Part shown: positions 1 to 64,000 of the stretch, piece after piece
Position numbering within the stretch: position 1 is the stretch's first letter
How the letters are laid out: every line of letters begins with the position of its first letter
Origin: a virus
Reading direction: 5' to 3' (one strand)
IMG/VR virus record: IMGVR_UViG_3300025785_000013
Span: 19,478 to 83,477 of that record
DNA length: 64,000 bases
Notes under the pieces: generated by a model
The model's database searches: none
What the model saw: the letters and a program-made list of their open reading frames with translations, nothing else
Told to the model about the DNA's origin: nothing
Position numbers and translations under genes: made by a program

Positions 1-1
1 C

Positions 2-667
2 CGTAAGGGCAATGAAAACGGTCAACACGACGCATTGAAAGCCCTAGGCCGACCACCAGTGCCCACTGGCCTGAAGCCGAAAGACTTGATTGGCATACCT
101 TGGCGCGTGGCGTTCGCACTTCAGCAAGACGGCTGGTATCTCCGCAGCGACATCATCTGGCACAAGCCCAATCCGATGCCCGAGAGCGTCACCGACCGAC
201 CCACCAAGAGCCACGAGTATCTGTTTCTGCTCACCAAGTCGCCTCGGTATTACTACGACCACGAGGCCATCAAAGAGGATGGCGTTATCCCTGCTGGCAC
301 AAAGGCGGCAAAGGGTTCTGCTGAAAGGCAGGGTCTAAAGGGGGTCAATGCCCGACCACCCGAATACAAGGTCTATGACGGTAAGCGGAATAAGCGTGAC
401 GTATGGACTATCAACACTAAGCCCTTCAAAGGGGCGCACTTTGCGGTGATGCCAGAGGCCCTTGCAGAGCCGTGCATCCTTGCTGGTTCAGCACCCGGCG
501 ACACGGTACTTGACCCGTTTGCTGGAAGTGGAACGGTGGCAGTCGTTGCGCTGCGCCACGGAAGGAACTTTGTTGGTACGGAACTCAACCCTGAGTACAG
601 TGAAATCGCACAAAACCGTATCTACGATGATGCCCCAATGTTCTACCAGATAGAGGTGGTCGAATGA
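2..667 (+). CDS. DNA methyltransferase (N6/N4 class), C-terminal part
   Basis: The reading frame is open from the first bases, so the gene begins left of the window; the in-frame TTG at 35 is not needed as a start. It reads LKPKDLIGIPWRVAFAL, DIIWHKPNPMPESV and RPTKSHEYLFLL, the usual core of site-specific N6-adenine/N4-cytosine methylases of the pfam N6_N4_Mtase type. The AdoMet-binding motif DPFAGSGT lies near the C-terminus (about nt 511-534). In this motif order the catalytic (D/S)PP(Y/W) motif is N-terminal and therefore outside the window. Likely role: modifying phage DNA against host restriction. The stop overlaps the next ATG (ATGA). Confidence 0.93.
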   Translation, partial: RKGNENGQHDALKALGRPPVPTGLKPKDLIGIPWRVAFALQQDGWYLRSDIIWHKPNPMPESVTDRPTKSHEYLFLLTKSPRYYYDHEAIKEDGVIPAGTKAAKGSAERQGLKGVNARPPEYKVYDGKRNKRDVWTINTKPFKGAHFAVMPEALAEPCILAGSAPGDTVLDPFAGSGTVAVVALRHGRNFVGTELNPEYSEIAQNRIYDDAPMFYQIEVVE

Positions 668-843
668 CGTTTGACGAATGGCTGGAATTTGGAATTGCTT
701 CGGGTTTCTGTACCCAGCAGTACTGCGCTTTCCACGATTTTCCACCACTGACGGATGCCGAAGAAGCGTTGCTGGATGAAAATGACGAGATTTGCTACGG
801 CGTTGTCCGGCTCGGAAGCCCAAGCGACTGGCTACAGGCGTGA
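664..843 (+). CDS. Small acidic phage protein (59 aa)
   Basis: ATG at 664 overlaps the stop of the methyltransferase (ATGA), indicating translational coupling. The 59-aa product begins MTFDEWLEFGIASGF and ends VVRLGSPSDWLQA, with two Cys close together (GFCTQQYC) and one later. Small proteins with a TFDEWLE-type opening occur in actinophage early gene strings; no function is known to me. It is the first of five tiny genes in a row with 4-nt or shorter overlaps. Confidence 0.75.
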   Translation: MTFDEWLEFGIASGFCTQQYCAFHDFPPLTDAEEALLDENDEICYGVVRLGSPSDWLQA

Positions 844-1067
844 AGGCCATCGTTCATATTCACCAACAGAAAATCAAGAAGGGCGAACCAGCCATCATCG
901 TTCGCACCTACAAAGGGGTTGCTCACTACAGTGAAATCCTCATCAACGGCCCGATGCGCCTCGTGCAGAGCGACACCCCGGACAAATGTGGCGCACGGGT
1001 TTGGATTGAAACCGACACCGAGTACATCACCCCAGTGAGCGACTTCATTCTCTTTGGGGAGCAGTAG
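840..1067 (+). CDS. Small hypothetical protein (75 aa)
   Basis: A GTG start at 840 overlaps the upstream stop (GTGA), preferred over an upstream in-frame candidate that would overlap the previous gene more. The product, VKAIVHIHQQKIKKGEPAII and onwards, looks like a single small beta-rich domain (alternating hydrophobics; VHIHQQ, AIIVRTYKG, ARVWIETDTEYITPV). Not recognised. The gene sits in a tightly packed operon and its stop shares a base with the next GTG. Confidence 0.75.
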   Translation: MKAIVHIHQQKIKKGEPAIIVRTYKGVAHYSEILINGPMRLVQSDTPDKCGARVWIETDTEYITPVSDFILFGEQ

Positions 1068-1252
1068 TGCTGGGCGAAGGTGAAAAACGGCTAGTCAGCC
1101 TTTGGTATGGGAACGGTTTCTACGCCAAGGTCTACGAAGAAGCCGACGGCTCGTTCCACGCATTTTTCACTACGCCCGACTTTGACAACATTGCCGACGC
1201 ACTCCAGTTTGTGGATAGGATTGCCGTCATTCTCCTTGGGGGTTTGGAATAG
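1067..1252 (+). CDS. Small hypothetical protein (61 aa)
   Basis: GTG at 1067 overlaps the preceding TAG by one base. The product is rich in aromatic residues (LVSLWYGNGFYAKVYEEADG) and ends in a hydrophobic helix (DRIAVILLGGLE). No recognised family. One-base overlaps on both sides support expression as part of the operon at 664-1676. Confidence 0.7.
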   Translation: MLGEGEKRLVSLWYGNGFYAKVYEEADGSFHAFFTTPDFDNIADALQFVDRIAVILLGGLE

Positions 1253-1395
1253 TGGATTGTCCGCACGAATGGCAACTCATCGCAGTAGGAAGCAAGGTGT
1301 GGGTGAACTGCAAGAACTGCACGAAGCGGTTCCCGTTCACCACCGAGTTCAATGGAACGCCCTACAAGGGGCCTATTCCCGAAAGGTACCGATGA
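1252..1395 (+). CDS. Zinc-ribbon miniprotein (47 aa)
   Basis: GTG at 1252 overlaps the previous stop. The sequence VDCPHEWQLIAVGSKVWVNC continues into KNCTKRFPF and gives a CxH...CxxC arrangement consistent with one zinc site. The C-x-H-(D/E)-W opening recurs in the C-terminal tail of the protein at 2128. The stop overlaps the ATG of the next gene (ATGA). Function unknown; nucleic-acid or protein binding is plausible. Confidence 0.65.
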   Translation: MDCPHEWQLIAVGSKVWVNCKNCTKRFPFTTEFNGTPYKGPIPERYR

Positions 1396-1676
1396 GGAAG
1401 AAAGAACTGAAGGCGTTGGTGGAAACCACCCGAAGGGATTTGGAAACCTGCCACCAGTTGCTCTACAAGTACGCCGAAGACATTGACAAGTTGATTCAGC
1501 ACACCGTCACAACGGACAACAAGATTGCCGAAATCGAAAAGGAGAAAGACGTACTTCGCTACGCTTTTCACCTCGCCACTGGTCGGCTCGCAGCGCATCA
1601 AGGCATTGACTTCGACAACATCTCGGCCTTTGCCGACGCACTCATCTCCGAGGCAGAGCAAGACGCTCAGGATTGA
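1392..1676 (+). CDS. Coiled-coil protein (94 aa)
   Basis: ATG at 1392 overlaps the upstream stop. Residues 1-60 are strongly helical and charged (MRKKELKALVETTRRDLETC, then HQLLYKYAEDIDKLI) with heptad-like spacing, followed by NKIAEIEKEKDVLRYAFHLA; the C-terminus is acidic. No recognised domain. It closes the five-gene run; beyond its stop there is no coding signal until 2128. Confidence 0.7.
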   Translation: MRKKELKALVETTRRDLETCHQLLYKYAEDIDKLIQHTVTTDNKIAEIEKEKDVLRYAFHLATGRLAAHQGIDFDNISAFADALISEAEQDAQD

Positions 1677-1954
1677 ATTGCAGTTGGCTGGCCAAGCCTT
1701 GGTAATCAGGGGACTGCTACTCCCATACCTATCTGTATATGCCAAAATCACCATCCGATAGGCAATGGTTCTTTTTATACGGCTTCCAACCTTGTCACCC
1801 AAGGTAGGAAATTTTGGATGGTGACTTCCAAAGAACCGTAAGTGGCAACCTGTCTTCTGACAACGCTCGTGGCTTAATGCCCTTTTTACCGTCGCCACGC
1901 CGACGTGCTTCCAAACACAGTATACCAACCCCACTACAGGGTGTCAAGAGAAAT

Positions 1955-1987
1955 GACGAAGCGGCCCGTTGGAGAGGCCGCCTCGTC
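1955..1987. terminator. Strong hairpin (possible terminator or RNA element)
   Basis: GACGA-a-GCGGCC, a 9-nt loop, then GGCCGC-c-TCGTC: an 11-bp stem with one internal mismatch. There is no T-run after it, so it may be an RNA structural element rather than an intrinsic terminator. Confidence 0.45.
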
Positions 1988-2037
1988 GGTACTTCTGGTG
2001 TTGGTTAACGCAGCATTGCAGTACTTCGGGTTAGGGC

Positions 2038-2056
2038 TTGGCAGACTGTCTGCCAA
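2038..2056. repeat. 19-bp palindrome, operator candidate
   Basis: TTGGCAGAC and GTCTGCCAA are perfect 9-bp arms around a single T. It lies about 37 bp upstream of the -35 box for the winged-helix gene at 2128, so it could be a binding site for that protein, or an RNA hairpin: flanking GGGC and GCCC extend the stem past a bulge. Confidence 0.4.
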
Positions 2057-2092
2057 CCGAAGCCCCGTTATCGTATCCACTTCAGCAGAGGT

Positions 2093-2121
2093 TTGCAACA
2101 ACACACTCAACCCTGTACGGT
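2093..2121 (+). promoter_or_regulatory. Promoter for the 2128 gene (leaderless type)
   Basis: TTGCAA (2093-2098), 17-bp spacer, TACGGT (2116-2121), then six bases (AGTGAA) to the ATG. There is no Shine-Dalgarno, so the transcript would start at or near the ATG. Confidence 0.6.
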
Positions 2122-2127
2122 AGTGAA

Positions 2128-2520
2128 ATGCGAACGAAACCGAACACGCCACCCCGTCGTAAAGACGCAGAGATTCTTCGCTACATCGCTTGGCACTGTA
2201 GGGAGATGGGGTTTTCACCATCCATCCGAAGTATCTGCACTGCGACAGGAATTCGGAGTACATCAACGGTTCAGCAGATGCTGGTCAGAATGGAAGTCGA
2301 AGGCCGGATTCGCCGTGACGGGTACAAGCGCACCGTCATCACTGTCCAAGATGTTGACCCGGAGTTCTGCCAGCACGACTGGCGCATCACCAACAAAGAT
2401 TGCATTGCCCTCGGAGAGGCGTTGGTGGAATGTCTGCACTGCCATCGGAGTACAGCCGTTGAGTTCCACCCGGATTGGAACGACTTAGAAACTTGCCCAC
2501 GCTACACGGGTCAAGTGTAG
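2128..2520 (+). CDS. LexA-type winged-helix regulator with zinc-binding tail (130 aa)
   Basis: Residues about 9-75 (RRKDAEILRYIAWHCREMGF, SPSIRSICTATGIRSTSTV, MLVRMEVEGRIRR) match the N-terminal DNA-binding domain of LexA: a helix-turn-helix with SPS-R-I and an S-tST-V recognition helix, then the wing. There is no LexA protease domain. Instead the C-terminus has CQHDW...C...CLHC, a probable zinc ribbon. ATG 2128 is chosen over the upstream in-frame start because a leaderless promoter ends six bases before it. Likely a phage transcription regulator; the palindrome at 2038-2056 is a candidate site. Confidence 0.78.
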   Translation: MRTKPNTPPRRKDAEILRYIAWHCREMGFSPSIRSICTATGIRSTSTVQQMLVRMEVEGRIRRDGYKRTVITVQDVDPEFCQHDWRITNKDCIALGEALVECLHCHRSTAVEFHPDWNDLETCPRYTGQV

Positions 2521-2575
2521 GCAAACTAAATATCTGTGCTAACCTATGTGCAGCAACCCTAGTAGGGAGTTGAGG

Positions 2576-2809
2576 ATGAGTTCACTGAACGAATTGGCCG
2601 AGAGGATTGCCAAGGAAATGACCCTTGGTACGCCGAACGACGAAGACTTGCACAACCTTGTCCAAAAGGCACTGACCCAGCAGGATGCCCTTGCGCGGCT
2701 GGCCAGTGAAAACGAAGCACTGACCAAGCAGGTGGCCGACCTCACTGCTCGCTTGGAATCCATTGAGCCGTTCACCCACCTCGTGCAGTACGCAGAGGGT
2801 TCTGCCTGA
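2576..2809 (+). CDS. Coiled-coil protein (77 aa)
   Basis: Start chosen at ATG 2576, which has an upstream GGGAG-type ribosome site, rather than the in-frame ATG 2546 that abuts a -10-like TAACCT. The product is helical with a heptad-like second half (ALARLASENEALTKQVADLT). Its TGA overlaps the ATG of the next gene, so the two are coupled. No family recognised. Confidence 0.7.
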   Translation: MSSLNELAERIAKEMTLGTPNDEDLHNLVQKALTQQDALARLASENEALTKQVADLTARLESIEPFTHLVQYAEGSA

Positions 2810-3066
2810 TGTGGCCGTTCACCAAGTCCCGGCTTGTGTGGAAGAAGGGCGAGTTCAACGAATTTGAAGCAGTAGACGAGCCGTATCGCTACGTCGTTTG
2901 GTCGGGGAATGGAATCACCGAACTGCGCCTCATCCAGCGTGAGCAGTTCAACGGCATTGGTATGCCGTTCCAAGATTTCAGCATCTACACCCGTGACATT
3001 GACGCTGCGTTCGCTTTGGCCGAAGAAGTCAACAAGTTGATTCGTAAGGCTCGCCGGTACAAGTAA
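2809..3066 (+). CDS. Small hypothetical protein (85 aa)
   Basis: The start overlaps the preceding stop. Sequence MWPFTKSRLVWKKGEFNEFE opens an alpha/beta domain with many aromatic residues and a basic C-terminus (VNKLIRKARRYK). Not recognised. It precedes the nuclease gene but a separate -10 element lies between them. Confidence 0.7.
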   Translation: MWPFTKSRLVWKKGEFNEFEAVDEPYRYVVWSGNGITELRLIQREQFNGIGMPFQDFSIYTRDIDAAFALAEEVNKLIRKARRYK

Positions 3067-3096
3067 ACGTCACACCGTTCTGCTATGGTGGAACGT

Positions 3097-3894
3097 ATGT
3101 CCTCAACCCCTGTTTATCTCGGTGAGAAGCCCGACGGAGTATCACCAAGTCGGGTAAGCCAATTCAAAAACTGCCCTCGCCAGTACCAGTACGTCTCGGT
3201 GGAGAGACTGCCAGAGAAGAAGGGTGAGGCTGCATACCGGGGAACTATCTTCCACGCCGTGCTGGAAAACCTGTTCCGTGACGAAGCCCCCGAAGACCGG
3301 ACAGTGGACAATGCGATGAAGCACTTCCGTTCGCTCTATCGGGAATATATGACCCCCGAAGCGATTGAAGAACTTGGCTTCGATGAAATCCGTGTGCAGA
3401 AGTACGCTGCCGAAATCACCAAGTTGATTCGCACCTACTTCACGATGGAAGACCCCAGTTCGATTGACGTGGTTTCCACCGAAATCCGTTTGGACTTGGA
3501 TATGGGCGACTTTGGCCTGCGAGGAATCATTGACCGGCTAGACCGGCTCCCAGATGGCACACTCGCCATCCGTGACTACAAGACCGGCAAGGTTCCAAAG
3601 CCCCGGTACGAATCCAAGGCATTGGAAGCGTGTCAGGTGTACGCCTACCTGTGCGAAAAGGTTTACGGTGAACGGCCCAGCGTGATGAGCCTTATCTACG
3701 TCAAGGATGCAGTCACCATCGAAAAAACCGTGACGGACATTGACATCCGGGATGCTGAAACTCGTGTGCGTTCCGTGTGGGCAGCCATTGAGCGAGCCTA
3801 CGAGACTTCCAATTTTCCAGCACAGCCATCCATCCTGTGCAACTGGTGTTCGTTCCAACAACGCTGCCAAGAGGACAACTACTCCGTCTTCTAG
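3097..3894 (+). CDS. PD-(D/E)XK nuclease, Cas4/RecB-like (265 aa)
   Basis: Starts with the SPSRVSQFKNCPRQYQY block typical of the PD-(D/E)XK_1 family, whose Cys belongs to the 4Fe-4S site. GTIFHAVLENLF follows, then the catalytic core GIIDRLDRL...AIRDYKTGK (Asp, then Asp-x-Lys), a QxYAY motif, and a C-terminal CNWCSFQQRC that completes the iron-sulphur cysteines. This is the Cas4/AddB-like 5'-3' exonuclease architecture, used in recombination and DNA processing. ATG 3097 is preferred to ATG 3085: TATGGT (3084-3089) sits seven bases before it, so a transcript from there would exclude the upstream ATG. Confidence 0.92.
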   Translation: MSSTPVYLGEKPDGVSPSRVSQFKNCPRQYQYVSVERLPEKKGEAAYRGTIFHAVLENLFRDEAPEDRTVDNAMKHFRSLYREYMTPEAIEELGFDEIRVQKYAAEITKLIRTYFTMEDPSSIDVVSTEIRLDLDMGDFGLRGIIDRLDRLPDGTLAIRDYKTGKVPKPRYESKALEACQVYAYLCEKVYGERPSVMSLIYVKDAVTIEKTVTDIDIRDAETRVRSVWAAIERAYETSNFPAQPSILCNWCSFQQRCQEDNYSVF

Positions 3895-3902
3895 GCCCTC
3901 GG

Positions 3903-3928
3903 CAAGCGCAATATCGCGCTATTGCTTG
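3903..3928. terminator. Hairpin downstream of the nuclease gene
   Basis: GCAATA (3908-3913), loop TCGCGC, TATTGC (3920-3925), extended by CAA/TTG across a two-base internal loop. It overlaps the -35 box of the next promoter, so termination and head-operon initiation are back to back. Confidence 0.5.
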
Positions 3929-3953
3929 ACACTTCCAAAAAGTCTTCTACGAT
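3926..3953 (+). promoter_or_regulatory. Promoter of the head-gene operon
   Basis: TTGACA (3926-3931), 16-bp spacer, TACGAT (3948-3953). The consensus -35 and TAnnnT -10 lie just before the scaffold-like gene and the capsid genes. Confidence 0.65.
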
Positions 3954-3972
3954 TTCAGTAGTCAAGCCCTAG

Positions 3973-4776
3973 ATGGGCAATGAATCGTTAGGAGATGGCG
4001 TGGCTCGTAAGTTAGTCCGTCTGAACATCAAGGAGACTTCGGGCGTTGACCGCCCGGCGCACCTCCACGATGGCTGGGTAGTGATGAAGTCTGCCAATCC
4101 TTCTGACGTTGCTGCGGTTCTTGACGAAGTTCGCCCCGAAGACACTGAAATCGAATTGGCAGATGATGCCAACGACGAAGTGGAAGTCGAAGCGAACAAG
4201 GCAGTAATCCCCACCCTCGTTTCCAAGGAGGAAACTATGTCTTTCACCCCAGAGGTGTCAACCCCAGAGGTTGTCATCATCCCTGAGGCTGCGAGCGAGG
4301 CTGACATCATTAAGGCGATGCCTGCGGCTATCCGCAAGATGCTGGATGACGCTTCGGCTAACGCCGAGGCTGCACTCCGCAAGGCTGCTGCCTCAGAGCA
4401 GGCTCTTTTGGCCGAGCGTGACGCTCGTGCTGACGAGGCTGCCGTGATGAAGGCTGCTCAGTGGTCGCACCTGAACATTGACCCCACGATTGTCGGCCCT
4501 GCGCTTCGTCGCTTGGCTGAAAACGATGGCACCCTCGCGAACGAGGTTGTCAAGGCACTTGACAGTGCCAACGCTTTGCTTGAAACCAACGTGGTTTTCA
4601 CTGAGGTTGGTTCCGACGCTCCTGTTGCGAGCGACGATTCCTACTCCAAGATGGAGAACCTCGCGAAGGCTGCTGTTGCTTCCGGCACGGCCCCGTCCTT
4701 TGAGGCTGCTCTGCTGGCTGTTGCCCAGTCGAACCCAGACCTCTACACCCAGTACCTCGCTGAAAAGGCTCGATAA
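3973..4776 (+). CDS. Capsid scaffold / assembly-like protein with internal start (267 aa)
   Basis: N-terminal residues 1-40 contain the block ETSGVDRPAHLHDGWVVMKS, seen in phage pre-capsid proteins placed just before the coat genes. The rest is acidic, Ala/Glu-rich and helical (residues 90-170), as expected for a scaffold. A perfect AAGGAGG ribosome site lies inside the gene, directly before an in-frame ATG at 4237, predicting a second 179-aa product beginning MSFTPEVSTPEV. For the long form, ATG 3973 is used; GTG 4000 preceded by AGGAG is a realistic alternative start. No protease catalytic triad is evident, so maturation-protease activity is not claimed. Confidence 0.72.
   Translation: MGNESLGDGVARKLVRLNIKETSGVDRPAHLHDGWVVMKSANPSDVAAVLDEVRPEDTEIELADDANDEVEVEANKAVIPTLVSKEETMSFTPEVSTPEVVIIPEAASEADIIKAMPAAIRKMLDDASANAEAALRKAAASEQALLAERDARADEAAVMKAAQWSHLNIDPTIVGPALRRLAENDGTLANEVVKALDSANALLETNVVFTEVGSDAPVASDDSYSKMENLAKAAVASGTAPSFEAALLAVAQSNPDLYTQYLAEKAR
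4237..4776 (+). CDS. Internal-start scaffold product (179 aa)
   Basis: Alternative in-frame product of the gene above. The Shine-Dalgarno AAGGAGG at about 4225-4231 is stronger than the one for the long form. The layout mirrors phages such as lambda, where a scaffold starts inside a larger assembly gene in the same frame. Inference from sequence only. Confidence 0.5.
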   Translation: MSFTPEVSTPEVVIIPEAASEADIIKAMPAAIRKMLDDASANAEAALRKAAASEQALLAERDARADEAAVMKAAQWSHLNIDPTIVGPALRRLAENDGTLANEVVKALDSANALLETNVVFTEVGSDAPVASDDSYSKMENLAKAAVASGTAPSFEAALLAVAQSNPDLYTQYLAEKAR

Positions 4777-4778
4777 AT

Positions 4779-5540
4779 ATGGCTTGGGAACAAAATCCAT
4801 ACACCGTCAAGGTTTCGCTGGTTGCCGATTCGTCGCTTTCGACGCAGGTTAACTCGGCTGGAACCCCGGTCTTCACCCCGCAGTTCCGCTTCGTTTCCCT
4901 TGGTTCGACCAGTGCGACCATCACTGCGAACGTGACCGCTGGTAGCAACTCGGTGTCGGTGACCGGTACCACGGCGACCCCAGCAGCATTTGCTGGAATC
5001 GTCCCCGGTGCGCTCGTCACCGCGCCAGCCGGTCTTGCTGGTGCAACGGTTGTCGGCATCAACATTGCTGCTGGCTCGTTCACCATCTCGCAGGCTGCTC
5101 CCGGTACCACCGCAAGCGCTTCGATTACCCTCACGGTTCAGGGTCAGCCTGCTAGCCAACCTGTTGCCACGGCGATTGTTGCCGGACAGACTGCTCCCGG
5201 CACGACTGCCGTGAACGCTGGTGGAACCGGCCCCAAGGCCATCGGTATTCTTCAGAACCAGCCGGTGTACCGCACTGCTGCTGGCGGCAACCTTGAAGCC
5301 CTCGCTGAGGCTGAGGTCACCCTTTCGGGTATCTCCAAGGTTGTTTGTGGTCTTGCTGTGACCGTCGGTCAGGCTCTGACGATTGACACCTCTGGCGCAG
5401 TTGTCCCTGTCACCTACCCAACGACTGGTTCTTACGCCAGCCCTACCTCGTGGGTTTACGGTACTGCGCTTTCCAGCGGTGCTCAGGGTGACCTCATTGC
5501 GATGGCTGTCACGGCTTCGGCCCCGTCTCGCAACGCATAG
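4779..5540 (+). CDS. Capsid decoration protein, DUF2190-like with inserted beta module (253 aa)
   Basis: Residues about 140-253 (GGTGPKAIGILQNQPVY, EAEVTLSGISKVVCG, QALTIDTSGAVVPV) follow the DUF2190-type decoration/head-fibre fold found next to major capsid genes. Residues about 35-125 are a Ser/Thr/Ala-rich insertion (SNSVSVTGTTATP, GIVPGALVTAPAGLAG) of the kind repeated in several other virion proteins of this phage. It lies between the scaffold and coat genes, the standard position for a decoration protein. Start follows the previous stop by two bases. Confidence 0.75.
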   Translation: MAWEQNPYTVKVSLVADSSLSTQVNSAGTPVFTPQFRFVSLGSTSATITANVTAGSNSVSVTGTTATPAAFAGIVPGALVTAPAGLAGATVVGINIAAGSFTISQAAPGTTASASITLTVQGQPASQPVATAIVAGQTAPGTTAVNAGGTGPKAIGILQNQPVYRTAAGGNLEALAEAEVTLSGISKVVCGLAVTVGQALTIDTSGAVVPVTYPTTGSYASPTSWVYGTALSSGAQGDLIAMAVTASAPSRNA

Positions 5541-5561
5541 GTTTAGAAAGGAACCTGAACA

Positions 5562-6641
5562 ATGCCCCAACCAAACGTTCAAAATGTTCACATTGACGCG
5601 ATTCTGACCAACATTTCAGTCGCGTACTTGCAGAACACCGACAACTTCATCGCTGACAAGGTTTTCCCTGTCATCCCGGTGGACAAGAAGTCCAACCTGT
5701 ACTTCAAGTACACGAAGGATGACTGGTTCCGTGACGAGGCTCAGCGTCGTGCTGATGGCACCGTCTCCGCTGGTTCTGGCTACGGCCTCACCACGGACAC
5801 CTATATGGCCGACGTGTGGGCTTTCCACAAGGACATTGGTGACCAGACCCGTGCCAACTCCGACAACCCCCTCAACCCCGATATGGAGGCGACGCAGTTC
5901 ATCACCCAGCGTCTTCTTCTCCGTCGTGAGGTTCAGTGGGCCAGCGACTACTTCCAAGCCGGTGTCTGGGCCTTGGGTGTCAATGGTCAGCCCGCTACCG
6001 GTTCTACCGCGGCTGTTAACGCTGGTACTGCCGTGTGGCAGTGGGATGACTACGTTGGTGCGACGGGTACCTCGTCGTACACCAACGGTGGAACCTACTA
6101 CTCCAACCCGATTGCGGACGTGGAACTCGCCAAGGCTGCCATCTTGCAGACCACGGGCTACGAGCCGAACACCCTCGTGCTTGGCTACCGTGTCTTCCAA
6201 GTGCTGAAGAACCACCCGCTTCTCGTTGACCGCTACAAGTTCACTCAGGCCGGTGCCATCGTCACCGAAGACCTGCTCGCCCAACTCTTTGGAGTTGACC
6301 GAGTGCTGGTCGCCAAGGCTGTCGTGAACACGGCGAACGAGACGGCGAGCGACCTGCTCGGTGTTGGTGTTGCTTCCAGCAACTACAAGTTCACCGTCGG
6401 CAACAACGCCCTGCTTGCCTACACCGCCCCGAACCCCGGTGTGATGACCCCCTCCGCTGGCTACACGTTTATGTGGACTGGCGTGTCGGGTGGCCTCGGT
6501 ACCACGGTTGGTGTGAGCCGCTTCCGTATGGAGGAACTGAAGGCAGACCGAGTTGAAGGTGAAATCGCCTTTGACAACAAGGTTGTCGCAGCCGACCTCG
6601 GCTACTTCTTCAGCAACATCATCGGTGGCACGGCCATCTAG
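5562..6641 (+). CDS. Major capsid protein (359 aa)
   Basis: Begins MPQPNVQNVHIDAILTNISV and continues with NFIADKVFPVIPVDKKSNLYF, FRDEAQRRADGT and TQFITQRLLLRREVQWA, a pattern of actinophage HK97-fold coat proteins of the major-capsid protein E-related type. Length suits a coat protein without a delta domain. A GAAAGGAAC ribosome site precedes ATG 5562. Its position after scaffold and decoration genes and its strong site support the call. A long hairpin lies just after its stop and could limit readthrough. Confidence 0.88.
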   Translation: MPQPNVQNVHIDAILTNISVAYLQNTDNFIADKVFPVIPVDKKSNLYFKYTKDDWFRDEAQRRADGTVSAGSGYGLTTDTYMADVWAFHKDIGDQTRANSDNPLNPDMEATQFITQRLLLRREVQWASDYFQAGVWALGVNGQPATGSTAAVNAGTAVWQWDDYVGATGTSSYTNGGTYYSNPIADVELAKAAILQTTGYEPNTLVLGYRVFQVLKNHPLLVDRYKFTQAGAIVTEDLLAQLFGVDRVLVAKAVVNTANETASDLLGVGVASSNYKFTVGNNALLAYTAPNPGVMTPSAGYTFMWTGVSGGLGTTVGVSRFRMEELKADRVEGEIAFDNKVVAADLGYFFSNIIGGTAI

Positions 6642-6660
6642 CCTCTAGTAGGCTAGGGGT

Positions 6661-7017
6661 ATGAACCCCGAACCACGCTTCACACACAGAATCGCCAAAG
6701 TGTACCCAGCCGGTGCCTTTGGCGATTCTGTGTTTGGGCCGAACAATCTCGTCTCCACTGAAACGTGGACACGACGAGGATTTGACCACATCGAACTGTA
6801 CGGATGGGCAAGGCCCTTGACCCCGTATGAATTGGAACACCTTGACGAGGAACTGGCTGCTGCCGGGTGGGTTTGGCCCCCCGTGGAAGCCGAGCCTGAG
6901 GTGGAAACCGTTGTTGAGCCTGAGGCTGTAGACGAGCCTGTTGTGACCAAGGCTCCGGCCAAGAAGCCAGCAGCGAAGACGGTGAAAAAGGCAGTCAAGA
7001 AGCCAGCCACCGAGTAG
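6661..7017 (+). CDS. Small protein with Lys/Ala-rich tail (118 aa)
   Basis: The N-terminal 75 residues form a compact domain (RIAKVYPAGAFGDSVFGP, RGFDHIELYGWARPLTPYEL). Residues 76-118 are low-complexity: Glu/Val/Pro, then KAPAKKPAAKTVKKAVKKPA, which resembles histone-H1-like tails and may bind nucleic acid. TAGGCT (6649-6654) sits six bases before ATG 6661, so a leaderless transcript is likely. A 17-bp perfect inverted repeat is embedded at codons 8-25. Function unknown; DNA or capsid binding is plausible. Confidence 0.7.
   Translation: MNPEPRFTHRIAKVYPAGAFGDSVFGPNNLVSTETWTRRGFDHIELYGWARPLTPYELEHLDEELAAAGWVWPPVEAEPEVETVVEPEAVDEPVVTKAPAKKPAAKTVKKAVKKPATE
6684..6733. terminator. 17-bp perfect inverted repeat after the capsid gene
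   Basis: ACACAGAATCGCCAAAG (6684-6700), a 16-nt loop, then its exact reverse complement (6717-6733). It lies about 40 bp after the capsid stop and inside the next reading frame. No long T-run follows. It may act as attenuator, mRNA-stabilising 3' hairpin or processing site for the capsid message. Confidence 0.6.
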
Positions 7018-7054
7018 CCACAGTTTACGGCAATACTGGTGATACGATTTCCGT

Positions 7055-7315
7055 ATGTCGCTGCGAGATGCTGAAAAGCGTATTGAGCAATCATCCACCT
7101 GTCGCTTCGCAGACTTCCTGAAGTCGTTAGACAAGGATGACACTGCCACGCTGAAATCGTGGATTGAACTCCAAAAGCCTGCTGGCTGGATTGCCAGAGT
7201 GGTCACTGCCGACGGCAAGAAACTCAACGAGAAGACCCTGAAGCGTCACCTTGACGGCCAGTGTCAATGCCCTGCTGAATCCACCCACAAGGGGGCGTAT
7301 CGTGTCGCTAAGTGA
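7055..7315 (+). CDS. Small phage protein, possible HTH (86 aa)
   Basis: Sequence features CRFADFLKSLDKDDTATLKSW, KPAGWIARVV and LKRHLDGQCQCP. This pattern (short N-terminal Cys segment, helical core, basic RHL then CxC at the end) is recurrent in actinophage small proteins thought to bind nucleic acid, but I cannot name the family. TACGAT (7043-7048) lies six bases before ATG 7055, so it is probably leaderless. The next gene's start lies inside its 3' end. Confidence 0.65.
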   Translation: MSLRDAEKRIEQSSTCRFADFLKSLDKDDTATLKSWIELQKPAGWIARVVTADGKKLNEKTLKRHLDGQCQCPAESTHKGAYRVAK

Positions 7316-8543
7316 CGCAGCATCGTCATTGCCACAGCGTCACGTCAACACCATTCCAAAAGGAACTGAGCCATCGTTCCAATGGAATGGCAACGAGGGC
7401 TACATCACCTCACCGCTTCTCCCCAATGAGCCAGACCCGGCGTTTTGGGAAGTCCTTATGCAGGACTGGGGGCTTTCACCAGACACTACGGAAGTCGTAG
7501 ACGGCTCCGTCAATATCCGTGGCTGGGATGCCAATATGGGCCGAGATGCAGACGGTCACCCAACCGTGCATCGAATGAAGTACTACCGAGCGCAGATTCG
7601 CCGTCGCCAAGGTGGTGAACGCTCCATCAACGTGGACACGTTGTGCGAGAAGATTCTGAAGCGCAAGCCACTGAAGTCCGCCCCAAGTGTAAACAGCAAC
7701 CGTGCATTGGTAGTCACTTTTTCCGATTGGCAGACAGGAAAAGGGGAAGGGGGTGGCCCAGATGCAATGACCGAGCGCATCTGCCTCGCCCAAGACCGTG
7801 TGGTGGAACGGGTCAAGGAACTGCGTAAGGCTGGTCGTGCGCCTAGCCATATCTACATTGCTGGAATGGGCGACCTCGTGGAGCAGTGCGACGGTCACTA
7901 CGATATGCAGACTTTCCAAACCGTCCTCACTCGTCGCCAACAGAAGGACTTGGTGGTCTACCTCATTGACCGGATGGTGGAATTGTTGGTAGACAATTTC
8001 CCCGATATCCAAATCATCCTCACTGCCGTTCCGGGCAATCACGGTGAAAACCGCAAGAACGGCAAGGCGTTCACGGACTGGTTGGACAACGACGATTTGG
8101 ATGTTTTCACCTCAACGTACCGTTGTTATCTGAAGAACCCAGAACGCTACGTCAATGTTTCGATGCCCCAGTTCGACGGCCTCGTTCAGGAAGACTTGAC
8201 TATCACCTTGGACATCTGTGGTGTGCCAGTGACGTTCGCTCACGGCCACCAATTTGGAAAGGGCAACGGTGGAGGCACGGTTGCCAAGATTGAGGCGTGG
8301 TGGAAAGGCCAAGTAATGGGTCGCACTCCGGCTGCGGACAGCGCAATCCTCATCTCTGGCCATTATCACCACTTCGTCGCATCTGAAGGCACTGGTCGCC
8401 AAGTGTTCCAATGCCCAGCGATGGATGGTGGTTCTAAGTGGTTTACAAGCCAGACGGGTGCAAACTCCCCTGCTGGAATGTTGACGGTTGGTATCGGACT
8501 TGACTACGGCTCTCGTGGCTGGGGAGATTTACTGATTATCTGA
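7302..8543 (+). CDS. Calcineurin-like metallophosphoesterase (413 aa)
   Basis: Metallophosphoesterase motifs appear in order: FSDWQTG (D-x-x/H block), GMGDLVEQC (GD-x-(V/E)), VPGNHGE (GNH-(E/D)), FAHGHQFGKG and SGHYHH (GH-x-H). Together they hold a dinuclear metal site for phosphodiester or phosphomonoester hydrolysis. Phage members of this size are usually annotated only as phosphoesterases. GTG 7302 is chosen because it limits the overlap with the upstream gene to 14 nt; an upstream in-frame ATG at 7251 would overlap by 65 nt. The stop overlaps the next ATG. Confidence 0.85.
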   Translation: MSLSDAASSLPQRHVNTIPKGTEPSFQWNGNEGYITSPLLPNEPDPAFWEVLMQDWGLSPDTTEVVDGSVNIRGWDANMGRDADGHPTVHRMKYYRAQIRRRQGGERSINVDTLCEKILKRKPLKSAPSVNSNRALVVTFSDWQTGKGEGGGPDAMTERICLAQDRVVERVKELRKAGRAPSHIYIAGMGDLVEQCDGHYDMQTFQTVLTRRQQKDLVVYLIDRMVELLVDNFPDIQIILTAVPGNHGENRKNGKAFTDWLDNDDLDVFTSTYRCYLKNPERYVNVSMPQFDGLVQEDLTITLDICGVPVTFAHGHQFGKGNGGGTVAKIEAWWKGQVMGRTPAADSAILISGHYHHFVASEGTGRQVFQCPAMDGGSKWFTSQTGANSPAGMLTVGIGLDYGSRGWGDLLII

Positions 8544-8923
8544 TGGCGTATTACTTGTGCGGCCCGATGCGGGGTCTGCCCCACTCCAACTTCCCTGCCT
8601 TTGAAGAAGCGCGGGAACACCTCAGAAGCCTCGGATTCGACGCTCTTTGCCCCGTAGAGGCTGCCAAAGAGCGATTGGGTGCTGATATCCAAGCCGACGA
8701 TTCTAACTACTACGACCAAATGTGGCACTGCTTCGATATGGTGCAGCGTTGCGATGGTGTAATCGTGCTGCCGGGTTGGGCGAAGTCTGAAGGCGCAAAG
8801 GCAGAAGTACTGGTTGCCGTGAACACTGGCAAGCCGGTTTACGCCTACCACAAGCACCGCCCCCACGTTTTGGAAGAACTGGTCGGCGTGAAAATCACCA
8901 CACGGGCAGAAATGTTGTCGTAA
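8543..8923 (+). CDS. DUF4406 / nucleoside 2-deoxyribosyltransferase-like (126 aa)
   Basis: MAYYLCGPMRGLPHSNFPAF is the canonical opening of DUF4406 (Y-L-(A/C)-GPM-RG...NFPAF). It continues to RCDGVIVLPGWAKSEGAKAE, which matches the D-x-(I/V)-x-x-LPGW-x-S-x-G-A motif of the nucleoside deoxyribosyltransferase superfamily. Probable role in nucleotide turnover or modification, not proven for these phage members. Overlaps by one base with both neighbours. Confidence 0.88.
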   Translation: MAYYLCGPMRGLPHSNFPAFEEAREHLRSLGFDALCPVEAAKERLGADIQADDSNYYDQMWHCFDMVQRCDGVIVLPGWAKSEGAKAEVLVAVNTGKPVYAYHKHRPHVLEELVGVKITTRAEMLS

Positions 8924-9435
8924 TGGGAATCGGCGTACCCCCACCGTGGATTGACGGTACCGAAGAAGACGATTGGGAAGATTGGTACGACCCACGCAAT
9001 CCTTGGACACCACTCCCCGGCGTTCGTACAGGAGCAGAACTCACTCGTGGTGAAAAAGCAGCCGACGCTATGCGAAACAAAATGGGTTCGTGGGCGTTCG
9101 TTGGTTGGTTCGTCGTGTTTATGGCGAGTTGGGCAGTCCTGAATAGTTTTGCCTTGAACAACAATGGCTTTGACCCGTACCCGTACATCTTGCTGAATCT
9201 GTTCTTGTCAATGCTCGCCGGTCTTCAGGGGGCCATCTTGCTGATTGCCGCCAAGCGAGCCGATGCCATCGCAGCAGAGCAGGCCCTATCCCACTTGACA
9301 ATCTCTAAAGCAAGTAGTGAAATCATTGCTGCGGTCAAAAAGGACTTGGCTTCCAATACTCACTTGACGCACGAGATTCACGCAGCACTGAAGGACATCC
9401 AGCACTACATTGCCGAAAGGGAGAACAATGACTGA
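8923..9435 (+). CDS. DUF1003-like membrane protein (170 aa)
   Basis: After an acidic Trp-rich N-terminus (residues 1-45), residues 46-110 give the DUF1003 signature: GEKAADAMRNKMGSWAFV, a membrane helix (VGWFVVFMASWAVLNSF), FDPYPYILLNLFLSMLAGLQ and a second helix. Two transmembrane segments are evident. The C-terminal 55 residues form a helical cytosolic tail. DUF1003 proteins are common in Actinobacteria and their phages but their function is unknown. Confidence 0.85.
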   Translation: MGIGVPPPWIDGTEEDDWEDWYDPRNPWTPLPGVRTGAELTRGEKAADAMRNKMGSWAFVGWFVVFMASWAVLNSFALNNNGFDPYPYILLNLFLSMLAGLQGAILLIAAKRADAIAAEQALSHLTISKASSEIIAAVKKDLASNTHLTHEIHAALKDIQHYIAERENND

Positions 9436-9976
9436 CATCAACCGTGTTTCACCACACCCACGCCGTTCGATGGAGGAAATCAACCAATTCCTCGCACAGG
9501 AGAACGAGAACATCCTGAACTGGAAAGGTACGAACACGGCTGGCAGTGCTATTCAGGCACCCTTGAAGTCAACGATGACCAAGCGTCTCGTCACGGCTGG
9601 TGGTGGCCGTCGAAGGGCTGGCTCCGGGTACCAATTCGCTTCATCACCGGTTGAGCCAGAGTTCCCCGAAGGTGGCGACCCACGCTTCCGTGCAGTCCTG
9701 TCCGAGATGCTGAAATTGCATATCTCTAAGAGCAACGACTACGGCACGAACCGTGACCCCTATGCCAACTACCGGGCTGCCGAACAAATCGGCGTTTCAG
9801 CGTGGAAGTCCTGCTTCATCCGAGGTTTGGAAAAGGTGCAGCGCATCGCTAACGCAGCATCGGGCAAGCGTCTGAACCACGAGAGTGCTGAAAACTCGTT
9901 CCTCGACCTTGCCAATCACATTGTCATCGCCAAGGTTCTCTACGACGAGGAACAGGACAACAAACGCCAAATCTGA
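9428..9976 (+). CDS. Nucleotide modification-associated domain protein (182 aa)
   Basis: Residues about 85-182 (FRAVLSEMLKLHISKSNDYG, DPYANYRAAEQIGVSAW, RIANAASGKRLNHESAENSF, DLANHIVIAKVLYDEEQ) match the phage nucleotide modification-associated domain 1 family: an all-alpha fold with K-s-x-DYG and E-s-x-x-D-(L/A)-A-N-x motifs. The first 80 residues are basic and probably disordered. ATG 9428, with a GGGAG site, is chosen over an upstream start. Together with the DUF4406 protein it suggests nucleotide-pool work. Confidence 0.8.
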   Translation: MTDINRVSPHPRRSMEEINQFLAQENENILNWKGTNTAGSAIQAPLKSTMTKRLVTAGGGRRRAGSGYQFASSPVEPEFPEGGDPRFRAVLSEMLKLHISKSNDYGTNRDPYANYRAAEQIGVSAWKSCFIRGLEKVQRIANAASGKRLNHESAENSFLDLANHIVIAKVLYDEEQDNKRQI

Positions 9977-10030
9977 AATTGTGTGGCAAAATGGGGGGGC
10001 AACTACGCTTACCCATAGGAGTTTTACCAG

Positions 10031-10813
10031 ATGGCTCTTGCTGCTCAGGCATTTCCAAACGAAGGTCTTGACCTTATTTTTAGCCAGTTGGCCATCTACT
10101 CCGGTGGTGTGACTACCCCGCAGACAACGGGCCTCAACCCTTACTACATCGGTCTTTTCACCTCATCCAGTGGCCTTGGAACGCAGGTTCCTTACGGTGC
10201 AGCCACTCTCGCTGTCGTTGATTCAGCCACGGGCTACACGGGAACCTACACGACGAACGGTGGTGGAACCGGTACTGGTGTCACTTTCCGTGAACTGGGA
10301 ACTGCTAATTCGACTGCTGCCGGGTACGCACGAGTGAGTGCGACGTACAGCCTGAGTTCGACTGCTGCTGCGACTGGTGCGACGAGTGGTACCTTGACGG
10401 CACTTTCAGCAACCGCTACTTGGACGCTCACGGTTAGTGCAACTGCCGGTCTTGCCGTTGGTATGAACATCACGGTCACCGATTCCTTGTCGGCGCAGGA
10501 GACACGAGTTATCACCAACATCCCAACGGGTAGTTCCATTGTGGTTCTCTCGGCTGCGCTCTCTGCGACCTGCAACTCTGGCGCAGCGTGGACTGCTGGA
10601 GATGCTGTAAACGGTCAGAAGTCAACTGCCCCAGCCGTCACGTTCACGGCCCAAGGCGTTTGGCCTGCCGTGTGTGGCTACTTCATCACCAACGTTGCAA
10701 GCGGTACGTCGGGCAAGATTGTCTACATTGCAAACTTTGCCGACACCTCAACGCCTATTCTCAACCCCAACGATTCACTGACGGTCACGCCTACTTGGTT
10801 GATGAGCAACTAG
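10031..10813 (+). CDS. Virion protein with inserted beta module (260 aa)
   Basis: MALAAQAFPNEGLDLIFSQL opens a beta-rich protein typical of phage tail or fibre-base proteins with a G-x-FTSSSGL strand pattern. Residues about 110-195 carry the recurring Thr/Ser module (TWTLTVSATAGLAVGMNITV, ETRVITNIPTGSSIVVLS) found across this phage. TAGGAG precedes the ATG by 11 bases. It is followed at once by the giant collagen-like fibre gene, suggesting a role in attaching or capping fibres. Confidence 0.68.
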   Translation: MALAAQAFPNEGLDLIFSQLAIYSGGVTTPQTTGLNPYYIGLFTSSSGLGTQVPYGAATLAVVDSATGYTGTYTTNGGGTGTGVTFRELGTANSTAAGYARVSATYSLSSTAAATGATSGTLTALSATATWTLTVSATAGLAVGMNITVTDSLSAQETRVITNIPTGSSIVVLSAALSATCNSGAAWTAGDAVNGQKSTAPAVTFTAQGVWPAVCGYFITNVASGTSGKIVYIANFADTSTPILNPNDSLTVTPTWLMSN

Positions 10814-10822
10814 GGAGGTGAA

Positions 10823-10836
10823 ATCCCCTAGGGGAT
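10823..10836. promoter_or_regulatory. 14-bp palindrome over a ribosome site
   Basis: ATCCCCTAGGGGAT spans the AGGGGA that serves as ribosome site for ATG 10842. Folded as RNA (stem AUCCC/GGGAU, loop CUAG), it could mask the site. Similar CCCCTAGG strings lie before starts at 19418 and 55703. Confidence 0.35.
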
Positions 10837-10841
10837 AGACG

Positions 10842-13800
10842 ATGGCTCGCACCCCTTATACACAGAACTCATACGTCGGTGGAGCATACGCTGCCACGCT
10901 GACGGGGAGCATCAACAGTTCTACGTCAACGATTTCACTGACGTTTTCCGGGACGCAGTACTCATCGTGGACTGGCCTCGGCATCGCCACTTCACCAAGT
11001 GGAGCGACGGCCAACGCTGGTTTCTTCCTGTCCATTGACTACAACTCGGCCTCTGAAGAAAAGGTCTGGGTTCCAGCGCAGACGATTTCGTGGACTACTT
11101 CTCCTATCACGCTCACTGGGGTTGTCCGTGGTCAAGACGGGACATCAGCAGTAAGCCACCTTGCTACGGCTGCCGTCATCCCTGTTCTGACAGCCTCTGA
11201 CATTTCAGAAGGCAACTACACGGTAAGCCAGACCGTTGGCCAAGTTCAGGCAGTCGGAGACATCCTCTACGGTTCAACGGCTCAGGCGTTCAGCAGGCTT
11301 CCAATTGGTTCTGCCGGGCAGGTTTTGGTTGCAGGCACGACTGGGCCGTTCTGGTCAACAACGAACACCAATGCCCACTCATCAGTGATTGTGGCTGACT
11401 TTGGTACCGGGGCAGCAGTCCTTGTCGGCACCAATGCTTCGTACACAGCCGGTACTACCGATGCCAGTGGTGGTTTGGGTATCGGCGCAAGAATCACGGG
11501 AAACAGCACGGGAACGCTGACAATTGACGGGGTGGGTCTGACTGGTTCCTACGCTAACTCCCGTGTGTTGATTGCTGGAAACACCAGCACGCAATCTAAG
11601 TACAACGGCATTTACACGCTCACTACCGTTGGAAATACCACCACTCCCTACGTCCTCACCCGTGCAACTGACTACAACGACAGCATTGCTGGCGAGGTTG
11701 CTCCCGGTGACTACGTTCTTACGATTCAAGGAAGTTCCTACGCAGGCCGAACGTTTGTAATGAACGCCACTGGCTCCGGTGCTAGTGGAATCACCATTAT
11801 TGGAACCGACCCCATCACTTGGGTGCAATCCGGTGGTGTCGGCCCGACAGGGCCTACTGGCCCTACCGGTGCTGGTGGCACACTAGGCTACTACGGTTCA
11901 TTTTACGACACCACCACGCAGTCAGTAGGTTCTGCCAACACGCCTACGGCAATGACCTTCAACACCACGGCGGAGAACAACGGTGTCTCCATCACCAGCA
12001 GCAGCCACATTTTGTTTGCCAACGCCGGAACCTACAACGTGCAGTTCTCGGCGCAACTCACGCAGACCGATAACAGCATTGACCAAGTGCAGATTTGGCT
12101 CCGCAAGAACGGCAGCGACCTCACAGAGACCAACACCACGGTCACGATGGACAAGCAGAACAGCGACAAAGTTGCCTCGTGGAACTTTGTGCTTACCGTC
12201 GCAGCCAACGATTACTTGCAACTTATGTGGGAATCTAATTCCACGAGTGTGACGTTACTGGCTCAATCTGCGGGTAGCAATTACCCTGCTACGCCTTCCA
12301 TCATCTTGACCGTACAGCAAGTGATGTACACCCAGATTGGCCCTACAGGGGCCACAGGTGCCACTGGAGCCACTGGAGCCACCGGCCCGACTGGTGCTGG
12401 CTACTCAGGTGTCACTTCAACCTCTACGGTCAACCTCGGCACGGGAAGCGCAGTTTTTTCCGGTATCACCTCAACCGGGGCGTTCCAAATTGGACAGCGC
12501 GCTCGTGCCATCTCTACGGCGAACACGAGCCAATACGTTGAAGGCACCATCACGGCGTTGACGGCCAATACGTCAATCACCATCAACGTAGATACGTTCG
12601 CTGGTTCGGGCAGCCCGTCATCGTGGTCTATTGCCGTTGCTGGAAACGTTGGCAACACCGGGGCAACCGGGGCAACTGGAGCAACAGGTGCAACTGGAGC
12701 AACCGGGGCAACTGGTGCTACAGGAGCAACGGGTGCGACGGGTGCAAGTGGTTCGTTTGGAACAGCAAACGCTCCACTCTCCCTCTCTGGCACGACGCTT
12801 TCCATTTCCAATGCTACGACGGGTGCAAGTGGTGTAATCACGCTCGGCGGCGACCTCAACGCAACGGGTTCGACGGCAGGAACTCCCCGTGTCGGTTCGT
12901 GGCAAGGACAAGCCTTCACCACCGGAACAACGGCTGGTCAAGTTTACATCTTCAGTGGCACAACTTGGGCAGCCACTTCCCTTTCTGGCGACGTAACGGT
13001 TTCGGCTGCTGGAACTGCCACCCTTGCCACAACCGGCCCCGGCGCAGGCACTTACGGCTCATCGGGTTCGACTATCTCCCACGCCATTATTTCACTAGAC
13101 GCAAAGGGTCGGGTCACAGGTGCAACATCAAGTCCTGCAAGTCTCGTCGCAGGTGTTCTAAACGCAACAAGCGCAACAACTTGGACTGCCTCGGCATCTG
13201 ATAACGGACAGTTCGTTCGCTTCAGCAGCACAGTCGTTGTGACCCTTCCGGCAACGGCTCCTTCAGCCCCTTGGCTTGCCACCTATTACGGCTCAGGCTC
13301 GCTCACGATTACACCAAGTTCGCCAGCGACGCTCAACGGTTTGTCATCGTCGTATTACCTATCGTCGGGTATTCCAGCACTGGTTTGGACAGACGGAACC
13401 AACTACTTCGTGCAGCCATCTATTTCAACAGGAAACTGGACCGCTACTTCCTATCTGAACGCAACTCAATACATCACTGCTGCGAATACACTTCTCACCC
13501 TCGGCAACAAGGCGGTCTATAACGGAACCGTATCAACGGCACTGACCCTCAACTCTGCTTCAACAAACAACTACATTCCGCAAATCCTCGTCAATGGCTC
13601 TACCCAGACGGTTTACCTCTTGCCGAATGGACAGGTGACGGGTTCACCAAGCATCCTCAACGCTTACGGCACGACCTATGCGGGCTATGTCGTTGGGGTT
13701 GGCGGCATTTCCACCAACGGAACCATTTGGACAGTCACGACTGGAACAACCCACAACTTCTTGACCGGGCAGACAGTTTACCTTGGTGGCATTTCTGCCG

Positions 13801-15047
13801 GTGGCTCTACTGCCTACAACGGTTCGTTTACGATTGCCTCTACAGGTGCAACCAACACTTTCACCATCGCAAATACGGCTCAACCCGGTGCAGTCACTTT
13901 CGCTGGCACTGCAACCGTGCAACCCTTCCCCCTTCCAGCAGGAGGGGCAGTTTCGTATCAAGGCATCAGCGGTTCAACTAATGCAGTCTGGCTCACTGGT
14001 TCCAATCCGCAAACGCTCTCTGGTGATGTGACGGTTGGCAATACAGGAGCAGCCACGGTCAACAAGGTTCAGGGTGTAGCAATCAGCGGAACGCCTTCTG
14101 CTGGTCAAGTTCTGACGGCTTCAGCAACAAACGCTGCATCGTGGTCGGCACAGTCAAGTGTCACGGTCCTTTCCACCACGGGAGGAACGGGAACTGCTGG
14201 CACGACAGGAACCTACACGGTGCCTTCTTGGGCTACCAACCTTCACGTCATCTGCGTTGGTGGTGGAGGTGGGGGTGCAGGTGGTGGATACTTTGCAGGG
14301 ACAACCGGCTACGCCAGTGGGGGCGTTGGCGGGAATGGTGGAAATGCCACAATTATTGACATTCCTGTCACCGCGTCCCTTATCTCTTCGGGTATTCCTT
14401 ACGGCATCGGTGGTGGTGGAACTGGAGGGACTTGTGCCTCATCAACGACAACTTCTGGTGCTGCTGGGGGAACGGGAGCGACTACCTACTTCGGCTCAAC
14501 AAACGCTGCGACCAACTCCTACTGCTACGCCAGTGGTGGGGTGGGTGGTTCGACTGGTGGAAAGTTCAATACTTCATCATTCATCTACAACTTCCAAGGT
14601 GTGGTCACCAACGCTCAGACTTCGGGAAACGTTCTCTACGGTGGCGTTGGGGGCTATGGGGGAACTGGAGGAACTGCTGGTGTTGCTGGAACCAATGCTC
14701 AGCAGGGAACCCTTGGTGGCTTCACTGGAGGCGGTGGAGGCGGTGGAGGATGCAGTTTCAACACTGGCAACTCCAACGGTGGGGCTGGTGGAAAGCCAGA
14801 CATCTCGCCCGGTATGTCCACCGTTGGTGCTGGTGGTGTTGTTTCTGGTTCGGCAGCCACGAGTGGAAGCACCTTTGGATACGCTTCGCCGGGTGCCGGT
14901 GGTGGAAACGGCAACAACACTCCAACTCCAGCAGGAGCCAACGGAGTTTACGGTGGAGGTGGAGGTGGAGGCGGTGCTGCTGCCAACACAACAACTGGCG
15001 TTGGTGGAAATGGTGGCGCAGGCTACATCGTTGTTATTGCGACCTAA
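10842..15047 (+). CDS. Giant collagen-like and glycine-rich tail fibre (1401 aa)
   Basis: Residues 1-330 are beta-rich fibre-base sequence. GPTGPTGPTGAG follows at about 330-345, then a C1q/TNF-like beta-sandwich (about 345-490: TYNVQFSAQLTQT, QIWLRKNGSDLTETNTTVTM, NDYLQLMWES), a second collagen stretch (about 497-515), and a third with nine or more GAT triplets (about 605-635). Residues about 1120-1401 are extremely Gly-rich (GGGGGGAGGGYFAG and similar), like polyglycine tips of phage adhesins. The protein is likely trimeric and host-contacting. Collagen triplets use Thr at the third position, as in other phage collagens. Confidence 0.82.
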   Translation: MARTPYTQNSYVGGAYAATLTGSINSSTSTISLTFSGTQYSSWTGLGIATSPSGATANAGFFLSIDYNSASEEKVWVPAQTISWTTSPITLTGVVRGQDGTSAVSHLATAAVIPVLTASDISEGNYTVSQTVGQVQAVGDILYGSTAQAFSRLPIGSAGQVLVAGTTGPFWSTTNTNAHSSVIVADFGTGAAVLVGTNASYTAGTTDASGGLGIGARITGNSTGTLTIDGVGLTGSYANSRVLIAGNTSTQSKYNGIYTLTTVGNTTTPYVLTRATDYNDSIAGEVAPGDYVLTIQGSSYAGRTFVMNATGSGASGITIIGTDPITWVQSGGVGPTGPTGPTGAGGTLGYYGSFYDTTTQSVGSANTPTAMTFNTTAENNGVSITSSSHILFANAGTYNVQFSAQLTQTDNSIDQVQIWLRKNGSDLTETNTTVTMDKQNSDKVASWNFVLTVAANDYLQLMWESNSTSVTLLAQSAGSNYPATPSIILTVQQVMYTQIGPTGATGATGATGATGPTGAGYSGVTSTSTVNLGTGSAVFSGITSTGAFQIGQRARAISTANTSQYVEGTITALTANTSITINVDTFAGSGSPSSWSIAVAGNVGNTGATGATGATGATGATGATGATGATGATGASGSFGTANAPLSLSGTTLSISNATTGASGVITLGGDLNATGSTAGTPRVGSWQGQAFTTGTTAGQVYIFSGTTWAATSLSGDVTVSAAGTATLATTGPGAGTYGSSGSTISHAIISLDAKGRVTGATSSPASLVAGVLNATSATTWTASASDNGQFVRFSSTVVVTLPATAPSAPWLATYYGSGSLTITPSSPATLNGLSSSYYLSSGIPALVWTDGTNYFVQPSISTGNWTATSYLNATQYITAANTLLTLGNKAVYNGTVSTALTLNSASTNNYIPQILVNGSTQTVYLLPNGQVTGSPSILNAYGTTYAGYVVGVGGISTNGTIWTVTTGTTHNFLTGQTVYLGGISAGGSTAYNGSFTIASTGATNTFTIANTAQPGAVTFAGTATVQPFPLPAGGAVSYQGISGSTNAVWLTGSNPQTLSGDVTVGNTGAATVNKVQGVAISGTPSAGQVLTASATNAASWSAQSSVTVLSTTGGTGTAGTTGTYTVPSWATNLHVICVGGGGGGAGGGYFAGTTGYASGGVGGNGGNATIIDIPVTASLISSGIPYGIGGGGTGGTCASSTTTSGAAGGTGATTYFGSTNAATNSYCYASGGVGGSTGGKFNTSSFIYNFQGVVTNAQTSGNVLYGGVGGYGGTGGTAGVAGTNAQQGTLGGFTGGGGGGGGCSFNTGNSNGGAGGKPDISPGMSTVGAGGVVSGSAATSGSTFGYASPGAGGGNGNNTPTPAGANGVYGGGGGGGGAAANTTTGVGGNGGAGYIVVIAT
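12655..12753 (+). repeat. Gly-Ala-Thr codon array (collagen-like)
   Basis: Tandem 9-bp units coding Gly-Ala-Thr (variants of GGTGCAACT/GGAGCAACC), nearly perfect. The DNA repeat is prone to length change, giving fibre-length variation. Related shorter arrays occur at about 12340-12390, 49875-49950 and 50665-50720. Confidence 0.7.
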
Positions 15048-15055
15048 GGGTTTAG

Positions 15056-16546
15056 ATGCCTCTTGCTAACGAGCAAATTGGACAGACTTTCCTTGGTGGT
15101 GCCGAGTTCTTCTTCAGTGGGCGCACCATCGGGGAAGTCGCCGTCTCCAGTGAAATCGAAATAGCCGAAGCCGTTGACAGCCACAAGTACAACAAAGTTT
15201 CTGAAGTTCCTGCTTTGGAAAACAGCACGGGCGAAACTTCGGTCATCCACGCTCGTTCAAGTTCCAACGCTTTGGTGGAAACCGATGAGGGAACGACATC
15301 GCACACTTCCAAAACTGTCTCATCTGTTGCAGAAACAGCAACAGCCACCGACGGCAACAAATCTGCACGAAAGTCTGCTTCCAGCATTGTGGAACAAGAC
15401 GGAACGGCCATTGCCGAAGACGCGACCAGCCGGACAAAAAATAGTTTGGCCAGTGAAATCCAAAACTCGCAAGCAGTTGACATCCGCACACGGAACCCTG
15501 TTAGCGCAGTGTTTGAAGTGGAAACCACTGCTGCTCCAAAGGTCTACGGCAGGAACGTCGTTTCAAAAGCGAGTGTTATTGAATCCAGCACCAACAACAA
15601 GCAGTACGCCCGGAACCTTGTCAGCCACGTCGAACTTCGCAATACCCGTGAGCAACACAAGAAGAACAGCATCCTTGGCCTTGGCGCACTTGGGGCTGGC
15701 TACCTTGGGTACTGGATGGCTGGCTTCCTTCCAAAACAGACCGTTCCAGCAGCCGATGGTGCGATTCGTGGAAAAGTAAGCGACGCATCTCTGGTGGAAT
15801 CCCAAACAAGCCAGCGAATCGCTGCGTTCGTCAATAACGGCACGACAACGGAGACGTTCACCACTGATGGCGTAGATTCCCGGACTGTTCCCCGTACTGG
15901 TTCGATATCTGAAACGTTTGCAGCCGAGGCAACTGGTGGAAAAATCCGCAATGCCCTTTCTTCGTCGGCCCTGTTCCAAAGTAGTTCTGCCGTCAAGAAG
16001 CAAAACTTGCCACGCCTTTCAACAGTTGCCGAAGTGCTGGTCAGTGCAGCCACGGGCCAAAACGTTCGTCGGCCCATTTCGGCAGTGGTGGAATCCTCGC
16101 AGCAAACCAATACCAAGAGCCACGGATTTGGCCGACTTTCTTCTGCGTTCCAAACGTTCGTTGCGGCTGCAACAACCGGGCGTACCCGAACCGAAGTTGG
16201 TGAAACGGCCTTCGTACAGGCCGAAGCAGGCGTTCGCTCTACGATTCACAGGGAAACTGGAGCAGCAAAACTCGTAGAGGCCAAGACCGAAGCCAAGAAG
16301 ACTTCCTACCTGACCAATTCAGCAGCATCTCTGGTGCAAGCCGTATCTAGTAGCCGTTCGTTGCAAGCAATTGTTAACGGTGCTGGAATCCTCGTTCAGG
16401 TCGCTTCGTGCTTCAGTTTTGCTCGCATCATCACCAACCCCCTGCCCGAAACGTATATCGAAAAAACGGCTGCTGGGGTGTATGGTGAAATGTCCCAAAT
16501 TCTTTTTGAAGACGGTGGAGTAGGCTCTTACAAGGACGGCCCATAA
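15056..16546 (+). CDS. Protein made of about twenty 20-residue repeats (496 aa)
   Basis: Not recognised. From residue about 48 to the end the sequence divides into units of 18-23, mostly 20, residues with the pattern (V/S)S-x-A-x-hV-E-x-x-T-x-x-x-x-x-R-x, for example VSKASVIESSTNNKQYARNL, SSAFQTFVAAATTGRTRTEV and GETAFVQAEAGVRSTIHRET. One unit is replaced by a hydrophobic Gly-rich segment (LGLGALGAGYLGYWMAGFLP). Regular Ser/Thr/Val units suggest a beta-solenoid or fibrous shaft. It lies between the giant fibre and the connector genes, so a virion part is likely. Confidence 0.7.
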   Translation: MPLANEQIGQTFLGGAEFFFSGRTIGEVAVSSEIEIAEAVDSHKYNKVSEVPALENSTGETSVIHARSSSNALVETDEGTTSHTSKTVSSVAETATATDGNKSARKSASSIVEQDGTAIAEDATSRTKNSLASEIQNSQAVDIRTRNPVSAVFEVETTAAPKVYGRNVVSKASVIESSTNNKQYARNLVSHVELRNTREQHKKNSILGLGALGAGYLGYWMAGFLPKQTVPAADGAIRGKVSDASLVESQTSQRIAAFVNNGTTTETFTTDGVDSRTVPRTGSISETFAAEATGGKIRNALSSSALFQSSSAVKKQNLPRLSTVAEVLVSAATGQNVRRPISAVVESSQQTNTKSHGFGRLSSAFQTFVAAATTGRTRTEVGETAFVQAEAGVRSTIHRETGAAKLVEAKTEAKKTSYLTNSAASLVQAVSSSRSLQAIVNGAGILVQVASCFSFARIITNPLPETYIEKTAAGVYGEMSQILFEDGGVGSYKDGP

Positions 16547-16548
16547 AA

Positions 16549-16881
16549 ATGACGATTAACTACCCAACTCCAGCAGCCAGTCTCCCAGAACTGGAATTTA
16601 CTTGGGAAGATGCCGTGGGGAACGTCATAGATTTCAGCATCCCGGACTGGTCGTTCCAATTGAAGATTGGACGTTTCCCCAGTCCAGCCGTTTTGACCAA
16701 GACCAGTGGGATTCAAGGCTTTGCCGTCGCCCCAAATCTCATTGTCAATTGGAACCCCGGTGACCTCAACAAGTTGACCCCCGGTGTGTGGTACTTGCAA
16801 GTGACAGCAACCTACGGCCCAACGGCGCAGCAGCGTGTGTTGACCGGCTCTATCCGTATTGACCAACCAGTGATGTCGTAG
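16549..16881 (+). CDS. BppU-N-like beta-sandwich virion protein (110 aa)
   Basis: The sequence pattern LEFTWEDAVGNVIDFSIPDW, FQLKIGRFPSP, TKTSGIQGF, LIVNWNPGDLNKLTPGVWYL and GSIRIDQP resembles the immunoglobulin-like N-terminal domain of baseplate upper proteins (BppU-N) found in phages of Gram-positive hosts. Single domain, no signal peptide. It starts two bases after the repeat protein and precedes the head-tail connectors. A baseplate or fibre adaptor role is inferred. Confidence 0.68.
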   Translation: MTINYPTPAASLPELEFTWEDAVGNVIDFSIPDWSFQLKIGRFPSPAVLTKTSGIQGFAVAPNLIVNWNPGDLNKLTPGVWYLQVTATYGPTAQQRVLTGSIRIDQPVMS

Positions 16882-16889
16882 GTGAAAAG

Positions 16890-17408
16890 ATGACGTGGAC
16901 ATACACGCAAGACCCAACCAGTTCCGTCAAGGATGCCGTGCGCTTCCTCATCGGAGACACCAACGAAGGTGACCCGCTTCTCCAAGACGAGGAAATCTAC
17001 TTCAACCTCTCTGAGGTGAATATGGATGTCTACCGTGCTGCATCGAACAGTTGCTACAACTTGGCTGCCAAGTTCACCCAGCAGGCAACCAACGTCTCCA
17101 AGAGCGTCGGTGGCCTCTCCCTGAGCCAAGGCTACGGTGACCGAGCGCAGCGTTTTGAGCGTCTGGCCAAGGACTTGCTGATTCGCAGCCGTCGTGTCAA
17201 TCCCCCGATTGCCAACGTTGACCCCCACGCACTCTGGGCAGAACTCAAAGTTGGTGGCCTTGACCCGTACATCCTCACTGAAAACACTTGGCCGACGAAC
17301 TCAGAACTCGGCACAACGACTTCCTACGGGATGGGCTACAACCCCGGTGGTGGTGAAAACAACTCCGATGCCAACGGCGATGAATACAACGGCAACGATG
17401 TACCGTGA
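16890..17408 (+). CDS. Head-tail adaptor (connector) protein (172 aa)
   Basis: Residues 1-110 follow the helical head-tail adaptor pattern: DAVRFLIGDTNEGDPLLQDE (F-L-I-G-D-(T)-x-x-x-x-L-x-D-E), EIYFNLSEVN, YRAASNSCYNLAAKFTQQA and GDRAQRFERLAKDL. The C-terminus is Gly/Asn-rich and probably flexible. It is first in the connector set 16890-18650. AGGTG precedes the ATG; the next gene begins within its stop (GTGA). Confidence 0.82.
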   Translation: MTWTYTQDPTSSVKDAVRFLIGDTNEGDPLLQDEEIYFNLSEVNMDVYRAASNSCYNLAAKFTQQATNVSKSVGGLSLSQGYGDRAQRFERLAKDLLIRSRRVNPPIANVDPHALWAELKVGGLDPYILTENTWPTNSELGTTTSYGMGYNPGGGENNSDANGDEYNGNDVP

Positions 17409-17815
17409 GTATTGACCCAGAACTTCTGGCGATAATGACCCAGACCATTATCGTCCAAAACCCGATTGCAGCAAAAAGCCCCGGTGGTGGCCCACCGGTT
17501 TTGGATGGCTACGGGAGACACTACGTCAACAGCAGTGGGCAAAGTGGTTCGACGGTGGAATACGGCCCACCAGTGACCTACAAGTGTCGCTTGGAGTACA
17601 AAATGAAGGTGCTGGCCACTGAAAATGGCCGTGACCGGATGAGTTCTGGCCGTGCCTACCTCAACGGTTTCTACCCCAACCTCACTACTGAGTGTCTGGT
17701 CGTTGTCCCAAACCAGACGCAGGAATCCTTGAAGTACCCAGTGGTGATGTATGTAGAGAACAACTTCGATGAGACTGGCCTGACGGGGTACAACACCGTT
17801 CTGCACTTTGAATAG
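17405..17815 (+). CDS. Head closure protein (136 aa)
   Basis: GTG 17405 overlaps the adaptor stop. The small beta protein (VTYKCRLEYKMKVLATENGR, SSGRAYLNGFYP, TECLVVVPNQTQE, PVVMYVENNFDETG, YNTVLHFE) has the size and order of a head-closure (gpFII/gp16-type) protein between adaptor and gp10-like neck protein. Assigned mainly by gene order plus beta pattern. Confidence 0.7.
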   Translation: MSIDPELLAIMTQTIIVQNPIAAKSPGGGPPVLDGYGRHYVNSSGQSGSTVEYGPPVTYKCRLEYKMKVLATENGRDRMSSGRAYLNGFYPNLTTECLVVVPNQTQESLKYPVVMYVENNFDETGLTGYNTVLHFE

Positions 17816-17826
17816 GGGGCAGTGAA

Positions 17827-18216
17827 ATGGCCGAAGAACTTACTGCCGAAGTCTCGCTCCACCTGTTCAATATGATGAACGCTCCAAAGCGTGTTTTGGA
17901 GGAAATGGTTGATGCCTATAACGAATATCTGCACTTCGTTTTTCAACTGAGCCAAGAGTTAGTCCCAGTGGACACTGGTGATTTGATGATGAGTGGCCAA
18001 GTTGACGATGCCGTGCTCCGTGACGAAAACACGGTTGGTGGGTCAATCACCTACGGCGACAATTTGGTGGATTACGCAGTGATTGTCCACGAAGATTTGG
18101 ATGCTTACCACGAGTATCCAACGCAGGCGAAGTACCTTGAACAACCGTTTACCGACAATTTCCCCGACCTCGTAGAAGACGTAAAGCGTAGAATCCGAAA
18201 GGCGTTGAAAGAATAA
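17827..18216 (+). CDS. HK97 gp10-like neck protein (129 aa)
   Basis: Motifs LVPVDTGDLMMSGQVDD, GSITYGDNLVDYAVIVHED and YPTQAKYLEQPF are characteristic of gp10-like tail-completion/neck proteins (VPVDTG-L...S, YA-x-x-VHE, KFLE-x-P). AGGGGG precedes ATG 17827. The protein sits at the head-tail joint. Its stop overlaps the next ATG by one base. Confidence 0.86.
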   Translation: MAEELTAEVSLHLFNMMNAPKRVLEEMVDAYNEYLHFVFQLSQELVPVDTGDLMMSGQVDDAVLRDENTVGGSITYGDNLVDYAVIVHEDLDAYHEYPTQAKYLEQPFTDNFPDLVEDVKRRIRKALKE

Positions 18217-18650
18217 TGGCACTCCTTGATTCGATGGGCCAGTATCTCCAAGACCAGACAGCCAGTCTCCCTAGCAATCAGCAGTTGACCCTCGGTGGGA
18301 ACCTGTTCCTTGGTCGCTTCCCGGCAGAAGCCCCGAACGCTGCCGTCCTCATCCAACAATACGGTGGTGGAACTCCGACGATGACGATGGGTTCAGCACC
18401 GGCGGTCATTGAGAATCCAAAACTCCAGTTGCTCGTTCGTGGTGAGCGAGAGGACTACCCGGATGCCTACCAGTTGGCCTACATCCTTTGGACAATTTTG
18501 TCCTCAGTGGTCACAAACGTCACCATTGACGGCACCAACATTCTCCGTATCGCTCCTATGGGGATGCCGAACTACATCGGCTACGACGATACTGACCGAC
18601 CTAAGTTCACCATCAACTTCACAGCGATGGTCGCTACGCCCTCGTCGTGA
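18216..18650 (+). CDS. Tail terminator / minor capsid-type protein (144 aa)
   Basis: NLFLGRFPAEAPNAAVLIQQ, YGGGTPTMTMGSAPAVIENP and KLQLLVRGEREDYPDAYQLA match the DUF4128 / phage minor capsid C group that acts as tail terminator. The family pattern is (L/V)F-x-G-x-x-P, G-x-x-P, IE-x-P-x-LQ-V-x-V-R. It is the last connector gene before the tail-tube region. Confidence 0.82.
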   Translation: MALLDSMGQYLQDQTASLPSNQQLTLGGNLFLGRFPAEAPNAAVLIQQYGGGTPTMTMGSAPAVIENPKLQLLVRGEREDYPDAYQLAYILWTILSSVVTNVTIDGTNILRIAPMGMPNYIGYDDTDRPKFTINFTAMVATPSS

Positions 18651-18883
18651 GCGAACTCAACCTTGTACTGAAATCCATTGAGGCTGCCAAGGCAGCCAAC
18701 CTCGCAGCCATCCGTGCTTTGGAAGCCGTCGAACAGATGTTGGGTGGTTCTGCCCCTGAGCCTGAGCCAGAGACGGAGCCGGAACAGCAGCCTGAGGGAT
18801 GCCAACACACCGATGCCGTGAAGGTTCCTACGGTCAACGGCTCGTTCCTCGTCTGCCCCTGCGGGCATCAGCAAGAAATCTAA
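18647..18883 (+). CDS. Small protein with Glu-Pro linker and zinc ribbon (78 aa)
   Basis: GTG overlaps the previous stop (GTGA). Residues 1-35 are an Ala-rich helix, residues 36-50 a Glu-Pro repeat (PEPEPETEPEQQP), and residues 51-78 contain C-x-H...CPCGH, a likely zinc-binding end. Function unknown. Confidence 0.65.
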   Translation: MSELNLVLKSIEAAKAANLAAIRALEAVEQMLGGSAPEPEPETEPEQQPEGCQHTDAVKVPTVNGSFLVCPCGHQQEI

Positions 18884-18892
18884 AATCCTGAC

Positions 18893-18921
18893 TTGACTTT
18901 GTTCTAACCCTAATGTAAACT
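18893..18921 (+). promoter_or_regulatory. Consensus promoter, leaderless output
   Basis: TTGACT (18893-18898), 17-bp spacer, TAAACT (18916-18921), then TAGGGT and ATG 18928. It shares the CTTGACTTTGT start with promoters at 40886-40914 (minus) and 46238-46266. Confidence 0.78.
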
Positions 18922-18927
18922 TAGGGT

Positions 18928-19074
18928 ATGAGCAACCTCACAGAAGAACAGCAAGCAGCGATGAACAGATTCGCTCAGGACTTTGCAGCAGTGCTTTTTC
19001 CCATTGTGCGTAGGAAGTACGAGCAAGACCTGAGCAACGGAGCCACCGAAGCCCAGACGATAGGAGAGCAATGA
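18928..19074 (+). CDS. Small hypothetical protein (48 aa)
   Basis: Begins six bases after the TAAACT box. Product MSNLTEEQQAAMNRFAQDFA, then AVLFPIVRRKYEQDL: a helical protein with an amphipathic middle. A conserved-looking promoter and an ATGA overlap with the next gene make it credible. No family known. Confidence 0.68.
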   Translation: MSNLTEEQQAAMNRFAQDFAAVLFPIVRRKYEQDLSNGATEAQTIGEQ

Positions 19075-19364
19075 ACACCATCACCCCTCTGTTCCCCCTT
19101 GGGAACGTGGTCATCACGACCAACGCCCTGAACACCCTCACCGAGGCCAACCCTGAGGCTTCCTACGAGATGGTCAAAATCCTTGGCCGTCACCAGTCTG
19201 GCGACTGGGGAATCGTTGACAACGAGGACAAGAGTTCCAACGACGATGCCGTGAAGAACGGAAGCCGTATCCTGTCGGCCTACGAAATCGAAGGCATCAA
19301 GGTGTGGGTCATCACCGAGTATGACCGGAGCATCACCACCATTTTGCTCCCTGAGGACTACTAA
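19071..19364 (+). CDS. Plasmid/phage-related conserved protein (97 aa)
   Basis: Motifs LFPLGNVVITTNAL, LGRHQSGDWGIVDNEDKSSN, RILSAYEI and KVWVITEYDRSITTILLPED are those of a widespread small family on plasmids and phages (RH-x-x-GDWG...N-x-x-A...G-x-R-(I/L)-(L/F)-SAY...WI-T-E-x-DRS-x-T-x-LLPE-x-Y). No biochemical function is established that I know of. Translationally coupled to the 48-aa gene. Confidence 0.82.
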   Translation: MNTITPLFPLGNVVITTNALNTLTEANPEASYEMVKILGRHQSGDWGIVDNEDKSSNDDAVKNGSRILSAYEIEGIKVWVITEYDRSITTILLPEDY

Positions 19365-19417
19365 GCAGCCAATCCAAGGTTGTGTAGAATCCCCTAGGGA
19401 AATACACAGGAGACAAA

Positions 19418-19690
19418 ATGGCAGCGCGGAAAACGCAAGGCGTGGCAGACCTCGCTCTCACCTACGAATGGGAGAACGTTGAGGAATGGGATGGCCTCGT
19501 CAAGGGTGACCTCGTACTCGTCAAGGGCGAGCGTGGTGATTGGCGTTTCCAATGGGCTAAGGTCAAAGATGGCGAAGTCACTGAGGTGACTGTCCACGGT
19601 GGCCCCAATGGTCACGGCTCGTTCCGAACGTTCTTACCGAACCGGGTCAGCAAGCCAAAGGTCAGGAATCGCAGGCCTGCCAAGGCGTAG
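19418..19690 (+). CDS. Small SH3-like beta-barrel protein, paralogue 1 (90 aa)
   Basis: Core GDLVLVKGERGDWRFQWAKV, then KDGEVTEVTVHGG and HGSFRTFLPNRV: a small all-beta fold with a basic tail. Related copies occur at 41324-41611 (minus) and 45510-45704. AGGAGA precedes the ATG and TAGAAT at about 19384 may be its -10. An HGG-x-x-GH-x-S-(F/Y)-RTF motif is shared with the minus-strand copy. Possible nucleic-acid or protein binder; no function known. Confidence 0.7.
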   Translation: MAARKTQGVADLALTYEWENVEEWDGLVKGDLVLVKGERGDWRFQWAKVKDGEVTEVTVHGGPNGHGSFRTFLPNRVSKPKVRNRRPAKA

Positions 19691-19771
19691 TACGGTGTTG
19701 TAGTCAAATCCATTTCGGACTTTCGGTGGTAATCTTGCGGGGTAAGTACCCTCGCTCACCGGAAGGGCCAG

Positions 19772-19987
19772 ATGGCTAAGGCTGCACCGAAGTCCTACCA
19801 AGTCACCGACAAGTCGCCCCTTACCTACAACGGTAAGCGGGCTATGCCCAGTGACGTGGTGACGGATATCCCCGGCGAGGACATTTCGTGGCTTCTTGAA
19901 GGTGGCTACATCGTTCCTGTCGAATCAGCACCTGAGCCAGACGTGGATGCTAGCGAGCCTGCCCCTGCGACTACCGAGGCCAACTAA
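19772..19987 (+). CDS. Small structural-operon protein (71 aa)
   Basis: YQVTDKSPLTYNGKRAMPSD, then IPGEDISWLLEGGYIVP and an acidic Pro/Ala tail. Small proteins of this type (an x-G-(W/Y)-IV-P ending before an acidic tail) commonly lie near head or tail genes. GGAAGGG precedes the ATG; the stop overlaps the tube gene ATG by one base. The 81-bp gap before it holds a possible TAATCT -10. Confidence 0.68.
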   Translation: MAKAAPKSYQVTDKSPLTYNGKRAMPSDVVTDIPGEDISWLLEGGYIVPVESAPEPDVDASEPAPATTEAN

Positions 19988-20988
19988 TGCCGATTTTCCA
20001 GCACGGTAAGAATACTCGCACCATCCTCACGGTTCCAAATTCGACGGCAGGCACGTTCACTGGCACGGCCACCAACAGCAGTTATTACTTGACTGGCGTA
20101 GTCACCTCGTTCGGCTTGACGGTTGGAATGGTCATCACGTCTCCCTCAGACCTGTCGTGGTCGGCAGTCATCACCTCAATCGGTTCCAACTCCGTAATGC
20201 TTAACGCCACGCCGAGTTCGGGTGTCTACAGCGCAACGGCCCCACAGGTTTTCACTGTGCTTCTGCCCCAAGTTTCGGCTGGAGTGACCGGAATTGGCTA
20301 CGACCTCTCCCAATTTCTGAACGATGCCAGCATCAGCCAGATGATTGACGCTACTGAAACCACCACGTTCCAAACCGGTGGCAGTAAGTCCTACATTCAA
20401 GGGTTGAAGGAAGGCACCGTCAGTCTGTCCGGCTTCTATGACGGAACACCAGCCGGTATTGACCCAATTATGTACAGGACTGCCAACCTCGCAGCCAACA
20501 AGTCCGTTCTTATCTTCCTTGATGGTGGAAACAACGCTACCCCGGCAGTTTGCTATATGGCCAACGGTGTCCAAACTAAGTACGACTTGAAGTCGCCAGT
20601 TGCCGGTGTTGTTAGTGCTGATATGGAACTTCAGGCCGATGGTGGCGTGTGGCGTGGATACGGCCAGTACATCACTTCGGGAACCACCAGCCTCATTGCA
20701 GCAGCCACGGTCAACAACAACTTTTCCACCTCAAAGGGTGGGCTGTTGATTATGGGCGTTTCGTCGGCCAACGGCAACTCCGGTTCTTCGTTGCTGGAAT
20801 TCCAAACCTCGCCAACCGGCTCAGTGTGGACAACGGTGGAAACGCTGACTGTTGACGCTTCAACCTCTTACGGGATTGGTGCAGTCGCCATCAACCTCGT
20901 TGGAACCATCCCGCAGTACACCCGCCTGTACTACTCCGTCGGAAGCGGAGTGACAGCCAACATCTACTACGGGTTCGCCCGCTTCTAG
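19987..20988 (+). CDS. Major tail tube protein, paralogue A (333 aa)
   Basis: The core, residues about 95-225, has YDLSQFLNDASISQMIDATE, TTTFQTGGSKSYIQGLKEGT, VSLSGFYDGTPAGIDPIMY and VQTKYDLKSPVAGVVS, matching actinophage tail-tube proteins. The same blocks recur in the next gene. Residues 18-75 are the phage-wide beta module (SFGLTVGMVITSPSDL, AVITSIGSNSVMLN). Residues 226-333 add a further beta-sandwich probably exposed on the tube surface. Confidence 0.82.
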   Translation: MPIFQHGKNTRTILTVPNSTAGTFTGTATNSSYYLTGVVTSFGLTVGMVITSPSDLSWSAVITSIGSNSVMLNATPSSGVYSATAPQVFTVLLPQVSAGVTGIGYDLSQFLNDASISQMIDATETTTFQTGGSKSYIQGLKEGTVSLSGFYDGTPAGIDPIMYRTANLAANKSVLIFLDGGNNATPAVCYMANGVQTKYDLKSPVAGVVSADMELQADGGVWRGYGQYITSGTTSLIAAATVNNNFSTSKGGLLIMGVSSANGNSGSSLLEFQTSPTGSVWTTVETLTVDASTSYGIGAVAINLVGTIPQYTRLYYSVGSGVTANIYYGFARF

Positions 20989-21000
20989 AAGGAGATAGCA

Positions 21001-21771
21001 ATGCCCATTTTCAATCACGGTAAGAACGCGTTTCTGGCCCTCGGATACGAGTTGTCCGGTTCCACCTACGCAACCTGCACCCTGACCAGTTCCTCGTCGC
21101 TCTCCAGCGTTTTAGTGCCTGCTGGCACCCTGCTCGCTGGTGGTGCCGGTGCTTACGGCAGCCCGTCAATGCTCGCTGGTTCGACGGCCACCTATGGTGT
21201 GTTCGCTGGTGGAATCCCCGGCTACACGACCACCCAAATCACGAGCAGCAGCACGAGCGTCACGCTGGCTGAATCGGCAATTGGTGGAACCGGTGTCCTG
21301 CCTGCCGTTGGTACGGCTGGCGTTCCGCTTCTGCCGATGGTGAACATCTCGCCATTTATCAACGACGCTGGACTTCCGGTTGCCATTGACGCAAGCGAAA
21401 CCACGACGTTCAGCCAAGCCGGTGTGAAGACCTACATTCAGGGTCTGAAGGGCTACTCGCTTACGTTTGCTGGTATGTACGACCAGACTGCTGCTGGTGC
21501 AACCTCGGCTGCCGATGGCGTTGCTGGTGGAATTGACTACATCGTTTACTGTATGGAGAACTGGCAGAACATTGCTGGAAACTTCGTTCAGTTCGTGTAC
21601 GGCCCGTCTGACCCCGGCCAGTTCGTTCTTGGTTCGGCTGGTGTGCCATCCATCAAGTACTTCGGCCAAGGCGTTTTCACCAAGTACGACCTGAAGTCAT
21701 CGGTCAACGGCGTTGTGACGTTCGACGGTGAAATCCAAGTGACAGGCCCCGTGTATCGGACTATCCTCTAG
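21001..21771 (+). CDS. Tail tube protein, paralogue B (256 aa)
   Basis: Shares MPIF(Q/N)HGKN, the DASETTTFSQAGVKTYIQGL block, then F-x-GMYD, GGIDYIVYCMEN and GVFTKYDLKSSVNGVV with paralogue A, but lacks its C-terminal domain and has a different insertion (residues 20-110). A strong AGAAGGAGA site precedes the ATG. Two consecutive tube genes suggest either a two-component tube or a tube plus a tail-end variant. Confidence 0.8.
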   Translation: MPIFNHGKNAFLALGYELSGSTYATCTLTSSSSLSSVLVPAGTLLAGGAGAYGSPSMLAGSTATYGVFAGGIPGYTTTQITSSSTSVTLAESAIGGTGVLPAVGTAGVPLLPMVNISPFINDAGLPVAIDASETTTFSQAGVKTYIQGLKGYSLTFAGMYDQTAAGATSAADGVAGGIDYIVYCMENWQNIAGNFVQFVYGPSDPGQFVLGSAGVPSIKYFGQGVFTKYDLKSSVNGVVTFDGEIQVTGPVYRTIL

Positions 21772-21793
21772 GTAACCCTAGTAAGGAGCAGGA

Positions 21794-22147
21794 ATGTCAA
21801 ATCTCGCACAGCAAATTTTTGCCGTAGACGATATCGAAAGCGAACTTTTGGAAATCGCGCAGTGGAATGTCACCGTGCTGGTCAAGTCAATGACGGCCAA
21901 GGACCGCGCCCGGATGATTGGTCGCTCGGTTCAGGCCAACGGCAACTTCGACTTGGAAGAAGTCCTGCCCGACTTGGTGATTCACTGCACTTTCGACCCA
22001 GAGACGGGCGAGCGTGTGTTCACGCCAGCCGACCGCGAGATGCTGATGTCCAAGGCTGCCTCGGCCATCGAACTCATCGCCACGGTTGCAATGCGCTTGT
22101 CCGGTATGGACGAGGATGCAATTGAGAGGGCGGGAAAAGGCTTGTAG
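21794..22147 (+). CDS. Tail assembly chaperone, short form (117 aa)
   Basis: Lies between tube and tape-measure genes, the fixed position of tail assembly chaperones. LEIAQWNVTVLVKSMTAKDR, ARMIG and LPDLVIHCTFDPETGERVF follow the actinophage G-type chaperone. The normal frame stops at 22147; a GGGAAAA slippery site at 22132-22138 allows a longer product. AAGGAG precedes ATG 21794. Confidence 0.88.
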   Translation: MSNLAQQIFAVDDIESELLEIAQWNVTVLVKSMTAKDRARMIGRSVQANGNFDLEEVLPDLVIHCTFDPETGERVFTPADREMLMSKAASAIELIATVAMRLSGMDEDAIERAGKGL

Positions 22148-22323
22148 ATGACCCGGAAAGGAGATTTCTCTTTGAGTTGGCTGAAAAGTTAGGCCGAACC
22201 GTAGAGGAACTTCTTGACGGGTCACCGTCACACAAACCAATTTCCGCTTACGAAGTGACTGAGTGGCACGCATTGTGGCGACTGAGGAACTACGAACACG
22301 AACAGGCCACAAAGGGCTACTAG
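21794..22323 (+). CDS. Tail assembly chaperone, frameshifted long form (about 176 aa)
   Basis: A -1 shift at G-GGA-AAA (22132-22138) rereads base 22138 and continues in the -1 frame (AGG CTT GTA GAT ...) to the TAG at 22321-22323. The extension reads RLVDDPERRFLFELAEKLGR, then TVEELLDGSP, YEVTEWHALWRLRN and YEHEQATKGY, exactly the C-terminal type of a GT chaperone. The heptamer fits X-XXY-YYZ with frame-zero codons GGA AAA. The extension has no ribosome site or plausible start of its own. Confidence 0.85.
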
Positions 22324-22341
22324 CGGAAAGGGGGTAGTGAA

Positions 22342-25263
22342 ATGACGATGGACACCGGTGGCGACAACCTAATCGCCAATGCCATCCGTATCGCTATCCT
22401 TGGTGACAACAAGCAATTCAAGAGCGTTGTCGGTGACAGCGTTGAATCAGCAAAGGCCGCAGCAGACGGCATCAAAGGTGCTTTTGCCGACGTAGGTGGG
22501 TTCCTTTCCAAGGCAGTTGGCTTCTTCGGTGTCGCTGCGATGGTTGACAAATCAGCAGAAGCCGCTTCCAAACTGACCGGTCAACAAAATCTTCAGGCAA
22601 CGATTCTGAAGAACCAGTTGTCCCCAGAACTGGTGAAGCAGTTCGGCATCACTAAGGGAATCGAGGGTAATTACTCCAAGATTCTTGCCAATGCTGCGAT
22701 GATTCAGTCAACTTCAACCGGTATGAGCGTCACCCAGATAACGCAGGCCCAGACGATGTTCCTTACCAACAAGGAACTGGCCAATATGTTTGCCACCGGT
22801 CAGAAGATTACTTCTGGGCCACTGACCGGTATGAACGTTCAGTTGGAAAACGCAATGAACGCTGCTGCAAACTTGGCAGGAACGATGGGTGGCAACGTCT
22901 ACGCCGCGTCTCGTCTGCTGAACCGAGTATTGGAAGACCCGGCAAAGCGTGTGACAGCACTTCGCCGTTCTTCGTTGCAGTTGAGTACCGACCAAATCAA
23001 CTCCATTAAGCAGATTGAGGCTTCACAGGGCAAAATCGCTGCCCGATACGCCACTTTGCAATTGGTGAACTCAGAACTCGGTGGTGCTGCTCAGGCAGTG
23101 GCCAACCCGATGGAGAAGTTGCAGAACGACTTCCAAAACCTCACCATCGAACTTGGTGAGGTTTTTCTCCCGTTAATTAACGCATTTTCTGATGTAATTG
23201 CTAATTTGGTTGGTTCAATTGCTCCGATGATGCAGCAATTGGCAAACGTTATTAAGCCAACAATGATGGCTATTGGAACTGCAATCGGTGATGTTTTTAC
23301 GATTGTTGAACCAATCTTGAACACCATTACCACAAGAATATTGCCAGACCTTATGATGGTTCTTCAACCAATTATTGACGCATTTGGTAAAATGGCAAAC
23401 GCTTTTGCAAATTCTGCTGCTCTAAAAGACTTCTTGACCATCATAGGAAAGTTGTTTGACAACTTGTCTTTGAAACTTCTCAAATTGCTTCTTCCGTTAT
23501 TCACCAATTTGCAAAAGACATTTGACAAAATGTCCAAAAACGGTCAATTGGACAAGTTGTTCAAAAATCTTGCCAACGTGTTCGCCACACTGCTGCCGAT
23601 TCTTCCCCAACTCATCCAGTTCGCCATCACACTGGTGGAAGCGTTGTTCCCCCTGTTTCTCCAGTTCTTCCCCATCCTCATTCAATTTATGCAGTGGGGT
23701 GCTGATTTTCTTGCGTGGTGCATCAAGGTTGTCCCTGCCGTAGCACAAGTTGTCGAAAAAATCCTAAAGTGGGCAGACGGGCTTCCCATCATCAAGCAAC
23801 TGTCGCACCACACTGGCGTTCTGAAGGACATCATCCTTGGCTTGGTCGCAGTCTGGTTCACCAGAGGGATGTTCCTCGCTCCGTTGAAACTCATCATCGG
23901 CACTATTGACAAGATGCGGGACAGCATCAAGTTGGCCCAGAAGGGCTTCAAGGACTTGAAGGGAGGTGGCTTTGGTAAGGGCCTGAGGCAAATCCTCGGC
24001 CTTGGTGGGGCTGCTGAAAAAGACGCACAAGTTGTTGCTGTAGAAGCGAACACGGTTGCCCTCGGTGAAAACACGGCTGCCCTTGGTGGCAACGCATTAA
24101 GCAACGAAGTTGGCGGTGGCGGTGGCGCAGGCAAAGACGCAAAGGAAGCCGAAGGATTCTTCAAGAAGTTTATGAAGTTCGCCAAGAACCCAGTGAAAAC
24201 TTTCAAGGAGATGGCCGGAGGCGCACTGGGCAAGTTGAAGAACTTGTTTGGTCGTGGTGCTGGAAAAACTGCTGCTGGTGATGCAGCATCCACTGGCGAG
24301 GCTGCTGCTGGTGAAGCAGCATCCACTGGCGAGGCTGCTGCTGGTGATGCAGCATCCACTGGCGAGGCTGCCCTTGCTAGTGGTGGAGCAGAGGCTGCTG
24401 CTGCCACTGGTGGTGAAGCACTTGCCGGTGCTGGTGTTGCTGCTGCTGGCACCGGTGCAGCCGAAGGTGGAATCTTGGCTGCCGGTCTTGCCAGTGCGCC
24501 AGAAACCCTTGGTGTTGGTTTGGCCGTTGCCGCAGTTGCTGCTGGCGTAGTCGCTTTTCACAAGCAGATTGGTCACGCCATTAGCAAGACGGCAAAGTTC
24601 CTGTACCACGGCGCACAAGATGTAGCAAAATGGGGTTCCAAGGAGTTTGGACACGTCGAAAACGGAGTGAAAAACGTCGCCAAGTTTGTCGGTCACGTCG
24701 GACACGCTGCTATGGGTGTGGTGACTGGTGGGCTTCACGCTGCTGGAACCATTGCTCACGGAATCGGTTCGGCCATTGGAGGCTTCTTTGGTGGCCTGTT
24801 CGGTGGTGGTGGAAGTTCCAGTTCTTCTTCCACCACCACTGGAAGTAGCAATGCGATGATTGGCTGGCTCATCAGGATTGCCCACAACACCTCAGCCACG
24901 GCCATTCTGCTGGACAAGGGTGGCAAGCCTCAGGAAATCGCCCGAATGATGAAGCACCCTGCGATGAAGAAGATGGTTGCTGCCCACTCCCACGAAATGA
25001 TGAGCCAAGCAATAGCCAAGATGTTCGGTGCTGGCTCGTTGGTTGGGTCACTGTTCAGCAACGGAAGTCCAGCAAATGCTGGAAAGGCACTGGCCGGGTC
25101 AACTCGCACATCCGGGCCAACGCACAACGTCACTATTTCACCAAACGCCTTTGTCGTGAACGTGACCGGTGGGGCAGACCCCAAGGTTGCCAAGCAAGTC
25201 GAAGCGGCAATCCAAAAGCACTTCAAGGAAATGCTCCGAACTACCAACGCAATGAGGGCATAG
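22342..25263 (+). CDS. Tape measure protein (973 aa)
   Basis: Long helical protein directly after the chaperones. Residues 1-270 are helical; residues about 270-500 are strongly hydrophobic (LPLINAFSDVIANLVGSIAP, ILPDLMMVLQPIIDAFGKMA, FPLFLQFFPILIQFM), the membrane-active part of tape measures. Residues about 635-680 are Ala-rich with an 11-residue tandem repeat; residues 700-840 are Gly/Ala-rich. At about 1.5 A per residue the tail would be roughly 145 nm. Nt 23165-23560 are visibly AT-richer than the flanks. AAAGGGGG precedes the ATG. Confidence 0.92.
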   Translation: MTMDTGGDNLIANAIRIAILGDNKQFKSVVGDSVESAKAAADGIKGAFADVGGFLSKAVGFFGVAAMVDKSAEAASKLTGQQNLQATILKNQLSPELVKQFGITKGIEGNYSKILANAAMIQSTSTGMSVTQITQAQTMFLTNKELANMFATGQKITSGPLTGMNVQLENAMNAAANLAGTMGGNVYAASRLLNRVLEDPAKRVTALRRSSLQLSTDQINSIKQIEASQGKIAARYATLQLVNSELGGAAQAVANPMEKLQNDFQNLTIELGEVFLPLINAFSDVIANLVGSIAPMMQQLANVIKPTMMAIGTAIGDVFTIVEPILNTITTRILPDLMMVLQPIIDAFGKMANAFANSAALKDFLTIIGKLFDNLSLKLLKLLLPLFTNLQKTFDKMSKNGQLDKLFKNLANVFATLLPILPQLIQFAITLVEALFPLFLQFFPILIQFMQWGADFLAWCIKVVPAVAQVVEKILKWADGLPIIKQLSHHTGVLKDIILGLVAVWFTRGMFLAPLKLIIGTIDKMRDSIKLAQKGFKDLKGGGFGKGLRQILGLGGAAEKDAQVVAVEANTVALGENTAALGGNALSNEVGGGGGAGKDAKEAEGFFKKFMKFAKNPVKTFKEMAGGALGKLKNLFGRGAGKTAAGDAASTGEAAAGEAASTGEAAAGDAASTGEAALASGGAEAAAATGGEALAGAGVAAAGTGAAEGGILAAGLASAPETLGVGLAVAAVAAGVVAFHKQIGHAISKTAKFLYHGAQDVAKWGSKEFGHVENGVKNVAKFVGHVGHAAMGVVTGGLHAAGTIAHGIGSAIGGFFGGLFGGGGSSSSSSTTTGSSNAMIGWLIRIAHNTSATAILLDKGGKPQEIARMMKHPAMKKMVAAHSHEMMSQAIAKMFGAGSLVGSLFSNGSPANAGKALAGSTRTSGPTHNVTISPNAFVVNVTGGADPKVAKQVEAAIQKHFKEMLRTTNAMRA
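24268..24366 (+). repeat. Three 33-bp tandem repeats in the tape measure gene
   Basis: Units encode AAAG(D/E)AASTGE three times with only a few base changes, consistent with recent slippage or unequal exchange. Each unit would lengthen the tail by about 1.6 nm if helical. Confidence 0.75.
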
Positions 25264-25301
25264 CATATTCAGTGAAATAGGGTAGAGTATTCGGGAGGGC
25301 T

Positions 25302-28300
25302 ATGAATAACTACGTTGCCAACCCAAACTACTCAGACGCTGCTGGCTCGCCCTACTGGACTGTTGTGGTTCCGGGGGCGCAGACGCTTTCACCCGATGAG
25401 GCCGTAGCCGACATTACCCAACTCGCCGTTGGTACCGTGATGGATAACGGCTACTACCGTGCTGCCCAAGTCCAAGACGTCTCTAAGTTGGGAGTTGCTG
25501 GAACTTCGCTGTCTGTCACAACCGGCGGGCAATATGGGAACACGAACCCGTCACCGTTCTTCGACAGGGGCGATTCGTTCGCTTACGTCAACAGCGTGGC
25601 AGGAATCAGCACTGGCCTGCGTATAGCAATTTTGGAAGGTTTGCAGACCGACGCTTCACCATACACGGCTGGCTCAATGTCCACCGATGCCTTTACGAGC
25701 GAGTGGATGACGGCTCGTGCAGTTGGACAGATTCCAGCAGTTGCGAACAACCAGAACTACCAATCGTTCCAAAGTGGGAGCCTGACTTCTTCCTACTGCG
25801 CCTACTTGATGACCAACGGCAATGCGTTCGGTGCAGCCGGATTCCTCACCCCGATTAGTTCGTTCAGCACGAGGTTCAGTGGTGCGACTTCGTACTGGCT
25901 GACCCCGGCTTCAGCAGCAGCGACATCCCCGTACTTCTTCATCTCAGCATCTTCTGACCCTCAGGCGATGGCAAACTTCATTAGCGAGTTTGCCTCGGAT
26001 TTCACTGCAACGGGTACGGCCATCAACTCAATTCTGGTCGGCTCTAGCCGGAGCATCGTCAACTGCGTCGTTGACCCCTCGGTAAACGGATTTACTACCG
26101 GTCAGTACCTTTCGTTCGTTGACATTGGAACGAACACCATCCTTTCGCCAGCGTCGTACCAGAACCAAAGCACCACCGGTTGGTACGTTGGCCAAGTCAC
26201 GGGGATGAACTCATTCACCATTCTCGCTACGACTACCACTGGTGGCTCTAGTGCAACGGTCACTTTCAACCCAACCACAGAAGACCACACCGGCGTTCTC
26301 CCCGGAATGATTGTTGCTGGAACAGGGATTCCTTCCGGTGCGACGGTTGTTTCCGTGGGGGCCAGTTCGTTCACGATTTCAGCAGGGGCAACGATTGCTA
26401 CGACTGGCGTGACTTTGACAATTTCCAAAGGTGCCACCAACTCGTACTTCCTCGTCTGTGACCGCAGCACCAACTACGGGCAGCCCATCCCCGGAACTTG
26501 GAACCAACTGATTTTGACAACTTCTGCCATCAGCAGTACAACTTTGACGATTTCAGCAATTGCTACTTCGTCTGGCTCCACTGCTGGCTACGGATACGGA
26601 ACGGTTCTTGCCGGGGGTTCCACCTACGCATCTGGCGTTTCAACTGGATTGTTCTCTAACAGTGGCCCATTCTCCATCGCCGTGGGCAGCACGATTCCTA
26701 TTGCCACTCACTACGGTTCCACTTCGGCTGGCACAACTGCGACCCTCGGCTACGTCTCTGCTCCGAGCAATGTCGTGTCGTTCATCGCTTCCGGCACTTC
26801 CGGCACCAACACAATCACCATCACAAGTTCTCTCTACATCCTCGGCAATGGAATGTTGGCTGTTGGTCAGTCCATTAGTGGCACTGGCATCCCCAGCAAT
26901 TCGTACATCACGGCCATCTCTGGCAACACGCTGACGATTTCAGCAAACTTGACTGCAAACCTGAACGGCACCACAAGCATTGCCACGACATCGTGTTCGG
27001 GAATGATTTACGGCACTTCGTTCCCTGCTGGAAACACCATCGTCCTCAACAACAACGACAACACTTACGTCTTTGATTTCGGCGTTCCTTACTTCGCTCC
27101 GTACTTGACGAACACTGGTGGAGGTTCAATCCCGCCCGGCGAGACACCAACTGCCGGTGTCGGTGGCTCGCACTACGGCTGCGATTTCTACCTGCCGGTC
27201 ACGCTGACCAACATCATTGGCACCCCGTTGGCCAACTTCCAAAGCGCAGCAGTCACTGGGTCTAGTAGCGCAATCTATGTAGATACCACCACCAACTTCT
27301 ACGTCGGACAAAAAATCACATTCGGCAGTTTTGGAAACTTGACAATCACGTCTGTTCCGTCATCCACTGAAATCATCGTTAGTGGCACGGCTGCTGGGGC
27401 TGCGACCTACAACACGGTCAACTACTCCAACGGGTCTTCACCAAACGACATTTGGAACTACGACGATTACTTGCTCTCCGGGGCTGTGTTTGACACGGTG
27501 ACTGGTACCACTTCTGGTACCGGTGCCATTGGCTTCGACGGCACATTCATTACTGGATTCCACCAGACCGGCACTTACGTCTTGGCGTACCAAGATGGGC
27601 CTCGGTACATCGGCTCATCATCAGTTGGAGACTTGGAGCAGATTGTTCCAACAACGATTGGCTCAACGGTTGGTGGAACCCTTTACCAACCAGTCGCTGC
27701 TGGCTCCACGACATTCGCCGTGAATCCAAACCCAAACACCGTTCCCGGCACCACGACATTTGGAATCAACCAGTACCAGAACTATACCTACGGTGGGTTT
27801 GTCCCCCTCATCAACAACGGTGTGACCAACAACTTCGTTGGCAACATCACCACCGGAAGTACGGTCATCACTGGCGTTGCTTCCCAGTACTCATTTGGAC
27901 TTTCGGTTGGACAAACTGTTGACATTGCAAGCACGGCCCACTTCCCAAGTGGTACTGAAATCGTAACCGTCGGTAAGGGGACTGTCACGGTTTCCAATGC
28001 TGCGACAACATCAGCAAGCGCGACAAGCCTCACTGCGACTTCCAATGCCATCTACACCCTCGTCGTGGGTCAAGGCTCCACGCAGGAAATGGTGGCAGTT
28101 ATTTCACCAAGCAACTCAACTTCTCTCGGCTCCACTGGGTCGAACCCAATTGGCCTTCCCTTTACGCCCGGTGAAACCCTTGACGGCTCCGGCAACATCA
28201 ACAGCCCAATGCTTTGGACACTGGCAGACGGTCAGACGTTCCAATTTGACCACGACGCTGGTGACATCGTTGTCACGCCGAACGTGGTCTACTCGGTTGG

Positions 28301-31300
28301 TGGAAGCACGATTTCCCACGCTCAGCAAACTCCGTTCTTAGGTGACCCCAACGTTGGAACGGTCTACTCCATTAGTGGTGGAACCGATTACGCCCAGACG
28401 AACGCTCTCATCGCCACGAACCCGACGAGCGAACTCATCATCAACGCTGCTGCGAACTTCAACCTGACAAACCCGTGGTTGGATTCTGGCGTTGGTGGCT
28501 TCCCCAACATCAGCACGAGCCTCGCTGCGACGGCCTCGGCTGGAGACACCACCATCACGGTGGCCGACAACGCTGGATTTCCACAAACCGTGCAGACGGT
28601 TTTCCAAAACGGAATCACCATCCAGCCCTCGACTGTTGGAACTCTGGTGGGCAGTCTCGCTGCCAATGCAACATCCCTCACCATCATTCCAAAAGCCGAA
28701 GTCCCTCAGACCACGCCGTTCTTCATCAACATCTCTGGGCTTTCGGGTACTGAAACCCTTGAAATTGGCTCGGTGTACTACAACAGCGCACTGAACCTCG
28801 CCACTCTGCAACTCTCCAACTTCCAAGTCCAAGGAATGGTCGCTACTGGCAGCACCTCGGTCTGGCTTGGCGCAGCAGCAATCACCAACGTTGCACCCGG
28901 ACAGGTCATTACGGACACGCTTGGCTACATCCCTGCTGGAACCACGGTTGTCAGTGTTTCTACGACCAGCATCACGATTTCCAATCCTGCCACCAACGGT
29001 GCAACGGAGAACTTGCAGTTTTACACCTCGTCAACGACGCTCTCCTACGCCGACCTCACGCCTGTTCTGCTGGACAGTTTCCCGACAGACACTCAGTATC
29101 ACACCCTTGAAGTACCATCGTTCTACCTGACTACGGCCCTGAACCTCGGTGCAACGGTCACGTCACTTTCCACCACCCCGTTGCCTGTGACCGTGCCTTC
29201 CGGCACGACGCTCTACATCAACAACGGCATCTTTTACGATTCGTTCGTCACTTCAGCAACGGCAAATGCCGGTGCGACTGGTGTTTCCATCAACTCGTAC
29301 ACGCCACACTTTCCTTTTCCGGCTTCGTCGGGGAGCAGTGGAGTTTTCACCACTTACGGTTCGATTGTGTCCGTTGGCCTTGCATCTCCCTTGCAGCCGA
29401 ACCAAACCATCTTCCTCAACTGCCCCGGTGCCATTGGTAGCCTTGGCAACCCATCTTTTGGAATCACGGTTAAGGAATACACGCCTCAGAACGCTTTCAC
29501 CATCCCGGTTCTGCCATTCATCTCACCTTACGCCTTCGATACCACGACTACCGAAGTGGACTTCACGGGTTCGGTGACCAACGGCTCCAACGCCATCACC
29601 TCGGTAAGCAGCACGGCAGGGCTTTCGGTAGGCCAACAAGTCTTCACCAGCCAAGACGGGCTTTCTACGACCCAGCCTGCGTTCATTGCTGAAATCAGTG
29701 GCTCTACGGTCTACCTGACCACTCCTTCAGTCACGGCAGCAACCGGGGCGACGAGCCAGTACTTCAACGTCTACCCGACGCAGTTCTTGTCACCATCGCC
29801 CGTGACGCTGGATGCCGACCCGTTGCAAGAGGTCGTGTACCCAATTTCAGTGCCAGTCCCGAACGCCATCAACCCAAACGCTTGGGATGTCAACTTGGCT
29901 CTGTCTCTGGCCTACGACCACGACTTTGGTGCTGAAGTCTTTTACTACGCTTACCCGACCAACTTCCACGTCAATGATGTGACCTACCGGCCAGACTTGG
30001 GCATCTTCCAAACGTGGGATGGCAGCCAGTGGCGCACGACGAGGGTGAACGCAGTTCAGGCCCTTCTGTCCATTCTTGGCTCCTTTGGTGGAAAAGACAC
30101 AACCAACGTCACGCTCATTGACCCAAACACTGGGGCAAACACGCCACCTGACGTATTCGCCAACACGCTTTCGACGGCCTTCACTGCCTACTTTGGTGGA
30201 AACCGTTCCAAAGACCCGAACGGCGACGAGTGGACTGGCGATGCCCTTAACAACATTCTGCTGAACATCTCTGTTCAAGTTCCCCAAAACCAAACGGTGG
30301 CCTACCGAAGCCTCGGCCTCATCGCCCAGTACAAGTCGGAGCCACTGGCCGAGAGCATCTACATTTCACCATCGGACAACTGCGTCATCAACGAGGATGC
30401 TGTCACCTCGGTCAACTGGACATACAGCGACCTTGACAACGACCAACAAACCGGTTGGTCAGTGAAAATCTTCAGTCAGGCTTCCGTCTATCTGCCAAAC
30501 TTCAGCCCCGACACGACAACCCCTGTCTGGCAGAAGTCGGCTTACAACGCTTCCACCTCTGTGACGTTCGACACCGACAGTGGCTTCGTCAACGGTCAGA
30601 AGTACTACGCCTATGTCAAGGTTTCCAAGACATTCCACCAAAAGGACTGGTGGGGTGCGTGGAACTCTTGCCCATTTACGGTCATTATCAACGCTCCGCA
30701 GGCACCGATGGTTGCCGTGTACGCCGACGATGACAACGCTGTCAACACCATCACCATTCAAAGCACGGACAACTTGCTCGGCCCAGACAACGGCAGTTTC
30801 ACCAACTCGCTCGGTGGCTGGACACGAGGAAAAAACGACACCGTTGGCACTTCGCTGGAAGTCGCATCTACCGGTATCGCCCTTCGCACCCCACTAACGG
30901 CAGGAACGGTTTACACCTCACTGAACGTCGGAGCAATTGGCTATATCGCTTCCGGCTCAACTATTGCTTCGTCTGGCAAGGGTACGTTCAAGGTTTCCAG
31001 CACTTATCCAAAGAACACTGACGCACTGGGCTTCCCAGTTTCCGGTGAGTTTTGGGTCACTATCGGTGGTGAAAACATCCTCGTGACCAACAAGGTTGAC
31101 GGCAACAACTCCGGCGACACTTTTGTCATCCAGCAGCGCAACTACACCGTCGCTGGGGTTCCAAGCACTCAAAGCGCACACGCAGCAGGCGCAACGGTGA
31201 CTTTTGGATTGCAGGAGCCAATCTTCGTTGATTCCGAACTGCAACTGCATTTCACTGAAGTTATTGAACAGAAGTGGGTGGACAAGCAAAAAATTCTCGT

Positions 31301-34300
31301 TCGCACCATCCCCGGAACGCCCGGATGGTCAAGCACGAACACCACCGGATTCCAAATCATCAGCAACGGTCAAGGCAACCAAGTCCACGTCGTTGACCCC
31401 GGCAACGTTCTCTCTAACGGGTGGGCAGGTAGAACCGTCTACATCAACCACAAAGAAAGTATGGGTTGGACAACAGCGCAAGCGTCGCAGACGGTCAAGA
31501 GAGTTCTCGGCTCCCTCATCGGCAACGCAATCAACTACAACGTTTCCAAACTGGAGCCAGCAGTCATTCAGTCGGTCAAGGCTGTTTCCACCATCCCATC
31601 ACGAACCACGACCCTTGCAGTTGTCAGCACTGATACCCAATTCCCCAAGGGCAACGGTCTATACATCCCAGTGACCCCCAAGGGTGGGTACCCGCTTCTT
31701 TCGCTTCCGGCAGGGACAGTTCTCAACATTAGTAATGGACAAATTATTGGTGTCAATGTCTTTCAAGGTGGGAAGATAGACTGGACACACTACAACGCCA
31801 TCAACACCGTGACCCTCACCGCGCCGTATCGAATTGGCGACAGTGGGATGCACGTTGCTGGAATCACCAACGGTTTTGGAAGCAACGTCAAGGCTAAGGA
31901 TATAACCCTTGGGTTCCTACCAAGGGGAGCAGTCATCACCTATGTCGCTCCGAGCCTCTACACCGAAAAGGTTGTGACATTCACCAAGCCTTACGGCAAG
32001 CAGGCTCCCTATACCGGTATCGGCGTTTCGATTGGCGACACTCTTGACCTTTCGGTCACGACGTACTACGCAGGAACCAGTGCTGTAAACGTCTACGGCT
32101 ACAAGTACACCAACAAAGTCGGTGGCCCCGGACACACCAAACTCGTACCGTTGGAGCAAAAGGTCATTTCGGATTTCACTGTTCCGTCATTCTCGGCTAC
32201 AGGAACGGTTGGAACGCTCGTCGGAACGACGTTTACACCACTAACAACCGGAGCGAGCGTCGCAAACCTCACGGCGACGTGGAGTATCTACGGCAACACG
32301 ATTACAGCAGCCAGTACTGCTGGCCTCGCAGTTGGACAACTCGTATCCGGCTACGGCATCCAGTCCAACTCGTACATCACCAACATCAGTGGCAGCAGTG
32401 TCACGCTTTCCAACCCAACCAACGTTGCTACCGGTTCCAGCATCGGGTTGTTGGCGTATCCGACATTCAACGCCATCCAATTGTCCACCAACCCGTTCGG
32501 TTCCACCTCGCCGGTTGGCGATGCAGTCACCGGTGCCGGTATCTCCCCGGCAACGGTTGTTAATGCAGTCGGTTCCACCTACTCAGTGGTGGGTCTTTCG
32601 GCAACCGGTGTCGTACAGTTCCAAAGCGTCAGCGCAACGGCTCCGTACAACCCAATTAAACCTGTGGTGCAAATCCCAGTGACGTTTAACGGGGCTGCCA
32701 ACTTCAAGATTCCAGCAGGCTCCACGGTCATCAAAACCAAGCCGTTTGTTGCTCATTCTTCGTTTCCCTTCGGAACAGCAGTCAAGATTAACTACCCGGC
32801 TCTGTACTCTGACCACACCTTCACTATCGTTCCAAACGGTGGGTCTGGGACTGGAACGGACATTGCTGAAATCGGCCTGCTCCACACATCTGGGTCAAAC
32901 TACACCGGTAAGTTCACCCCAACCAATTCCATTCCAATCATCGCTGGCCTCACCTATGGAATCGTTGGCTTCACTCGCCTGATGACCACTCCACGCACGA
33001 GTGGTGGAATCCCCACGATGAGCGTGTTCGTTGACATCTACGATGCCAGTGGGAACTGGATTGGAACGGAGAACAGCAGCAACCCTGCCTACCAAGCCGT
33101 CCTTTCCAGCAGCACTGGTCAATGGGGTTCGGGATGGGTTCCAGTCGCCTATTCATTCGTCGCCCCCACCAACGCAGCCTACGCAGTGCCTCGCTTCCAA
33201 TGGAAGAACGTATCTTCGGTGGATGCCTACGGTCTTTCCGGCTTGATGTTCAAGGCAATCAACCTTCCGGCGTTCGACCTCAACCACAACATCGTGAATA
33301 TCACCTCGCAGATTGGCACTTCCAGCCAACTGATGCGCTTGGAGACGAGCCTTTACCCACAGGGAACGAGCAGCAACGACAACACGCAGGTTGCCAACGC
33401 GATTTCACTGCCCCAATCTTCTTCCGAATCCTACGCATCTCTTGGTGGGTACGACAGCCTGTACGTCTTCGACCCCTACAACACTTCCGGCGTGTACGAA
33501 ATTCAGCAGGGTGGCTCGGACAACGAGTTGTTCACGACCCTTACGGCAGCAGTGACCGTTGGAGTTCCCGTTGGTGGAATCACCTACTTGCCTCTCGCCA
33601 GTACAAAGGGTATTGCAGTCGGCACCACGCTCTACGTTGACTACGGAAACGCCAACACCTACGAAAATGTCATTGTTGACCCCAGTTGGGATGGTTCCAC
33701 CAACGTGGCCGTACAAACCAACACGGGCAATGGCTACAGCACGGCAAACGGTTTTGCTAGAAACCACTCCCTCGGCGCACGAGTGTACGTCGTGACGATT
33801 GGACTTGCTGGAACGGTTAACTACACCCACGTTGCAGGAGCCACTGCCAGCCAAGGCGTGGCCATCTTCAACTGGAACAGTGACGGATTCGTCAATCAGC
33901 CCAACGACACTTACGAGTACCTTGTTCAAAAGTCCGTTGACGGCGGAGCGACGTGGACACCGATTCGCAACGGAAACAACGTCAAGGCAACTGGAACCGG
34001 TTGGGCAACCATCACCGACTACGAGGCAGTCCCCGGACAAGCGACGCTGTACCAAGCCATTCCAAAGTTCGTCAGCAAGGCTGGCACAGTCACGAAGCGT
34101 GGGCCGAAATCAGCACCAATCGCCCCTGAGAACACGATGACTACTTCGACGTGGTGGATTGCCGACAGTTCCAACCCGACCAACCGATTCCCCATCTTGG
34201 TGCAAAACCAGTACACGGACAAAACGAAACACCCCTCAGGTATCTTCTATCCTCTCGGCTCTGCACGGCCTTTCACCATCTCTGGCGTGACCCAAGGGCG

Positions 34301-34547
34301 AGACGCTGACATCAAGGTCATCTGGGAAGATTTGGACAACTGGCCTAACTTCTTGAAGTTGCTCAACTCAGGAAACATCCTCATCCTGACCAATCCGGTG
34401 GAAAGTAGTCGCACTTACATCTTCATCAGCGATGATGTGCAAACGACCTATAACGCTGCTACAAGCCCGTGGTTTGAGGTGGAAATCAACTACGTTGAGG
34501 CTGCTCCCCCCGGATACGGTTTCACCTACGGCAGTAATCTGAGTTAG
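25302..34547 (+). CDS. Giant modular minor tail protein (3081 aa)
   Basis: Follows the tape measure, where distal-tail and receptor-binding proteins lie. The N-terminal 250 residues are unique. Residues about 300-2450 contain at least six copies of a beta module with the pattern GLxVGQxVxGxGIPxxTxI, then Ixxxxx(T/S)ITIS (near residues 330, 510, 860, 1190, 1430, 2330). Residues about 1690-1800 look fibronectin/PKD-like. The last 150 residues (FPILVQNQYTDKTKHPSGIF, KVIWEDLDNWPNFLKLLNSG) resemble the C-terminus of actinophage minor tail proteins. GGGAGG precedes the ATG. About 9.2 kb, the largest gene here. Confidence 0.8.
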   Translation: MNNYVANPNYSDAAGSPYWTVVVPGAQTLSPDEAVADITQLAVGTVMDNGYYRAAQVQDVSKLGVAGTSLSVTTGGQYGNTNPSPFFDRGDSFAYVNSVAGISTGLRIAILEGLQTDASPYTAGSMSTDAFTSEWMTARAVGQIPAVANNQNYQSFQSGSLTSSYCAYLMTNGNAFGAAGFLTPISSFSTRFSGATSYWLTPASAAATSPYFFISASSDPQAMANFISEFASDFTATGTAINSILVGSSRSIVNCVVDPSVNGFTTGQYLSFVDIGTNTILSPASYQNQSTTGWYVGQVTGMNSFTILATTTTGGSSATVTFNPTTEDHTGVLPGMIVAGTGIPSGATVVSVGASSFTISAGATIATTGVTLTISKGATNSYFLVCDRSTNYGQPIPGTWNQLILTTSAISSTTLTISAIATSSGSTAGYGYGTVLAGGSTYASGVSTGLFSNSGPFSIAVGSTIPIATHYGSTSAGTTATLGYVSAPSNVVSFIASGTSGTNTITITSSLYILGNGMLAVGQSISGTGIPSNSYITAISGNTLTISANLTANLNGTTSIATTSCSGMIYGTSFPAGNTIVLNNNDNTYVFDFGVPYFAPYLTNTGGGSIPPGETPTAGVGGSHYGCDFYLPVTLTNIIGTPLANFQSAAVTGSSSAIYVDTTTNFYVGQKITFGSFGNLTITSVPSSTEIIVSGTAAGAATYNTVNYSNGSSPNDIWNYDDYLLSGAVFDTVTGTTSGTGAIGFDGTFITGFHQTGTYVLAYQDGPRYIGSSSVGDLEQIVPTTIGSTVGGTLYQPVAAGSTTFAVNPNPNTVPGTTTFGINQYQNYTYGGFVPLINNGVTNNFVGNITTGSTVITGVASQYSFGLSVGQTVDIASTAHFPSGTEIVTVGKGTVTVSNAATTSASATSLTATSNAIYTLVVGQGSTQEMVAVISPSNSTSLGSTGSNPIGLPFTPGETLDGSGNINSPMLWTLADGQTFQFDHDAGDIVVTPNVVYSVGGSTISHAQQTPFLGDPNVGTVYSISGGTDYAQTNALIATNPTSELIINAAANFNLTNPWLDSGVGGFPNISTSLAATASAGDTTITVADNAGFPQTVQTVFQNGITIQPSTVGTLVGSLAANATSLTIIPKAEVPQTTPFFINISGLSGTETLEIGSVYYNSALNLATLQLSNFQVQGMVATGSTSVWLGAAAITNVAPGQVITDTLGYIPAGTTVVSVSTTSITISNPATNGATENLQFYTSSTTLSYADLTPVLLDSFPTDTQYHTLEVPSFYLTTALNLGATVTSLSTTPLPVTVPSGTTLYINNGIFYDSFVTSATANAGATGVSINSYTPHFPFPASSGSSGVFTTYGSIVSVGLASPLQPNQTIFLNCPGAIGSLGNPSFGITVKEYTPQNAFTIPVLPFISPYAFDTTTTEVDFTGSVTNGSNAITSVSSTAGLSVGQQVFTSQDGLSTTQPAFIAEISGSTVYLTTPSVTAATGATSQYFNVYPTQFLSPSPVTLDADPLQEVVYPISVPVPNAINPNAWDVNLALSLAYDHDFGAEVFYYAYPTNFHVNDVTYRPDLGIFQTWDGSQWRTTRVNAVQALLSILGSFGGKDTTNVTLIDPNTGANTPPDVFANTLSTAFTAYFGGNRSKDPNGDEWTGDALNNILLNISVQVPQNQTVAYRSLGLIAQYKSEPLAESIYISPSDNCVINEDAVTSVNWTYSDLDNDQQTGWSVKIFSQASVYLPNFSPDTTTPVWQKSAYNASTSVTFDTDSGFVNGQKYYAYVKVSKTFHQKDWWGAWNSCPFTVIINAPQAPMVAVYADDDNAVNTITIQSTDNLLGPDNGSFTNSLGGWTRGKNDTVGTSLEVASTGIALRTPLTAGTVYTSLNVGAIGYIASGSTIASSGKGTFKVSSTYPKNTDALGFPVSGEFWVTIGGENILVTNKVDGNNSGDTFVIQQRNYTVAGVPSTQSAHAAGATVTFGLQEPIFVDSELQLHFTEVIEQKWVDKQKILVRTIPGTPGWSSTNTTGFQIISNGQGNQVHVVDPGNVLSNGWAGRTVYINHKESMGWTTAQASQTVKRVLGSLIGNAINYNVSKLEPAVIQSVKAVSTIPSRTTTLAVVSTDTQFPKGNGLYIPVTPKGGYPLLSLPAGTVLNISNGQIIGVNVFQGGKIDWTHYNAINTVTLTAPYRIGDSGMHVAGITNGFGSNVKAKDITLGFLPRGAVITYVAPSLYTEKVVTFTKPYGKQAPYTGIGVSIGDTLDLSVTTYYAGTSAVNVYGYKYTNKVGGPGHTKLVPLEQKVISDFTVPSFSATGTVGTLVGTTFTPLTTGASVANLTATWSIYGNTITAASTAGLAVGQLVSGYGIQSNSYITNISGSSVTLSNPTNVATGSSIGLLAYPTFNAIQLSTNPFGSTSPVGDAVTGAGISPATVVNAVGSTYSVVGLSATGVVQFQSVSATAPYNPIKPVVQIPVTFNGAANFKIPAGSTVIKTKPFVAHSSFPFGTAVKINYPALYSDHTFTIVPNGGSGTGTDIAEIGLLHTSGSNYTGKFTPTNSIPIIAGLTYGIVGFTRLMTTPRTSGGIPTMSVFVDIYDASGNWIGTENSSNPAYQAVLSSSTGQWGSGWVPVAYSFVAPTNAAYAVPRFQWKNVSSVDAYGLSGLMFKAINLPAFDLNHNIVNITSQIGTSSQLMRLETSLYPQGTSSNDNTQVANAISLPQSSSESYASLGGYDSLYVFDPYNTSGVYEIQQGGSDNELFTTLTAAVTVGVPVGGITYLPLASTKGIAVGTTLYVDYGNANTYENVIVDPSWDGSTNVAVQTNTGNGYSTANGFARNHSLGARVYVVTIGLAGTVNYTHVAGATASQGVAIFNWNSDGFVNQPNDTYEYLVQKSVDGGATWTPIRNGNNVKATGTGWATITDYEAVPGQATLYQAIPKFVSKAGTVTKRGPKSAPIAPENTMTTSTWWIADSSNPTNRFPILVQNQYTDKTKHPSGIFYPLGSARPFTISGVTQGRDADIKVIWEDLDNWPNFLKLLNSGNILILTNPVESSRTYIFISDDVQTTYNAATSPWFEVEINYVEAAPPGYGFTYGSNLS

Positions 34548-34549
34548 TT

Positions 34550-36256
34550 ATGTACCCAGCCAGCCCTGAATTCTTTGAGGCCATCAAAAGCCCTCATCGG
34601 GTAATGATTATCGTAAAAGCCCTGTCCATTGACGGGACTTGGTACACGCTGCCCGTTGTAGACGGTTCGGTGAAAATTGACCAGACCAGTGCCGACGTTC
34701 GACGCACCATCAACTTGACCATCAACGACCCGTTGTACGTTCCAAAGAAGTCAACCGACGCACTCTCCATCTACGGGAATCACCTCTACGCATACCGAGG
34801 CGTTGTATGGGACTTGGCCAACGTTGGTACTGAAATCATTGACGCAAAGCCGCCCCTCGGCCCAGACTTGCTGCGCCCCGAGAACAAGGCTTACGAGTTG
34901 GTTCCAATTGGCGTGTTCCGCATTACGGATACCAGCATTGAAGAAGACAACGACGGCAACGTGACCATCACGGTCAACGGCTCCGATATGGCCCTGAACA
35001 TTAAGCAGAACTCGTGGACATCACCAGTCACGGTTTGGAAAACGCCATACACGCCCCCTGTTGTGGACACGAACGCTGCCGGTTTCACCCCATACACGAC
35101 CCAAGAGCAGAACTTGGTGGCCAACACCTATTTGGAAGCCGTGAAACTGCTCATCAACAACCGTTGGCCTGCCTACGCCTACGGAGTGTTCGGCCCACCG
35201 GTCTTTGAGTTTGCTGGAATCGTAGATGCCGAGTTGAACCAACCCTTGATTATGGGTTCAGTGTCTATGTCGGTCACTGGCGCTGGCTCACCGTGGACAG
35301 ATATCACCGGAATCGCAGCCGGAGTGAACGGACTTCTCTACATTGACGTTGAAGGTCGCTTCTGCGTTCAGCCCCAGCCTGACCCTGCGTCAATACCCCC
35401 GGTGTGGAGTTATGTTGATGGCGATGGTGGAATGTTAACAAAGGTCACTCGGAAGTTGGACAGTTCCAAAGCCGTGAACTACGTCATTGCCACTGGTGAA
35501 AACTCCATTGTCGGTATGCCGTACCGTGCGCTGGCATACGATTCCGACCCCAATTCACCTACCTATTACCTCGGCCCCTTTGGTCGGGTGGTTGGCCGTG
35601 AACCGGGCCGTAAACGACTGATTTCACAGAAGCAGACGCAGGCAGCAGCCAACCTCTACCTCAACTGGTTTGTCGGTGGCGATGAAACGACCACCATTGA
35701 AGGAATTTGCAATCCTGCTTTGGATACTGGCGATGTAGTGCTGGTGCGACGCAAGAATGTCGGCATTTATCAAGATGGTGGAATCATCACGGACTTGACC
35801 ACGGACTTTCCTGCTGGCTCAGACCTCACTCCATCAACCGTTGTGCCAATCACCACTGACTACGGCAACTACGCAGACGTGCAGCCCCCGGCGAAGACTG
35901 GGGTTTACACCATCTCGGAATTAAAAGTCAATCCCACCTATGTGGCTCTCGCTAAGGGCCAAGAAATCATCATTTACACCAACGTGGCGACCAATATCGT
36001 CAAAGTCACTGAACACTGCCCGGTTGGGTCAACAATTATCCCCGTGGAAAGTTTTCACCCCGACATCCAATACTTGAAGGGTACGATGATTCTTGACCCG
36101 GCGTTCACGGAAAACGGTGGAGCCGTGAACTACTTCATTGACCAAATCACCATCCCACTGAACATCACCGATGCTGCCGAACTGGTCGCTCGTGAGCGCA
36201 GGGTTGGAACCAAGGAAGACGCTGCTCGTATTGCAGAATTCACGATGGGGTACTAA
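34550..36256 (+). CDS. Baseplate hub / DUF5047-like tail protein (568 aa)
   Basis: MYPASPEFFEAIKSPHRVMI is the common opening of the actinophage DUF5047 tail protein. KIDQTSADVRRTINLTINDP and YELVPIGVFRITDTSIEEDN follow the beta-domain pattern of hub proteins (gp27-like), and the middle has repeated beta strands. It starts two bases after the giant protein and overlaps the OB-fold gene by one base, giving the usual tail-tip order. Confidence 0.82.
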   Translation: MYPASPEFFEAIKSPHRVMIIVKALSIDGTWYTLPVVDGSVKIDQTSADVRRTINLTINDPLYVPKKSTDALSIYGNHLYAYRGVVWDLANVGTEIIDAKPPLGPDLLRPENKAYELVPIGVFRITDTSIEEDNDGNVTITVNGSDMALNIKQNSWTSPVTVWKTPYTPPVVDTNAAGFTPYTTQEQNLVANTYLEAVKLLINNRWPAYAYGVFGPPVFEFAGIVDAELNQPLIMGSVSMSVTGAGSPWTDITGIAAGVNGLLYIDVEGRFCVQPQPDPASIPPVWSYVDGDGGMLTKVTRKLDSSKAVNYVIATGENSIVGMPYRALAYDSDPNSPTYYLGPFGRVVGREPGRKRLISQKQTQAAANLYLNWFVGGDETTTIEGICNPALDTGDVVLVRRKNVGIYQDGGIITDLTTDFPAGSDLTPSTVVPITTDYGNYADVQPPAKTGVYTISELKVNPTYVALAKGQEIIIYTNVATNIVKVTEHCPVGSTIIPVESFHPDIQYLKGTMILDPAFTENGGAVNYFIDQITIPLNITDAAELVARERRVGTKEDAARIAEFTMGY

Positions 36257-37851
36257 TGGCTGAATTCGACTTTCGACCACTGGTCAACGCCCTTATTGCC
36301 AACAACCAATTTCACTTGCCCCCAACGGACACCATCCGTATGGGCATTGTCGTTGGCTACGACCCCGGTTTTACACCACCTGAACCGGCAACTGGCGCAG
36401 CGTTTTACTCGTTCCCTGTAGTCAGTGTGCAGTTGGCTGGCGATGACCACCCCACGCACGGAATTCGGTTCTTGGAATCCTACGTTCCAAATATTGGTGA
36501 CACCGTGTGGATTATGGCTACTGGCCACGACGAGTGGGTTGTGGGTTCCCTTGCTGGAAGCAACAAGTCCACGATTGGAACTGTCCGTTCACCAATGTCG
36601 CTTCTTGGCCATACCGGGGCAACGTCGGGGCAAACCATCACGACTACGACCACGCCACAACCGATTTCAGCGACCAAGATTACGACTTCGTATCTTCCAA
36701 ACCGTATCTACCGAGCCGAAGCCACAGTGACCTTTGAAGTCACGGGTACTACGCCATATTTCAGTGGAACGGCCAGCAGCACTTACACGGGTTCTGCGAC
36801 AGTTTCCAACACCGGAACGTACTCGGCCTATGCGTCGCTCAGTGGTGGAAACGCTTGGGCATTAGCCACAATGATTGGCTACATCCGAGGCACAACTGGT
36901 GGAAGCCCGACGATGACCGTTCGACAGGGAAGTGGGACAACTTACACCGTCAACACTGGTCAGTTGCTCCAAAACTTGACGGGTGACGTGACCGGTCTTA
37001 ACACCCTGCTCTCCCAATCGGGCAACTCGTACGTCACGGGCTTTGGACTTCCAGCAAACGCTGACCTTTTGTACGACGCTGTTTTTCAATCAACGGCAAC
37101 GACGCAGACCGTTGGTGGAAACACCTACTACTTCAACTTCTCTGGTGGTGGCCTCACGCCCAACCCACCATTCGTGATTTTGAATTCCAGTAGTGCGTTC
37201 GTCGGCAATAACGCCTCAGGAGCCACGGAGTATCCAATCACCACACGAGGCAGCATCGCAGGAGAGGCTGCCTTCGCCGGTAGCCCATTCTCTGGCACGG
37301 CACGAGGCACTGGTTCTACCACCAACCTCACAACGGTTGTCAATGGTTCAACTTCCGATGTCTATTGGACTACCGACAGCAGCAACAATAACAACGAAAA
37401 CCTGATTCATAACCTGCAATTCACCTTCGTGAACTACGGTGCCGTGTCCGTCACGCCACCAAGCCCTTCTGTCACTGTCACCCTTCCAAACCTTTCTACG
37501 AGCATCACGGATTCATCAACGCCTACCCTGATTTCACTGGGCGTTATTGCCCCGTCGCCGTGGGCCGGAACAACCGGCTCGCAATCACCAGCGAACTACC
37601 AAGAGATGGAAGTCATCAACGTCACCGGAGTGTCGAATAAGGTCTACACCGTTCACTGCTCTACGACGTTCTGGGATTCACCAACCCAAGCCATTAAGAC
37701 TGGCCAGTGGCAACCGACTTACGATTGGTACCTAGGGATGAAGCAAATTGGTTCCAATTCAGCAACCATCGCTTTCGATAGCGTGACCATCCAAAAGTTT
37801 GTGGTCTACGACTGTGGTGTAAACGACGCTCCACCGGGGTCAATTGCCTAG
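36256..37851 (+). CDS. OB-fold baseplate/spike-like protein with beta-rich extension (531 aa)
   Basis: Residues about 25-105 (MGIVVGYDPG, VSVQLAGDDHPTHGIRFLE, SYVPNIGDTVWIMATGHDEW) match the OB-fold of gpV/gp5-type spike proteins: a surface-exposed barrel with P-x-x-GD-x-V-x-(L/I). Residues 130-531 are Ser/Thr/Gly beta sequence with LPNRIYRAEATVTFEVTG and FVNYGAV blocks, likely receptor or cell-surface facing. Confidence 0.76.
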   Translation: MAEFDFRPLVNALIANNQFHLPPTDTIRMGIVVGYDPGFTPPEPATGAAFYSFPVVSVQLAGDDHPTHGIRFLESYVPNIGDTVWIMATGHDEWVVGSLAGSNKSTIGTVRSPMSLLGHTGATSGQTITTTTTPQPISATKITTSYLPNRIYRAEATVTFEVTGTTPYFSGTASSTYTGSATVSNTGTYSAYASLSGGNAWALATMIGYIRGTTGGSPTMTVRQGSGTTYTVNTGQLLQNLTGDVTGLNTLLSQSGNSYVTGFGLPANADLLYDAVFQSTATTQTVGGNTYYFNFSGGGLTPNPPFVILNSSSAFVGNNASGATEYPITTRGSIAGEAAFAGSPFSGTARGTGSTTNLTTVVNGSTSDVYWTTDSSNNNNENLIHNLQFTFVNYGAVSVTPPSPSVTVTLPNLSTSITDSSTPTLISLGVIAPSPWAGTTGSQSPANYQEMEVINVTGVSNKVYTVHCSTTFWDSPTQAIKTGQWQPTYDWYLGMKQIGSNSATIAFDSVTIQKFVVYDCGVNDAPPGSIA

Positions 37852-37886
37852 CACGGTATTTCCAAATCTTGTTCTAAACTTGCGCT

Positions 37887-38273
37887 ATGGCAGCCACGTC
37901 TCAACCCTATGTCTTGGCAGCCATTATCTCAGCGATTCCAGCGACTTTGGCAGCCAGTTCTGCGTGGTATTCGGCCCACCGTGGCCGTAAGGAGAACCAC
38001 ACCGACAACCAAGGGCTAGCCGACCAATTCGACGGAGTGAACACCCAATTTGGAACCGTGGCTGAACACATCGCCCGGATGGACACCAAATTTGAAAAGA
38101 TTGAACTAGGATTTCAGCGTATGGACATTCGCTTTGACGGCATTGAGGATAAGGTGGAGCGTCACCTCGGTTGGCATCGTGCCGAAGCCGAGGGCGACCT
38201 CACCCAAGCCCTCTCAAAGGAGAGTAAAAATGACCACCCAACCAACCAACACAGCATCACCAGCCGCGACTAA
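37887..38273 (+). CDS. Membrane-anchored coiled-coil protein (128 aa)
   Basis: An N-terminal hydrophobic segment (YVLAAIISAIPATLAASSAW), then a positively charged HRGRK and a long amphipathic helix with FxxIxxxFxxMxxRFDGIED repeats, ending in an acidic/polar tail. This plan is frequent next to phage holins. TAAACT (37875-37880) lies six bases before ATG 37887. It overlaps the holin gene by 44 nt in a different frame. Confidence 0.7.
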   Translation: MAATSQPYVLAAIISAIPATLAASSAWYSAHRGRKENHTDNQGLADQFDGVNTQFGTVAEHIARMDTKFEKIELGFQRMDIRFDGIEDKVERHLGWHRAEAEGDLTQALSKESKNDHPTNQHSITSRD

Positions 38274-38517
38274 GCCAGCCGTTGACCCCAAGGCTCTCGG
38301 AGCCACGGTCATCCGCTACGTTGTCCCGGCCATCGTCGGTGTGCTGATTTCGCTCGCTGCCAAGGTCGGCTTCAAGTTGACCCCGACGCAGGCCTACGCC
38401 TACGTTGCCCCGGCAGTCGCTACGGCCTACAGCACGGCCATCCACTTCGCTGAGGCCAAGGTTCCGGCACTCGGCATCCTTATGGGCGCAAAGCGTCCGG
38501 CCAGCATCACCAAGTAG
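38230..38517 (+). CDS. Holin-like protein (95 aa)
   Basis: ATG 38230 begins MTTQPTNTASPAATKPAVDP. One clear hydrophobic helix follows (VIRYVVPAIVGVLISLAAKV) and a weaker one (AYAYVAPAVATAYSTAIHFA), ending in a basic tail MGAKRPASITK. Size, topology and position at the end of the tail operon fit a class II holin. No adjacent endolysin was recognised; the papain-fold protein at 46793 is one candidate partner. Confidence 0.66.
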   Translation: MTTQPTNTASPAATKPAVDPKALGATVIRYVVPAIVGVLISLAAKVGFKLTPTQAYAYVAPAVATAYSTAIHFAEAKVPALGILMGAKRPASITK

Positions 38518-38529
38518 CCAAGCACTCAG

Positions 38530-38566
38530 GCCGGTGGGTCTGTGGGAATTTCCCACGCCCACCGGC
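38530..38566. terminator. Strong bidirectional terminator
   Basis: GCCGGTGGG (38530-38538) pairs with CCCACCGGC (38558-38566), enclosing a second stem GTGGGAA/TTCCCAC. It separates the rightward late genes from the leftward operon ending at 38573. Confidence 0.75.
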
Positions 38567-38572
38567 TCGTGC

Positions 38573-38794
38573 TTACTGCTCTACTGGCACCGTGACAATC
38601 TTGGCGAGGCTCGTGTGGCCACTCGGCAAGTGGCGCACCGGCACCTTCGTCAAACCGGGGTTGAAACTCACTTCGCCCATCAGCACATAGTCGTTGCGGA
38701 TGAGCCAACTGACCGGCTCGGTTGTGTCGGGCAGAACAGCACCGAAGATGTTATCGAACCAGACAACCTTTACTGCGTCTTGCTTGCCACCCAT
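38573..38794 (-). CDS. Small hypothetical protein (73 aa)
   Basis: Start set at the ATG at 38794, two bases after the upstream stop. Sequence MGGKQDAVKVVWFDNIFGAV with a beta-rich pattern and RHLPSGHTSLAKIVTVP near the end. Last gene of the leftward operon. Family not recognised. Confidence 0.62.
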   Translation of the reverse strand: MGGKQDAVKVVWFDNIFGAVLPDTTEPVSWLIRNDYVLMGEVSFNPGLTKVPVRHLPSGHTSLAKIVTVPVEQ

Positions 38795-38796
38795 TG

Positions 38797-39234
38797 TCAC
38801 CACCAACTCGTGTAGTAGATGTCGTAGCCGTCGGCAATGTAGTCTCGTGCCGTACGGATGAACACCAAGTCGTTGTCTTTGCGCTCAGGCGTTGACCTGC
38901 CAAAGAAGAACCCCGACGTTTCGGGAAGTTCATCACGGTTCACCGCGGTCTCCAGTTGCTCCAAGTCGGTGAGGCTTAGTCGCACCGGCTCGCAGTTGAA
39001 TCCCAAGTCCCCAGCGAACATCCCATCCTCGGATGGCTGAGGTGGGTCACCAGCGAGGGTGCGCTTCGTCACCCAAAGGTTCTCCATCCAGCCCTGCAAG
39101 TCGCTGTGCTTTCGCCACTGGGCGATTTTGAACACCTTGCTGTCGTAGTCTTGGTCGTGCGCTTCCCACGCCCACCCGAATTCGATGTTGTCGCTGTGGG
39201 GGCGAACAGCGTAGGCGTATTGGTCAAGTCCCAT
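38797..39234 (-). CDS. Conserved phage protein, MGLDQYAY family (145 aa)
   Basis: MGLDQYAYAVRP, IAQWRKHSDLQGWMENLW and FNCEPVRLSLTDLEQLETAV belong to a widespread phage family (MGLD-x-Y-x-Y..., W-R-K-x-x-x-L-x-x-W-(F/M)...). Function unknown. Start 39234 overlaps the upstream stop (ATGA); a longer in-frame extension exists but overlaps the upstream gene. Confidence 0.76.
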   Translation of the reverse strand: MGLDQYAYAVRPHSDNIEFGWAWEAHDQDYDSKVFKIAQWRKHSDLQGWMENLWVTKRTLAGDPPQPSEDGMFAGDLGFNCEPVRLSLTDLEQLETAVNRDELPETSGFFFGRSTPERKDNDLVFIRTARDYIADGYDIYYTSWW

Positions 39235-39581
39235 CAGTTGCTCTCCTTCGGTTCGACAAGTGCAGGCCACGCCGTAGCCCAAGCCTGCAACACTGCTTCC
39301 GAGCCATCACCACTGGCGATTGCATCCCTTACGTACTCCCGGCCATCGGGGGTCAACGCCGTGAAGATGAGCGCATCGCACGAATCGCAGTGAACCGGAG
39401 TGTCGGTTTCGTTGTGGTAGGAGATTGGCTCCCAGTCATCACCAACAAGTGCTGCCCCAGCCCGGTCACCGTTATCGGCGCAGTCGCGACATTGCGCTAC
39501 GCCGATAACGTCACCACCGGTCACGATGTAGTAGCCGTTCGGGTTGAACGGACTGGCGTGGTCGTAGATGTTGATGGTCAC
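39234..39581 (-). CDS. Zinc-binding small protein (115 aa)
   Basis: CRDCADNGDRAG and HCDSCDALIF supply two Cys pairs for one zinc site; DHASPFNPNGYYIVTGGDVI precedes them and the C-terminus is helical and acidic. Begins three bases after the Gam-like gene's stop. Early leftward operon; function unknown. Confidence 0.68.
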   Translation of the reverse strand: MTINIYDHASPFNPNGYYIVTGGDVIGVAQCRDCADNGDRAGAALVGDDWEPISYHNETDTPVHCDSCDALIFTALTPDGREYVRDAIASGDGSEAVLQAWATAWPALVEPKESN

Positions 39582-39582
39582 C

Positions 39583-40152
39583 TCAGCCAGCCACCTTCAC
39601 GCTGACTGAGATGCCACCCTCGGTGTGTTGGAGGCCATCCACCACTGCGCCGGTGAGAGGGTCAACCACGCTGTCACCAGCGAAGTCCACGACCTTCTTC
39701 AGCGTCGCAACATCGGCCTCACGCTTCGTGCGAATCCACTCAGGGTGGTTCACCTCAGCCCAAGCGAGGAACGCATCGGCATCGGTCACGGCCACCTTCG
39801 GGGGAGTGACACGAGAGGTCACGGCACCGTCGGGGAAGTCCAAGGACTTGCGACCATCAGCACTGTCCTCGCGGACACGGATGAGGAAGTCCGACAACGC
39901 CAACTCAAAGAACTCCACCGTTGGCTTGTGGGTGGCAACGTTGGTTTCGACCCAACGCTCAATGCGGTCAATCTCAACTTGCGCCTGACGCTTCACCTCG
40001 TCAATGCGACGCTGCGCCTGAGCGAGGCGACGCATCGCCCACAGTGCCTCGTCTTCATTGTTGATGGTGAACTCAGTCGTGGTGTCCACGAATCGCTCTG
40101 GCTGTCCCTCGCTAGCGAGAAACTCGGACAGGTCTTGCACTGCTGCTTCCAT
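39583..40152 (-). CDS. Gam-like host-nuclease inhibitor family protein (189 aa)
   Basis: Residues about 25-130 (TTEFTINNEDEALWAMRRLA, QAQRRIDEVKRQAQVEIDRI, FELALSDFLIRVREDSADG, KSLDFPDGAVTSRVTPP) fit the Mu Gam / DUF1351-like pattern: dA-w-x-xR(L/K)-xx-Q, long antiparallel helices, KS-x-x-x-P-x-G-x-x-x-R. Mu Gam binds DNA ends and blocks exonucleases. A C-terminal winged-helix-like segment follows. The upstream 63 bp hold a palindrome at 40182-40197 and AAGGAAGC before the ATG. Confidence 0.72.
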   Translation of the reverse strand: MEAAVQDLSEFLASEGQPERFVDTTTEFTINNEDEALWAMRRLAQAQRRIDEVKRQAQVEIDRIERWVETNVATHKPTVEFFELALSDFLIRVREDSADGRKSLDFPDGAVTSRVTPPKVAVTDADAFLAWAEVNHPEWIRTKREADVATLKKVVDFAGDSVVDPLTGAVVDGLQHTEGGISVSVKVAG

Positions 40153-40181
40153 TGCTTCCTTCTTTCTACTGGTCTGAACTA

Positions 40182-40197
40182 CTAAACTGGAGTTTAG
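40182..40197. promoter_or_regulatory. 16-bp palindrome containing TAAACT (operator candidate)
   Basis: CTAAACT-GG-AGTTTAG has perfect 7-bp arms. Each arm contains TAAACT, a -10 hexamer used elsewhere in this phage (18916, 37875). It lies 30 bp upstream of the Gam-like gene, so it could be a -10 with an overlapping repressor site. Confidence 0.45.
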
Positions 40198-40215
40198 CAG
40201 ATGGGTGTCACACTG

Positions 40216-40515
40216 TCAATTCTCAATCTTGTTCATCGCTGCTCGGAGAATCGGGAACGCTCGGTTCATCTCGCTGGCGAACTCCATCCAGTCGTTCTCC
40301 AACGTGTCCTCGTCATCGTTCAGCGACCAGAAGTTGTCCTTGGCCATCGCTCGCAAGTCTGTGAAGTTGCAGTAGAACTCGTCAAGGGTGCCTTCCCATT
40401 CGACATCATCGAACGCTGCGAACGCTGCGAACGCAACCTTTGCAACAGGCACTGGGTCACCCCAACTGTTGAAGAAGATGTTGGTGGTGCGCTGTGGCTT
40501 GGTGGTGGTGTTCAT
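40216..40515 (-). CDS. Acidic hypothetical protein (99 aa)
   Basis: MNTTTKPQRTTNIFFNSWGD, then an aromatic and strongly acidic stretch (DDVEWEGTLDEFYCNF, DNFWSLNDDEDTLEND). Acidic small early proteins may mimic DNA, but no family is recognised. ATG overlaps the previous stop (ATGA). Confidence 0.66.
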   Translation of the reverse strand: MNTTTKPQRTTNIFFNSWGDPVPVAKVAFAAFAAFDDVEWEGTLDEFYCNFTDLRAMAKDNFWSLNDDEDTLENDWMEFASEMNRAFPILRAAMNKIEN

Positions 40516-40721
40516 CGTGCTACCTCAGTTTCTGTCTCAATGCCTTGAAAGGCAAGTTCGGCCATTGCTTCCTTGTCACTCCACACTTGGAAGTGGTGTT
40601 CGTTGGCCTGCTCAAACGAGGCCACGATTCCGGCTGCGATAATGTCAGCCTTGATGAGGTCACCCTTGGCGATTGCCTCACGGATGTTGTGTGCTGCTTC
40701 GATTACCTGAAGTTCCGTCAT
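40512..40721 (-). CDS. Small helical protein (69 aa)
   Basis: Start MTELQVIEAAHNIREAIAKG at 40721 with AAAGGAAC upstream; it overlaps the 52-aa gene's stop. Helical throughout, acidic C-terminus. Not recognised. Confidence 0.64.
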   Translation of the reverse strand: MTELQVIEAAHNIREAIAKGDLIKADIIAAGIVASFEQANEHHFQVWSDKEAMAELAFQGIETETEVAR

Positions 40722-40879
40722 CAGATGTTCCTTTCTTCCCAAGCGTTGACTGCCATTTCCTCAGCCAACCACTCTGCGTCTTCGTCGGTCATCGCTGCGA
40801 ACAATGCTGCTTCGGCTGCGAATTCCGCTTCGACCTGCTCCTTGATTTCCTGCATCTCTGCTGCTGTGAGTTGTTCCAT
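40721..40879 (-). CDS. Very small acidic helical protein (52 aa)
   Basis: MEQLTAAEMQEIKEQVEAEF to the C-terminus WEERNI. Begins six bases after CAGACT and ends in an ATGA overlap with the next gene. Small, acidic and helical; function unknown. The promoter and coupling make it credible. Confidence 0.66.
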   Translation of the reverse strand: MEQLTAAEMQEIKEQVEAEFAAEAALFAAMTDEDAEWLAEEMAVNAWEERNI

Positions 40880-40885
40880 AACCTA

Positions 40886-40914
40886 AGTCTGCCTGAGGGT
40901 TGTCACAAAGTCAA
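40886..40914 (-). promoter_or_regulatory. Leftward promoter, leaderless output
   Basis: On the minus strand: TTGACT (40914-40909), 17 bp, CAGACT (40891-40886), six bases, ATG at 40879. The string CTTGACTTTGTGACA is identical to that of the promoter before the structured RNA (46237-46251). Confidence 0.65.
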
Positions 40915-41324
40915 GACCTAATCGGAATTTTTTTAAACTTGTTCCAACGCTCTGGGCGAGCCGGGTCTAGAACAACGCCGCGCTTGGCGTTCTTGCTATC
41001 AGCACCAGCCCGACGGCACGGAGCGCAAATGCACTTGGCTTTGTGTCCCGTGGTCGTGCCGTGTCGCTCGTCGTTGACGGTGAGCCTGCATCGTGTGTTG
41101 CCACACTTGCATCGTTCACCACTGCGCTCGTGCTTCAAGGGGTCGCCCCCGTGTGCGTCACGGCGAGCGTTGTAGTCGCGGAGGTAAAGCCGGTTGGCTT
41201 CCAAGCACGGCTCACAGCGACAGCCGTTGACCGTGTACCCAGAACGCTTGCCGTGTAAGGGTGAGAACACACTCAGTCCACACCGCTTACCCCGGCAAGC
41301 GCACTTGATGAATGGCACCAGCAT
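40911..41324 (-). CDS. Cys-rich protein with two HG...CxC.PC units (137 aa)
   Basis: Two related units, HGKRSGYTVNGCRCEPC and HGTTTGHKAKCICAPC, plus RGKRCG and CKCGNTRC. Several Cys clusters should bind two or more zinc ions. The HG-x-x-x-GY-x-x-x-C-x-C-x-PC unit is common in actinophage small proteins, sometimes joined to HNH nucleases; no HNH motif is present here. Start overlaps the upstream stop. Confidence 0.7.
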   Translation of the reverse strand: MLVPFIKCACRGKRCGLSVFSPLHGKRSGYTVNGCRCEPCLEANRLYLRDYNARRDAHGGDPLKHERSGERCKCGNTRCRLTVNDERHGTTTGHKAKCICAPCRRAGADSKNAKRGVVLDPARPERWNKFKKIPIRS

Positions 41325-41611
41325 TACGCCCGAACCATCTCGCTCCGCGTCCTGCGACGCTTCGCTGCCGTTGGCTTCACCACGCGGCCTGCTGCGAACG
41401 TGCGGTACGAGGCGTGGCCTCGGTCACCACCGTGAACGGTCACTTCGACAACTTCACCGTCACGCTCGTGAGCGTACATAAAGCGAAACTCACAACCGTG
41501 AGTACCAGTGACGTGAACGAGTTCGCCTTTCTCAAAGCCGTTCCATTCCGTCACCTCTGTCCACTGCCGGTCATACTGCACCGGTGCGTCAGAAGAATTG
41601 CGTCGAATCAT
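41324..41611 (-). CDS. Small SH3-like protein, paralogue 2 (95 aa)
   Basis: WTEVTEWNGFEKGELVHVTG, FRFMYAHERDGEVVEVTVHG, and HASYRTFAAGRVVKP closely follow the 19418 protein (WDGLVKGDLVLVKG...DGEVTEVTVHGG...GSFRTFLPNRV). First gene of the leftward early operon. GGGAGCGAAG precedes the ATG. Basic tail KRRRTRSEM. Confidence 0.7.
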   Translation of the reverse strand: MIRRNSSDAPVQYDRQWTEVTEWNGFEKGELVHVTGTHGCEFRFMYAHERDGEVVEVTVHGGDRGHASYRTFAAGRVVKPTAAKRRRTRSEMVRA

Positions 41612-41644
41612 CTTCGCTCCCTGTTTCGGTTGTCAATGAACTGT

Positions 41645-41667
41645 GCCGGGTTTGCGCCCCACCCGGC
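41645..41667 (-). promoter_or_regulatory. 5'-leader hairpin of the leftward operon
   Basis: GCCGGGT and ACCCGGC (7-bp stem, 9-nt loop) lie between the leftward promoter and the first ATG, a position suited to attenuation. Confidence 0.4.
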
Positions 41668-41681
41668 AAGGGCCTACCTGA

Positions 41682-41709
41682 AGTATACACTAATCCTAAC
41701 TAAAGTCAA
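41682..41709 (-). promoter_or_regulatory. Leftward early promoter
   Basis: Minus strand: TTGACT (41709-41704), 16 bp, TATACT (41687-41682). Divergent from the rightward promoter 45 bp away; drives the operon 41611 to 38573. Confidence 0.7.
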
Positions 41710-41753
41710 GGGGCAATTTCTCCAGTCACCAAAAAATATTTTCAAATTGGGTC

Positions 41754-41781
41754 TTGACTTTTCCAAAACCTCAGGCATACT
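41754..41781 (+). promoter_or_regulatory. Rightward early promoter
   Basis: TTGACT (41754-41759), 16 bp, CATACT (41776-41781). An AT-rich run (41731-41748) lies between the two divergent promoters. Confidence 0.6.
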
Positions 41782-41845
41782 AAAGGTGCAGTACACGCTG
41801 GCTCGCCAGCACGTTCATTGACAACCTACCCAAGGGAGCAAGCAA

Positions 41846-42214
41846 ATGGCCAACGCCATTCGCAGTACCCGTCAGGCTGCTACGGCAGCACCGTACGACA
41901 CGGCAGAGTTCGTGTTGCCAGAGGAAATCTGGGCGTTCTACAAGGGAGCCGGGCTGCTGGAGTACCCAGTCAGCGAATCGGACAACTTCGATGGAACGTT
42001 CACCGTCACCTTGAACGGCATAGATGCCGGGAAGATGTTGGTGGAGACAGATGCCATCCGATACCGAGAGGCGTTCTGGCTCGATGTCCCCGAAGGCTTG
42101 GAGCGACAGGCCGGAGAGACGTTTGAGATGCTGATGGCCAACGGTGTGAGCGATGCCCACGTCTTGATGTACCAAGACGATGTTGAGCGTCGCTTCCCCC
42201 GGCAGCCTGAGTAG
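41846..42214 (+). CDS. Hypothetical early protein (122 aa)
   Basis: AAGGGAGCAAGCAA precedes ATG 41846. The product (YDTAEFVLPEEIWAFYKGAG, GTFTVTLNGIDAGKMLVETD, EGLERQAGETFEMLMANGVS) is alpha/beta and acidic. Family not recognised. Single gene between the early promoter and a strong terminator, so it may be expressed at high level right after infection. Confidence 0.66.
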   Translation: MANAIRSTRQAATAAPYDTAEFVLPEEIWAFYKGAGLLEYPVSESDNFDGTFTVTLNGIDAGKMLVETDAIRYREAFWLDVPEGLERQAGETFEMLMANGVSDAHVLMYQDDVERRFPRQPE

Positions 42215-42234
42215 ACGGGCGAAGCAGGGCAACG

Positions 42235-42262
42235 CTACCCCACCCCCAGCAGGGTGGGGTAG
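42235..42262 (+). terminator. Intrinsic-type terminator
   Basis: CTACCCCACCC, loop CCAGCA, GGGTGGGGTAG: an 11-bp perfect stem 20 bp after the 122-aa gene. Confidence 0.72.
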
Positions 42263-42276
42263 TAGCCCATCGCTAC

Positions 42277-42308
42277 TTGACACGGGTTGAGTAAATCTGT
42301 GGTAGAAT
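42277..42308 (+). promoter_or_regulatory. Probable promoter of the ATPase gene
   Basis: TTGACA (42277-42282) and TAGAAT (42303-42308). The 20-bp spacer is longer than usual, so the exact -35 is uncertain. Confidence 0.4.
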
Positions 42309-42366
42309 CAACGCACCGATACCAATACCAGTGCCGCGTGCATTGACTACAGAAAGGCAGGGAACC

Positions 42367-43299
42367 GTGAGTTCACTGTTCACCAAAGCGACCAAGGCTG
42401 AGGCTAAGGCTCGCATCGCAGTTACCGGGCCATCGGGTTCGGGCAAGACCTACTCGTCGCTTCTTTGGGCAGAGGTTCTTGCAGACGGTGGGAAGATTGC
42501 CGTCATTGACACCGAGCGTGATTCAGCAAAGTTGTACGCTGACCGCTTCGACTTCGACGCTCTTTCGATGAGCGCGCCCTACCACCCAGACCGTCTCATT
42601 GAGGCGTTGAAGGTTGCCGAGAACGAAGGCTACGCGGTTGTCGTGATTGACAGCCTCACGCACTTTTGGAACGGCCAAGGTGGAATCTTGGAAATCGTTG
42701 ACCAAGCCGGTGCAGCAGCCAAGGGCAACAACTTCGCCGGTTGGAAGGTAGCGACCCCTATCCAGCAACGGATGGTGGATGCCATCCTCGCGTTCGACGG
42801 ACACATCATCACCACGATGCGCTCCAAGACCGAGTACTCACTGGAGAAGAACGAGTACGGCAAAATCAGCCCGAAGAAGGTTGGCCTCGCTCCGCAGCAG
42901 CGTGACGGAATCGAATACGAGTACACGCTGGTGCTGGAAATGGACACCGACCACCGAACCATCGTGGGCAAGACCCGATGCGAGGTGCTGGCCGACCAAG
43001 TGTTCAACGCTGGCAAGGCCAAGGAGGGTGCCGAGACGTTCCTGTCGTGGCTCCGAGCCGGTGACCCCATCGTGGACAGCAACGAGCGTGACCTGCTGGA
43101 TGGGCGCATCCGTGCGCTCTCCCCGGAAAGCCGTCGCACCCTGAAGGCCGTGTGGTCAGACAAGGGACTGCCCAAGGTGGCAGCGATGCCCAAGTCCCGC
43201 TTCGATGAGGCGATGGACTTGGTGAACGACGTGGCCGAGGCAGCAATCGAACTGGCCGCGCTGACGAGCGAAGCGTCTTCCGAGGAAGACGAGGGCTAG
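42367..43299 (+). CDS. RecA-fold AAA ATPase, Sak4-like (310 aa)
   Basis: Walker A GPSGSGKTYSSL (about residues 20-31), Walker B VVVIDSLTHFW (about 95-105), IDTERDSAKLYADRFDF and IITTMRSKTEYSLEKNEYG fit the phage AAA_24 / Sak4 group of RecA-like single-strand-annealing recombinases or recombination mediators. The C-terminal 60 residues form an acidic helical tail. GTG 42367 with an upstream AGGGA is preferred over GTG 42331. Placed before the replication initiator in the early block. Confidence 0.85.
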   Translation: MSSLFTKATKAEAKARIAVTGPSGSGKTYSSLLWAEVLADGGKIAVIDTERDSAKLYADRFDFDALSMSAPYHPDRLIEALKVAENEGYAVVVIDSLTHFWNGQGGILEIVDQAGAAAKGNNFAGWKVATPIQQRMVDAILAFDGHIITTMRSKTEYSLEKNEYGKISPKKVGLAPQQRDGIEYEYTLVLEMDTDHRTIVGKTRCEVLADQVFNAGKAKEGAETFLSWLRAGDPIVDSNERDLLDGRIRALSPESRRTLKAVWSDKGLPKVAAMPKSRFDEAMDLVNDVAEAAIELAALTSEASSEEDEG

Positions 43300-43467
43300 C
43301 CGTAGCCCTGTAGGGCTTCACCAGACCCGGCTAATTTGCCCCGTGTGGCGTTCAAAGTGTCGGGGGGTAGGAATTCCTGTCCCCGGCACCGAGAACGCTC
43401 ACGGGGCTTCTCTGCACAGAGCGCAAAAAGACGGTATGTTCTTCGCCCCACCCGATTGGAGAACCAA

Positions 43468-44250
43468 ATGATTCGTCGGACAGCCAACCCCACCGAGAAC
43501 TTCACCATCGTGACCAACGCGGCTATCTGTGATGCCGACCTGAGTTGGTCAGCCCGCGGCCTGCTCATCTACCTGCTCTCCAAGCCAGCGCACTGGTCAG
43601 TCCACGCTCGCCAACTGGCGAAAGAAAGTCCCAACGCCAAGAGGGACAAGATTTACAACCTGCTTGCCGAACTGAAATCTGCTGGGTACGTCAAGACAAC
43701 GCAGGTGCGCCAAGAGGATGGCACCCTTGGTGAATTCGACTACGAGGTCTACGACATCCCCTTTGGTTGGGAAAATGACTTGACCGGTTCCGGGTTTACC
43801 GGATACGGAGAAACCGGTAACCGGTATTTCCGACAAGAAGAAAGGATATATAGAGAGAAAGAACTGAAGATAGAAAAAGATATTGTTCATTCCAGTGAAA
43901 TCCTTGAAAAATCAAGGAAAAAGCGGGAACGGCACCCCTACAGCCCAGAGTTTTTAGCAATCTGGCTCGTCTACCCGCGAAAAACAAACAAAACCACTGC
44001 TGGCAAGCAGTACGAAGCACGAATTCGCGAGGGGATTTCACCGAGCGAACTCTTGACCGCAGCCGAAAACTACGCGCTCCTTCGCCGCAACGCTGACCCG
44101 CAGTTCACGATGATGCTTTCCACCTTCCTTGGGCCGAACGAGCGTTGGCGGGATTACCTTCCGGGTGGCGCGGGATTGGCCGAGGGGCGACCCGGCAGTG
44201 GTGGAACCATCAACATCCTGCAACGATTCTTGGACGGAGAAGACCATTGA
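43468..44250 (+). CDS. Replication initiator / organiser, lambda-O/DnaD-like (260 aa)
   Basis: An N-terminal winged helix (LSWSARGLLIYLLSKPAHWS, LLAELKSAGYVKTTQVR) binds the origin; a Lys/Glu-rich linker follows at about residues 120-150; the C-terminal domain (FLAIWLVYPRKTNKTTAGKQ, STFLGPNERWRDYLPGG) matches phage replisome organisers (F-x-x-x-W-x-x-YP-R-K...TFLG-x-x-x-W-x-(D)-Y). The linker DNA holds four ACCGG(T/A) copies followed by an AT-rich stretch, resembling the origin inside lambda gene O. TTGA overlap with the next gene. Confidence 0.82.
   Translation: MIRRTANPTENFTIVTNAAICDADLSWSARGLLIYLLSKPAHWSVHARQLAKESPNAKRDKIYNLLAELKSAGYVKTTQVRQEDGTLGEFDYEVYDIPFGWENDLTGSGFTGYGETGNRYFRQEERIYREKELKIEKDIVHSSEILEKSRKKRERHPYSPEFLAIWLVYPRKTNKTTAGKQYEARIREGISPSELLTAAENYALLRRNADPQFTMMLSTFLGPNERWRDYLPGGAGLAEGRPGSGGTINILQRFLDGEDH
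43783..43935. other. Candidate replication origin (iterons plus AT-rich tract)
   Basis: ACCGGT or ACCGGA at 43783, 43798, 43813 and 43820 (steps 15, 15, 7), then an AT-rich purine-biased tract about 43837-43935. The arrangement inside the initiator linker parallels lambda ori. Inference; no functional evidence. Confidence 0.5.
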
Positions 44251-44744
44251 CGAAACTAGAACTCGCCCAAGTGCTGGCCGTGCTTTCAGCAGCGTACCCA
44301 AAGTGGCAAATCACAGAAGAACTCCCAAAGGTGTACTACGAACTCCTTGGGGACATTGACGGTGAAATCGTGCAGCGAGCCACGAAGCAGTGGGCGATGA
44401 CCGAGAAGTGGCCCCCGACCATTGCCGAACTCCGTTCGACGTGCGCTGAAATCTGCGGGATGCTGGCCCCAAGCCCGGAGATGGCGTGGGCTGAAGTCGC
44501 AGATGCGATTCGGACAAAAAATTGCAACTGGTCGCACCCGGCCATTGCGAGCGCAGTGAAAACCGTTGGGTGGTGGGACATCTGCCACAACGAGAACGTG
44601 ACAGCGACACGAGCGCAGTTCTTCAAGATTTACGGCGAGTATCAGCAGCAGGGCGACAAGAAAGTGGTACTCTCCACAGGCTTGTCTTCCGGCATCGCAC
44701 AACTTTCCACTAACGAGCGAGCAGAACTAGCAACTGGCACTTGA
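44247..44744 (+). CDS. Helicase loader / G39P-like protein (165 aa)
   Basis: TTG 44247 overlaps the initiator stop. VLAVLSAAYPKWQITEELPK, VYYELLGDIDGEIVQRATKQ and WPPTIAELRSTCAEIC follow the helical N-terminal domain of phage helicase-loader/inhibitor proteins (L-x-x-x-YP...Y-x-x-L-x-D...A-x-x-x-(H/W)...(W/F)-P-x-IAE-(I/L)-R). Placement next to the organiser supports loading the host replicative helicase. No ATPase motif, as in G39P. Confidence 0.72.
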   Translation: MTKLELAQVLAVLSAAYPKWQITEELPKVYYELLGDIDGEIVQRATKQWAMTEKWPPTIAELRSTCAEICGMLAPSPEMAWAEVADAIRTKNCNWSHPAIASAVKTVGWWDICHNENVTATRAQFFKIYGEYQQQGDKKVVLSTGLSSGIAQLSTNERAELATGT

Positions 44745-44769
44745 CACTGATGCTCAACCCTTGTATCGT
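44741..44769 (+). promoter_or_regulatory. Consensus promoter
   Basis: TTGACA (44741-44746), 17-bp spacer, TATCGT (44764-44769). The -35 overlaps the TGA stop of the helicase-loader-like gene. Confidence 0.72.
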
Positions 44770-44809
44770 GTCCTTTTGCAACGCCTAACGGCCAAACCAA
44801 GGAGCAGCA

Positions 44810-45400
44810 ATGACCAGCCAAGACCAAAACCCATCCCCGAACGAATCCCCAACCGGAGCGTTCACCTACATCCCTGCGCCCCCTGCGAAGAAGTCGAACA
44901 ACACCATCAAGATTGTCGGCATCGTGGCAGCAGTCATCGTGATTCTCGCCATCATCGGCGCAGCATCCGGTGGTGGAAAGTCCAACAACGGTGGGAGCAG
45001 CAGTTCTAACTCCAACAGTGGAGCGACCAGCAACACGCAGTCCTACTCGTCGTGGAAGGCTGGCTTCTCCCCGGTGTGGAGCCAAGTGCAGGCCGACTGG
45101 AACAGCACCTCAACCGCCCTCGGCAACAACGACCAACTGACCGCTTCCAACGGTTTCTCGTCGCTCGGACAGGATGCAGCGCAGATTGCTCAGTACGAGA
45201 ACTCGCCTGACCCCACGCTCAACGCCGACATTCAAACCTTGTCGGATGACCTGCAAACCGTCGCAGCCGATGGTGAAACTGCTTTGAGCAGCAACAGCAG
45301 TTCCGACTTCAATACCTTCGGGAACGACTGCACGACCTTCAAGGCTGACGAAGCGACGGTGGCGAACCAAATCACCACCGACAACAGTTCGCTCGCTTGA
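44810..45400 (+). CDS. Membrane-anchored extracytoplasmic protein (196 aa)
   Basis: A Pro-rich cytosolic N-terminus (30 residues), a single transmembrane helix (IKIVGIVAAVIVILAIIGAA), a Gly/Ser/Asn linker, and a helical outer domain (SYSSWKAGFSPVWSQVQADW ...) with one Cys late. Strong consensus promoter and AAGGAG site; flanked by a terminator, so it is a monocistronic early gene. The plan suits a superinfection-exclusion or envelope protein, but it also resembles host-type membrane proteins; role not determined. Confidence 0.7.
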   Translation: MTSQDQNPSPNESPTGAFTYIPAPPAKKSNNTIKIVGIVAAVIVILAIIGAASGGGKSNNGGSSSSNSNSGATSNTQSYSSWKAGFSPVWSQVQADWNSTSTALGNNDQLTASNGFSSLGQDAAQIAQYENSPDPTLNADIQTLSDDLQTVAADGETALSSNSSSDFNTFGNDCTTFKADEATVANQITTDNSSLA

Positions 45401-45417
45401 CGTGTTCAACTAGAACG

Positions 45418-45435
45418 CCTACCCAAATGGGTAGG
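45418..45435 (+). terminator. Terminator-type hairpin
   Basis: CCTACCC-AAAT-GGGTAGG, 7-bp stem, 18 bp after the membrane-protein stop. Confidence 0.6.
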
Positions 45436-45509
45436 AATAGTCGGGGCGAGGTGGTCACTTCGCCGTCTCCCCCTCGCCCTGACGCTCCCTTTCACCATAG
45501 AGGACAACA

Positions 45510-45704
45510 ATGACTGATTGGACGCAAGTAGAAACCGACCACCCAGTTTGGATTGAAGGTGAAACCAAGGGCAAGTTCTTCTTCCGTGCCGTCGAAAAGG
45601 ATGGCCGACTGCGAATCACTGGTGGAAACAACATTTTCCGCACCCGGAGCGTTGACCCTGCGCTCGTCACCTTGCGCACGAGCCACCTGCGCCCCAAGAA
45701 GTGA
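45510..45704 (+). CDS. Small SH3-like protein, paralogue 3 (64 aa)
   Basis: WIEGETKGKFFFRAVEKDGR and ITGGNNIFRTRSVDPALVTL align loosely with the cores of the 19418 and 41324 proteins. AGAGGACAACA precedes the ATG. Basic C-terminus. The HNH gene starts within its last codons, so the two are coupled. Confidence 0.62.
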   Translation: MTDWTQVETDHPVWIEGETKGKFFFRAVEKDGRLRITGGNNIFRTRSVDPALVTLRTSHLRPKK

Positions 45705-46201
45705 GCGACAAGAAGCGTTGCCGTAAGTGCAACGAGTGGAAGCCCCTGAGCGACTTCACGGAGCGCAGAGACAGGCCGGGAGCCTATTCACCAGCCTGTA
45801 GAGCCTGCGACGGAGCCAAGAAGCGCAGCCAAGCAAATCGGTGGCAGGCAACCCAGCGAGAATCAGCAGTCAAGGCTTCCAAAGTGATGAAGCGCACACC
45901 ACTGAAGCCAGTGAGCGACCATCGCCGTGAGGTCAACGTCGAACGCAAGAAGCGAATGGTGGAAAAGTTTGGCGACCCCCGGACTTGGGAGTGTCGGTTC
46001 TTTGAGTACGCTCCACCGAACGCTGGACTTCCAAAATGCTTCGGTGAAATCCACGGCCACGAACTTCTGAGCCGGGCCAAGGCAGGGCGCACCGACGAGA
46101 ACATCTTGAATATGGAGAACGTCATCACCTTGTGTGACTTCCACAACGGATGGGTCGAAGACAACCCCTTGCTCGCCAAGCAGTACGGCCTAAAACTTTA
46201 G
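45701..46201 (+). CDS. HNH endonuclease (166 aa)
   Basis: GTG 45701 overlaps the preceding stop. An N-terminal zinc knuckle (CRKCNEWKPLSDFTERRDRP, then CRACDGAKKR) typical of phage HNH proteins, a basic middle, and a C-terminal HNH core (EIHGHELLSRAKAG, ENVITLCDFHNGWVEDNP) with catalytic His and C-x-x-H-N. Could be a homing or a packaging-type HNH; position away from terminase favours a free-standing homing or DNA-processing enzyme. Confidence 0.82.
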   Translation: MSDKKRCRKCNEWKPLSDFTERRDRPGAYSPACRACDGAKKRSQANRWQATQRESAVKASKVMKRTPLKPVSDHRREVNVERKKRMVEKFGDPRTWECRFFEYAPPNAGLPKCFGEIHGHELLSRAKAGRTDENILNMENVITLCDFHNGWVEDNPLLAKQYGLKL

Positions 46202-46237
46202 GCTTCCAACATCACCAAAAAAAGTTTTGGAAATGAC

Positions 46238-46266
46238 TTGACTTTGTGACACCGGTACTGTACACT
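46238..46266 (+). promoter_or_regulatory. Promoter of the structured RNA
   Basis: TTGACT (46238-46243), 17 bp, TACACT (46261-46266). Start of transcription expected at about 46273. No start codon or ribosome site follows. Confidence 0.78.
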
Positions 46267-46272
46267 GGTTTA

Positions 46273-46767
46273 TGTAGGGCGAAGTTGGTTCTACGGAGTT
46301 CCTTGAAAACCGATTTGTAGTTTCTAGGGGGTGTGCGGTAGGCCTTGTTGCTTCGGCTAGCACAAACCCAACGTTTGCTTACTCGCACCTCGCCTAGAGA
46401 TTACAAGTCACCATTCGATGGGTGTGGAGAACCACTTTGGGCAACGGGCTTCTAAGGCACCGTTGTGAGGTGGGGCTACCGCTTAGAACGGGAAATCCCA
46501 ATTTGAGTTCTACGCCAAAGAGTGACGAGCGCGAGCAGGCTGGCAGGCTGGGCTTACCCTTCCACTTGGACGCGTGTGGGCGAGCAGGGTGGTTCTGCCA
46601 GACTTATCGAATGAAACCGAGAACTGCGGTGCCATTATCCGGTGCTGTCATACGGGGCGAACCAGCAACATCGGGGAGAACTAAGCAGGCAGACTAAACC
46701 TTCGGGGCTGGGTAGTGAGAGCAGTAAAGCGACGAGCCTCACCTTTGGGTGGGGCTTTCGCCATTTT
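46273..46767 (+). ncRNA. Large structured non-coding RNA (about 490 nt)
   Basis: No credible reading frame; flanked by a consensus promoter and a terminator hairpin. Many paired elements are visible: a long helix joining TTGTAGTTTCTAGG (46315-46328) to CCTAGAGATTACAA (46393-46406), with a GTGCG-GTAG/CTTAC-CGCAC helix and a UUCG-capped hairpin inside it; CAACGG/CCGTTG (about 46442-46464) within ACCAC/GGTGG; TAGAAC/GTTCTA (about 46485-46512) around GGGAAATCCC; CTGGCAG/CTGCCAG (about 46539-46600) around ACCCT/AGGGT and CCAC/GTGG. Size and complexity are like GOLLD or ROOL phage RNAs, but I cannot assign a class. It is not tmRNA, RNase P or tRNA by motif. Confidence 0.72.
46736..46767 (+). terminator. 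Terminator of the structured RNA
   Basis: GCCTCACC-TTTG-GGTGGGGC (8-bp stem with one G-U pair), followed by TTTCGCCATTTT. Confidence 0.65.
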
Positions 46768-46792
46768 CCAAACTCGGCTGTAGCATTTTGGT

Positions 46793-47353
46793 GTGACTTC
46801 CATTCCCTGCTCCATCAACCTGCATCCCAGTGAAATCCGAGTGGGGGACACGGGCTACGCCAAGACCAACGGGCAAGTAGGTCGGCTCATCCGCATTGGC
46901 GAGCGCATCAAGTTCCACCACACCACCTACAACCACGTCTTTACGGTGGTCAAGGCTGGCGACACCTACGACAGCATCCTCGTTGTCCAAGCCACTCCAG
47001 TCCACGGCATCATCCTGTCCCGGTTCAGTGAAATCTCCGATGCTGCCGAACTGGTCACGGTGCTGCACCCACCTGTCAACTGCGACCCGACCAAGGTGGC
47101 CGAGTTTGCCAACGACCAACTGGGTGACCCCTATGGCTTGCTCACCATCGCTTGCATTGCGATTGACGTGCTGACCCCTGAGTGGTTTGTGGCGTTCCGT
47201 CGCCCCGGCTCGTGGATTTGTTCAGCACTCGGTGGCGAGGCACTGCGCTTCGGTGGCTTCTACATTGACTTGGGAGATATCTACACCGTCACGCCACAAC
47301 AGTTGTTCGATGCCCATTCAGCAGCACTTGAAAATGTCACACCCCTAAGGTAG
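46793..47353 (+). CDS. Papain-fold (NlpC/P60- or YiiX-like) hydrolase (186 aa)
   Basis: HHTTYNHVFTVVKAGDTYDS supplies a His early in the chain, and DPYGLLTIACIAIDVL then SWICSALGGEALRFGG a Cys late. This permuted His-then-Cys order occurs in YiiX/YebB-type papain-fold proteins. VEFANDQ-type helix and VLVVQATP strands support the fold. It could cut peptidoglycan cross-links (endolysin) or a lipid/amide bond; no wall-binding domain is present. TAGCAT (46781-46786) is six bases before GTG 46793, so it is leaderless. Confidence 0.68.
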   Translation: MTSIPCSINLHPSEIRVGDTGYAKTNGQVGRLIRIGERIKFHHTTYNHVFTVVKAGDTYDSILVVQATPVHGIILSRFSEISDAAELVTVLHPPVNCDPTKVAEFANDQLGDPYGLLTIACIAIDVLTPEWFVAFRRPGSWICSALGGEALRFGGFYIDLGDIYTVTPQQLFDAHSAALENVTPLR

Positions 47354-47362
47354 GATTAGATT

Positions 47363-47986
47363 ATGAACACCAACCCATTCCATCCCGACAACCTTGACCC
47401 CATTGGTAAGGCGTTTACCGCTATCAAGAAGGGCGACCTGCCCGGCCACGAATTTCACGGAAACCAGTGGACAAAGGAAGAGACGGGCGGTACAGCCCCT
47501 AAGCCACTCAACCCCTATTTCCCCAATCTTCCCGACTTTCACGTAGAGCCGGGGAGAAACGGTTCCACCTTCCTCGTGAGGCGAGGGGGAGCAGAAGATG
47601 GCCTTCCCTTCTGGATTAGCAACGGTGAAATCGAAGTTGAACACAACGGAGAGATAAGTTTTCACGCTCAAGGCTCGGACGATGGCAACCACATTGACAC
47701 CACGCTGCGTGCGTCGCCCCAAAAGGTGTTGACGTACACCGATGACTTGAGTACGGACAGAAGGGATTTTCCCGGTCTGAGTTTCTCCACCACTGGCAAA
47801 GAAGAAGCAGATGGAACGCCACACTCCTTGAGTGACCCTATCTACGAGTTGGGAACCGGCAAGCAGGTAGGAACCTACAAGGATGCTGTCGCTAATCTTT
47901 TCGCCGCCAACGGCACTGGCTCGGACCTTGATGCCGACATTGCGAACGGTCATCAAGAGCCCGACTGGTCCTACTACGGCGACTGA
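47363..47986 (+). CDS. Tagged protein, KGD...GHEFHGNQ family (207 aa)
   Basis: Residues 1-40 (MNTNPFHPDNLDPIGKAFTA, IKKGDLPGHEFHGNQWTKEE) carry the shared tag also present at 59926, 61736, 62355 (minus) and 63645. The body (about residues 45-207) is beta-rich with RNGSTFLVRRGGAEDGLPFW and GEIEVEHNGEISFHAQGSDD; no family recognised and no GNAT motif. TAGGAT (47351-47356) overlaps the preceding stop and sits six bases before the ATG. Confidence 0.74.
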   Translation: MNTNPFHPDNLDPIGKAFTAIKKGDLPGHEFHGNQWTKEETGGTAPKPLNPYFPNLPDFHVEPGRNGSTFLVRRGGAEDGLPFWISNGEIEVEHNGEISFHAQGSDDGNHIDTTLRASPQKVLTYTDDLSTDRRDFPGLSFSTTGKEEADGTPHSLSDPIYELGTGKQVGTYKDAVANLFAANGTGSDLDADIANGHQEPDWSYYGD

Positions 47987-47997
47987 GTATCGAAGTA

Positions 47998-48189
47998 ATG
48001 GCTGGGCGCAAGAAGGCCACCCCAACCCCGGTTGGAAATCACGCAATCACCATCGAAGCCACCAAGAGCCAGATGATGAACCGTGAGTTGTTCCAGCCGT
48101 TCTGCACTTGTGGCTGGACAACCCCGAAGTGGGGAAGTTACGGGCAAGCGTTTGTGGCAGGTGGAAAGCACACAGCCGAACAGAACTGA
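47998..48189 (+). CDS. Small CxCGW protein (63 aa)
   Basis: MAGRKKATPTPVGNHAITIE, then FCTCGWTTPKWGSYGQAFVA and a terminal GGKHTAEQN. Small proteins with C-x-CGW...A-x-x-AG-x-x-H recur in actinophages and probably bind one zinc. A TATCGA box is near but not at the standard spacing. Function unknown. Confidence 0.66.
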   Translation: MAGRKKATPTPVGNHAITIEATKSQMMNRELFQPFCTCGWTTPKWGSYGQAFVAGGKHTAEQN

Positions 48190-48194
48190 GTGCG

Positions 48195-48210
48195 CCGTCG
48201 AAAACGACGG
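48195..48210 (+). terminator. CCGTCG-AAAA-CGACGG hairpin
   Basis: Perfect 6-bp stem with a four-base loop, 6 bp after the small CxCGW gene. No T-run. Confidence 0.45.
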
Positions 48211-48224
48211 ACACCGTAGTAGGT

Positions 48225-48299
48225 ATGACCATTACTACGATTTGTGCCATCATCAACACCATCCTCGGCCTCGCGGTCTTCCATCGCAACCGGAAGTAG
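48225..48299 (+). CDS. Possible 24-residue membrane miniprotein
   Basis: ATG 48225 gives MTITTICAIINTILGLAVFH plus RNRK: one hydrophobic helix with a positive C-terminus. Too short to be certain. It fits the gap between a hairpin and the next gene, and its stop TAG forms part of the next gene's -10 box. Confidence 0.35.
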   Translation: MTITTICAIINTILGLAVFHRNRK

Positions 48300-48308
48300 G
48301 CTTGTCCT

Positions 48309-48806
48309 ATGACGGTAATCTGCGGTTGGAGTGATGGTGAAAACGCAGTCATCGGCGGCGATTCAGGAGCCTTTGACGAAGGCTCGGCAATCACTACGAC
48401 TAACCAGAAGGTTTGGAAGTCAGTAGAACACCACACGCTCGTCGGAGTGTCCGGCTCGTTTCGCATTATGGAACTCGTTCACCAAAGCGGTCTGGGCGAA
48501 CCTCGGCAACTCCGGGACTACCTCATCACTCAAAGCGAGAAGTCGGGCTTCCCAATATCACCAGACTGGGGCGTACTCGTCGTTGGATTGGAAGGGGTCT
48601 GGGAAATCGGCTCGGACTTCTCTTTAGTGAAATCCTCGGAACGCTACAACGCCATCGGTTCCGGCGGTCTTGCTGCTCTCGCAGCCCTGCACGTTTTGGA
48701 AACAATGGATGACCTATCACCACAGAGCCGCATAAAGTTGTCCCTGTCGGCAGCGATGTACCACACCACCTACGTTCGCAAACCGTTTAAGGTCATTGCA
48801 TTATGA
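48309..48806 (+). CDS. Ntn-hydrolase, proteasome-beta-like (165 aa)
   Basis: MTVICGWSDGENAVIGGDSG puts a Thr at position 2, which would become the N-terminal nucleophile after Met removal. A GGDS aspartate and the Lys of NQKVW follow at spacing expected for the proteasome-type Ntn fold, then VGVSGSFRIMELV and SGGLAALAALHVL (family G-S-G motif). Such short phage Ntn proteins exist but substrates are unknown. TAGGCT (48297-48302) is six bases before ATG 48309. Confidence 0.76.
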   Translation: MTVICGWSDGENAVIGGDSGAFDEGSAITTTNQKVWKSVEHHTLVGVSGSFRIMELVHQSGLGEPRQLRDYLITQSEKSGFPISPDWGVLVVGLEGVWEIGSDFSLVKSSERYNAIGSGGLAALAALHVLETMDDLSPQSRIKLSLSAAMYHTTYVRKPFKVIAL

Positions 48807-49162
48807 GTTGGACGCTGGAATACCCTGAACGCCCTTGGACGCTCAACAAGGAACGAACGCTCCACCATATGCAGCGAGCCAAGTTGGTGAAAGAGTGGCG
48901 ACAGGCCTTTTGCGAACTGGCCCAAGAATTTATGGTTCCACATTTGGAACAAATAGAAGTGGTGGCCCAGCCCTACGTTTTGAACGCTCGGTACCGGCAG
49001 GATGTTGGCAACTGTTTTCCAGCAGTGAAGGCAGCCGTTGACGGCCTCGTTGATGCCGGAGTTTTGCTGGATGACAACGCAAACGTGGTACTGAAATTGA
49101 CGTTTCTGGTGCCGAAGTTCGGCAAGGATGCTTTAGAAATAACAATTTCCGAAGTATCATAG
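48803..49162 (+). CDS. RusA-like Holliday junction resolvase (119 aa)
   Basis: The ATG overlaps the previous stop (ATGA). The N-terminus WTLNKERTLHHMQRAKLVKE and the core RYRQDVGNCFPAVKAAVDGL, VDAGVLLDDNANVV match RusA (D-x-x-N...KA-x-x-DGL-x-x-AG-x-x-x-DD). The conserved Asp residues hold metal. Resolves branched phage DNA before packaging. Confidence 0.88.
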   Translation: MSWTLEYPERPWTLNKERTLHHMQRAKLVKEWRQAFCELAQEFMVPHLEQIEVVAQPYVLNARYRQDVGNCFPAVKAAVDGLVDAGVLLDDNANVVLKLTFLVPKFGKDALEITISEVS

Positions 49163-49169
49163 GGAGGCT

Positions 49170-50414
49170 ATGAACTTCCCGACCTACGAGAATCCGACGA
49201 ACTACCCAGCGCAGTCGGTTGTAGATTCGACTGATTTCGCAGCGATTACGGCAGGTTCAGCACTTACCGGTGTCATCTCCGGGTGCGCCGTGACCCCAAG
49301 TTCAGGGATGACCGTCGGGATTGCGAGTGGTGTAATCGCCATCGCAGGTTCTTCCTACTCGGCCAACTCCGGCACGGTAGTGGTTTCAGCAGCCAGTACC
49401 GGTGACCGACGAGACATCGTGTACGCCACTTGGAGTGGCTCGGCAGTTGTCTACAACTATCTTGCTGGAAACGCCTCAACCACGGCGAATTGGCAGTTCA
49501 CGAACGATTCGGCAGCCCCGATTAAGCCGAACCTGCCTGCCAACGCAGTGCTGCTCGCTGAAATCTACGTCGAAGGCACGAACGCCACGCCCACGACAAG
49601 CATCACCACCAACGAGATTTTGGATAAGCGAGTTATTGTCAGCCTCGCCGTGACCGGGCAGACCGACATCTTTACTGGAACGCTGCCACCGGGCAACACG
49701 TTGATGCTCTGGCTCAACACGGCTGCTGCTGGAAACGGAACTCAGGGGCCAACAGGCCCGGCTCCGACTGCAACAATTGGAACCGTCACCGGTACTGGCC
49801 CAACGGGAAGTCCGTCAGTCTCCGTCTCCCAGACCGGCAACACGTTTGCGCTGAGTTTTGTACTTCAGCAAGGAGCCACAGGCTCAACCGGAGCAACTGG
49901 AGCAACCGGCCCAACGGGAGCGACTGGCCCGACAGGAGCAAGCGGAACTAGCCCGACGTGGATGGGTGCAGTGTTTTCAGTAAGTGGCGCAACTGCTGGC
50001 GCAACGCAAACTGCCGGTTTGAATGGCACGACGCTTTCTTGGCTCACTGGTTCCACCACTGCATACAACTACACGGGAACCATTTCTGTTGATGGGACTG
50101 GAACGGTCTTCACCGTGAATACAACTGGCATCTACAGAATTTCCACCTATTGGGTTGCAACTGGACAGGTCAATACCAACTTCAACGCCAAAGTTATTGG
50201 GAGTAATGGCCCAAACCTCGCTTCTACCCTCGTTACCAACTCTGGCTACACGACAACGCAATCAGATTCCTACACGCAGAAGTTGACTGCTGGAAACACC
50301 TTTTCCGTCACTTACGTTGTCGGCAACACGGCACTGAAATTGTCTACTGCTGGTGGTGTCGCGTTTATCAACGGTTCGCAAATATTGTTTGAATACCTGA
50401 GCGCAAACATCTAG
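49170..50414 (+). CDS. Collagen-like tail fibre with C1q-like head (414 aa)
   Basis: Residues 1-190 form a beta N-terminal domain ([39 protein letters not shown]). Collagen-like triplets lie near residues 190-200 and 235-265 ([20 protein letters not shown]). The C-terminal 150 residues ([40 protein letters not shown]) are a C1q/TNF-like sandwich. AGGGAGG precedes the ATG. First gene of a second fibre operon. Confidence 0.8.
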
Positions 50415-50421
50415 GCCCAGA

Positions 50422-51195
50422 ATGACCCAACTCGCTTACTTTTCACTAGCAGCAACCGTGACGACAGGCAACCCGACAGGACTTGTCGTGCCGGTCAGCA
50501 GCACATCAGGTCTTGCTATTTCGATGTCGGTCATTGCTTCTGGGGTCAACACGACAATTTCCAGCATTGGAACTGGCACCATCACGGTTGGCAGTACGTC
50601 GAACATCACCAACGGCTTGTCGCTAACGATTGGAACGTGGGTCACAGCAGTTGTCGGAGCGCAGGGTGCGACTGGGGCTACTGGGCCTCAGGGGGCAACT
50701 GGTTCCACCGGCCCTCAGGGTTCTGTCGGCCCAGCAGCGACGTTTTCAATTGGAACAGTTTTCAGCACCGGCCCGACAGGAACTCCAAGCGTAGGCATCA
50801 CTGGTACATCTGGTTCTTACGCCTTCAACTTCACGCTTCAGCAAGGCCCACAAGGGGCAACTGGGGCATCTGGTGGCCCAATCGGGCCAACCGGCCCAGC
50901 AGGGCCACCGGCAACGACATCTTCGGCAGCAACTCCGGCAGGTTCCACCATTGTCTCGTACAACGCTGGTTCTGGCGTAACGGTGCTATCTACCAACGTC
51001 AATAGGAAGCAATTCACGGCCACCAACATTGACCCCTCCAACACAATTTGGTTAGCCCTTGGTTCTACGGCAGCCACAGGAAGCGGAATACAATTGTATC
51101 CCGGACAGTCGTGGAACACCTACATCTATGGTGGAACTATCTCGGCCATCACGCTCAGTGGTTCAACTGCGATGTTGACGTTCGTGGAGGTCTAA
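50422..51195 (+). CDS. Collagen-like fibre subunit (257 aa)
   Basis: Residues 1-75 carry the recurring beta module ([35 protein letters not shown]). Collagen-like triplets at about 80-105 and 150-180 surround a short strand region ([19 protein letters not shown]) shared with the 49170 protein. The C-terminal 70 residues ([39 protein letters not shown]) are a small beta domain repeated in the next two genes. Confidence 0.76.
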
Positions 51196-51473
51196 TGGCT
51201 GCGATTTCAGTATTGTTCCCGACCTACCAATCAGTTCTTGTCGTTCCTGCAAACTCCAGTCGAAAGCAATTGGTTCTGCAAAACGTCAGCACCACGGGAA
51301 ACGTCATTTACTTGGGTTACGGTGCAAGCGGTTCGACTGCTCCTGCAACTTTACGCCAAGGGGTGCGCCTTAATCCAAATGGTGGAATCTTCGTGACTGC
51401 CGCGACGGGTTGGTTCACGGCAGTTTCGACCACTGCTCCCGGCAATGGACTTCTTGTGGGTTGGGAACTATGA
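51195..51473 (+). CDS. Single-domain beta virion protein (92 aa)
   Basis: Begins at the ATG overlapping the previous stop. It is essentially a free-standing copy of the C-terminal domain of the 50422 protein: SSRKQLVLQNVSTTGNVIYL, GYGASGS, NPNGGIFVTAATGWFTAVST. Probably a fibre cap or adaptor. Its own stop overlaps the next ATG. Confidence 0.72.
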   Translation: MAAISVLFPTYQSVLVVPANSSRKQLVLQNVSTTGNVIYLGYGASGSTAPATLRQGVRLNPNGGIFVTAATGWFTAVSTTAPGNGLLVGWEL

Positions 51474-53149
51474 GCGTCACCCTTACAGGCCTCACGCACG
51501 ACTACTACCAAAACGCCATCCTGTCTACGGGAACTTCAGCACCGACTGGCTCTACGGCAACCGGCACGGGCTGGTCGCCAAACGCATTAACGAACGCAAT
51601 GGATGGTGGGTTCAACAATTCCACCAACGACCTTATCGCTCACTGGTCGCTCGGTGACATTTCGACAACGGCAGTCAATTCCAGCACTTACGGTTCGCTT
51701 CTCAACGGAACTTACAATTCAACATACGCAGTAACCTACCAACCCAGTATTCTTCCGGGCAGGCCAAACGACCACTCGGTTTTTGTAACTGCTGGTTCGA
51801 CGGTCTACAACGCTGGTGGTGGAATCGTTGTCGGCAACACAACGACCCTCAGTCGTTATTCTGCTAGCAACCTCGCCATCAACGCTTGGATTCAAGTCAC
51901 AGCATCGCCAACGCCGTACTTCTGTCAGGGAAAAAATGCGACGTTCAGCACCACTGGGGGCGTAACTACTGCTGCCGTTTCAACTTCCGACCTTGGTGGT
52001 GGAAACACCGGTTCGGGTTTTGGAGTTGGGAAGTTGTACAACTACGTCAACAACTACTCCCCTACTCAACCGACGAACTGGGTTCAAATTACTGGTGCTG
52101 GAATCCCACCCGGAACTGGCATTTCTAATGTCTCCGTATCCGGTTCGACCACTTACCTCACTCTTACCAACGTTGTCAACGTGTCAAGTTCCAGTGTGGA
52201 CGTGTCCGTCGCAGACCGTTCGCTTTCATTTGGTCGAATCCTCAACAAGGGCGGCGAGTACGAAGTAATTTTCCAAAACACCAACACTCAGAATTACTTG
52301 GTGCAGGTTTTTTCGCAAATTCTTGACCCGTCAAATTTCTTTTCTTCGCTCAACGATTCGGTGTCGCAGAACGACACCTATATGGTCACGGTCAACGTAA
52401 ATGTGATTTTCCCAAGTGGGCAAGCCGAATTGACGGTCTGGGCTAACGGAGTTCAGATTTATTCATATGTTGGCACGTTGGCGAGCGAAGCCGGTCACCA
52501 ATCAACAAACCTGTCGCTTTTCACTGCGCCGACGAACAACCCGACGAACAATCTTTTCAACATCTTTGCAGGATATTTGCAACACGTTAGTTTGGGAATG
52601 TCGCAGACCCCTTACGCCACCGGCCTCAACCAAACATACATTCAGCACCTCTACGTTTTAGGCACTCAGGGGGATTTGTACTACGACCCCAGCAACCCTC
52701 AATACCGCTTCCCGGCCATCGTTGATGGCTCCAACAATTACATTTCAGCACCGAAAAGTGCGTATGCCTACCCGTGGGAAACGACACTTTGTCCGGCAAA
52801 TCCAAAGCGCAGAAACATCACCATCGTCAACGACAGCCCAGTCAACGTGTTCTTGGGCCTCTGCTACACCGACTGCACAATTGCTGGCTTGGAAAGTGGG
52901 AACACAAATCCCCTTCGGATTTCACTGGCGATTGGAAATGATGGCAACACCTACAACTACCGACCTCAAATTGGAAACGGTGGGTTTAATGCTGGTGGAA
53001 ATTTGCCCAGAATTTACGGCTCCGGTATTTACTTGGCTCCAAATGGGGGGAGTTGGTCAAGTGCCTATTATCAAGGCCCGATTTCGGCCATCACCGACCA
53101 GTACGCTGGTTACTACAACTTGACGATTATGGAAGACGTGTCTTCATAA
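51470..53149 (+). CDS. LamG-like tail protein (559 aa)
   Basis: Residues about 45-400 resemble a concanavalin/LamG jelly roll (NDLIAHWSLGDISTTAVNSS, NLAINAWIQVTA, NDTYMVTVNVNVIFPSGQAE, LTVWANGVQIYSYVGTLASE), a fold that often binds sugar. The C-terminal 110 residues contain a third copy of the small beta domain (KRRNITIVNDSPVNVFLGLC, SAYYQGPISAITDQYAG). The start is set at the ATGA overlap at 51470 rather than an upstream in-frame ATG. Confidence 0.74.
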   Translation: MSVTLTGLTHDYYQNAILSTGTSAPTGSTATGTGWSPNALTNAMDGGFNNSTNDLIAHWSLGDISTTAVNSSTYGSLLNGTYNSTYAVTYQPSILPGRPNDHSVFVTAGSTVYNAGGGIVVGNTTTLSRYSASNLAINAWIQVTASPTPYFCQGKNATFSTTGGVTTAAVSTSDLGGGNTGSGFGVGKLYNYVNNYSPTQPTNWVQITGAGIPPGTGISNVSVSGSTTYLTLTNVVNVSSSSVDVSVADRSLSFGRILNKGGEYEVIFQNTNTQNYLVQVFSQILDPSNFFSSLNDSVSQNDTYMVTVNVNVIFPSGQAELTVWANGVQIYSYVGTLASEAGHQSTNLSLFTAPTNNPTNNLFNIFAGYLQHVSLGMSQTPYATGLNQTYIQHLYVLGTQGDLYYDPSNPQYRFPAIVDGSNNYISAPKSAYAYPWETTLCPANPKRRNITIVNDSPVNVFLGLCYTDCTIAGLESGNTNPLRISLAIGNDGNTYNYRPQIGNGGFNAGGNLPRIYGSGIYLAPNGGSWSSAYYQGPISAITDQYAGYYNLTIMEDVSS

Positions 53150-55476
53150 TGCAGATGATTGGCGTTTTGACAACCGGTGCGACGAACAGCACCATTACGC
53201 TTACCGGTAGTCCTTTATCCCCGTGGGTGTTCAATGGTTCCACCACGCCACTGAGCGCAGACCAGATGGCCTTGGTTCAGGTGTTTGGATTTACCCAAAA
53301 CGGTTCTGGTTCTGGGGCAACGTACACCCAAGTCATCAGCACCGTCGCCAGCAACGAATCTGTGGCATCGTCCACCATTGCTAATCTTGCCAGCGTCAAT
53401 TCTGCGTACTCGTTTTCAGTGACGGGTCAATGGCCAGCAGGCGCAAGTATTGGAACAGTAACGACGCAAGTGCAAATCGTGCTTTCAGCACCATTGTGGG
53501 ATATGGCTGGGACTATGAACCCCGGCAGTAATTCGGGGCCGCCCTATGCTTCGACGGCAAGCCCAATTTGGTACAACTCTGCTGGAAAGCCCCCGTACAA
53601 GTTGCCGAATACGTCAACGAACAAGGCAGCCTTGACATTGACGGGGATTTCTGCAAGTGGCACGTCGTTTTCGCTGACGAGGCTCGCCGGGGCATCTGCT
53701 CAATACTCATCAGGTTTTGGTTTTGCTGTAGGACAACCAGTTTTTGGTGGAAACGCCCTTAACGGGACAGCCATTCCTTTCCTTTCGGATGGAAGCAGTG
53801 GAGCAAGCACGAGTACTGCGCCACCAACGGTTATTACAAGCGTCAATCAGGCAGCGCAAACTTTCACCACGAATTGGAACGGCTACTACCAAGGGACGTT
53901 GCAATCAACACCAACGCTGTACTTCAATGTCCAAAGCCATAACGTCGGAGCCGGGTGGTACGGTGCTGACGGTGGAGTGACGATGGACTTAGGGCCGATG
54001 GGAGTTCCTAACGCCACCATTTACCTTTGGAAAGACACTGACTGGTCTTCGTACCCAGCAACAGACATCAACCCATCTAGGAATCAGCAGGCAAACTACG
54101 TTCACTCAACGCTGACATTGCAAACCGGTTCTTACGACCCGAACTATGCAGCGTCGCAAGAATTTGGTGGAAACTCCAACTACCAATTCGGCTTTTACGC
54201 CCGTGAGGGTCGGGACACTTCTGCTCCTTCTGAATACATTCCACCACACTTGTCAGGAACGTTTACGACCCCAGACGGCCCGTACGTTGTCGCTGGCGAT
54301 TACATCTACATCGGAGGTGGAGCAAAGTTTATGGATTGCGCCACTGCAAACCGTGGCCAACTAATGCAGGTGTCGAACGTCATCAACACAAGTGGTTTCA
54401 CCACAATTGGAACGGCAACCTGTACGTTGACTGCCGGGAGCAGGACTGTTCAAGTTTCCAACCCGTCGCTTCTTGGAAGCACCATCCAAAAGAACTACCG
54501 TATCTACGGCACCGGAATCACCTACTCAACCATTGTTGACGTTCTCAACGTCACTGCATCTCCCATTGCTGCTGCTGGAACCTTTCAAATGAATCTTCCA
54601 GCCACAACGAGTACGACAACGACGCTGACGTTCTACACGGCAGCGTTGAACCATCCAAGAGATTGGATTTGGACAACACTCCAAGAGCCATCGAACTATT
54701 TCACCAACCAACTCCTTGCTCCTGATGTGAGCAATATGCAATTTTTTGTTGCAGCAGGATTGGGAAGTGTTACTGCCAGCCCGGAACGCCTTGGTGGGTT
54801 CTCTTTCTACAGCAACCCGAACAACACTTGGGTGAACGGCAGTGGCCAAACGTGTTGTGGTGATGGCTACGTCTATGGGTTGTACGGCCAGTACTGGACA
54901 CGAATTCCCTATACAGACCTTTTCACTGCAAATCCTTTTGGAAATGTTGAGTACTACCTTGGGCCAAACGCGGGAACGTGGACTGGAACACCAGCCAACT
55001 CGTTCGTGTACGTCAACAACGGTTCCACCACAAAGCCGCAAACTTCGGGATGGGTGCATCAAGACGTTGTTCAGAGTGGCGACCAGCAACTGTTCACCCT
55101 GATGTATCCAGTTGGGCCATTCGGTTCTTTTTACGGTGGTGGGGATATGTATTTCACCCAACGCACCCAAGATGGAACTTACGTCGCCATTTCAATGCTG
55201 TCGGCTGGAAGAATTGTCCATATTTCAACTGCACCAAGCCTTATGGGGCCGTGGACTTCGTTCTCCAACGCAAAAATGTGCGCCTACGACTATATGTACC
55301 CTGACACCACAGTGAACTACCGGTACGGTTCGGTCTTCCACAGAGAACTGACGTGGCCGGGGCAGGGTCAAGATGACGTGGTGATTCACTACACGAGGTT
55401 CTGTGGGGCATCGGGGGGTTCAACCAACGACCCAACGGTGTACTGGCCTGTGTTTTGGATTGTCAGTGGCCTATGA
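53149..55476 (+). CDS. Tail spike with beta-propeller glycosidase-like domain (775 aa)
   Basis: Residues 1-330 are beta-rich. From about residue 340 to the end the pattern (FGFYAREGRDTSAPSEYIPP, VAAGLGSVTASPERLGGFSF, GYVYGLYGQYWTRIPYTDLF, FTQRTQDGTYVAISMLSAGR, HISTAPSLMGPWTSFSNAKM) resembles GH43/DUF4185-type propellers, where a (T/S)-x-x-x-x-GPWT blade motif recurs. Probably binds or cuts a surface polysaccharide. Last gene of the fibre operon; starts on an ATAATG overlap. Confidence 0.7.
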   Translation: MQMIGVLTTGATNSTITLTGSPLSPWVFNGSTTPLSADQMALVQVFGFTQNGSGSGATYTQVISTVASNESVASSTIANLASVNSAYSFSVTGQWPAGASIGTVTTQVQIVLSAPLWDMAGTMNPGSNSGPPYASTASPIWYNSAGKPPYKLPNTSTNKAALTLTGISASGTSFSLTRLAGASAQYSSGFGFAVGQPVFGGNALNGTAIPFLSDGSSGASTSTAPPTVITSVNQAAQTFTTNWNGYYQGTLQSTPTLYFNVQSHNVGAGWYGADGGVTMDLGPMGVPNATIYLWKDTDWSSYPATDINPSRNQQANYVHSTLTLQTGSYDPNYAASQEFGGNSNYQFGFYAREGRDTSAPSEYIPPHLSGTFTTPDGPYVVAGDYIYIGGGAKFMDCATANRGQLMQVSNVINTSGFTTIGTATCTLTAGSRTVQVSNPSLLGSTIQKNYRIYGTGITYSTIVDVLNVTASPIAAAGTFQMNLPATTSTTTTLTFYTAALNHPRDWIWTTLQEPSNYFTNQLLAPDVSNMQFFVAAGLGSVTASPERLGGFSFYSNPNNTWVNGSGQTCCGDGYVYGLYGQYWTRIPYTDLFTANPFGNVEYYLGPNAGTWTGTPANSFVYVNNGSTTKPQTSGWVHQDVVQSGDQQLFTLMYPVGPFGSFYGGGDMYFTQRTQDGTYVAISMLSAGRIVHISTAPSLMGPWTSFSNAKMCAYDYMYPDTTVNYRYGSVFHRELTWPGQGQDDVVIHYTRFCGASGGSTNDPTVYWPVFWIVSGL

Positions 55477-55533
55477 GGTGAAATCCACTACCCCTGTGAC
55501 TGAACCGGTATTCGTGTAGTAGGGTTTCCAAAT

Positions 55534-55677
55534 GTGGAAGAAGTTGATGACCCTACCGACGAGAACGGCTACTGCCCCGTCTGTGGCCCACGCCATTTCT
55601 TTTTGTCCGGCCCTTGGTTTCACCAGCAACACATAGAAGAAGCCAAGAAGCGACATCCATCCAATCCCCAGCAGTGA
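55534..55677 (+). CDS. Zinc-finger miniprotein (47 aa)
   Basis: GTG 55534 gives VEEVDDPTDENGYCPVCGPR, then HFFLSGPWFHQQHIEEA. C-x-x-C...H-x-x-x-H is a classic C2H2-type site. TAGGGT (55520-55525) lies eight bases upstream. A competing frame from ATG 55532 encodes a shorter peptide without recognisable features. Confidence 0.55.
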   Translation: MEEVDDPTDENGYCPVCGPRHFFLSGPWFHQQHIEEAKKRHPSNPQQ

Positions 55678-55702
55678 AATCCCTTTACCCCCTAGGAGAA
55701 CA

Positions 55703-55966
55703 ATGACTGAACCCGTGACCCCACTCCCCGAACGCCAGCCGATGGATGAAGGCTTTTCAGCAGAGGTCGCTGCACTTCTGAGCCACATCAAGGATGTCTG
55801 CAAGCAGATGCGTGAACACGAGAAGGCAGTTATTTCACTGGGCGTAGAGCGTCGCCAGACCGTCACCCGTCTCCGCGAACACGGCGTGACGTGGCGCAAG
55901 ATTGCTGAATGGGCAGGCACGACTGACCAAGCCCTGTACAAGCACCACAACCGGGAAACTAAGTAA
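55703..55966 (+). CDS. Helix-turn-helix protein (87 aa)
   Basis: The C-terminal 35 residues (LREHGVTWRKIAEWAGTTDQ, ALYKHH) match a simple HTH (V-T-W-x-x-IA-x-x-x-G-(T/V)-x-x-x-A-x-x-(R/K)). The N-terminal 50 residues are helical. AGGAG precedes ATG 55703. Could regulate the following helicase gene. Confidence 0.72.
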   Translation: MTEPVTPLPERQPMDEGFSAEVAALLSHIKDVCKQMREHEKAVISLGVERRQTVTRLREHGVTWRKIAEWAGTTDQALYKHHNRETK

Positions 55967-55969
55967 TAC

Positions 55970-55998
55970 TTGTAGTTGTCACAACCCTATGCTAAAGT
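55970..55998 (+). promoter_or_regulatory. Promoter of the helicase gene, leaderless output
   Basis: TTGTAG (55970-55975), 17 bp, TAAAGT (55993-55998), GGGGTT, ATG 56005. Confidence 0.68.
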
Positions 55999-56004
55999 GG
56001 GGTT

Positions 56005-58956
56005 ATGCCGACAAGTGAGTTGCTAGCCAAGGCTGTCCAGTATCTCGCTGCCAACTGCGATGGTGCGGTTCAGCAAGATGCCAAGGGGTTCAATGGCCCC
56101 GACAGTCGGTTCGGTAAGGCACTCGCAGCAATCTCCCCTGAAGCGTGGAGCGAAGGTTCCCAGCGTGAAGCGTGGGAGATGCTTTCCAAGTACCGAGGCC
56201 AACTTGCTAGTGGTGGAATTGACTACGACGCTATTCCTGAGCCGTCAAAGGTCAAGGGCCAGAAGTTTGTCCGTGCCGTTGACGTAAAGGCTGGCAAGAT
56301 TCTCGTCTTCCTGCCGTATGGTGATTCGGCGTATCCCAAGGGTGCGCTCAACGCTATGTGGAACCGTGAACTGCGAGGTTGGCAGGTTTCGGTCAGCAAG
56401 TACGGCTCGGTGCTGGACTGGGCGAAGCAGAACAACGTCCCGGTCACGGAGCGAGCCAAGGCGTTGCTGGAAAGTGCGCCCAAGCCAGAACACCCCGACT
56501 ACATCGGTAAGGCAGTATTCCGCAACGGCGAAATCGTGATGGCGTTTGACTACAACCCATCGCTCGTAGATGCTGTGCGCTCAATTCCGGGTCGTAGGTG
56601 GAATGGCGTAGACAAGACGTGGGTTGTCCCCAAGGAGACGGTCAGCATCGTTCGCAAACTGGCGAGCGACTACAACATTGAACTGTCCAAGGGCGTGTTG
56701 GAACTGCCTGAGGTAGAAATCACCACCGGGCCAAAGATTTCGGTTCAAGGCCGGGACTTCGCTATCTCGTTCACCTACGACGCTCAACTGCTCAGCGCAG
56801 TGCGCCAGATGCCGGGTTCGTCGTGGTCACCAGCATTACGGACTTGGGTTGTCCCCATCGAATCCGTAGACGAAGTGCTGAAATTCTCCAAGGAGTTTAA
56901 CGCTGCAATGTCCCCTGAGGCAGTGCGCCTCGTTGACGAAGCCAGCATCGTACAAGAAATCATTGAAGCCTCGGCTGCCAAAGATGCCCAAATCACCATC
57001 AAGGGATTCGGCAGTGAAACACTGCAACTGTTTCCGTTCCAACGTGCCGGGGTTGCCTATGCACTGCGAGCAATGGGATGGGAACACACCAGCGAAGGCG
57101 TGTGGGAGCGCACGAAGAACACCGGTGAAGGTGGGGTCATCGTTGGTGATGAAATGGGCCTCGGCAAGACCTGTCAGGGCCTTGGAATTTTGCAAGCCAC
57201 CCAATCGTTTCCAGCAGTCATTATCTGCCCGGCAAGCCTGAAATTCAACTGGGAGCGTGAAGCCCACAACTGGTTAGGAGAGGCCGGAACCGTCATCCTT
57301 GAAGGAACCACGAAGCCTAATCTCCGCCTGAGCCTGCCTCGCTCGGTCTTTCTTGATGAGCAAGTAAGGTTCCAACTTTTCAGAAAGATACAAGACATCA
57401 AGTTGACGAGCGACGACCCAACCGTATTGAGTTCGCTTCGTAGGGAAGCGCGGCTCCTTGACGAACGTGCGAACATAACTGCGACCACCAAAACTGGAAA
57501 GCCAGTCCATCAAACCCTTGTCAGTGTTGTAAACGACAATAGTCCAAGCCTTGCCGGATTTGGAAATGCTTCCCTCGCCATCAACGATTCCAGCGATGTA
57601 TCCGAGTTGGGCAATATCGTCCGGCAGGTTCAGGGTGCGACCCTCAAATCGCCTATTTCTCGGCTTGGGGTTGGCGAAGTTGTCCAGTCGCTTTTGGAAA
57701 GCAGCGACATTGTGGACGTATCCGGGGAAGTCCTTGACGATTTCGTTGATGTTGTCGCCTCGTTCTCGTCTGGCGACGGCGTTGGCGAGTTCATCAGTGC
57801 TGTATCTAATGCTCATCCCATCATTATAATCTGCAACTACGACATTCTGACCCACTGGGTAGAGCGTTTCACCTCAGTGAAGGGCATCGTGCTAGACGAG
57901 AGCCACTACGTCAAGAACGGCGCAGCCCAGCGTTCCAAGGCAGCCATCAAGTTGTCCGACAAAGTGGTGGAAAACGGCGTTCGTGTTTGCCTGTCCGGTA
58001 CGCCTATCGTCAACCAGCCGTTGGAACTGATGACCCAACTTCGCATCGTTCACCGACTGGATGACTTTGGTGGTGCATCGTCATTCCGCAACGTCTACGG
58101 CAGAGCCAGTGCGAAAAGCCTCGCATCCCTCAATCGCAAACTGCGCTCAATGTGTTATGTCCGGCGCAGGAAGGCTGACGTGCTGACCGAACTGCCACCA
58201 AAGCGTTGGAGCAGCGTGGTGGTGGAAGGCGACGCAGCCGTGATGAAGGAATACAAAAAGGCAGAAGCCGATATTGTGAAATACCTTTCACAACTTGCAA
58301 TGCAGTTTGCCTTGGAATCCGGGGCAAGTTCAGAGGAAGCCCGCAAAGAGGCGTGGATGAAGGCACTCCGAGCCAGAGCAGCAGAGCAACTGGTCGCAAT
58401 CAGCACCCTGAAGCAACTGGCAGCGAAGGCCAAGATGAAGGTCGCCAAGCAGTGGGTAGAAGACTTTCTCGCCAACGACAAGAAACTCGTGGTGTTCGGA
58501 TGGCATCGCACTGTGGTGGATGACATTGCCGTCAACTTCGCCAATGGGGTCAAGATTCAAGGTGGAATCTCGTCAGAGAAGCGTCAAGAAGCCGTTGACC
58601 TTTTCCAAAACTCCGACGAACAAAAAGTCATCGCTTGCAACATCAAAGCAGCCGGAGTGGGACTGACCCTCACGGCAGCGAGCGACGTGCTGTTCATCGA
58701 ACAGGGGTGGACACCGAGCGATATGGAGCAGGGCGCAGACCGTTGCCACCGTATCGGCCAGAAGGACAGCGTGACCGCTTGGCTAATGCTCACGGCAGAC
58801 ACGATTGACGAAGACATCGCAGCCCTGATTCAGCACAAACGCTCCATCGTGGACAGGGCTATTGACGGCACCGACGAAGATGAAGACGAGGAAGGCTCAA
58901 TCGTTGGTGATTTGCTTGTCAGCCTCGCAGAGCGTGGGTTGCAACAGACTAGTTAA
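56005..58956 (+). CDS. SNF2-family annealing helicase, SMARCAL1-like, with antisense insertion (983 aa)
   Basis: Two HARP-like repeats lie at about residues 165-310 (AFDYNPSLVDAVRSIPGRRW...KTWVVP and SFTYDAQLLSAVRQMPGSSW...RTWVVP). The SNF2 ATPase follows: GDEMGLGKT (about 380), CPASLKFNW, DESHY (about 631), SGTPIVNQPLEL, and the motif V-VI block GVGLTLTAASDVLFIEQGW...RCHRIGQ. HARP plus SNF2 is the annealing/fork-remodelling helicase plan. Residues about 437-603 match nothing expected; they correspond to a homing-endonuclease gene on the opposite strand, yet the frame stays open. Its start is leaderless. Confidence 0.85.
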   Translation: MPTSELLAKAVQYLAANCDGAVQQDAKGFNGPDSRFGKALAAISPEAWSEGSQREAWEMLSKYRGQLASGGIDYDAIPEPSKVKGQKFVRAVDVKAGKILVFLPYGDSAYPKGALNAMWNRELRGWQVSVSKYGSVLDWAKQNNVPVTERAKALLESAPKPEHPDYIGKAVFRNGEIVMAFDYNPSLVDAVRSIPGRRWNGVDKTWVVPKETVSIVRKLASDYNIELSKGVLELPEVEITTGPKISVQGRDFAISFTYDAQLLSAVRQMPGSSWSPALRTWVVPIESVDEVLKFSKEFNAAMSPEAVRLVDEASIVQEIIEASAAKDAQITIKGFGSETLQLFPFQRAGVAYALRAMGWEHTSEGVWERTKNTGEGGVIVGDEMGLGKTCQGLGILQATQSFPAVIICPASLKFNWEREAHNWLGEAGTVILEGTTKPNLRLSLPRSVFLDEQVRFQLFRKIQDIKLTSDDPTVLSSLRREARLLDERANITATTKTGKPVHQTLVSVVNDNSPSLAGFGNASLAINDSSDVSELGNIVRQVQGATLKSPISRLGVGEVVQSLLESSDIVDVSGEVLDDFVDVVASFSSGDGVGEFISAVSNAHPIIIICNYDILTHWVERFTSVKGIVLDESHYVKNGAAQRSKAAIKLSDKVVENGVRVCLSGTPIVNQPLELMTQLRIVHRLDDFGGASSFRNVYGRASAKSLASLNRKLRSMCYVRRRKADVLTELPPKRWSSVVVEGDAAVMKEYKKAEADIVKYLSQLAMQFALESGASSEEARKEAWMKALRARAAEQLVAISTLKQLAAKAKMKVAKQWVEDFLANDKKLVVFGWHRTVVDDIAVNFANGVKIQGGISSEKRQEAVDLFQNSDEQKVIACNIKAAGVGLTLTAASDVLFIEQGWTPSDMEQGADRCHRIGQKDSVTAWLMLTADTIDEDIAALIQHKRSIVDRAIDGTDEDEDEEGSIVGDLLVSLAERGLQQTS
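57274..57816 (-). CDS. LAGLIDADG homing endonuclease, antisense within the helicase gene (180 aa)
   Basis: LGYIAGIVDGEGSISKSGKA is a LAGLIDADG motif with the catalytic acidic residue (AGIVDGEG). WTIVVYNTDKGLMDWLSSFG, QYGWVVARQLDVLYLSEKLE and PYLLIKKDRARQAQAE continue the family pattern; the N-terminal 70 residues are a likely DNA-binding helix region (STDELANAVARRERGDNINE). TATAAT on the minus strand (57828-57823) lies six bases before the ATG at 57816. The stop is the complement of a helicase Leu codon TTA. Codons of the two genes are in register on opposite strands. Confidence 0.84.
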   Translation of the reverse strand: MSIRYSTDELANAVARRERGDNINEIVKDFPGYVHNVAAFQKRLDNFANPKPRNRRFEGRTLNLPDDIAQLGYIAGIVDGEGSISKSGKAWTIVVYNTDKGLMDWLSSFGGRSYVRTFVKEPRFPTKRTQYGWVVARQLDVLYLSEKLEPYLLIKKDRARQAQAEIRLRGSFKDDGSGLS

Positions 58957-59207
58957 ATCATTTCTGCTTCAGCAGACAGGTTCTTTGCCTTGGCCGAAGC
59001 GTCGTGGGCCTGCTTGTACAGAACCTTGGCGTTAGCCTCATCACCACTGGCGTAGGCGTGTGCAGCACGTTGCCAGAGTTGGCCAGCCTGAATGTGAGCC
59101 TGAGCAGCCTTTTGGAATCGCTCGCTTGCGAGGTCGCGACCACTCCAGCGGTCGGCCTTGGCGACCCAACGAATCAGGGTATCGCTAGTGAAATCAGACG
59201 CATCCAT
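58953..59207 (-). CDS. Small helical protein with partial tag-like start (84 aa)
   Basis: MDASDFTSDTLIRWVAK resembles the opening of the tagged proteins (DFT-x-x-x-L(L/I)...), but the KGD...GNQ part is missing. The rest is Ala/His-rich helix repeats (FQKAAQAHIQAGQLWQRAAH, AYASGDEANAKVLYKQAHDA) like those in the second half of the 530-aa protein. TACTCT lies seven bases before the ATG. The stop overlaps the helicase stop on the other strand. Confidence 0.68.
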   Translation of the reverse strand: MDASDFTSDTLIRWVAKADRWSGRDLASERFQKAAQAHIQAGQLWQRAAHAYASGDEANAKVLYKQAHDASAKAKNLSAEAEMI

Positions 59208-59239
59208 AGATACCAGAGTATCGCAGGGTGCTGGAATTC

Positions 59240-59926
59240 CTACTTGTTCTCGTCGCTACCAAGAACGGCCTGAGCAGCGCGCCACAGGGCTTCTTCGTAC
59301 TTCAACTGGTCGGGCTTCATCTTTGCCTTGGCAGCGTCACGAATTGCCTTTTCATCAGCACTCTTGGTCACGTTCTTCAACTCCATTATGTGGTAGTCGG
59401 GGGTGCCAAACTTTTCGTAGTCCCAGTCGCTGGGAGCGTACTCCTTGTTGAACGGCATCACCTCGGTATCTCTAAACCCCAGTTTACCATAGACTTGGGG
59501 GAGATGCTCACCGAAACACTCAACGTAGTTCACCCCGTGGTTCTTAATGGCATCGTGCAGCATTGCAGCACCACTGCCACTCACGCCCTTGGAGAACAAA
59601 GCCGTGGCTTCGATTCGACCATCACCGTGGTCGTGGATGAGGCAGCCGGTTCGACCATCCGGGGACAGAAGCGGGGTCATCTTCTCGGCCTTAATTTGGG
59701 CGAGGGTGTAGTGATTCACGAACGCAGAGTAGGGATTTCCCTTGAACGCACTGCTGAAAGCCGACAGGAATTCCTTGGGGCTAGTCACTTTGGCGTTTGG
59801 AAACCCACCTTCACCAGTCCGGTATTGGTTCCCACGAAACGGGTGGCCGTCGAAATCGCCCTTGGAAACCGGGTAGGCAGAAAGAGATTTCAGCAGTGAT
59901 GCAGTTGTGAATTCGTCGCCACGCAT
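59240..59926 (-). CDS. Tagged GNAT-type acetyltransferase-like protein (228 aa)
   Basis: The tag, residues 1-45: MRGDEFTTASLLKSLSAYPV, SKGDFDGHPFRGNQYRTGEG. Residues about 95-200 suit a GNAT core: DGRTGCLIHDHGDGRIEATA strands, GVSGSGAAMLHDAIKN (AcCoA pyrophosphate loop region), and PQVYGKLGFRDTEVMPFN, the common 'Y-x-K-x-GF' motif of acetyltransferases. TAATCT lies seven bases before the ATG. Substrate unknown. One of three tagged GNAT-like proteins within 3.2 kb. Confidence 0.74.
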   Translation of the reverse strand: MRGDEFTTASLLKSLSAYPVSKGDFDGHPFRGNQYRTGEGGFPNAKVTSPKEFLSAFSSAFKGNPYSAFVNHYTLAQIKAEKMTPLLSPDGRTGCLIHDHGDGRIEATALFSKGVSGSGAAMLHDAIKNHGVNYVECFGEHLPQVYGKLGFRDTEVMPFNKEYAPSDWDYEKFGTPDYHIMELKNVTKSADEKAIRDAAKAKMKPDQLKYEEALWRAAQAVLGSDENK

Positions 59927-59958
59927 ACTGCCAAGATTACTTTAGTTTTGTAAATGCC

Positions 59959-60105
59959 TTACTTCGGTTCAGCAGTAAGGGAGCCGACATCATCCAAGTC
60001 GCAGGCAACGGCCTTGTTCTTGTGCCGGAAATGGTTTGGAGTGGTGGAACCGGGGACAATGCGCTCAATGCTTGCCCCGCAATTTCGACAACGCAGTTCA
60101 GTCAT
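59959..60105 (-). CDS. Zinc-binding miniprotein (48 aa)
   Basis: MTELRCRNCGASIERIVPGS, then HFRHKNKAVACDLDDVG: C-x-x-C...H-x-x-H...C gives a probable zinc site. TAGAGT (60117-60112, minus strand) is six bases before the ATG. Not recognised beyond that. Confidence 0.6.
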   Translation of the reverse strand: MTELRCRNCGASIERIVPGSTTPNHFRHKNKAVACDLDDVGSLTAEPK

Positions 60106-60143
60106 TTCTTCACTCTACCTCAGTCAGTGAAATGTGTCTAGGG

Positions 60144-61736
60144 TCAATCGTCTTGTGGCTCAGCAGCGATGTTCTGGGCTGCCTCGGTTGCTTCGTCTGC
60201 CTTTTGGGAAGCATCAGCAGCAGCAGTAGAGGCGTAGCGACAGTTCCCCATCGAATGGTGAGTGGATGGGGTTGCACCTTCCACCTTCGTGTTGGCAAAC
60301 GCAGCAGCATCGTTGATTCGACCAGCCGTGTAGTGCGCTTGCATTGCATCTCGGTGTGCAACGGAAGCCTGCATCCACGCACGAGTGGCAGCGTTGTCAA
60401 CATTGCCGTTTTCACCACGCAGTTTGTACGCCAACGATTGGAGTTGGTCGGCCATATCTTGATGTCTAATTCCGTATCCAAGGTGGAATCCACCCATCGC
60501 CCGGAAATCTACAGGTGGGGTGTCGAACTTCGCCAGCATCTCTTTAGCGTGAGGGCCGTAGTAGTCGGTTTCCACCATCTTCGTCACAGGCATTGCCTTT
60601 TGGTTGATGGTTGCTTGGAGCGCAGCATTGGAAGCCCGTGCAGCCATTCCAGCAAAAGCGTGAGCCTTATCCCCGGTCAGAGCATTGGAAGCAATAGAGC
60701 CACCCTCAACGGGTCGGATAGCGTCAATCTCGTCAGCAGCCTCGGTGTGGGCAGTTGCAGCGTCACGATGCTTCTGAGCAGCATCACCAGTCAGTTGTGA
60801 TGCCAGAGCCGAGTGTTCAGCAGCCAATTTCCGGTGGGCAGCAGCCGAGCCGGACAGGTCGCCATCGGTGGAAACCCGAAGTGAGTTTGCCTTTTCTGAC
60901 AGCAGCGAAGACTTGTTGCTCGCCGGGTTGTTGCCAACTTTGGAAACGGGGTAGTTGCTCAGGGGTCGCAGTAATGCCTCAACAGTGAAATCCTCAGCCT
61001 TGATAATGGTTGGCTTGGGATTTGGAAGGGCTGCGATTTTGGCTGCGCTTTCTGCTGAAAATCCCTCTAACCCACGGTCATTAAGCCTTTTAATGCCTAA
61101 CATTTCGTGATAGGGATGGCTGTCGGCTGTCGTTTGGTAGGTCATCGTCAACCCCTTATCGGCTGCCATCTGAATCGCCTGCTCCATTAGTGCCGTTGCA
61201 GCACCGGGCATCTTCCCGGTTGAGCCGAGGTAGCCAATGCTGGCTGATGGAAGTATCGGGCCGCTACCGTCGCCCAAGCGTATGTCGGGAGAGTGAATGG
61301 CAACATTTACAGCAGCCACTATTTCGTTGTTTTTGTTGCGAGCAACAAACAAGTGCGATGAAACGATTTGGTTGGGGTTGATTTCACTATTTGCAGCCCT
61401 GAAGTTGGCGTGGGCATACATTGCTGCTTCCCCTAGAAAGCGGATGCCTTGCTGATGGCGAGCGTCCATTGCCTTGTATTCTGGCGTTTCTCGCATTTCT
61501 AGGAATGTGTGGTAAAGGTCACTTATCTTGTTTTCGTTGTCTACGCGCTCAATTTTTCCACCAGCGTCGTAGAACTCTTTGAGGTTCCTTTGGAACGCAG
61601 CGATGTTGGCAGGCATCTCTCCACCCTGACCACCAGTCCACTGATTCCCGTGGAAAACGTGGCCCTGAACGTCGCCTTTCACCACTGGGTAGCGAGCAAG
61701 CCCTTGAAGTAAGGCGTTTGTAGTGAAATCAAGCAC
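60144..61736 (-). CDS. Tagged two-part protein: GNAT-like plus helical repeats (530 aa)
   Basis: GTG start overlapping the upstream gene's end. Tag: MLDFTTNALLQGLARYPVVK, GDVQGHVFHGNQWTGGQGG. GNAT-like core at about residues 125-215 (EIVAAVNVAIHSPDIRLGDG, GYLGSTGKMPGAATALMEQA, YHEMLGIKRLNDRG). A degenerate second tag start follows at about 245-265 (KAEDFTVEALLRPLSNYPVS), then helical Ala/His repeats (AAAHRKLAAEHSALASQLTG, RDAATAHTEAADEI) to the end, ending Ala/Gln-rich. The arrangement looks like a fusion of two tagged genes whose second tag has decayed. Confidence 0.74.
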   Translation of the reverse strand: MLDFTTNALLQGLARYPVVKGDVQGHVFHGNQWTGGQGGEMPANIAAFQRNLKEFYDAGGKIERVDNENKISDLYHTFLEMRETPEYKAMDARHQQGIRFLGEAAMYAHANFRAANSEINPNQIVSSHLFVARNKNNEIVAAVNVAIHSPDIRLGDGSGPILPSASIGYLGSTGKMPGAATALMEQAIQMAADKGLTMTYQTTADSHPYHEMLGIKRLNDRGLEGFSAESAAKIAALPNPKPTIIKAEDFTVEALLRPLSNYPVSKVGNNPASNKSSLLSEKANSLRVSTDGDLSGSAAAHRKLAAEHSALASQLTGDAAQKHRDAATAHTEAADEIDAIRPVEGGSIASNALTGDKAHAFAGMAARASNAALQATINQKAMPVTKMVETDYYGPHAKEMLAKFDTPPVDFRAMGGFHLGYGIRHQDMADQLQSLAYKLRGENGNVDNAATRAWMQASVAHRDAMQAHYTAGRINDAAAFANTKVEGATPSTHHSMGNCRYASTAAADASQKADEATEAAQNIAAEPQDD

Positions 61737-62355
61737 GGGCAGCCTCGCCTAGAAGTTTGACAACATTCTTCACCTCGTCAGGACTCCACGAGTAAGTCAG
61801 TTCGTTGTCGGCAACGTGCGCCCCAAGCGCACCCCAGAAGTCAGCGCCTTCGCCAGTAGCATCAAGTTCAACGCTGTTCCCTTTCTCGGCGGCAACTTGA
61901 AATGCCGTGTGCGCTAAAGCGGTTGCAGCCCCACGGGTTTCACCTGTTGTGCCAATGAAATGGAAATAAGAAATCTTTTGTGCGTCAGTGGCGCTAAGTG
62001 CGCCTACTGGCTTCCCATCACCATCTCTGGCGATGTAAACGTGGTCGCCCCCCACCTGAAGTGCTTCAAGCATCATTCCAGCACCGTCGTGATAATCGTG
62101 AGCAACCGAAAAGGCTTTGATTTCTTGCGTTGCTTGCGCTATTTCGCTAGGTGTGGCATCAGTGATTGACCCGCCATTTGTGTAAAAATGGTTGAGCGAT
62201 GCGCCAAAGCGTGCAACATTTTCTTGGTCAAGCACGCCACCGTAACCCTCAACCCATTGATTGCCGTGAAATGGGTGTCCTTCGTGGTCGCCCTTCACCA
62301 CTGGGTAGCGAGACGCACACTTCAAAAGTTCGGAAGTGAGGAACGGGTTCGCCAT
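61729..62355 (-). CDS. Tagged GNAT-type protein (208 aa)
   Basis: Start at ATG 62355 (MANPFLTSELLKCASRYPVV), seven bases after TAGGAT; the longer in-frame start at 62364 would overlap that -10. Tag KGDHEGHPFHGNQWVEGYGG. The domain at about residues 105-190 (HVYIARDGDGKPVGALSATD, FHFIGTTGETRGAATALAHT, ELDATGEGADFWGALGAH) follows the GNAT order: strands, then GxxxGAATAL pyrophosphate loop. Its stop overlaps the GTG of the 530-aa gene. Confidence 0.74.
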   Translation of the reverse strand: MANPFLTSELLKCASRYPVVKGDHEGHPFHGNQWVEGYGGVLDQENVARFGASLNHFYTNGGSITDATPSEIAQATQEIKAFSVAHDYHDGAGMMLEALQVGGDHVYIARDGDGKPVGALSATDAQKISYFHFIGTTGETRGAATALAHTAFQVAAEKGNSVELDATGEGADFWGALGAHVADNELTYSWSPDEVKNVVKLLGEAARA

Positions 62356-62402
62356 AAATCCCATCCTATCCTTGGCTTAGTGAAATCTTGTAGGCTTACG
62401 CT

Positions 62403-63608
62403 ATGACCATCAACGTCAGTTCCGAAAATGTGGCTATTGACAGCATCAGCGTTCATCCGGCCAATCCTCGCCTCGGAGATGTGGCAGCCATCGCAGAATC
62501 ACTGGAGGTCAACGGCCAGTATTCACCAATCGTGGTTTGGAATGACACCATCATCGCCGGAACGCACACTTGGAAAGCAGCCAAGTCGTTAGGGTGGAAA
62601 ACCATCGCCATTACACGCTTCGACGGCAGCGAAGATGACGCACTTCGCATCCTCATCACCGACAATCGCACCAGCGACATCGCTTCTTACGACAATAGTT
62701 TGTTGCTAGATATGCTGAAATCACTGCCTGACCTTGAAGGAACGGGCTTTGAGTTGGCAGATTTGGATGAACTTGACGGCCTGCACAACTCCGAAGGTGG
62801 GGGTGTTTCACCAACGCTCCTAGACGAAGACCCGACAGACAACCTGAACCCACCAGTCAAAATCCAACTTGGTGATTTCTACGGGCAACTTGACCCCACG
62901 CTCCACGACCTTTGGCTCGCCAGCGTGAAAGATGAGGTGGGCGACAAGAAAGCATCCATCAACCGGGAACTTAAAAACCGACTTGACCTGCCAGAGGTTC
63001 CAAAAGTCCGAGTGGTGAAAGAGAAGAATTCTGCCGTCGAAGATGAGCAGAAGGTCACGATGGTGGAAACCGAACTCGTGCCACTGTCCGAACTCCGTCG
63101 CTTCCCCGGCAACCCACGAGAAGGGGACATCGGGGCCATCAGCGAAAGTTTGCGCGTCCTCGGCCAGTACCGGCCCATCGTGGTGAACCGGCGCACCAAC
63201 CAAATCCTGAAGGGCAACCACACGGCAGCCGCAGCATCAGCACTCGGTTGGAAGGAAATCGCCGTGGTGTGGGTGGACGTAAATGAAGTTGCAGCAACCA
63301 AAATCGTCGTGGCTGACAACAGAATATCCGACAAGGCAACCTACGACAACGACCTGCTAGTGAAATCGCTGGCGAAGTTGGACAGTTTGGAAGGTTCCGG
63401 CTTCGACCAAGAAGATGTTGCCGAACTTCGTGCAGGCAAGGATTCCACCAACCCAAAGGAATCCAAATCGAAGTTCAAGATTGGCGACTACGGATTTTCT
63501 GTCCCGGAGAGCATTTACCAATCGTGGGCATCAGACACCCTCGTGCCAGACGAAGCCCTGCACCGTCTCGGACTGCCGTTAACAGCACTGCTACGAGAGG
63601 CAAATTAA
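62403..63608 (+). CDS. Tandem ParB-like domain protein (401 aa)
   Basis: Two ParB/Srx-type domains. The first is at about 8-95 (ISVHPANPRLGDVAAIAESL, QYSPIVVWNDTIIAGTHTWK, ALRILITDNRTSDI). The second is at about 218-305 (LRRFPGNPREGDIGAISESL, QYRPIVVNRRTNQILKGNHT, ATKIVVADNRISDK). Each has the N-PR...I-x-x-S-x-x-x-x-G-Q-x-x-P-(I/V)-x-V and G-x-H-x-x-x-A-A motifs. Phage proteins of this class often accompany DNA methylases. TAGGCT (62391-62396) is six bases before ATG 62403. The 47 bp to the divergent tagged gene hold both promoters. Confidence 0.85.
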   Translation: MTINVSSENVAIDSISVHPANPRLGDVAAIAESLEVNGQYSPIVVWNDTIIAGTHTWKAAKSLGWKTIAITRFDGSEDDALRILITDNRTSDIASYDNSLLLDMLKSLPDLEGTGFELADLDELDGLHNSEGGGVSPTLLDEDPTDNLNPPVKIQLGDFYGQLDPTLHDLWLASVKDEVGDKKASINRELKNRLDLPEVPKVRVVKEKNSAVEDEQKVTMVETELVPLSELRRFPGNPREGDIGAISESLRVLGQYRPIVVNRRTNQILKGNHTAAAASALGWKEIAVVWVDVNEVAATKIVVADNRISDKATYDNDLLVKSLAKLDSLEGSGFDQEDVAELRAGKDSTNPKESKSKFKIGDYGFSVPESIYQSWASDTLVPDEALHRLGLPLTALLREAN

Positions 63609-63644
63609 GCAACCCGTAGTAGCATCTCCGCAGGAGGTTCCCCT

Positions 63645-64000
63645 GTGTCTACCAATCCTTTTCATTCCGAAGAATTGCTGAAATCTGTTAGCAACTACCC
63701 TGTGTCCAAGGGTGATGAAGCAGGACACCCTTTTCGCGGGAATCAGTACACGAGTGGCGAAGCATCAGATTTTGCTCGTGACCACACGCAAACCGGTGAC
63801 TTTGCTGCCGATAAGGGCGGGAATGAAAACTACTCCATTGCTGAAAAGCATTACGCTGCTGCAAGGGCTTGGCAAGACGTTGCAAACGGTAAGGGCAACG
63901 AAGCCGACGCTATCGCTGCATCCAAGGCTGCGAATGAACTTAGCAATGGACGTTTAGGTGTCACCGCAGGGCCTGAAGAAGAAACGCCAAGTTCTCCAAA
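63645..64000 (+). CDS. Tagged protein, runs off the right end
   Basis: GTG 63645 follows GCAGGAGG by seven bases. VSTNPFHSEELLKSVSNYPV, SKGDEAGHPFRGNQYTSGEA is a full tag, nearest to the 47363 and 59926 versions. The visible body (AEKHYAAARAWQDVANGKGN, ADAIAASKAANELS) begins an Ala-rich helical repeat. No stop before the window edge, so length and C-terminal domain are unknown. Confidence 0.76.
   Translation, partial: MSTNPFHSEELLKSVSNYPVSKGDEAGHPFRGNQYTSGEASDFARDHTQTGDFAADKGGNENYSIAEKHYAAARAWQDVANGKGNEADAIAASKAANELSNGRLGVTAGPEEETPSSP

What the first reader, a model, noticed from the sequence alone, without database searches (positions are those of the whole stretch)
46202..46792. Large orphan structured RNA with its own promoter and terminator
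About 490 nt between an HNH gene and a papain-fold gene have no credible reading frame. They have a consensus TTGACT-17-TACACT promoter, an intrinsic-type terminator, and many long-range and local helices, including a roughly 14-bp helix (with G-U pairs) between 46315-46328 and 46393-46406. Few phage RNAs are this large and ornate; GOLLD and ROOL are the known comparisons. I cannot match it to a class from memory, so it may be a divergent member or a new one.
Basis: partly seen in the sequence, partly recalled or inferred. Interest (0 to 1): 0.88.

Follow-up and report, generated by a model that had tools for sequence, protein, structure and literature searches.

The report
New modular phage RNA with rRNA-style leader
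A virus of lake bacteria carries a roughly 490-letter RNA that codes for no protein, folds into a conserved shape, matches no catalogued RNA family and starts with the kind of signal bacteria normally use to make ribosomal RNA; what it does in infection is not yet known.

Summary
Between the HNH ORF and the next gene lies a strand-specific structured RNA (about 46273-46761). It has a TTGACT-17-TACACT promoter, whose region recurs elsewhere in this genome, and a strong 3' hairpin with a weak U-tract. No Rfam family matches. IMG/VR yields six variant types in related freshwater phages, and they support RNA function. A 3' core stem keeps all its pairs, one by a double change. A 61-nt loop inside that stem is unchanged in L004, L009, L010 and L012 (54 nt of it in truncated L025), while neighbouring genes differ by 18-26%. 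The 5' domain is modular: one variant lacks 301 nt cleanly, two carry a swapped helix tip, one has a structured insert elsewhere. Best reading: a new, narrowly distributed phage ncRNA family, probably trans-acting, probably using host Nus factors for synthesis and folding. GOLLD and ROOL membership is not met. Transcription, boxA use and function are inferred, not shown.

The parts
46238..46266 (+). Promoter, TTGACT-17-TACACT (sigma-70/SigA type)
   Evidence: 55-nt promoter-region copy at 80% identity elsewhere in the genome; L009 has TTGACT-16-TATGAT at the same place
46274..46294 (+). P1, 5' hairpin of the leader (GUAGGGC/GUUCUAC; GUAAG...CUUAC in L009 and L010)
   Evidence: MFE; sequences; boxB-like position before boxA is inferred
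46298..46311 (+). boxA-like element GUUCCUUGAAAACC (GUUCUUUGAAAACC in L004 and L009)
   Evidence: actinobacterial rrn leaders carry GAUCCUUGAGAAC, GAUUUUUGAGAAC and GUUGUUUGAGAAC about 150-200 nt before 16S
46312..46409 (+). P2 domain: 17-bp helix 46312-46328/46393-46409 with replaceable tip 46329-46392
   Evidence: 17/17 pairs here, 16/17 in L010/L004 with three double-sided and two compatible one-sided changes; tip replaced in L004 and L010
46412..46613 (+). P3 domain: long closing helix and internal branches
   Evidence: against L010, 63 of 73 pairs unchanged, 7 changed but paired, 3 broken
46314..46614 (+). Segment absent as one clean block in L009/L011 (P2 plus P3 module)
   Evidence: blastn breakpoints 46313/46615 adjoin at one base of L009
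46623..46725 (+). Conserved 3' core stem: outer helix 46623-46627/46721-46725 and P4 46633-46643/46707-46717; possible P5 46645-46649/46688-46692
   Evidence: 105 of 105 cells paired; one pair with a double change, six with one-sided compatible changes; model R1
46649..46709 (+). Invariant 61-nt loop enclosed by P4
   Evidence: identical in L004, L009, L010 and L012; its 3'-most 54 nt identical in L025; the near-identical L008 has one change in it
46729..46761 (+). 3' hairpin, probable transcript end; U-poor tail
   Evidence: conserved in L012, different sequence but still a hairpin in L025
45701..46201 (+). Upstream HNH / endonuclease VII-like ORF
   Evidence: PHROGs; an HNH-type ORF precedes the RNA in window, L009, L012 and L025
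46793..47353 (+). Downstream ORF; neighbour only, not adjacent to the RNA in L025

Best explanation
A phage-encoded noncoding RNA of about 490 nt, a new and narrowly distributed family. Host RNA polymerase starts at a SigA-type promoter (46238-46266). The first roughly 40 nt form a hairpin followed by a boxA-like element, the arrangement of rRNA operon leaders; inferred: it recruits NusB/S10 so that the untranslated RNA is completed and folded. Then come exchangeable 5' domains (P2, P3) and a conserved 3' core, a stem around an invariant 61-nt loop, which I take to be the active part. Transcription ends near the hairpin at 46761. Inferred: the RNA acts in trans, the loop binding a host or phage target; the 5' domains are accessory because variants lose or swap them. 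Shown: conservation, helix maintenance, modularity, absence from Rfam. Not shown: transcription, boxA use, target.
For: Strand-specific folding (against 90, 89). P2 compensatory changes. Core stem fully paired in all five aligned variants, with slid controls falling to 28-48%. The 61-nt loop is unchanged in L004, L009, L010 and L012 (54 nt in truncated L025) while HNH and downstream genes are 74-82% identical in the diverged variants. Against L012 the changes sit in the stem arms and flanks, none within core columns 32-92, which argues for selection rather than recent transfer. No coding signature. Promoter-region copy. boxA-like element in all four variants that keep the 5' leader and in actinobacterial rrn leaders. 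In L025 the RNA is followed by a different gene, so it is not a leader tied to one gene.
Against: No transcript data. Only about six distinct variants, so covariation is limited: for the core, 104 of 500 shuffles reach the observed score. The minimal RNA of L009 and the L025 fragment fold no better than shuffles. L012 and L025 lack the promoter and boxA. The boxA match was picked after the fact and the host is not identified.
Confidence: 0.6

Rival explanations
1. Cis-acting leader or antitermination element: promoter, boxA and structured RNA modify RNA polymerase so that it reads through the 46729-46761 hairpin into downstream genes, like the lambda late leader or HK022 put sites.
For: boxA-like element, no promoter called between the hairpin and the next ORF, and a hairpin follows the core in every variant.
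Against: The downstream gene differs (L025, L012), about 130 nt can be inserted between core and hairpin (L012), and two variants lack promoter and boxA. A 490-nt modular body is more than an antiterminator needs.
Confidence: 0.2
2. The conserved element is a 3' UTR or mobile RNA partner of the HNH gene (homing element, group I-like or omega-RNA-like relic).
For: An HNH-type ORF precedes the core in window, L009, L012 and L025; the core adjoins truncated zinc-finger ORFs in L012 and L025.
Against: No group I, HEARO or other Rfam match; no flanking exon halves found; own promoter in window, L004 and L009; the HNH ORF is 166 aa with no IscB or TnpB match; L021 has a related HNH ORF and no RNA.
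Confidence: 0.08
3. Replication-linked transcript, such as a primer or origin RNA, next to the replication module.
For: Replication initiator and helicase-loader genes lie about 2 kb upstream and similar ORFs precede the RNA in L025.
Against: No convincing iterons, no GC-skew switch at the site, 301 nt dispensable.
Confidence: 0.07
4. Remnant or overlapping protein gene; structure incidental.
For: A frame at 46422-46697 stays open in L004 and L010.
Against: Substitutions ignore codon position, no family match, frame absent in L009, strand-specific folding and compensatory changes.
Confidence: 0.03

Closest known systems
GOLLD RNA
   Same: Large structured phage RNA of unknown function with a conserved 3' region and a variable 5' region (PMC12286853)
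   Different: No CM match; no tRNA genes in the window or 10 related loci; about 490 nt against many over 800; core is one stem with a 61-nt loop
ROOL RNA
   Same: Large ornate phage/prophage RNA of unknown function (PMC12286853)
   Different: No CM match; 490 nt against 659 nt for the solved example; no tRNA island; [quoted passage not shown]
Highly transcribed intergenic ncRNAs of cluster A mycobacteriophages and Rhodococcus phage WC1 (PMC10986025)
   Same: Abundant noncoding transcripts of unknown function in actinobacteriophages; the capsid protein here is closest to Microbacterium and Arthrobacter phages
   Different: No nucleotide match of this RNA in 50,697 phage records apart from 25 nt of the 3' hairpin in Curtobacterium phage Shrew
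Bacterial rRNA operon leader (boxB-boxA-boxC)
   Same: Promoter, hairpin, then boxA-like element before a long untranslated structured RNA (order from PMC10250234)
   Different: Body is not rRNA; boxA function untested; boxC not identified

Membership tests
GOLLD | Match to Rfam covariance model | tested here: not met
GOLLD | Location in or near tRNA arrays (often) | tested here: not met
   no tRNA in 64 kb or 10 related loci
GOLLD | Many members above 800 nt | tested here: not met
   about 490 nt from promoter to hairpin
GOLLD | Conserved 3' region, less conserved 5' region | tested here: met
   shared in kind only
GOLLD | 14-mer RNA cage | not testable with these tools
   needs cryo-EM
ROOL | Match to Rfam covariance model | tested here: not met
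ROOL | Octameric RNA cage | not testable with these tools
   needs cryo-EM
Group I intron | Match to Rfam Intron_gpI model | tested here: not met
Group I intron | Paired P7 R and S elements | tested here: not met
   GCAGACUA is present but no UAGUC-type partner follows (inspection)
HEARO / omega RNA | Match to Rfam model | tested here: not met
HEARO / omega RNA | Adjacent IscB, IsrB or TnpB nuclease | tested here: not met
   166-aa endonuclease VII-like ORF
tmRNA / tRNA | ARAGORN or Rfam match | tested here: not met
rrn-type boxA leader | boxA sequence near the 5' end, after a hairpin | tested here: met
   resemblance to rrn leaders of three actinobacterial genomes
rrn-type boxA leader | NusB/S10 binding and antitermination | not testable with these tools
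   needs binding and reporter assays

The most novel reading that the evidence does not exclude
A phage RNA that borrows the host's ribosomal RNA production line: a hairpin-boxA leader recruits the Nus/S10 complex to transcribe and fold a modular RNA whose invariant 61-nt loop engages host machinery (ribosome assembly, RNA polymerase or Nus factors) in trans during infection.
Probability: 0.15. Interest if true: 0.85.

Novelty: new variant of a known kind. Interest (0 to 1): 0.58.

Why it matters
Large phage RNAs such as GOLLD and ROOL are elaborate and unexplained. This is a further, unrelated family of the same kind. It offers two handles: a boxA-like leader that makes the question 'do phage ncRNAs recruit the host's rRNA transcription and folding machinery?' directly testable, and a naturally reduced variant (L009) in which a conserved core of about 110 nt survives without the large 5' domain.

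Tried and rejected
Known RNA classes: cmscan at gathering and at E up to 10, on the window region and five homologous loci, gave only chance-level matches there.

Group I intron: considered because of CAGACUAAAC; rejected for lack of a partner S element and no CM match.

Short peptide NCGAIIRCCHTGRTSNIGEN: conserved in frame in several variants, but L025 joins its upstream ORF in another frame and the block stays identical past the stop codon; no Pfam match.

Leader of the downstream gene: weakened because L025 has the RNA elsewhere.

Homologues in cellular genomes: a 25-mer found none; a 17-mer found 22 loci in unrelated bacteria, none scoring with the core model beyond chance; 395 genomes of the class of an Ornithinimicrobium gave none (no positive control, so weak).

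More viral homologues: a pattern with the P5 strand left free gave four new contigs (L078-L081), judged chance. The alignment search with the downstream protein gave the same set of phages.

Iterons near the RNA: none convincing.

Full report
What was checked. The window is positions 19478-83477 of an 83.5-kb IMG/VR virus record. The capsid protein is about 47% identical to those of Microbacterium and Arthrobacter phages, so an actinobacterial host is likely but unproven. Between the HNH ORF (stop at 46201) and the next ORF (46793) the sequence has a TTGACT-17-TACACT promoter at 46238-46266. A 55-nt stretch over this promoter recurs at 80% identity in front of another gene of the same genome, which supports it as a genuine phage promoter. 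The plus strand folds far better than shuffles (z -3.9 for the whole, -5.3 for 46308-46625); the minus strand does not (-0.85 and -1.9). The 3' hairpin 46729-46761 is strong, but the U-tract is weak and the terminator scan did not call it.

Homologues. Protein and pattern scans of IMG/VR gave one small set of related phages. Distinct variants: the window type; L008 (99.7%); L004 and L010, which share a different tip on the P2 helix; L009/L011, which lack 46314-46614 as one block; L012/L034, which lack the 5' domain and promoter and carry about 130 nt between core and hairpin; and L025/L037, which keep 63 nt of the core in another gene neighbourhood. There is no match in 50,697 phage records or in the plasmid collection beyond 25 nt of the hairpin in Curtobacterium phage Shrew, and none in the genome collection by 25-mer.

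Evidence that the RNA is the conserved thing. Against L009, L010, L012 and L025 the neighbouring HNH ORF and downstream ORF are 74-82% identical where they align, while the core is 90-98%. The 61-nt loop 46649-46709 is identical in L004, L009, L010 and L012, and its 3'-most 54 nt are identical in L025; L008 has a single change in it. One other gene (44810-45400) is 90% identical in L009, so mosaicism contributes. Against L012, changes fall in the stem arms and flanks and none in core columns 32-92. That pattern fits selection on a folded RNA better than recent transfer. The five rows of the core alignment keep all 21 pairs (105 of 105 cells); seven pairs vary, one of them by a double change (C-G to A-U in L012). 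Slid controls pair 28-48% of cells, but with so few sequences the shuffle control is not decisive (104 of 500). The P2 helix is 17 of 17 paired in the window and 16 of 17 in L010/L004, with three double-sided and two one-sided compatible changes. In P3, against L010, seven pairs change and stay paired and three break. Coding is disfavoured: substitutions are spread evenly over codon positions and L009 has no plus-strand frame.

Leader. Right after the 5' hairpin (46274-46294) comes GUUCCUUGAAAACC (46298-46311; GUUCUUUGAAAACC in L004 and L009). Three actinobacterial genomes carry GAUCCUUGAGAACUC, GAUUUUUGAGAACUC or GUUGUUUGAGAACUC about 150-200 nt before 16S rRNA, i.e. boxA. YTTGARAAC occurs once in the 64-kb window against 3.7 expected on both strands; chance placement within a 40-nt leader is about one in a thousand before allowing for post hoc choice. 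The further occurrences in related records that were looked at appear to lie inside genes. In E. coli rrn the order is boxB, boxA, boxC and boxA recruits the Nus complex (PMC10250234); [quoted passage not shown] For a long untranslated structured RNA both roles would make sense. This step is inference.

Interpretation. The anatomy is promoter, hairpin, boxA-like element, exchangeable P2/P3 domains, conserved core stem with invariant loop, end hairpin. I favour a discrete, trans-acting phage ncRNA. The main rival is a cis-acting antitermination leader; it is weakened because the following gene differs among variants and because two variants lack promoter and boxA. Membership in GOLLD or ROOL is not met. 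It resembles them in kind: phage-borne, large, function unknown, with a constant 3' and a variable 5' part as in GOLLD (PMC12286853). Actinobacteriophages are known to make abundant intergenic ncRNAs of unknown function (PMC10986025), to which no sequence link was found.

Limits. There are no transcript data, the homologues are few and closely related, the host is unknown, and boxA is identified by resemblance. The contigs are metagenomic assemblies; the L004 tip swap is supported by the independent L010 contig.

Noticed in passing
window 1844-1905, minus strand: Pistol self-cleaving ribozyme, 50.5 bits, well above Rfam's cut-off.
   Followed up: no
L002 1501-1555 (G000 18923-18977, minus): Second copy of the RNA's promoter region, 80% identical over 55 nt, in front of a small ORF: probably a shared class of phage promoter.
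   Followed up: partly
L012 4958-5128; L025 7495-7716 minus: A small zinc-finger-like ORF is fused at different points to the RNA core, suggesting recombination joined the core to the end of that gene twice.
   Followed up: partly
window 41628-41641 (-) and 41813-41826 (+): GTTCATTGACAACC in inverted orientation about 170 bp apart, possibly an operator or att-like site.
   Followed up: no
window 46218-46232: CCAAAAAAAGTTTTGG inverted repeat just upstream of the -35 box.
   Followed up: no
window 62403-63608 and 56005-58956: ParB-like partition protein and SNF2-type helicase.
   Followed up: no

Follow-up and report, generated by a model that had tools for sequence, protein, structure and literature searches.

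How can a protein-coding gene carry a homing endonuclease gene (HEG) on its opposite strand and still be open from one end to the other? This question is raised by a helicase gene in a 64,000-nt window, i.e., the whole stretch of DNA analysed here, which belongs to a freshwater phage and was taken from the 83-kb virus record IMGVR_UViG_3300025785_000013. The HEG lies antisense and in mirror register at a loop position of the helicase gene, and we hold it to be probable that the helicase frame is read through it and that the nuclease family was pre-adapted to such a location by a stop-free complement.

A LAGLIDADG gene on the opposite strand of a phage helicase gene

The features of the locus are the following:

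56005-58956, plus strand: SNF2-family DNA helicase ORF, 983 aa (PF00176, E=5e-30; PF00271, E=3e-11; PHROG 62)
57274-57816, minus strand: LAGLIDADG homing endonuclease gene, 180 aa plus TAA (assigned by motif, PHROG and fold)
57571-57603, minus strand: LAGLIDADG motif GYIAGIVDGEG, HEG residues 72-82 (from the translation and the alignment of relatives)
57814-57828, minus strand: TATAATGATGGGATG, with a perfect -10 hexamer six bases ahead of the HEG ATG
57313-57819 (approximate), strand not applicable: inserted stretch, 169 codons in place of about 7 (from the empty-site alignment)
57274-57312 (roughly), strand not applicable: overlap of HEG and helicase, i.e., the last 12 HEG codons plus the stop (codons aligning with empty-site relatives)

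Translation of the helicase ORF yielded a single frame of 983 codons with no stop anywhere, the HEG-bearing stretch included, just as a preliminary description made from the sequence alone had stated. The product has the SNF2 and Helicase_C domains of an SNF2-family helicase in the Pfam search, and its motifs are intact (GDEMGLGKT at residue 381, DESH at 631, SGTP at 664, and QGADRCHRIGQ at 909). Comparison with five homologues gave pn/ps values of about 0.15-0.41 for either side of the insert, whereby synonymous sites are close to saturation. Since these values are low on both sides, the helicase appears to be functional and under purifying selection to the left and right of the insert. In two relatives from the same helicase gene family (L023:3001-6471 and L043:41-2551), a different mobile element occupies a different site: here, intein-like insertions of ~340 aa with a VTHN end are located right behind the Walker A lysine (MGLGK). 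The minus strand of the window further harbors a Pistol self-cleaving ribozyme at 1844-1905 (50.5 bits at a gathering score of 34.5, E=3e-6).

By its motif, its match to PHROG 5046 (E=7.5e-12, residues 71-162), and its fold, the minus-strand ORF is a LAGLIDADG homing endonuclease with predicted activity, which bears out the antisense nuclease gene that had been proposed for this place. The motif residues A75, D79, E81, and G82 are invariant across 38 HEG sequences, and Pfam LAGLIDADG_3 is matched at E=0.0015, under its gathering score. AlphaFold2 modelled the nuclease with a pLDDT of 84, and the top PDB matches of this model are I-CreI structures (E~1e-6). Motif and model together provide the helix with the catalytic acid and the core fold that characterize LAGLIDADG homing endonucleases. 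An N-terminal helical, HTH-like domain precedes the single-motif I-CreI-like core, and the C-terminal tail is disordered in the model, whereby the C-termini of relatives are longer and different. The closest relative with the full architecture of N-terminal helical part and LAGLIDADG core (L096:3947-4483, plus strand) resides in a contig of 68% GC, is mostly intergenic, and has no open mirror frame. Ahead of the HEG ATG, TATAATGATGGG constitutes the sole TATAAT-N6-ATG in the 64 kb (0.04 expected). The hexamer is missing from the empty-site relative L007, and a consensus promoter scan did not include it among its listed sites. It would be compatible with a leaderless transcript from a putative promoter.

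The insertion was found in six fetched contigs, all of one phage lineage, so that mobility of the window copy is a presumption. In two of these contigs (L003 and L004) the HEG start is changed from ATG to ATA (C to T at window position 57814), whereby the helicase frame stays open with a change from His to Tyr; given this loss, the nuclease may be decaying.

Alignment with helicase homologues defined the borders of the insertion. The segment is absent from all 30 aligned homologues; an empty site, as in L007, reads ..HNWLPADKVVKVLTGTTGNLPDADVYIINYDIL.., compared to ..HNWLGEAGTVILEGTTKPNLRL[insert]NAHPIIIICNYDIL.. in the window. Its presence in nuclease-free homologues, which had been named as the observation that would speak against an insertion, was thus not found. 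The net gain is 162 codons (983 aa compared to 821 aa in L007 and L008, the closest complete homologues), in good agreement with the roughly 165 extra residues lacking an SNF2 counterpart that had been described before. The insert comprises helicase residues 437-605 and is flanked by the helicase strands TVILEG and IIICNYD, at a loop of variable length among homologues. An AlphaFold2 model of the 983-aa helicase, which with a pLDDT of 61 is of low confidence and served solely to judge the local order of the insert, predicts residues 433-603 to be disordered (pLDDT<50) between strands at 428-432 and 606-611. The suggestion that the HEG lies between VILEG and IIICNYD holds for the insertion site but not for the gene as a whole, since the HEG exceeds the insert by 12 codons and the stop: its 3' end runs on helicase-homologous codons, and its TAA is the complement of the helicase Leu codon TTA (of NWL), which is TTG in L007. 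No Rfam match at E<=5 was obtained at the insert. A group I intron core (P3-P7-P9) was not found there: the core motifs known from the introns of the relatives do not occur, and outside the HEG the insert has no sequence to hold such a core. Intein splicing domains were not found in the host frame, and the plus-frame segment has no Pfam or PHROG family match. These results agree with the earlier proposal of an insertion without intein or intron.

Conversely, one could suppose that the plus-strand segment represents a genuine domain of the helicase, with the minus-strand ORF as its spurious mirror, as in mirror register either strand resembles a coding one and GC by codon position is similar. 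This is hardly credible, because the minus-strand translation has relatives, a motif, and a fold, whereas the plus-strand segment lacks any family match and is missing from all aligned homologues. Moreover, third positions of the HEG vary most among relatives (e.g., 22/9/60 differences at positions 1/2/3), which marks the nuclease as the conserved product.

The open mirror frame of the window copy

The codons of HEG and helicase mirror each other in register, and the mirror frame has no stop, whereas the other two antisense frames contain 6 and 10 stops; the two codon sets are thus arranged on opposite strands as it had been described. Accordingly, the HEG has no TTA, CTA, or TCA codon. Based on the codon usage of the phage, 2.9 of these antisense-stop codons would be expected (P=0.043), and in 7.2% of 166-codon windows from the phage's own genes the mirror frame is likewise open. 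For the window copy alone, openness is therefore only modestly beyond chance and gives weak evidence of avoidance. Register and matching frames on both sides are rarer still, but survivorship accounts for part of this, since insertions that break a needed gene would go unseen.

It might be, although we regard it as unlikely, that the insertion was simply lucky: only an in-frame, stop-free entry is survivable, no codon selection acted on the window copy, and the avoidance in introns is a separate matter. Openness would then result from survivorship together with a moderately GC-rich codon usage. The GC content of the phage (54.5%), with which a mirror frame of such length is open in 4-7% of cases, and the small difference between 0 and 2.9 codons fit with this view. 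It is countered by the repeatedly open mirror frames of relatives in AT-rich contigs, as the window HEG stems from the same broad family (see the following section).

Polymorphism was compared between the window and five insert-bearing contigs with a complete gene. Outside the HEG there are 4 SNPs, all of them synonymous. Inside, five changes were detected at four sites, which amount to 1 synonymous and 4 amino-acid changes if read in the plus frame, and to 1 synonymous change, 3 amino-acid changes, and 1 loss of the ATG if read as HEG. The insert thus evolves faster than the rest of the gene, as 16% of the gene length contains five of the nine changes (p=0.009; the events are few and the contigs possibly related by site). 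No present constraint on the window insert is visible in either frame, and the plus-frame insert peptide evolves without visible constraint (4 of 5 changes nonsynonymous). The fast change of an apparently unconstrained insert would also suit a helicase that has been inactivated or has become dispensable in this lineage, the open frame being a recent relic. We consider this improbable, as all helicase motifs are intact, none of the SNPs outside the HEG alters an amino acid, and pn/ps is low to the left and right of the insert.

Antisense relatives in group I introns

Two scans with HEG alignments resulted in 121 HEGs distinct at 90% identity. Most of the antisense relatives sit inside apparent group I introns, with the nuclease on the opposite strand. 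The introns have the motifs TCTGATTGACTTGGA..GACAAGGGCCAAG, P7 GACTA/TAGTC, and AGTAACAG near the 3' end, and the consensus fold of their 3' part shows both-side changes in 18 of 28 pairs (16 rows). From these motifs and the covariation, the host elements are read as group I introns, with a core of some 300 nt outside the HEG. Rfam did not detect them, even at E<=10 in L118. Such group I-like introns with an antisense LAGLIDADG gene are present in L097, L111, L117, L118, L131, L150, and about 50 other viral loci. A PHROG search of the exons identified the major head protein (PHROG 1357) as the host gene of several introns, while the Pfam search of the exons gave no match. In L117:3113-4495 (minus strand) and L150:1180-2460 (minus strand), the mirror ORF of the nuclease continues stop-free through the 3' part of the intron into the downstream capsid exon. 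Another intron-free antisense insertion was not evident among the HEG loci that were retrieved. In the Gordonia phage Bibwit (L093:583-1038), the annotation places a LAGLIDADG gene within a DNA methylase gene, which it presents as a join of two pieces.

The relatives bear on the question of whether the window insert itself is a degenerate or unrecognised self-splicing intron, with an accidentally open frame and a spliced helicase mRNA. As their HEGs occupy group I introns that Rfam misses despite motifs and covariation, we gave the negative Rfam results little weight, and the one obtained in the window is weak. Nevertheless, a spliced intron is very improbable here: besides the HEG, the introns of the relatives contain a core of some 300 nt, whereas the window HEG fills the insert, helicase-homologous codons begin within few residues on both flanks, the net gain is divisible by three, and intron motifs are absent.

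For the analysis of codon avoidance, we considered contigs under 45% GC and derived the expectation from neighbouring genes. In 62 distinct antisense intronic HEGs, 121 TTA, CTA, or TCA codons were observed compared to 547 expected (O/E 0.22). The mirror frame is fully open in 26 of the 62 (0.03 expected); no more than one such codon is present in 46. Sense-oriented HEGs are not depleted (116 observed, 116 expected, n=15); L178, counted among these 15, was then reassigned as an antisense intron, which leaves 14 sense and 63 antisense HEGs. The distribution of antisense O/E values is bimodal, with 54 of 63 at or below 0.4 and nine near 1 or above. About ten antisense HEGs show no avoidance. The loci L100, L126, L157, L160, L166, L179, L181, L186, and L187 have the same intron type and nuclease orientation, but their mirror frames contain stops at the expected rate and no start signal. 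Hence, the avoidance of TTA, CTA, and TCA postulated for the window gene is strong in the family but weak in the window copy itself, and the avoiders reside in introns.

In the open genes, CTA makes up 0.7% of CTN and TCA 2.9% of TCN, whereas GTA, CCA, ACA, and GCA account for 13-29% of their boxes (p=2e-67), and TTA:TTG is 24:199 compared to 1345:333 for NAA:NAG (Lys, Gln, Glu; p=6e-95); both p-values are nominal, because codons of related genes are not independent. These contrasts are missing in closed genes and in sense genes. A purine bias of the strand was rejected as sole cause of the depletion, as the depletion of other codons ending in A is much smaller. Only one frame, the mirror frame, shows the avoidance: per 100 codons, the antisense frames of open genes contain 0.43 (mirror frame), 6.1, and 10.3 stops, compared to 4.6-6.9 in every antisense frame of the others. 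That avoidance is kept up, rather than only inherited, we argue mainly from close pairs, in which 49% of fourfold sites differ and yet the mirror frame is still open. Chance openness is ~1e-3 to 1e-8 per gene in the AT-rich contigs, yet the relatives are repeatedly open. As the tree has only about five changes of orientation, the contrast between orientations is not phylogenetically independent, and a test of orientation against openness with independent pairs was without power. Most of the avoiding intron family belongs to one clade; the window HEG has a long branch and a weakly supported position near the antisense group. That it is not firmly within the avoiding clade agrees with the view of a lucky insertion. 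Overall, the data suggest that readability of the complement is under selection in the HEG family, although avoidance in the intronic relatives may serve a purpose other than sparing a host frame.

The mirror frame was also scored for translation signals in 53 open and nine closed introns, whereby the scoring was devised after the pattern had been noticed and ORF length is tied to openness. An ATG, GTG, or TTG near the 5' end is present in the mirror frame of all 53 open introns, compared to 37 and 32 for the other two frames. A Shine-Dalgarno (SD)-like match of at least 4 bases combined with an ORF of 80 codons or more occurs in 32 of 53 open introns (~60%), but never in the other frames nor in the nine closed introns. 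Given the tie of ORF length to openness, the mean SD score is the fairer figure, and it amounts to 4.5 in the mirror frame compared to 2.4 and 2.8 in the others. A conserved second protein encoded by the mirror ORF was rejected, as mirror identity is 48-69% where HEG identity is 86-89%. From the initial idea of overprinting, the preserved host frame thus remains, but not a conserved second protein, since mirror peptides diverge freely.

Proposed explanation and comparison with known systems

On the antisense-insertion reading that we favor, a single-motif LAGLIDADG HEG has inserted antisense and in mirror register at a loop that follows the strand after motif Ia and precedes the strand leading to NYD. 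As TTA, CTA, and TCA codons are missing from the HEG, the helicase frame would read through the HEG complement and gain ~162 extra, probably disordered residues, and neither RNA nor protein splicing would be needed for the helicase to stay usable. A minus-strand promoter of its own, with the TATAAT directly ahead of the ATG, probably drives expression of the nuclease, which may spread by cutting empty alleles. The family would be pre-adapted in that its intronic antisense kin keep the mirror frame stop-free, with a start codon and often a ribosome-binding-like site, and the open frame with start signals implies that translation across the nuclease complement is favored. On the simplest reading, ribosome passage would be what matters, in introns perhaps by avoiding transcriptional polarity and in the window by completing the host protein. 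With slightly more reserve, we think that a large phage LAGLIDADG family is selected for one translatable complementary frame that has a start codon and often a ribosome-binding site but no conserved peptide, and that ribosomes cross the element on the host mRNA, perhaps preventing termination or decay; the same property would let a member sit antisense in a coding gene without intron or intein.

Selfish nucleases in coding genes are tolerated by known routes, namely introns, inteins, splitting of the host gene, and, as recently described, a shifted frame on the same strand. The window adds a candidate route, the opposite strand with a complement kept stop-free, with one intron-free example. 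What the family data indicate is selection for a readable strand, with no conservation of the peptide that it encodes; codon statistics and ribosome profiling offer a direct test of such a constraint. For annotation, it is relevant that such HEGs are masked by the host ORF and that the related introns are missed by Rfam. A literature search in open-access papers retrieved no antisense HEG within an unspliced coding frame and no report of orientation-linked stop avoidance, whereby the nearest case was the same-strand ShiLan insertion treated below.

In its predicted fold and single motif, which implies a homodimer, the window nuclease resembles I-CreI, but it differs by the extra N-terminal helical domain, an identity of only ~20-24%, and not being intron-encoded. 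I-DsqI from Didymium squamulosum is an antisense HEG in a nuclear rDNA group I intron (PMC9548176). It shares with the window HEG the location on the strand opposite to the host transcript; unlike the latter, it is a His-Cys nuclease, located in P9 of a spliced intron within a non-coding rRNA gene, where there is no host frame (PMC9548176). The intron relatives from phages are closer to this arrangement than the window HEG. Aeh1 mobE in nrdA and T4 mobA in gene 60 are HEG insertions in phage enzyme genes (reviewed in PMC2988022). Like the window HEG, they are free-standing HEGs in a phage enzyme gene, and nrdA function is kept unspliced (PMC2988022). Their hosts, however, are split into two polypeptides (PMC2988022), whereas the helicase is not divided into separate frames but continuous, and its HEG is antisense.

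The closest parallel is the ShiLan domain/Pacc40 gp60 insertion, in which an HNH gene uses a different frame on the strand that encodes a phage methylase (Arsenault, Gosselin and Gogarten 2025, PMC11855218). There, too, a homing-type endonuclease lies concealed within a phage gene; the host frame is open, no intein or intron was found, and the host-frame segment is a predicted poorly ordered loop, there in actinobacteriophages (PMC11855218). The window insertion has the corresponding features: absence from homologues, an open host frame, an endonuclease in another frame, and no splicing element. It differs by a LAGLIDADG instead of an HNH nuclease, the opposite strand, the mirror register, the helicase host, and the codon-avoidance test that its relatives permit; the text of PMC11855218 mentions no antisense case. 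Thus, the best reading is that the window insertion works like the ShiLan insertion but is not a member of it by descent, and that it represents an antisense counterpart that is tolerated as a disordered loop.
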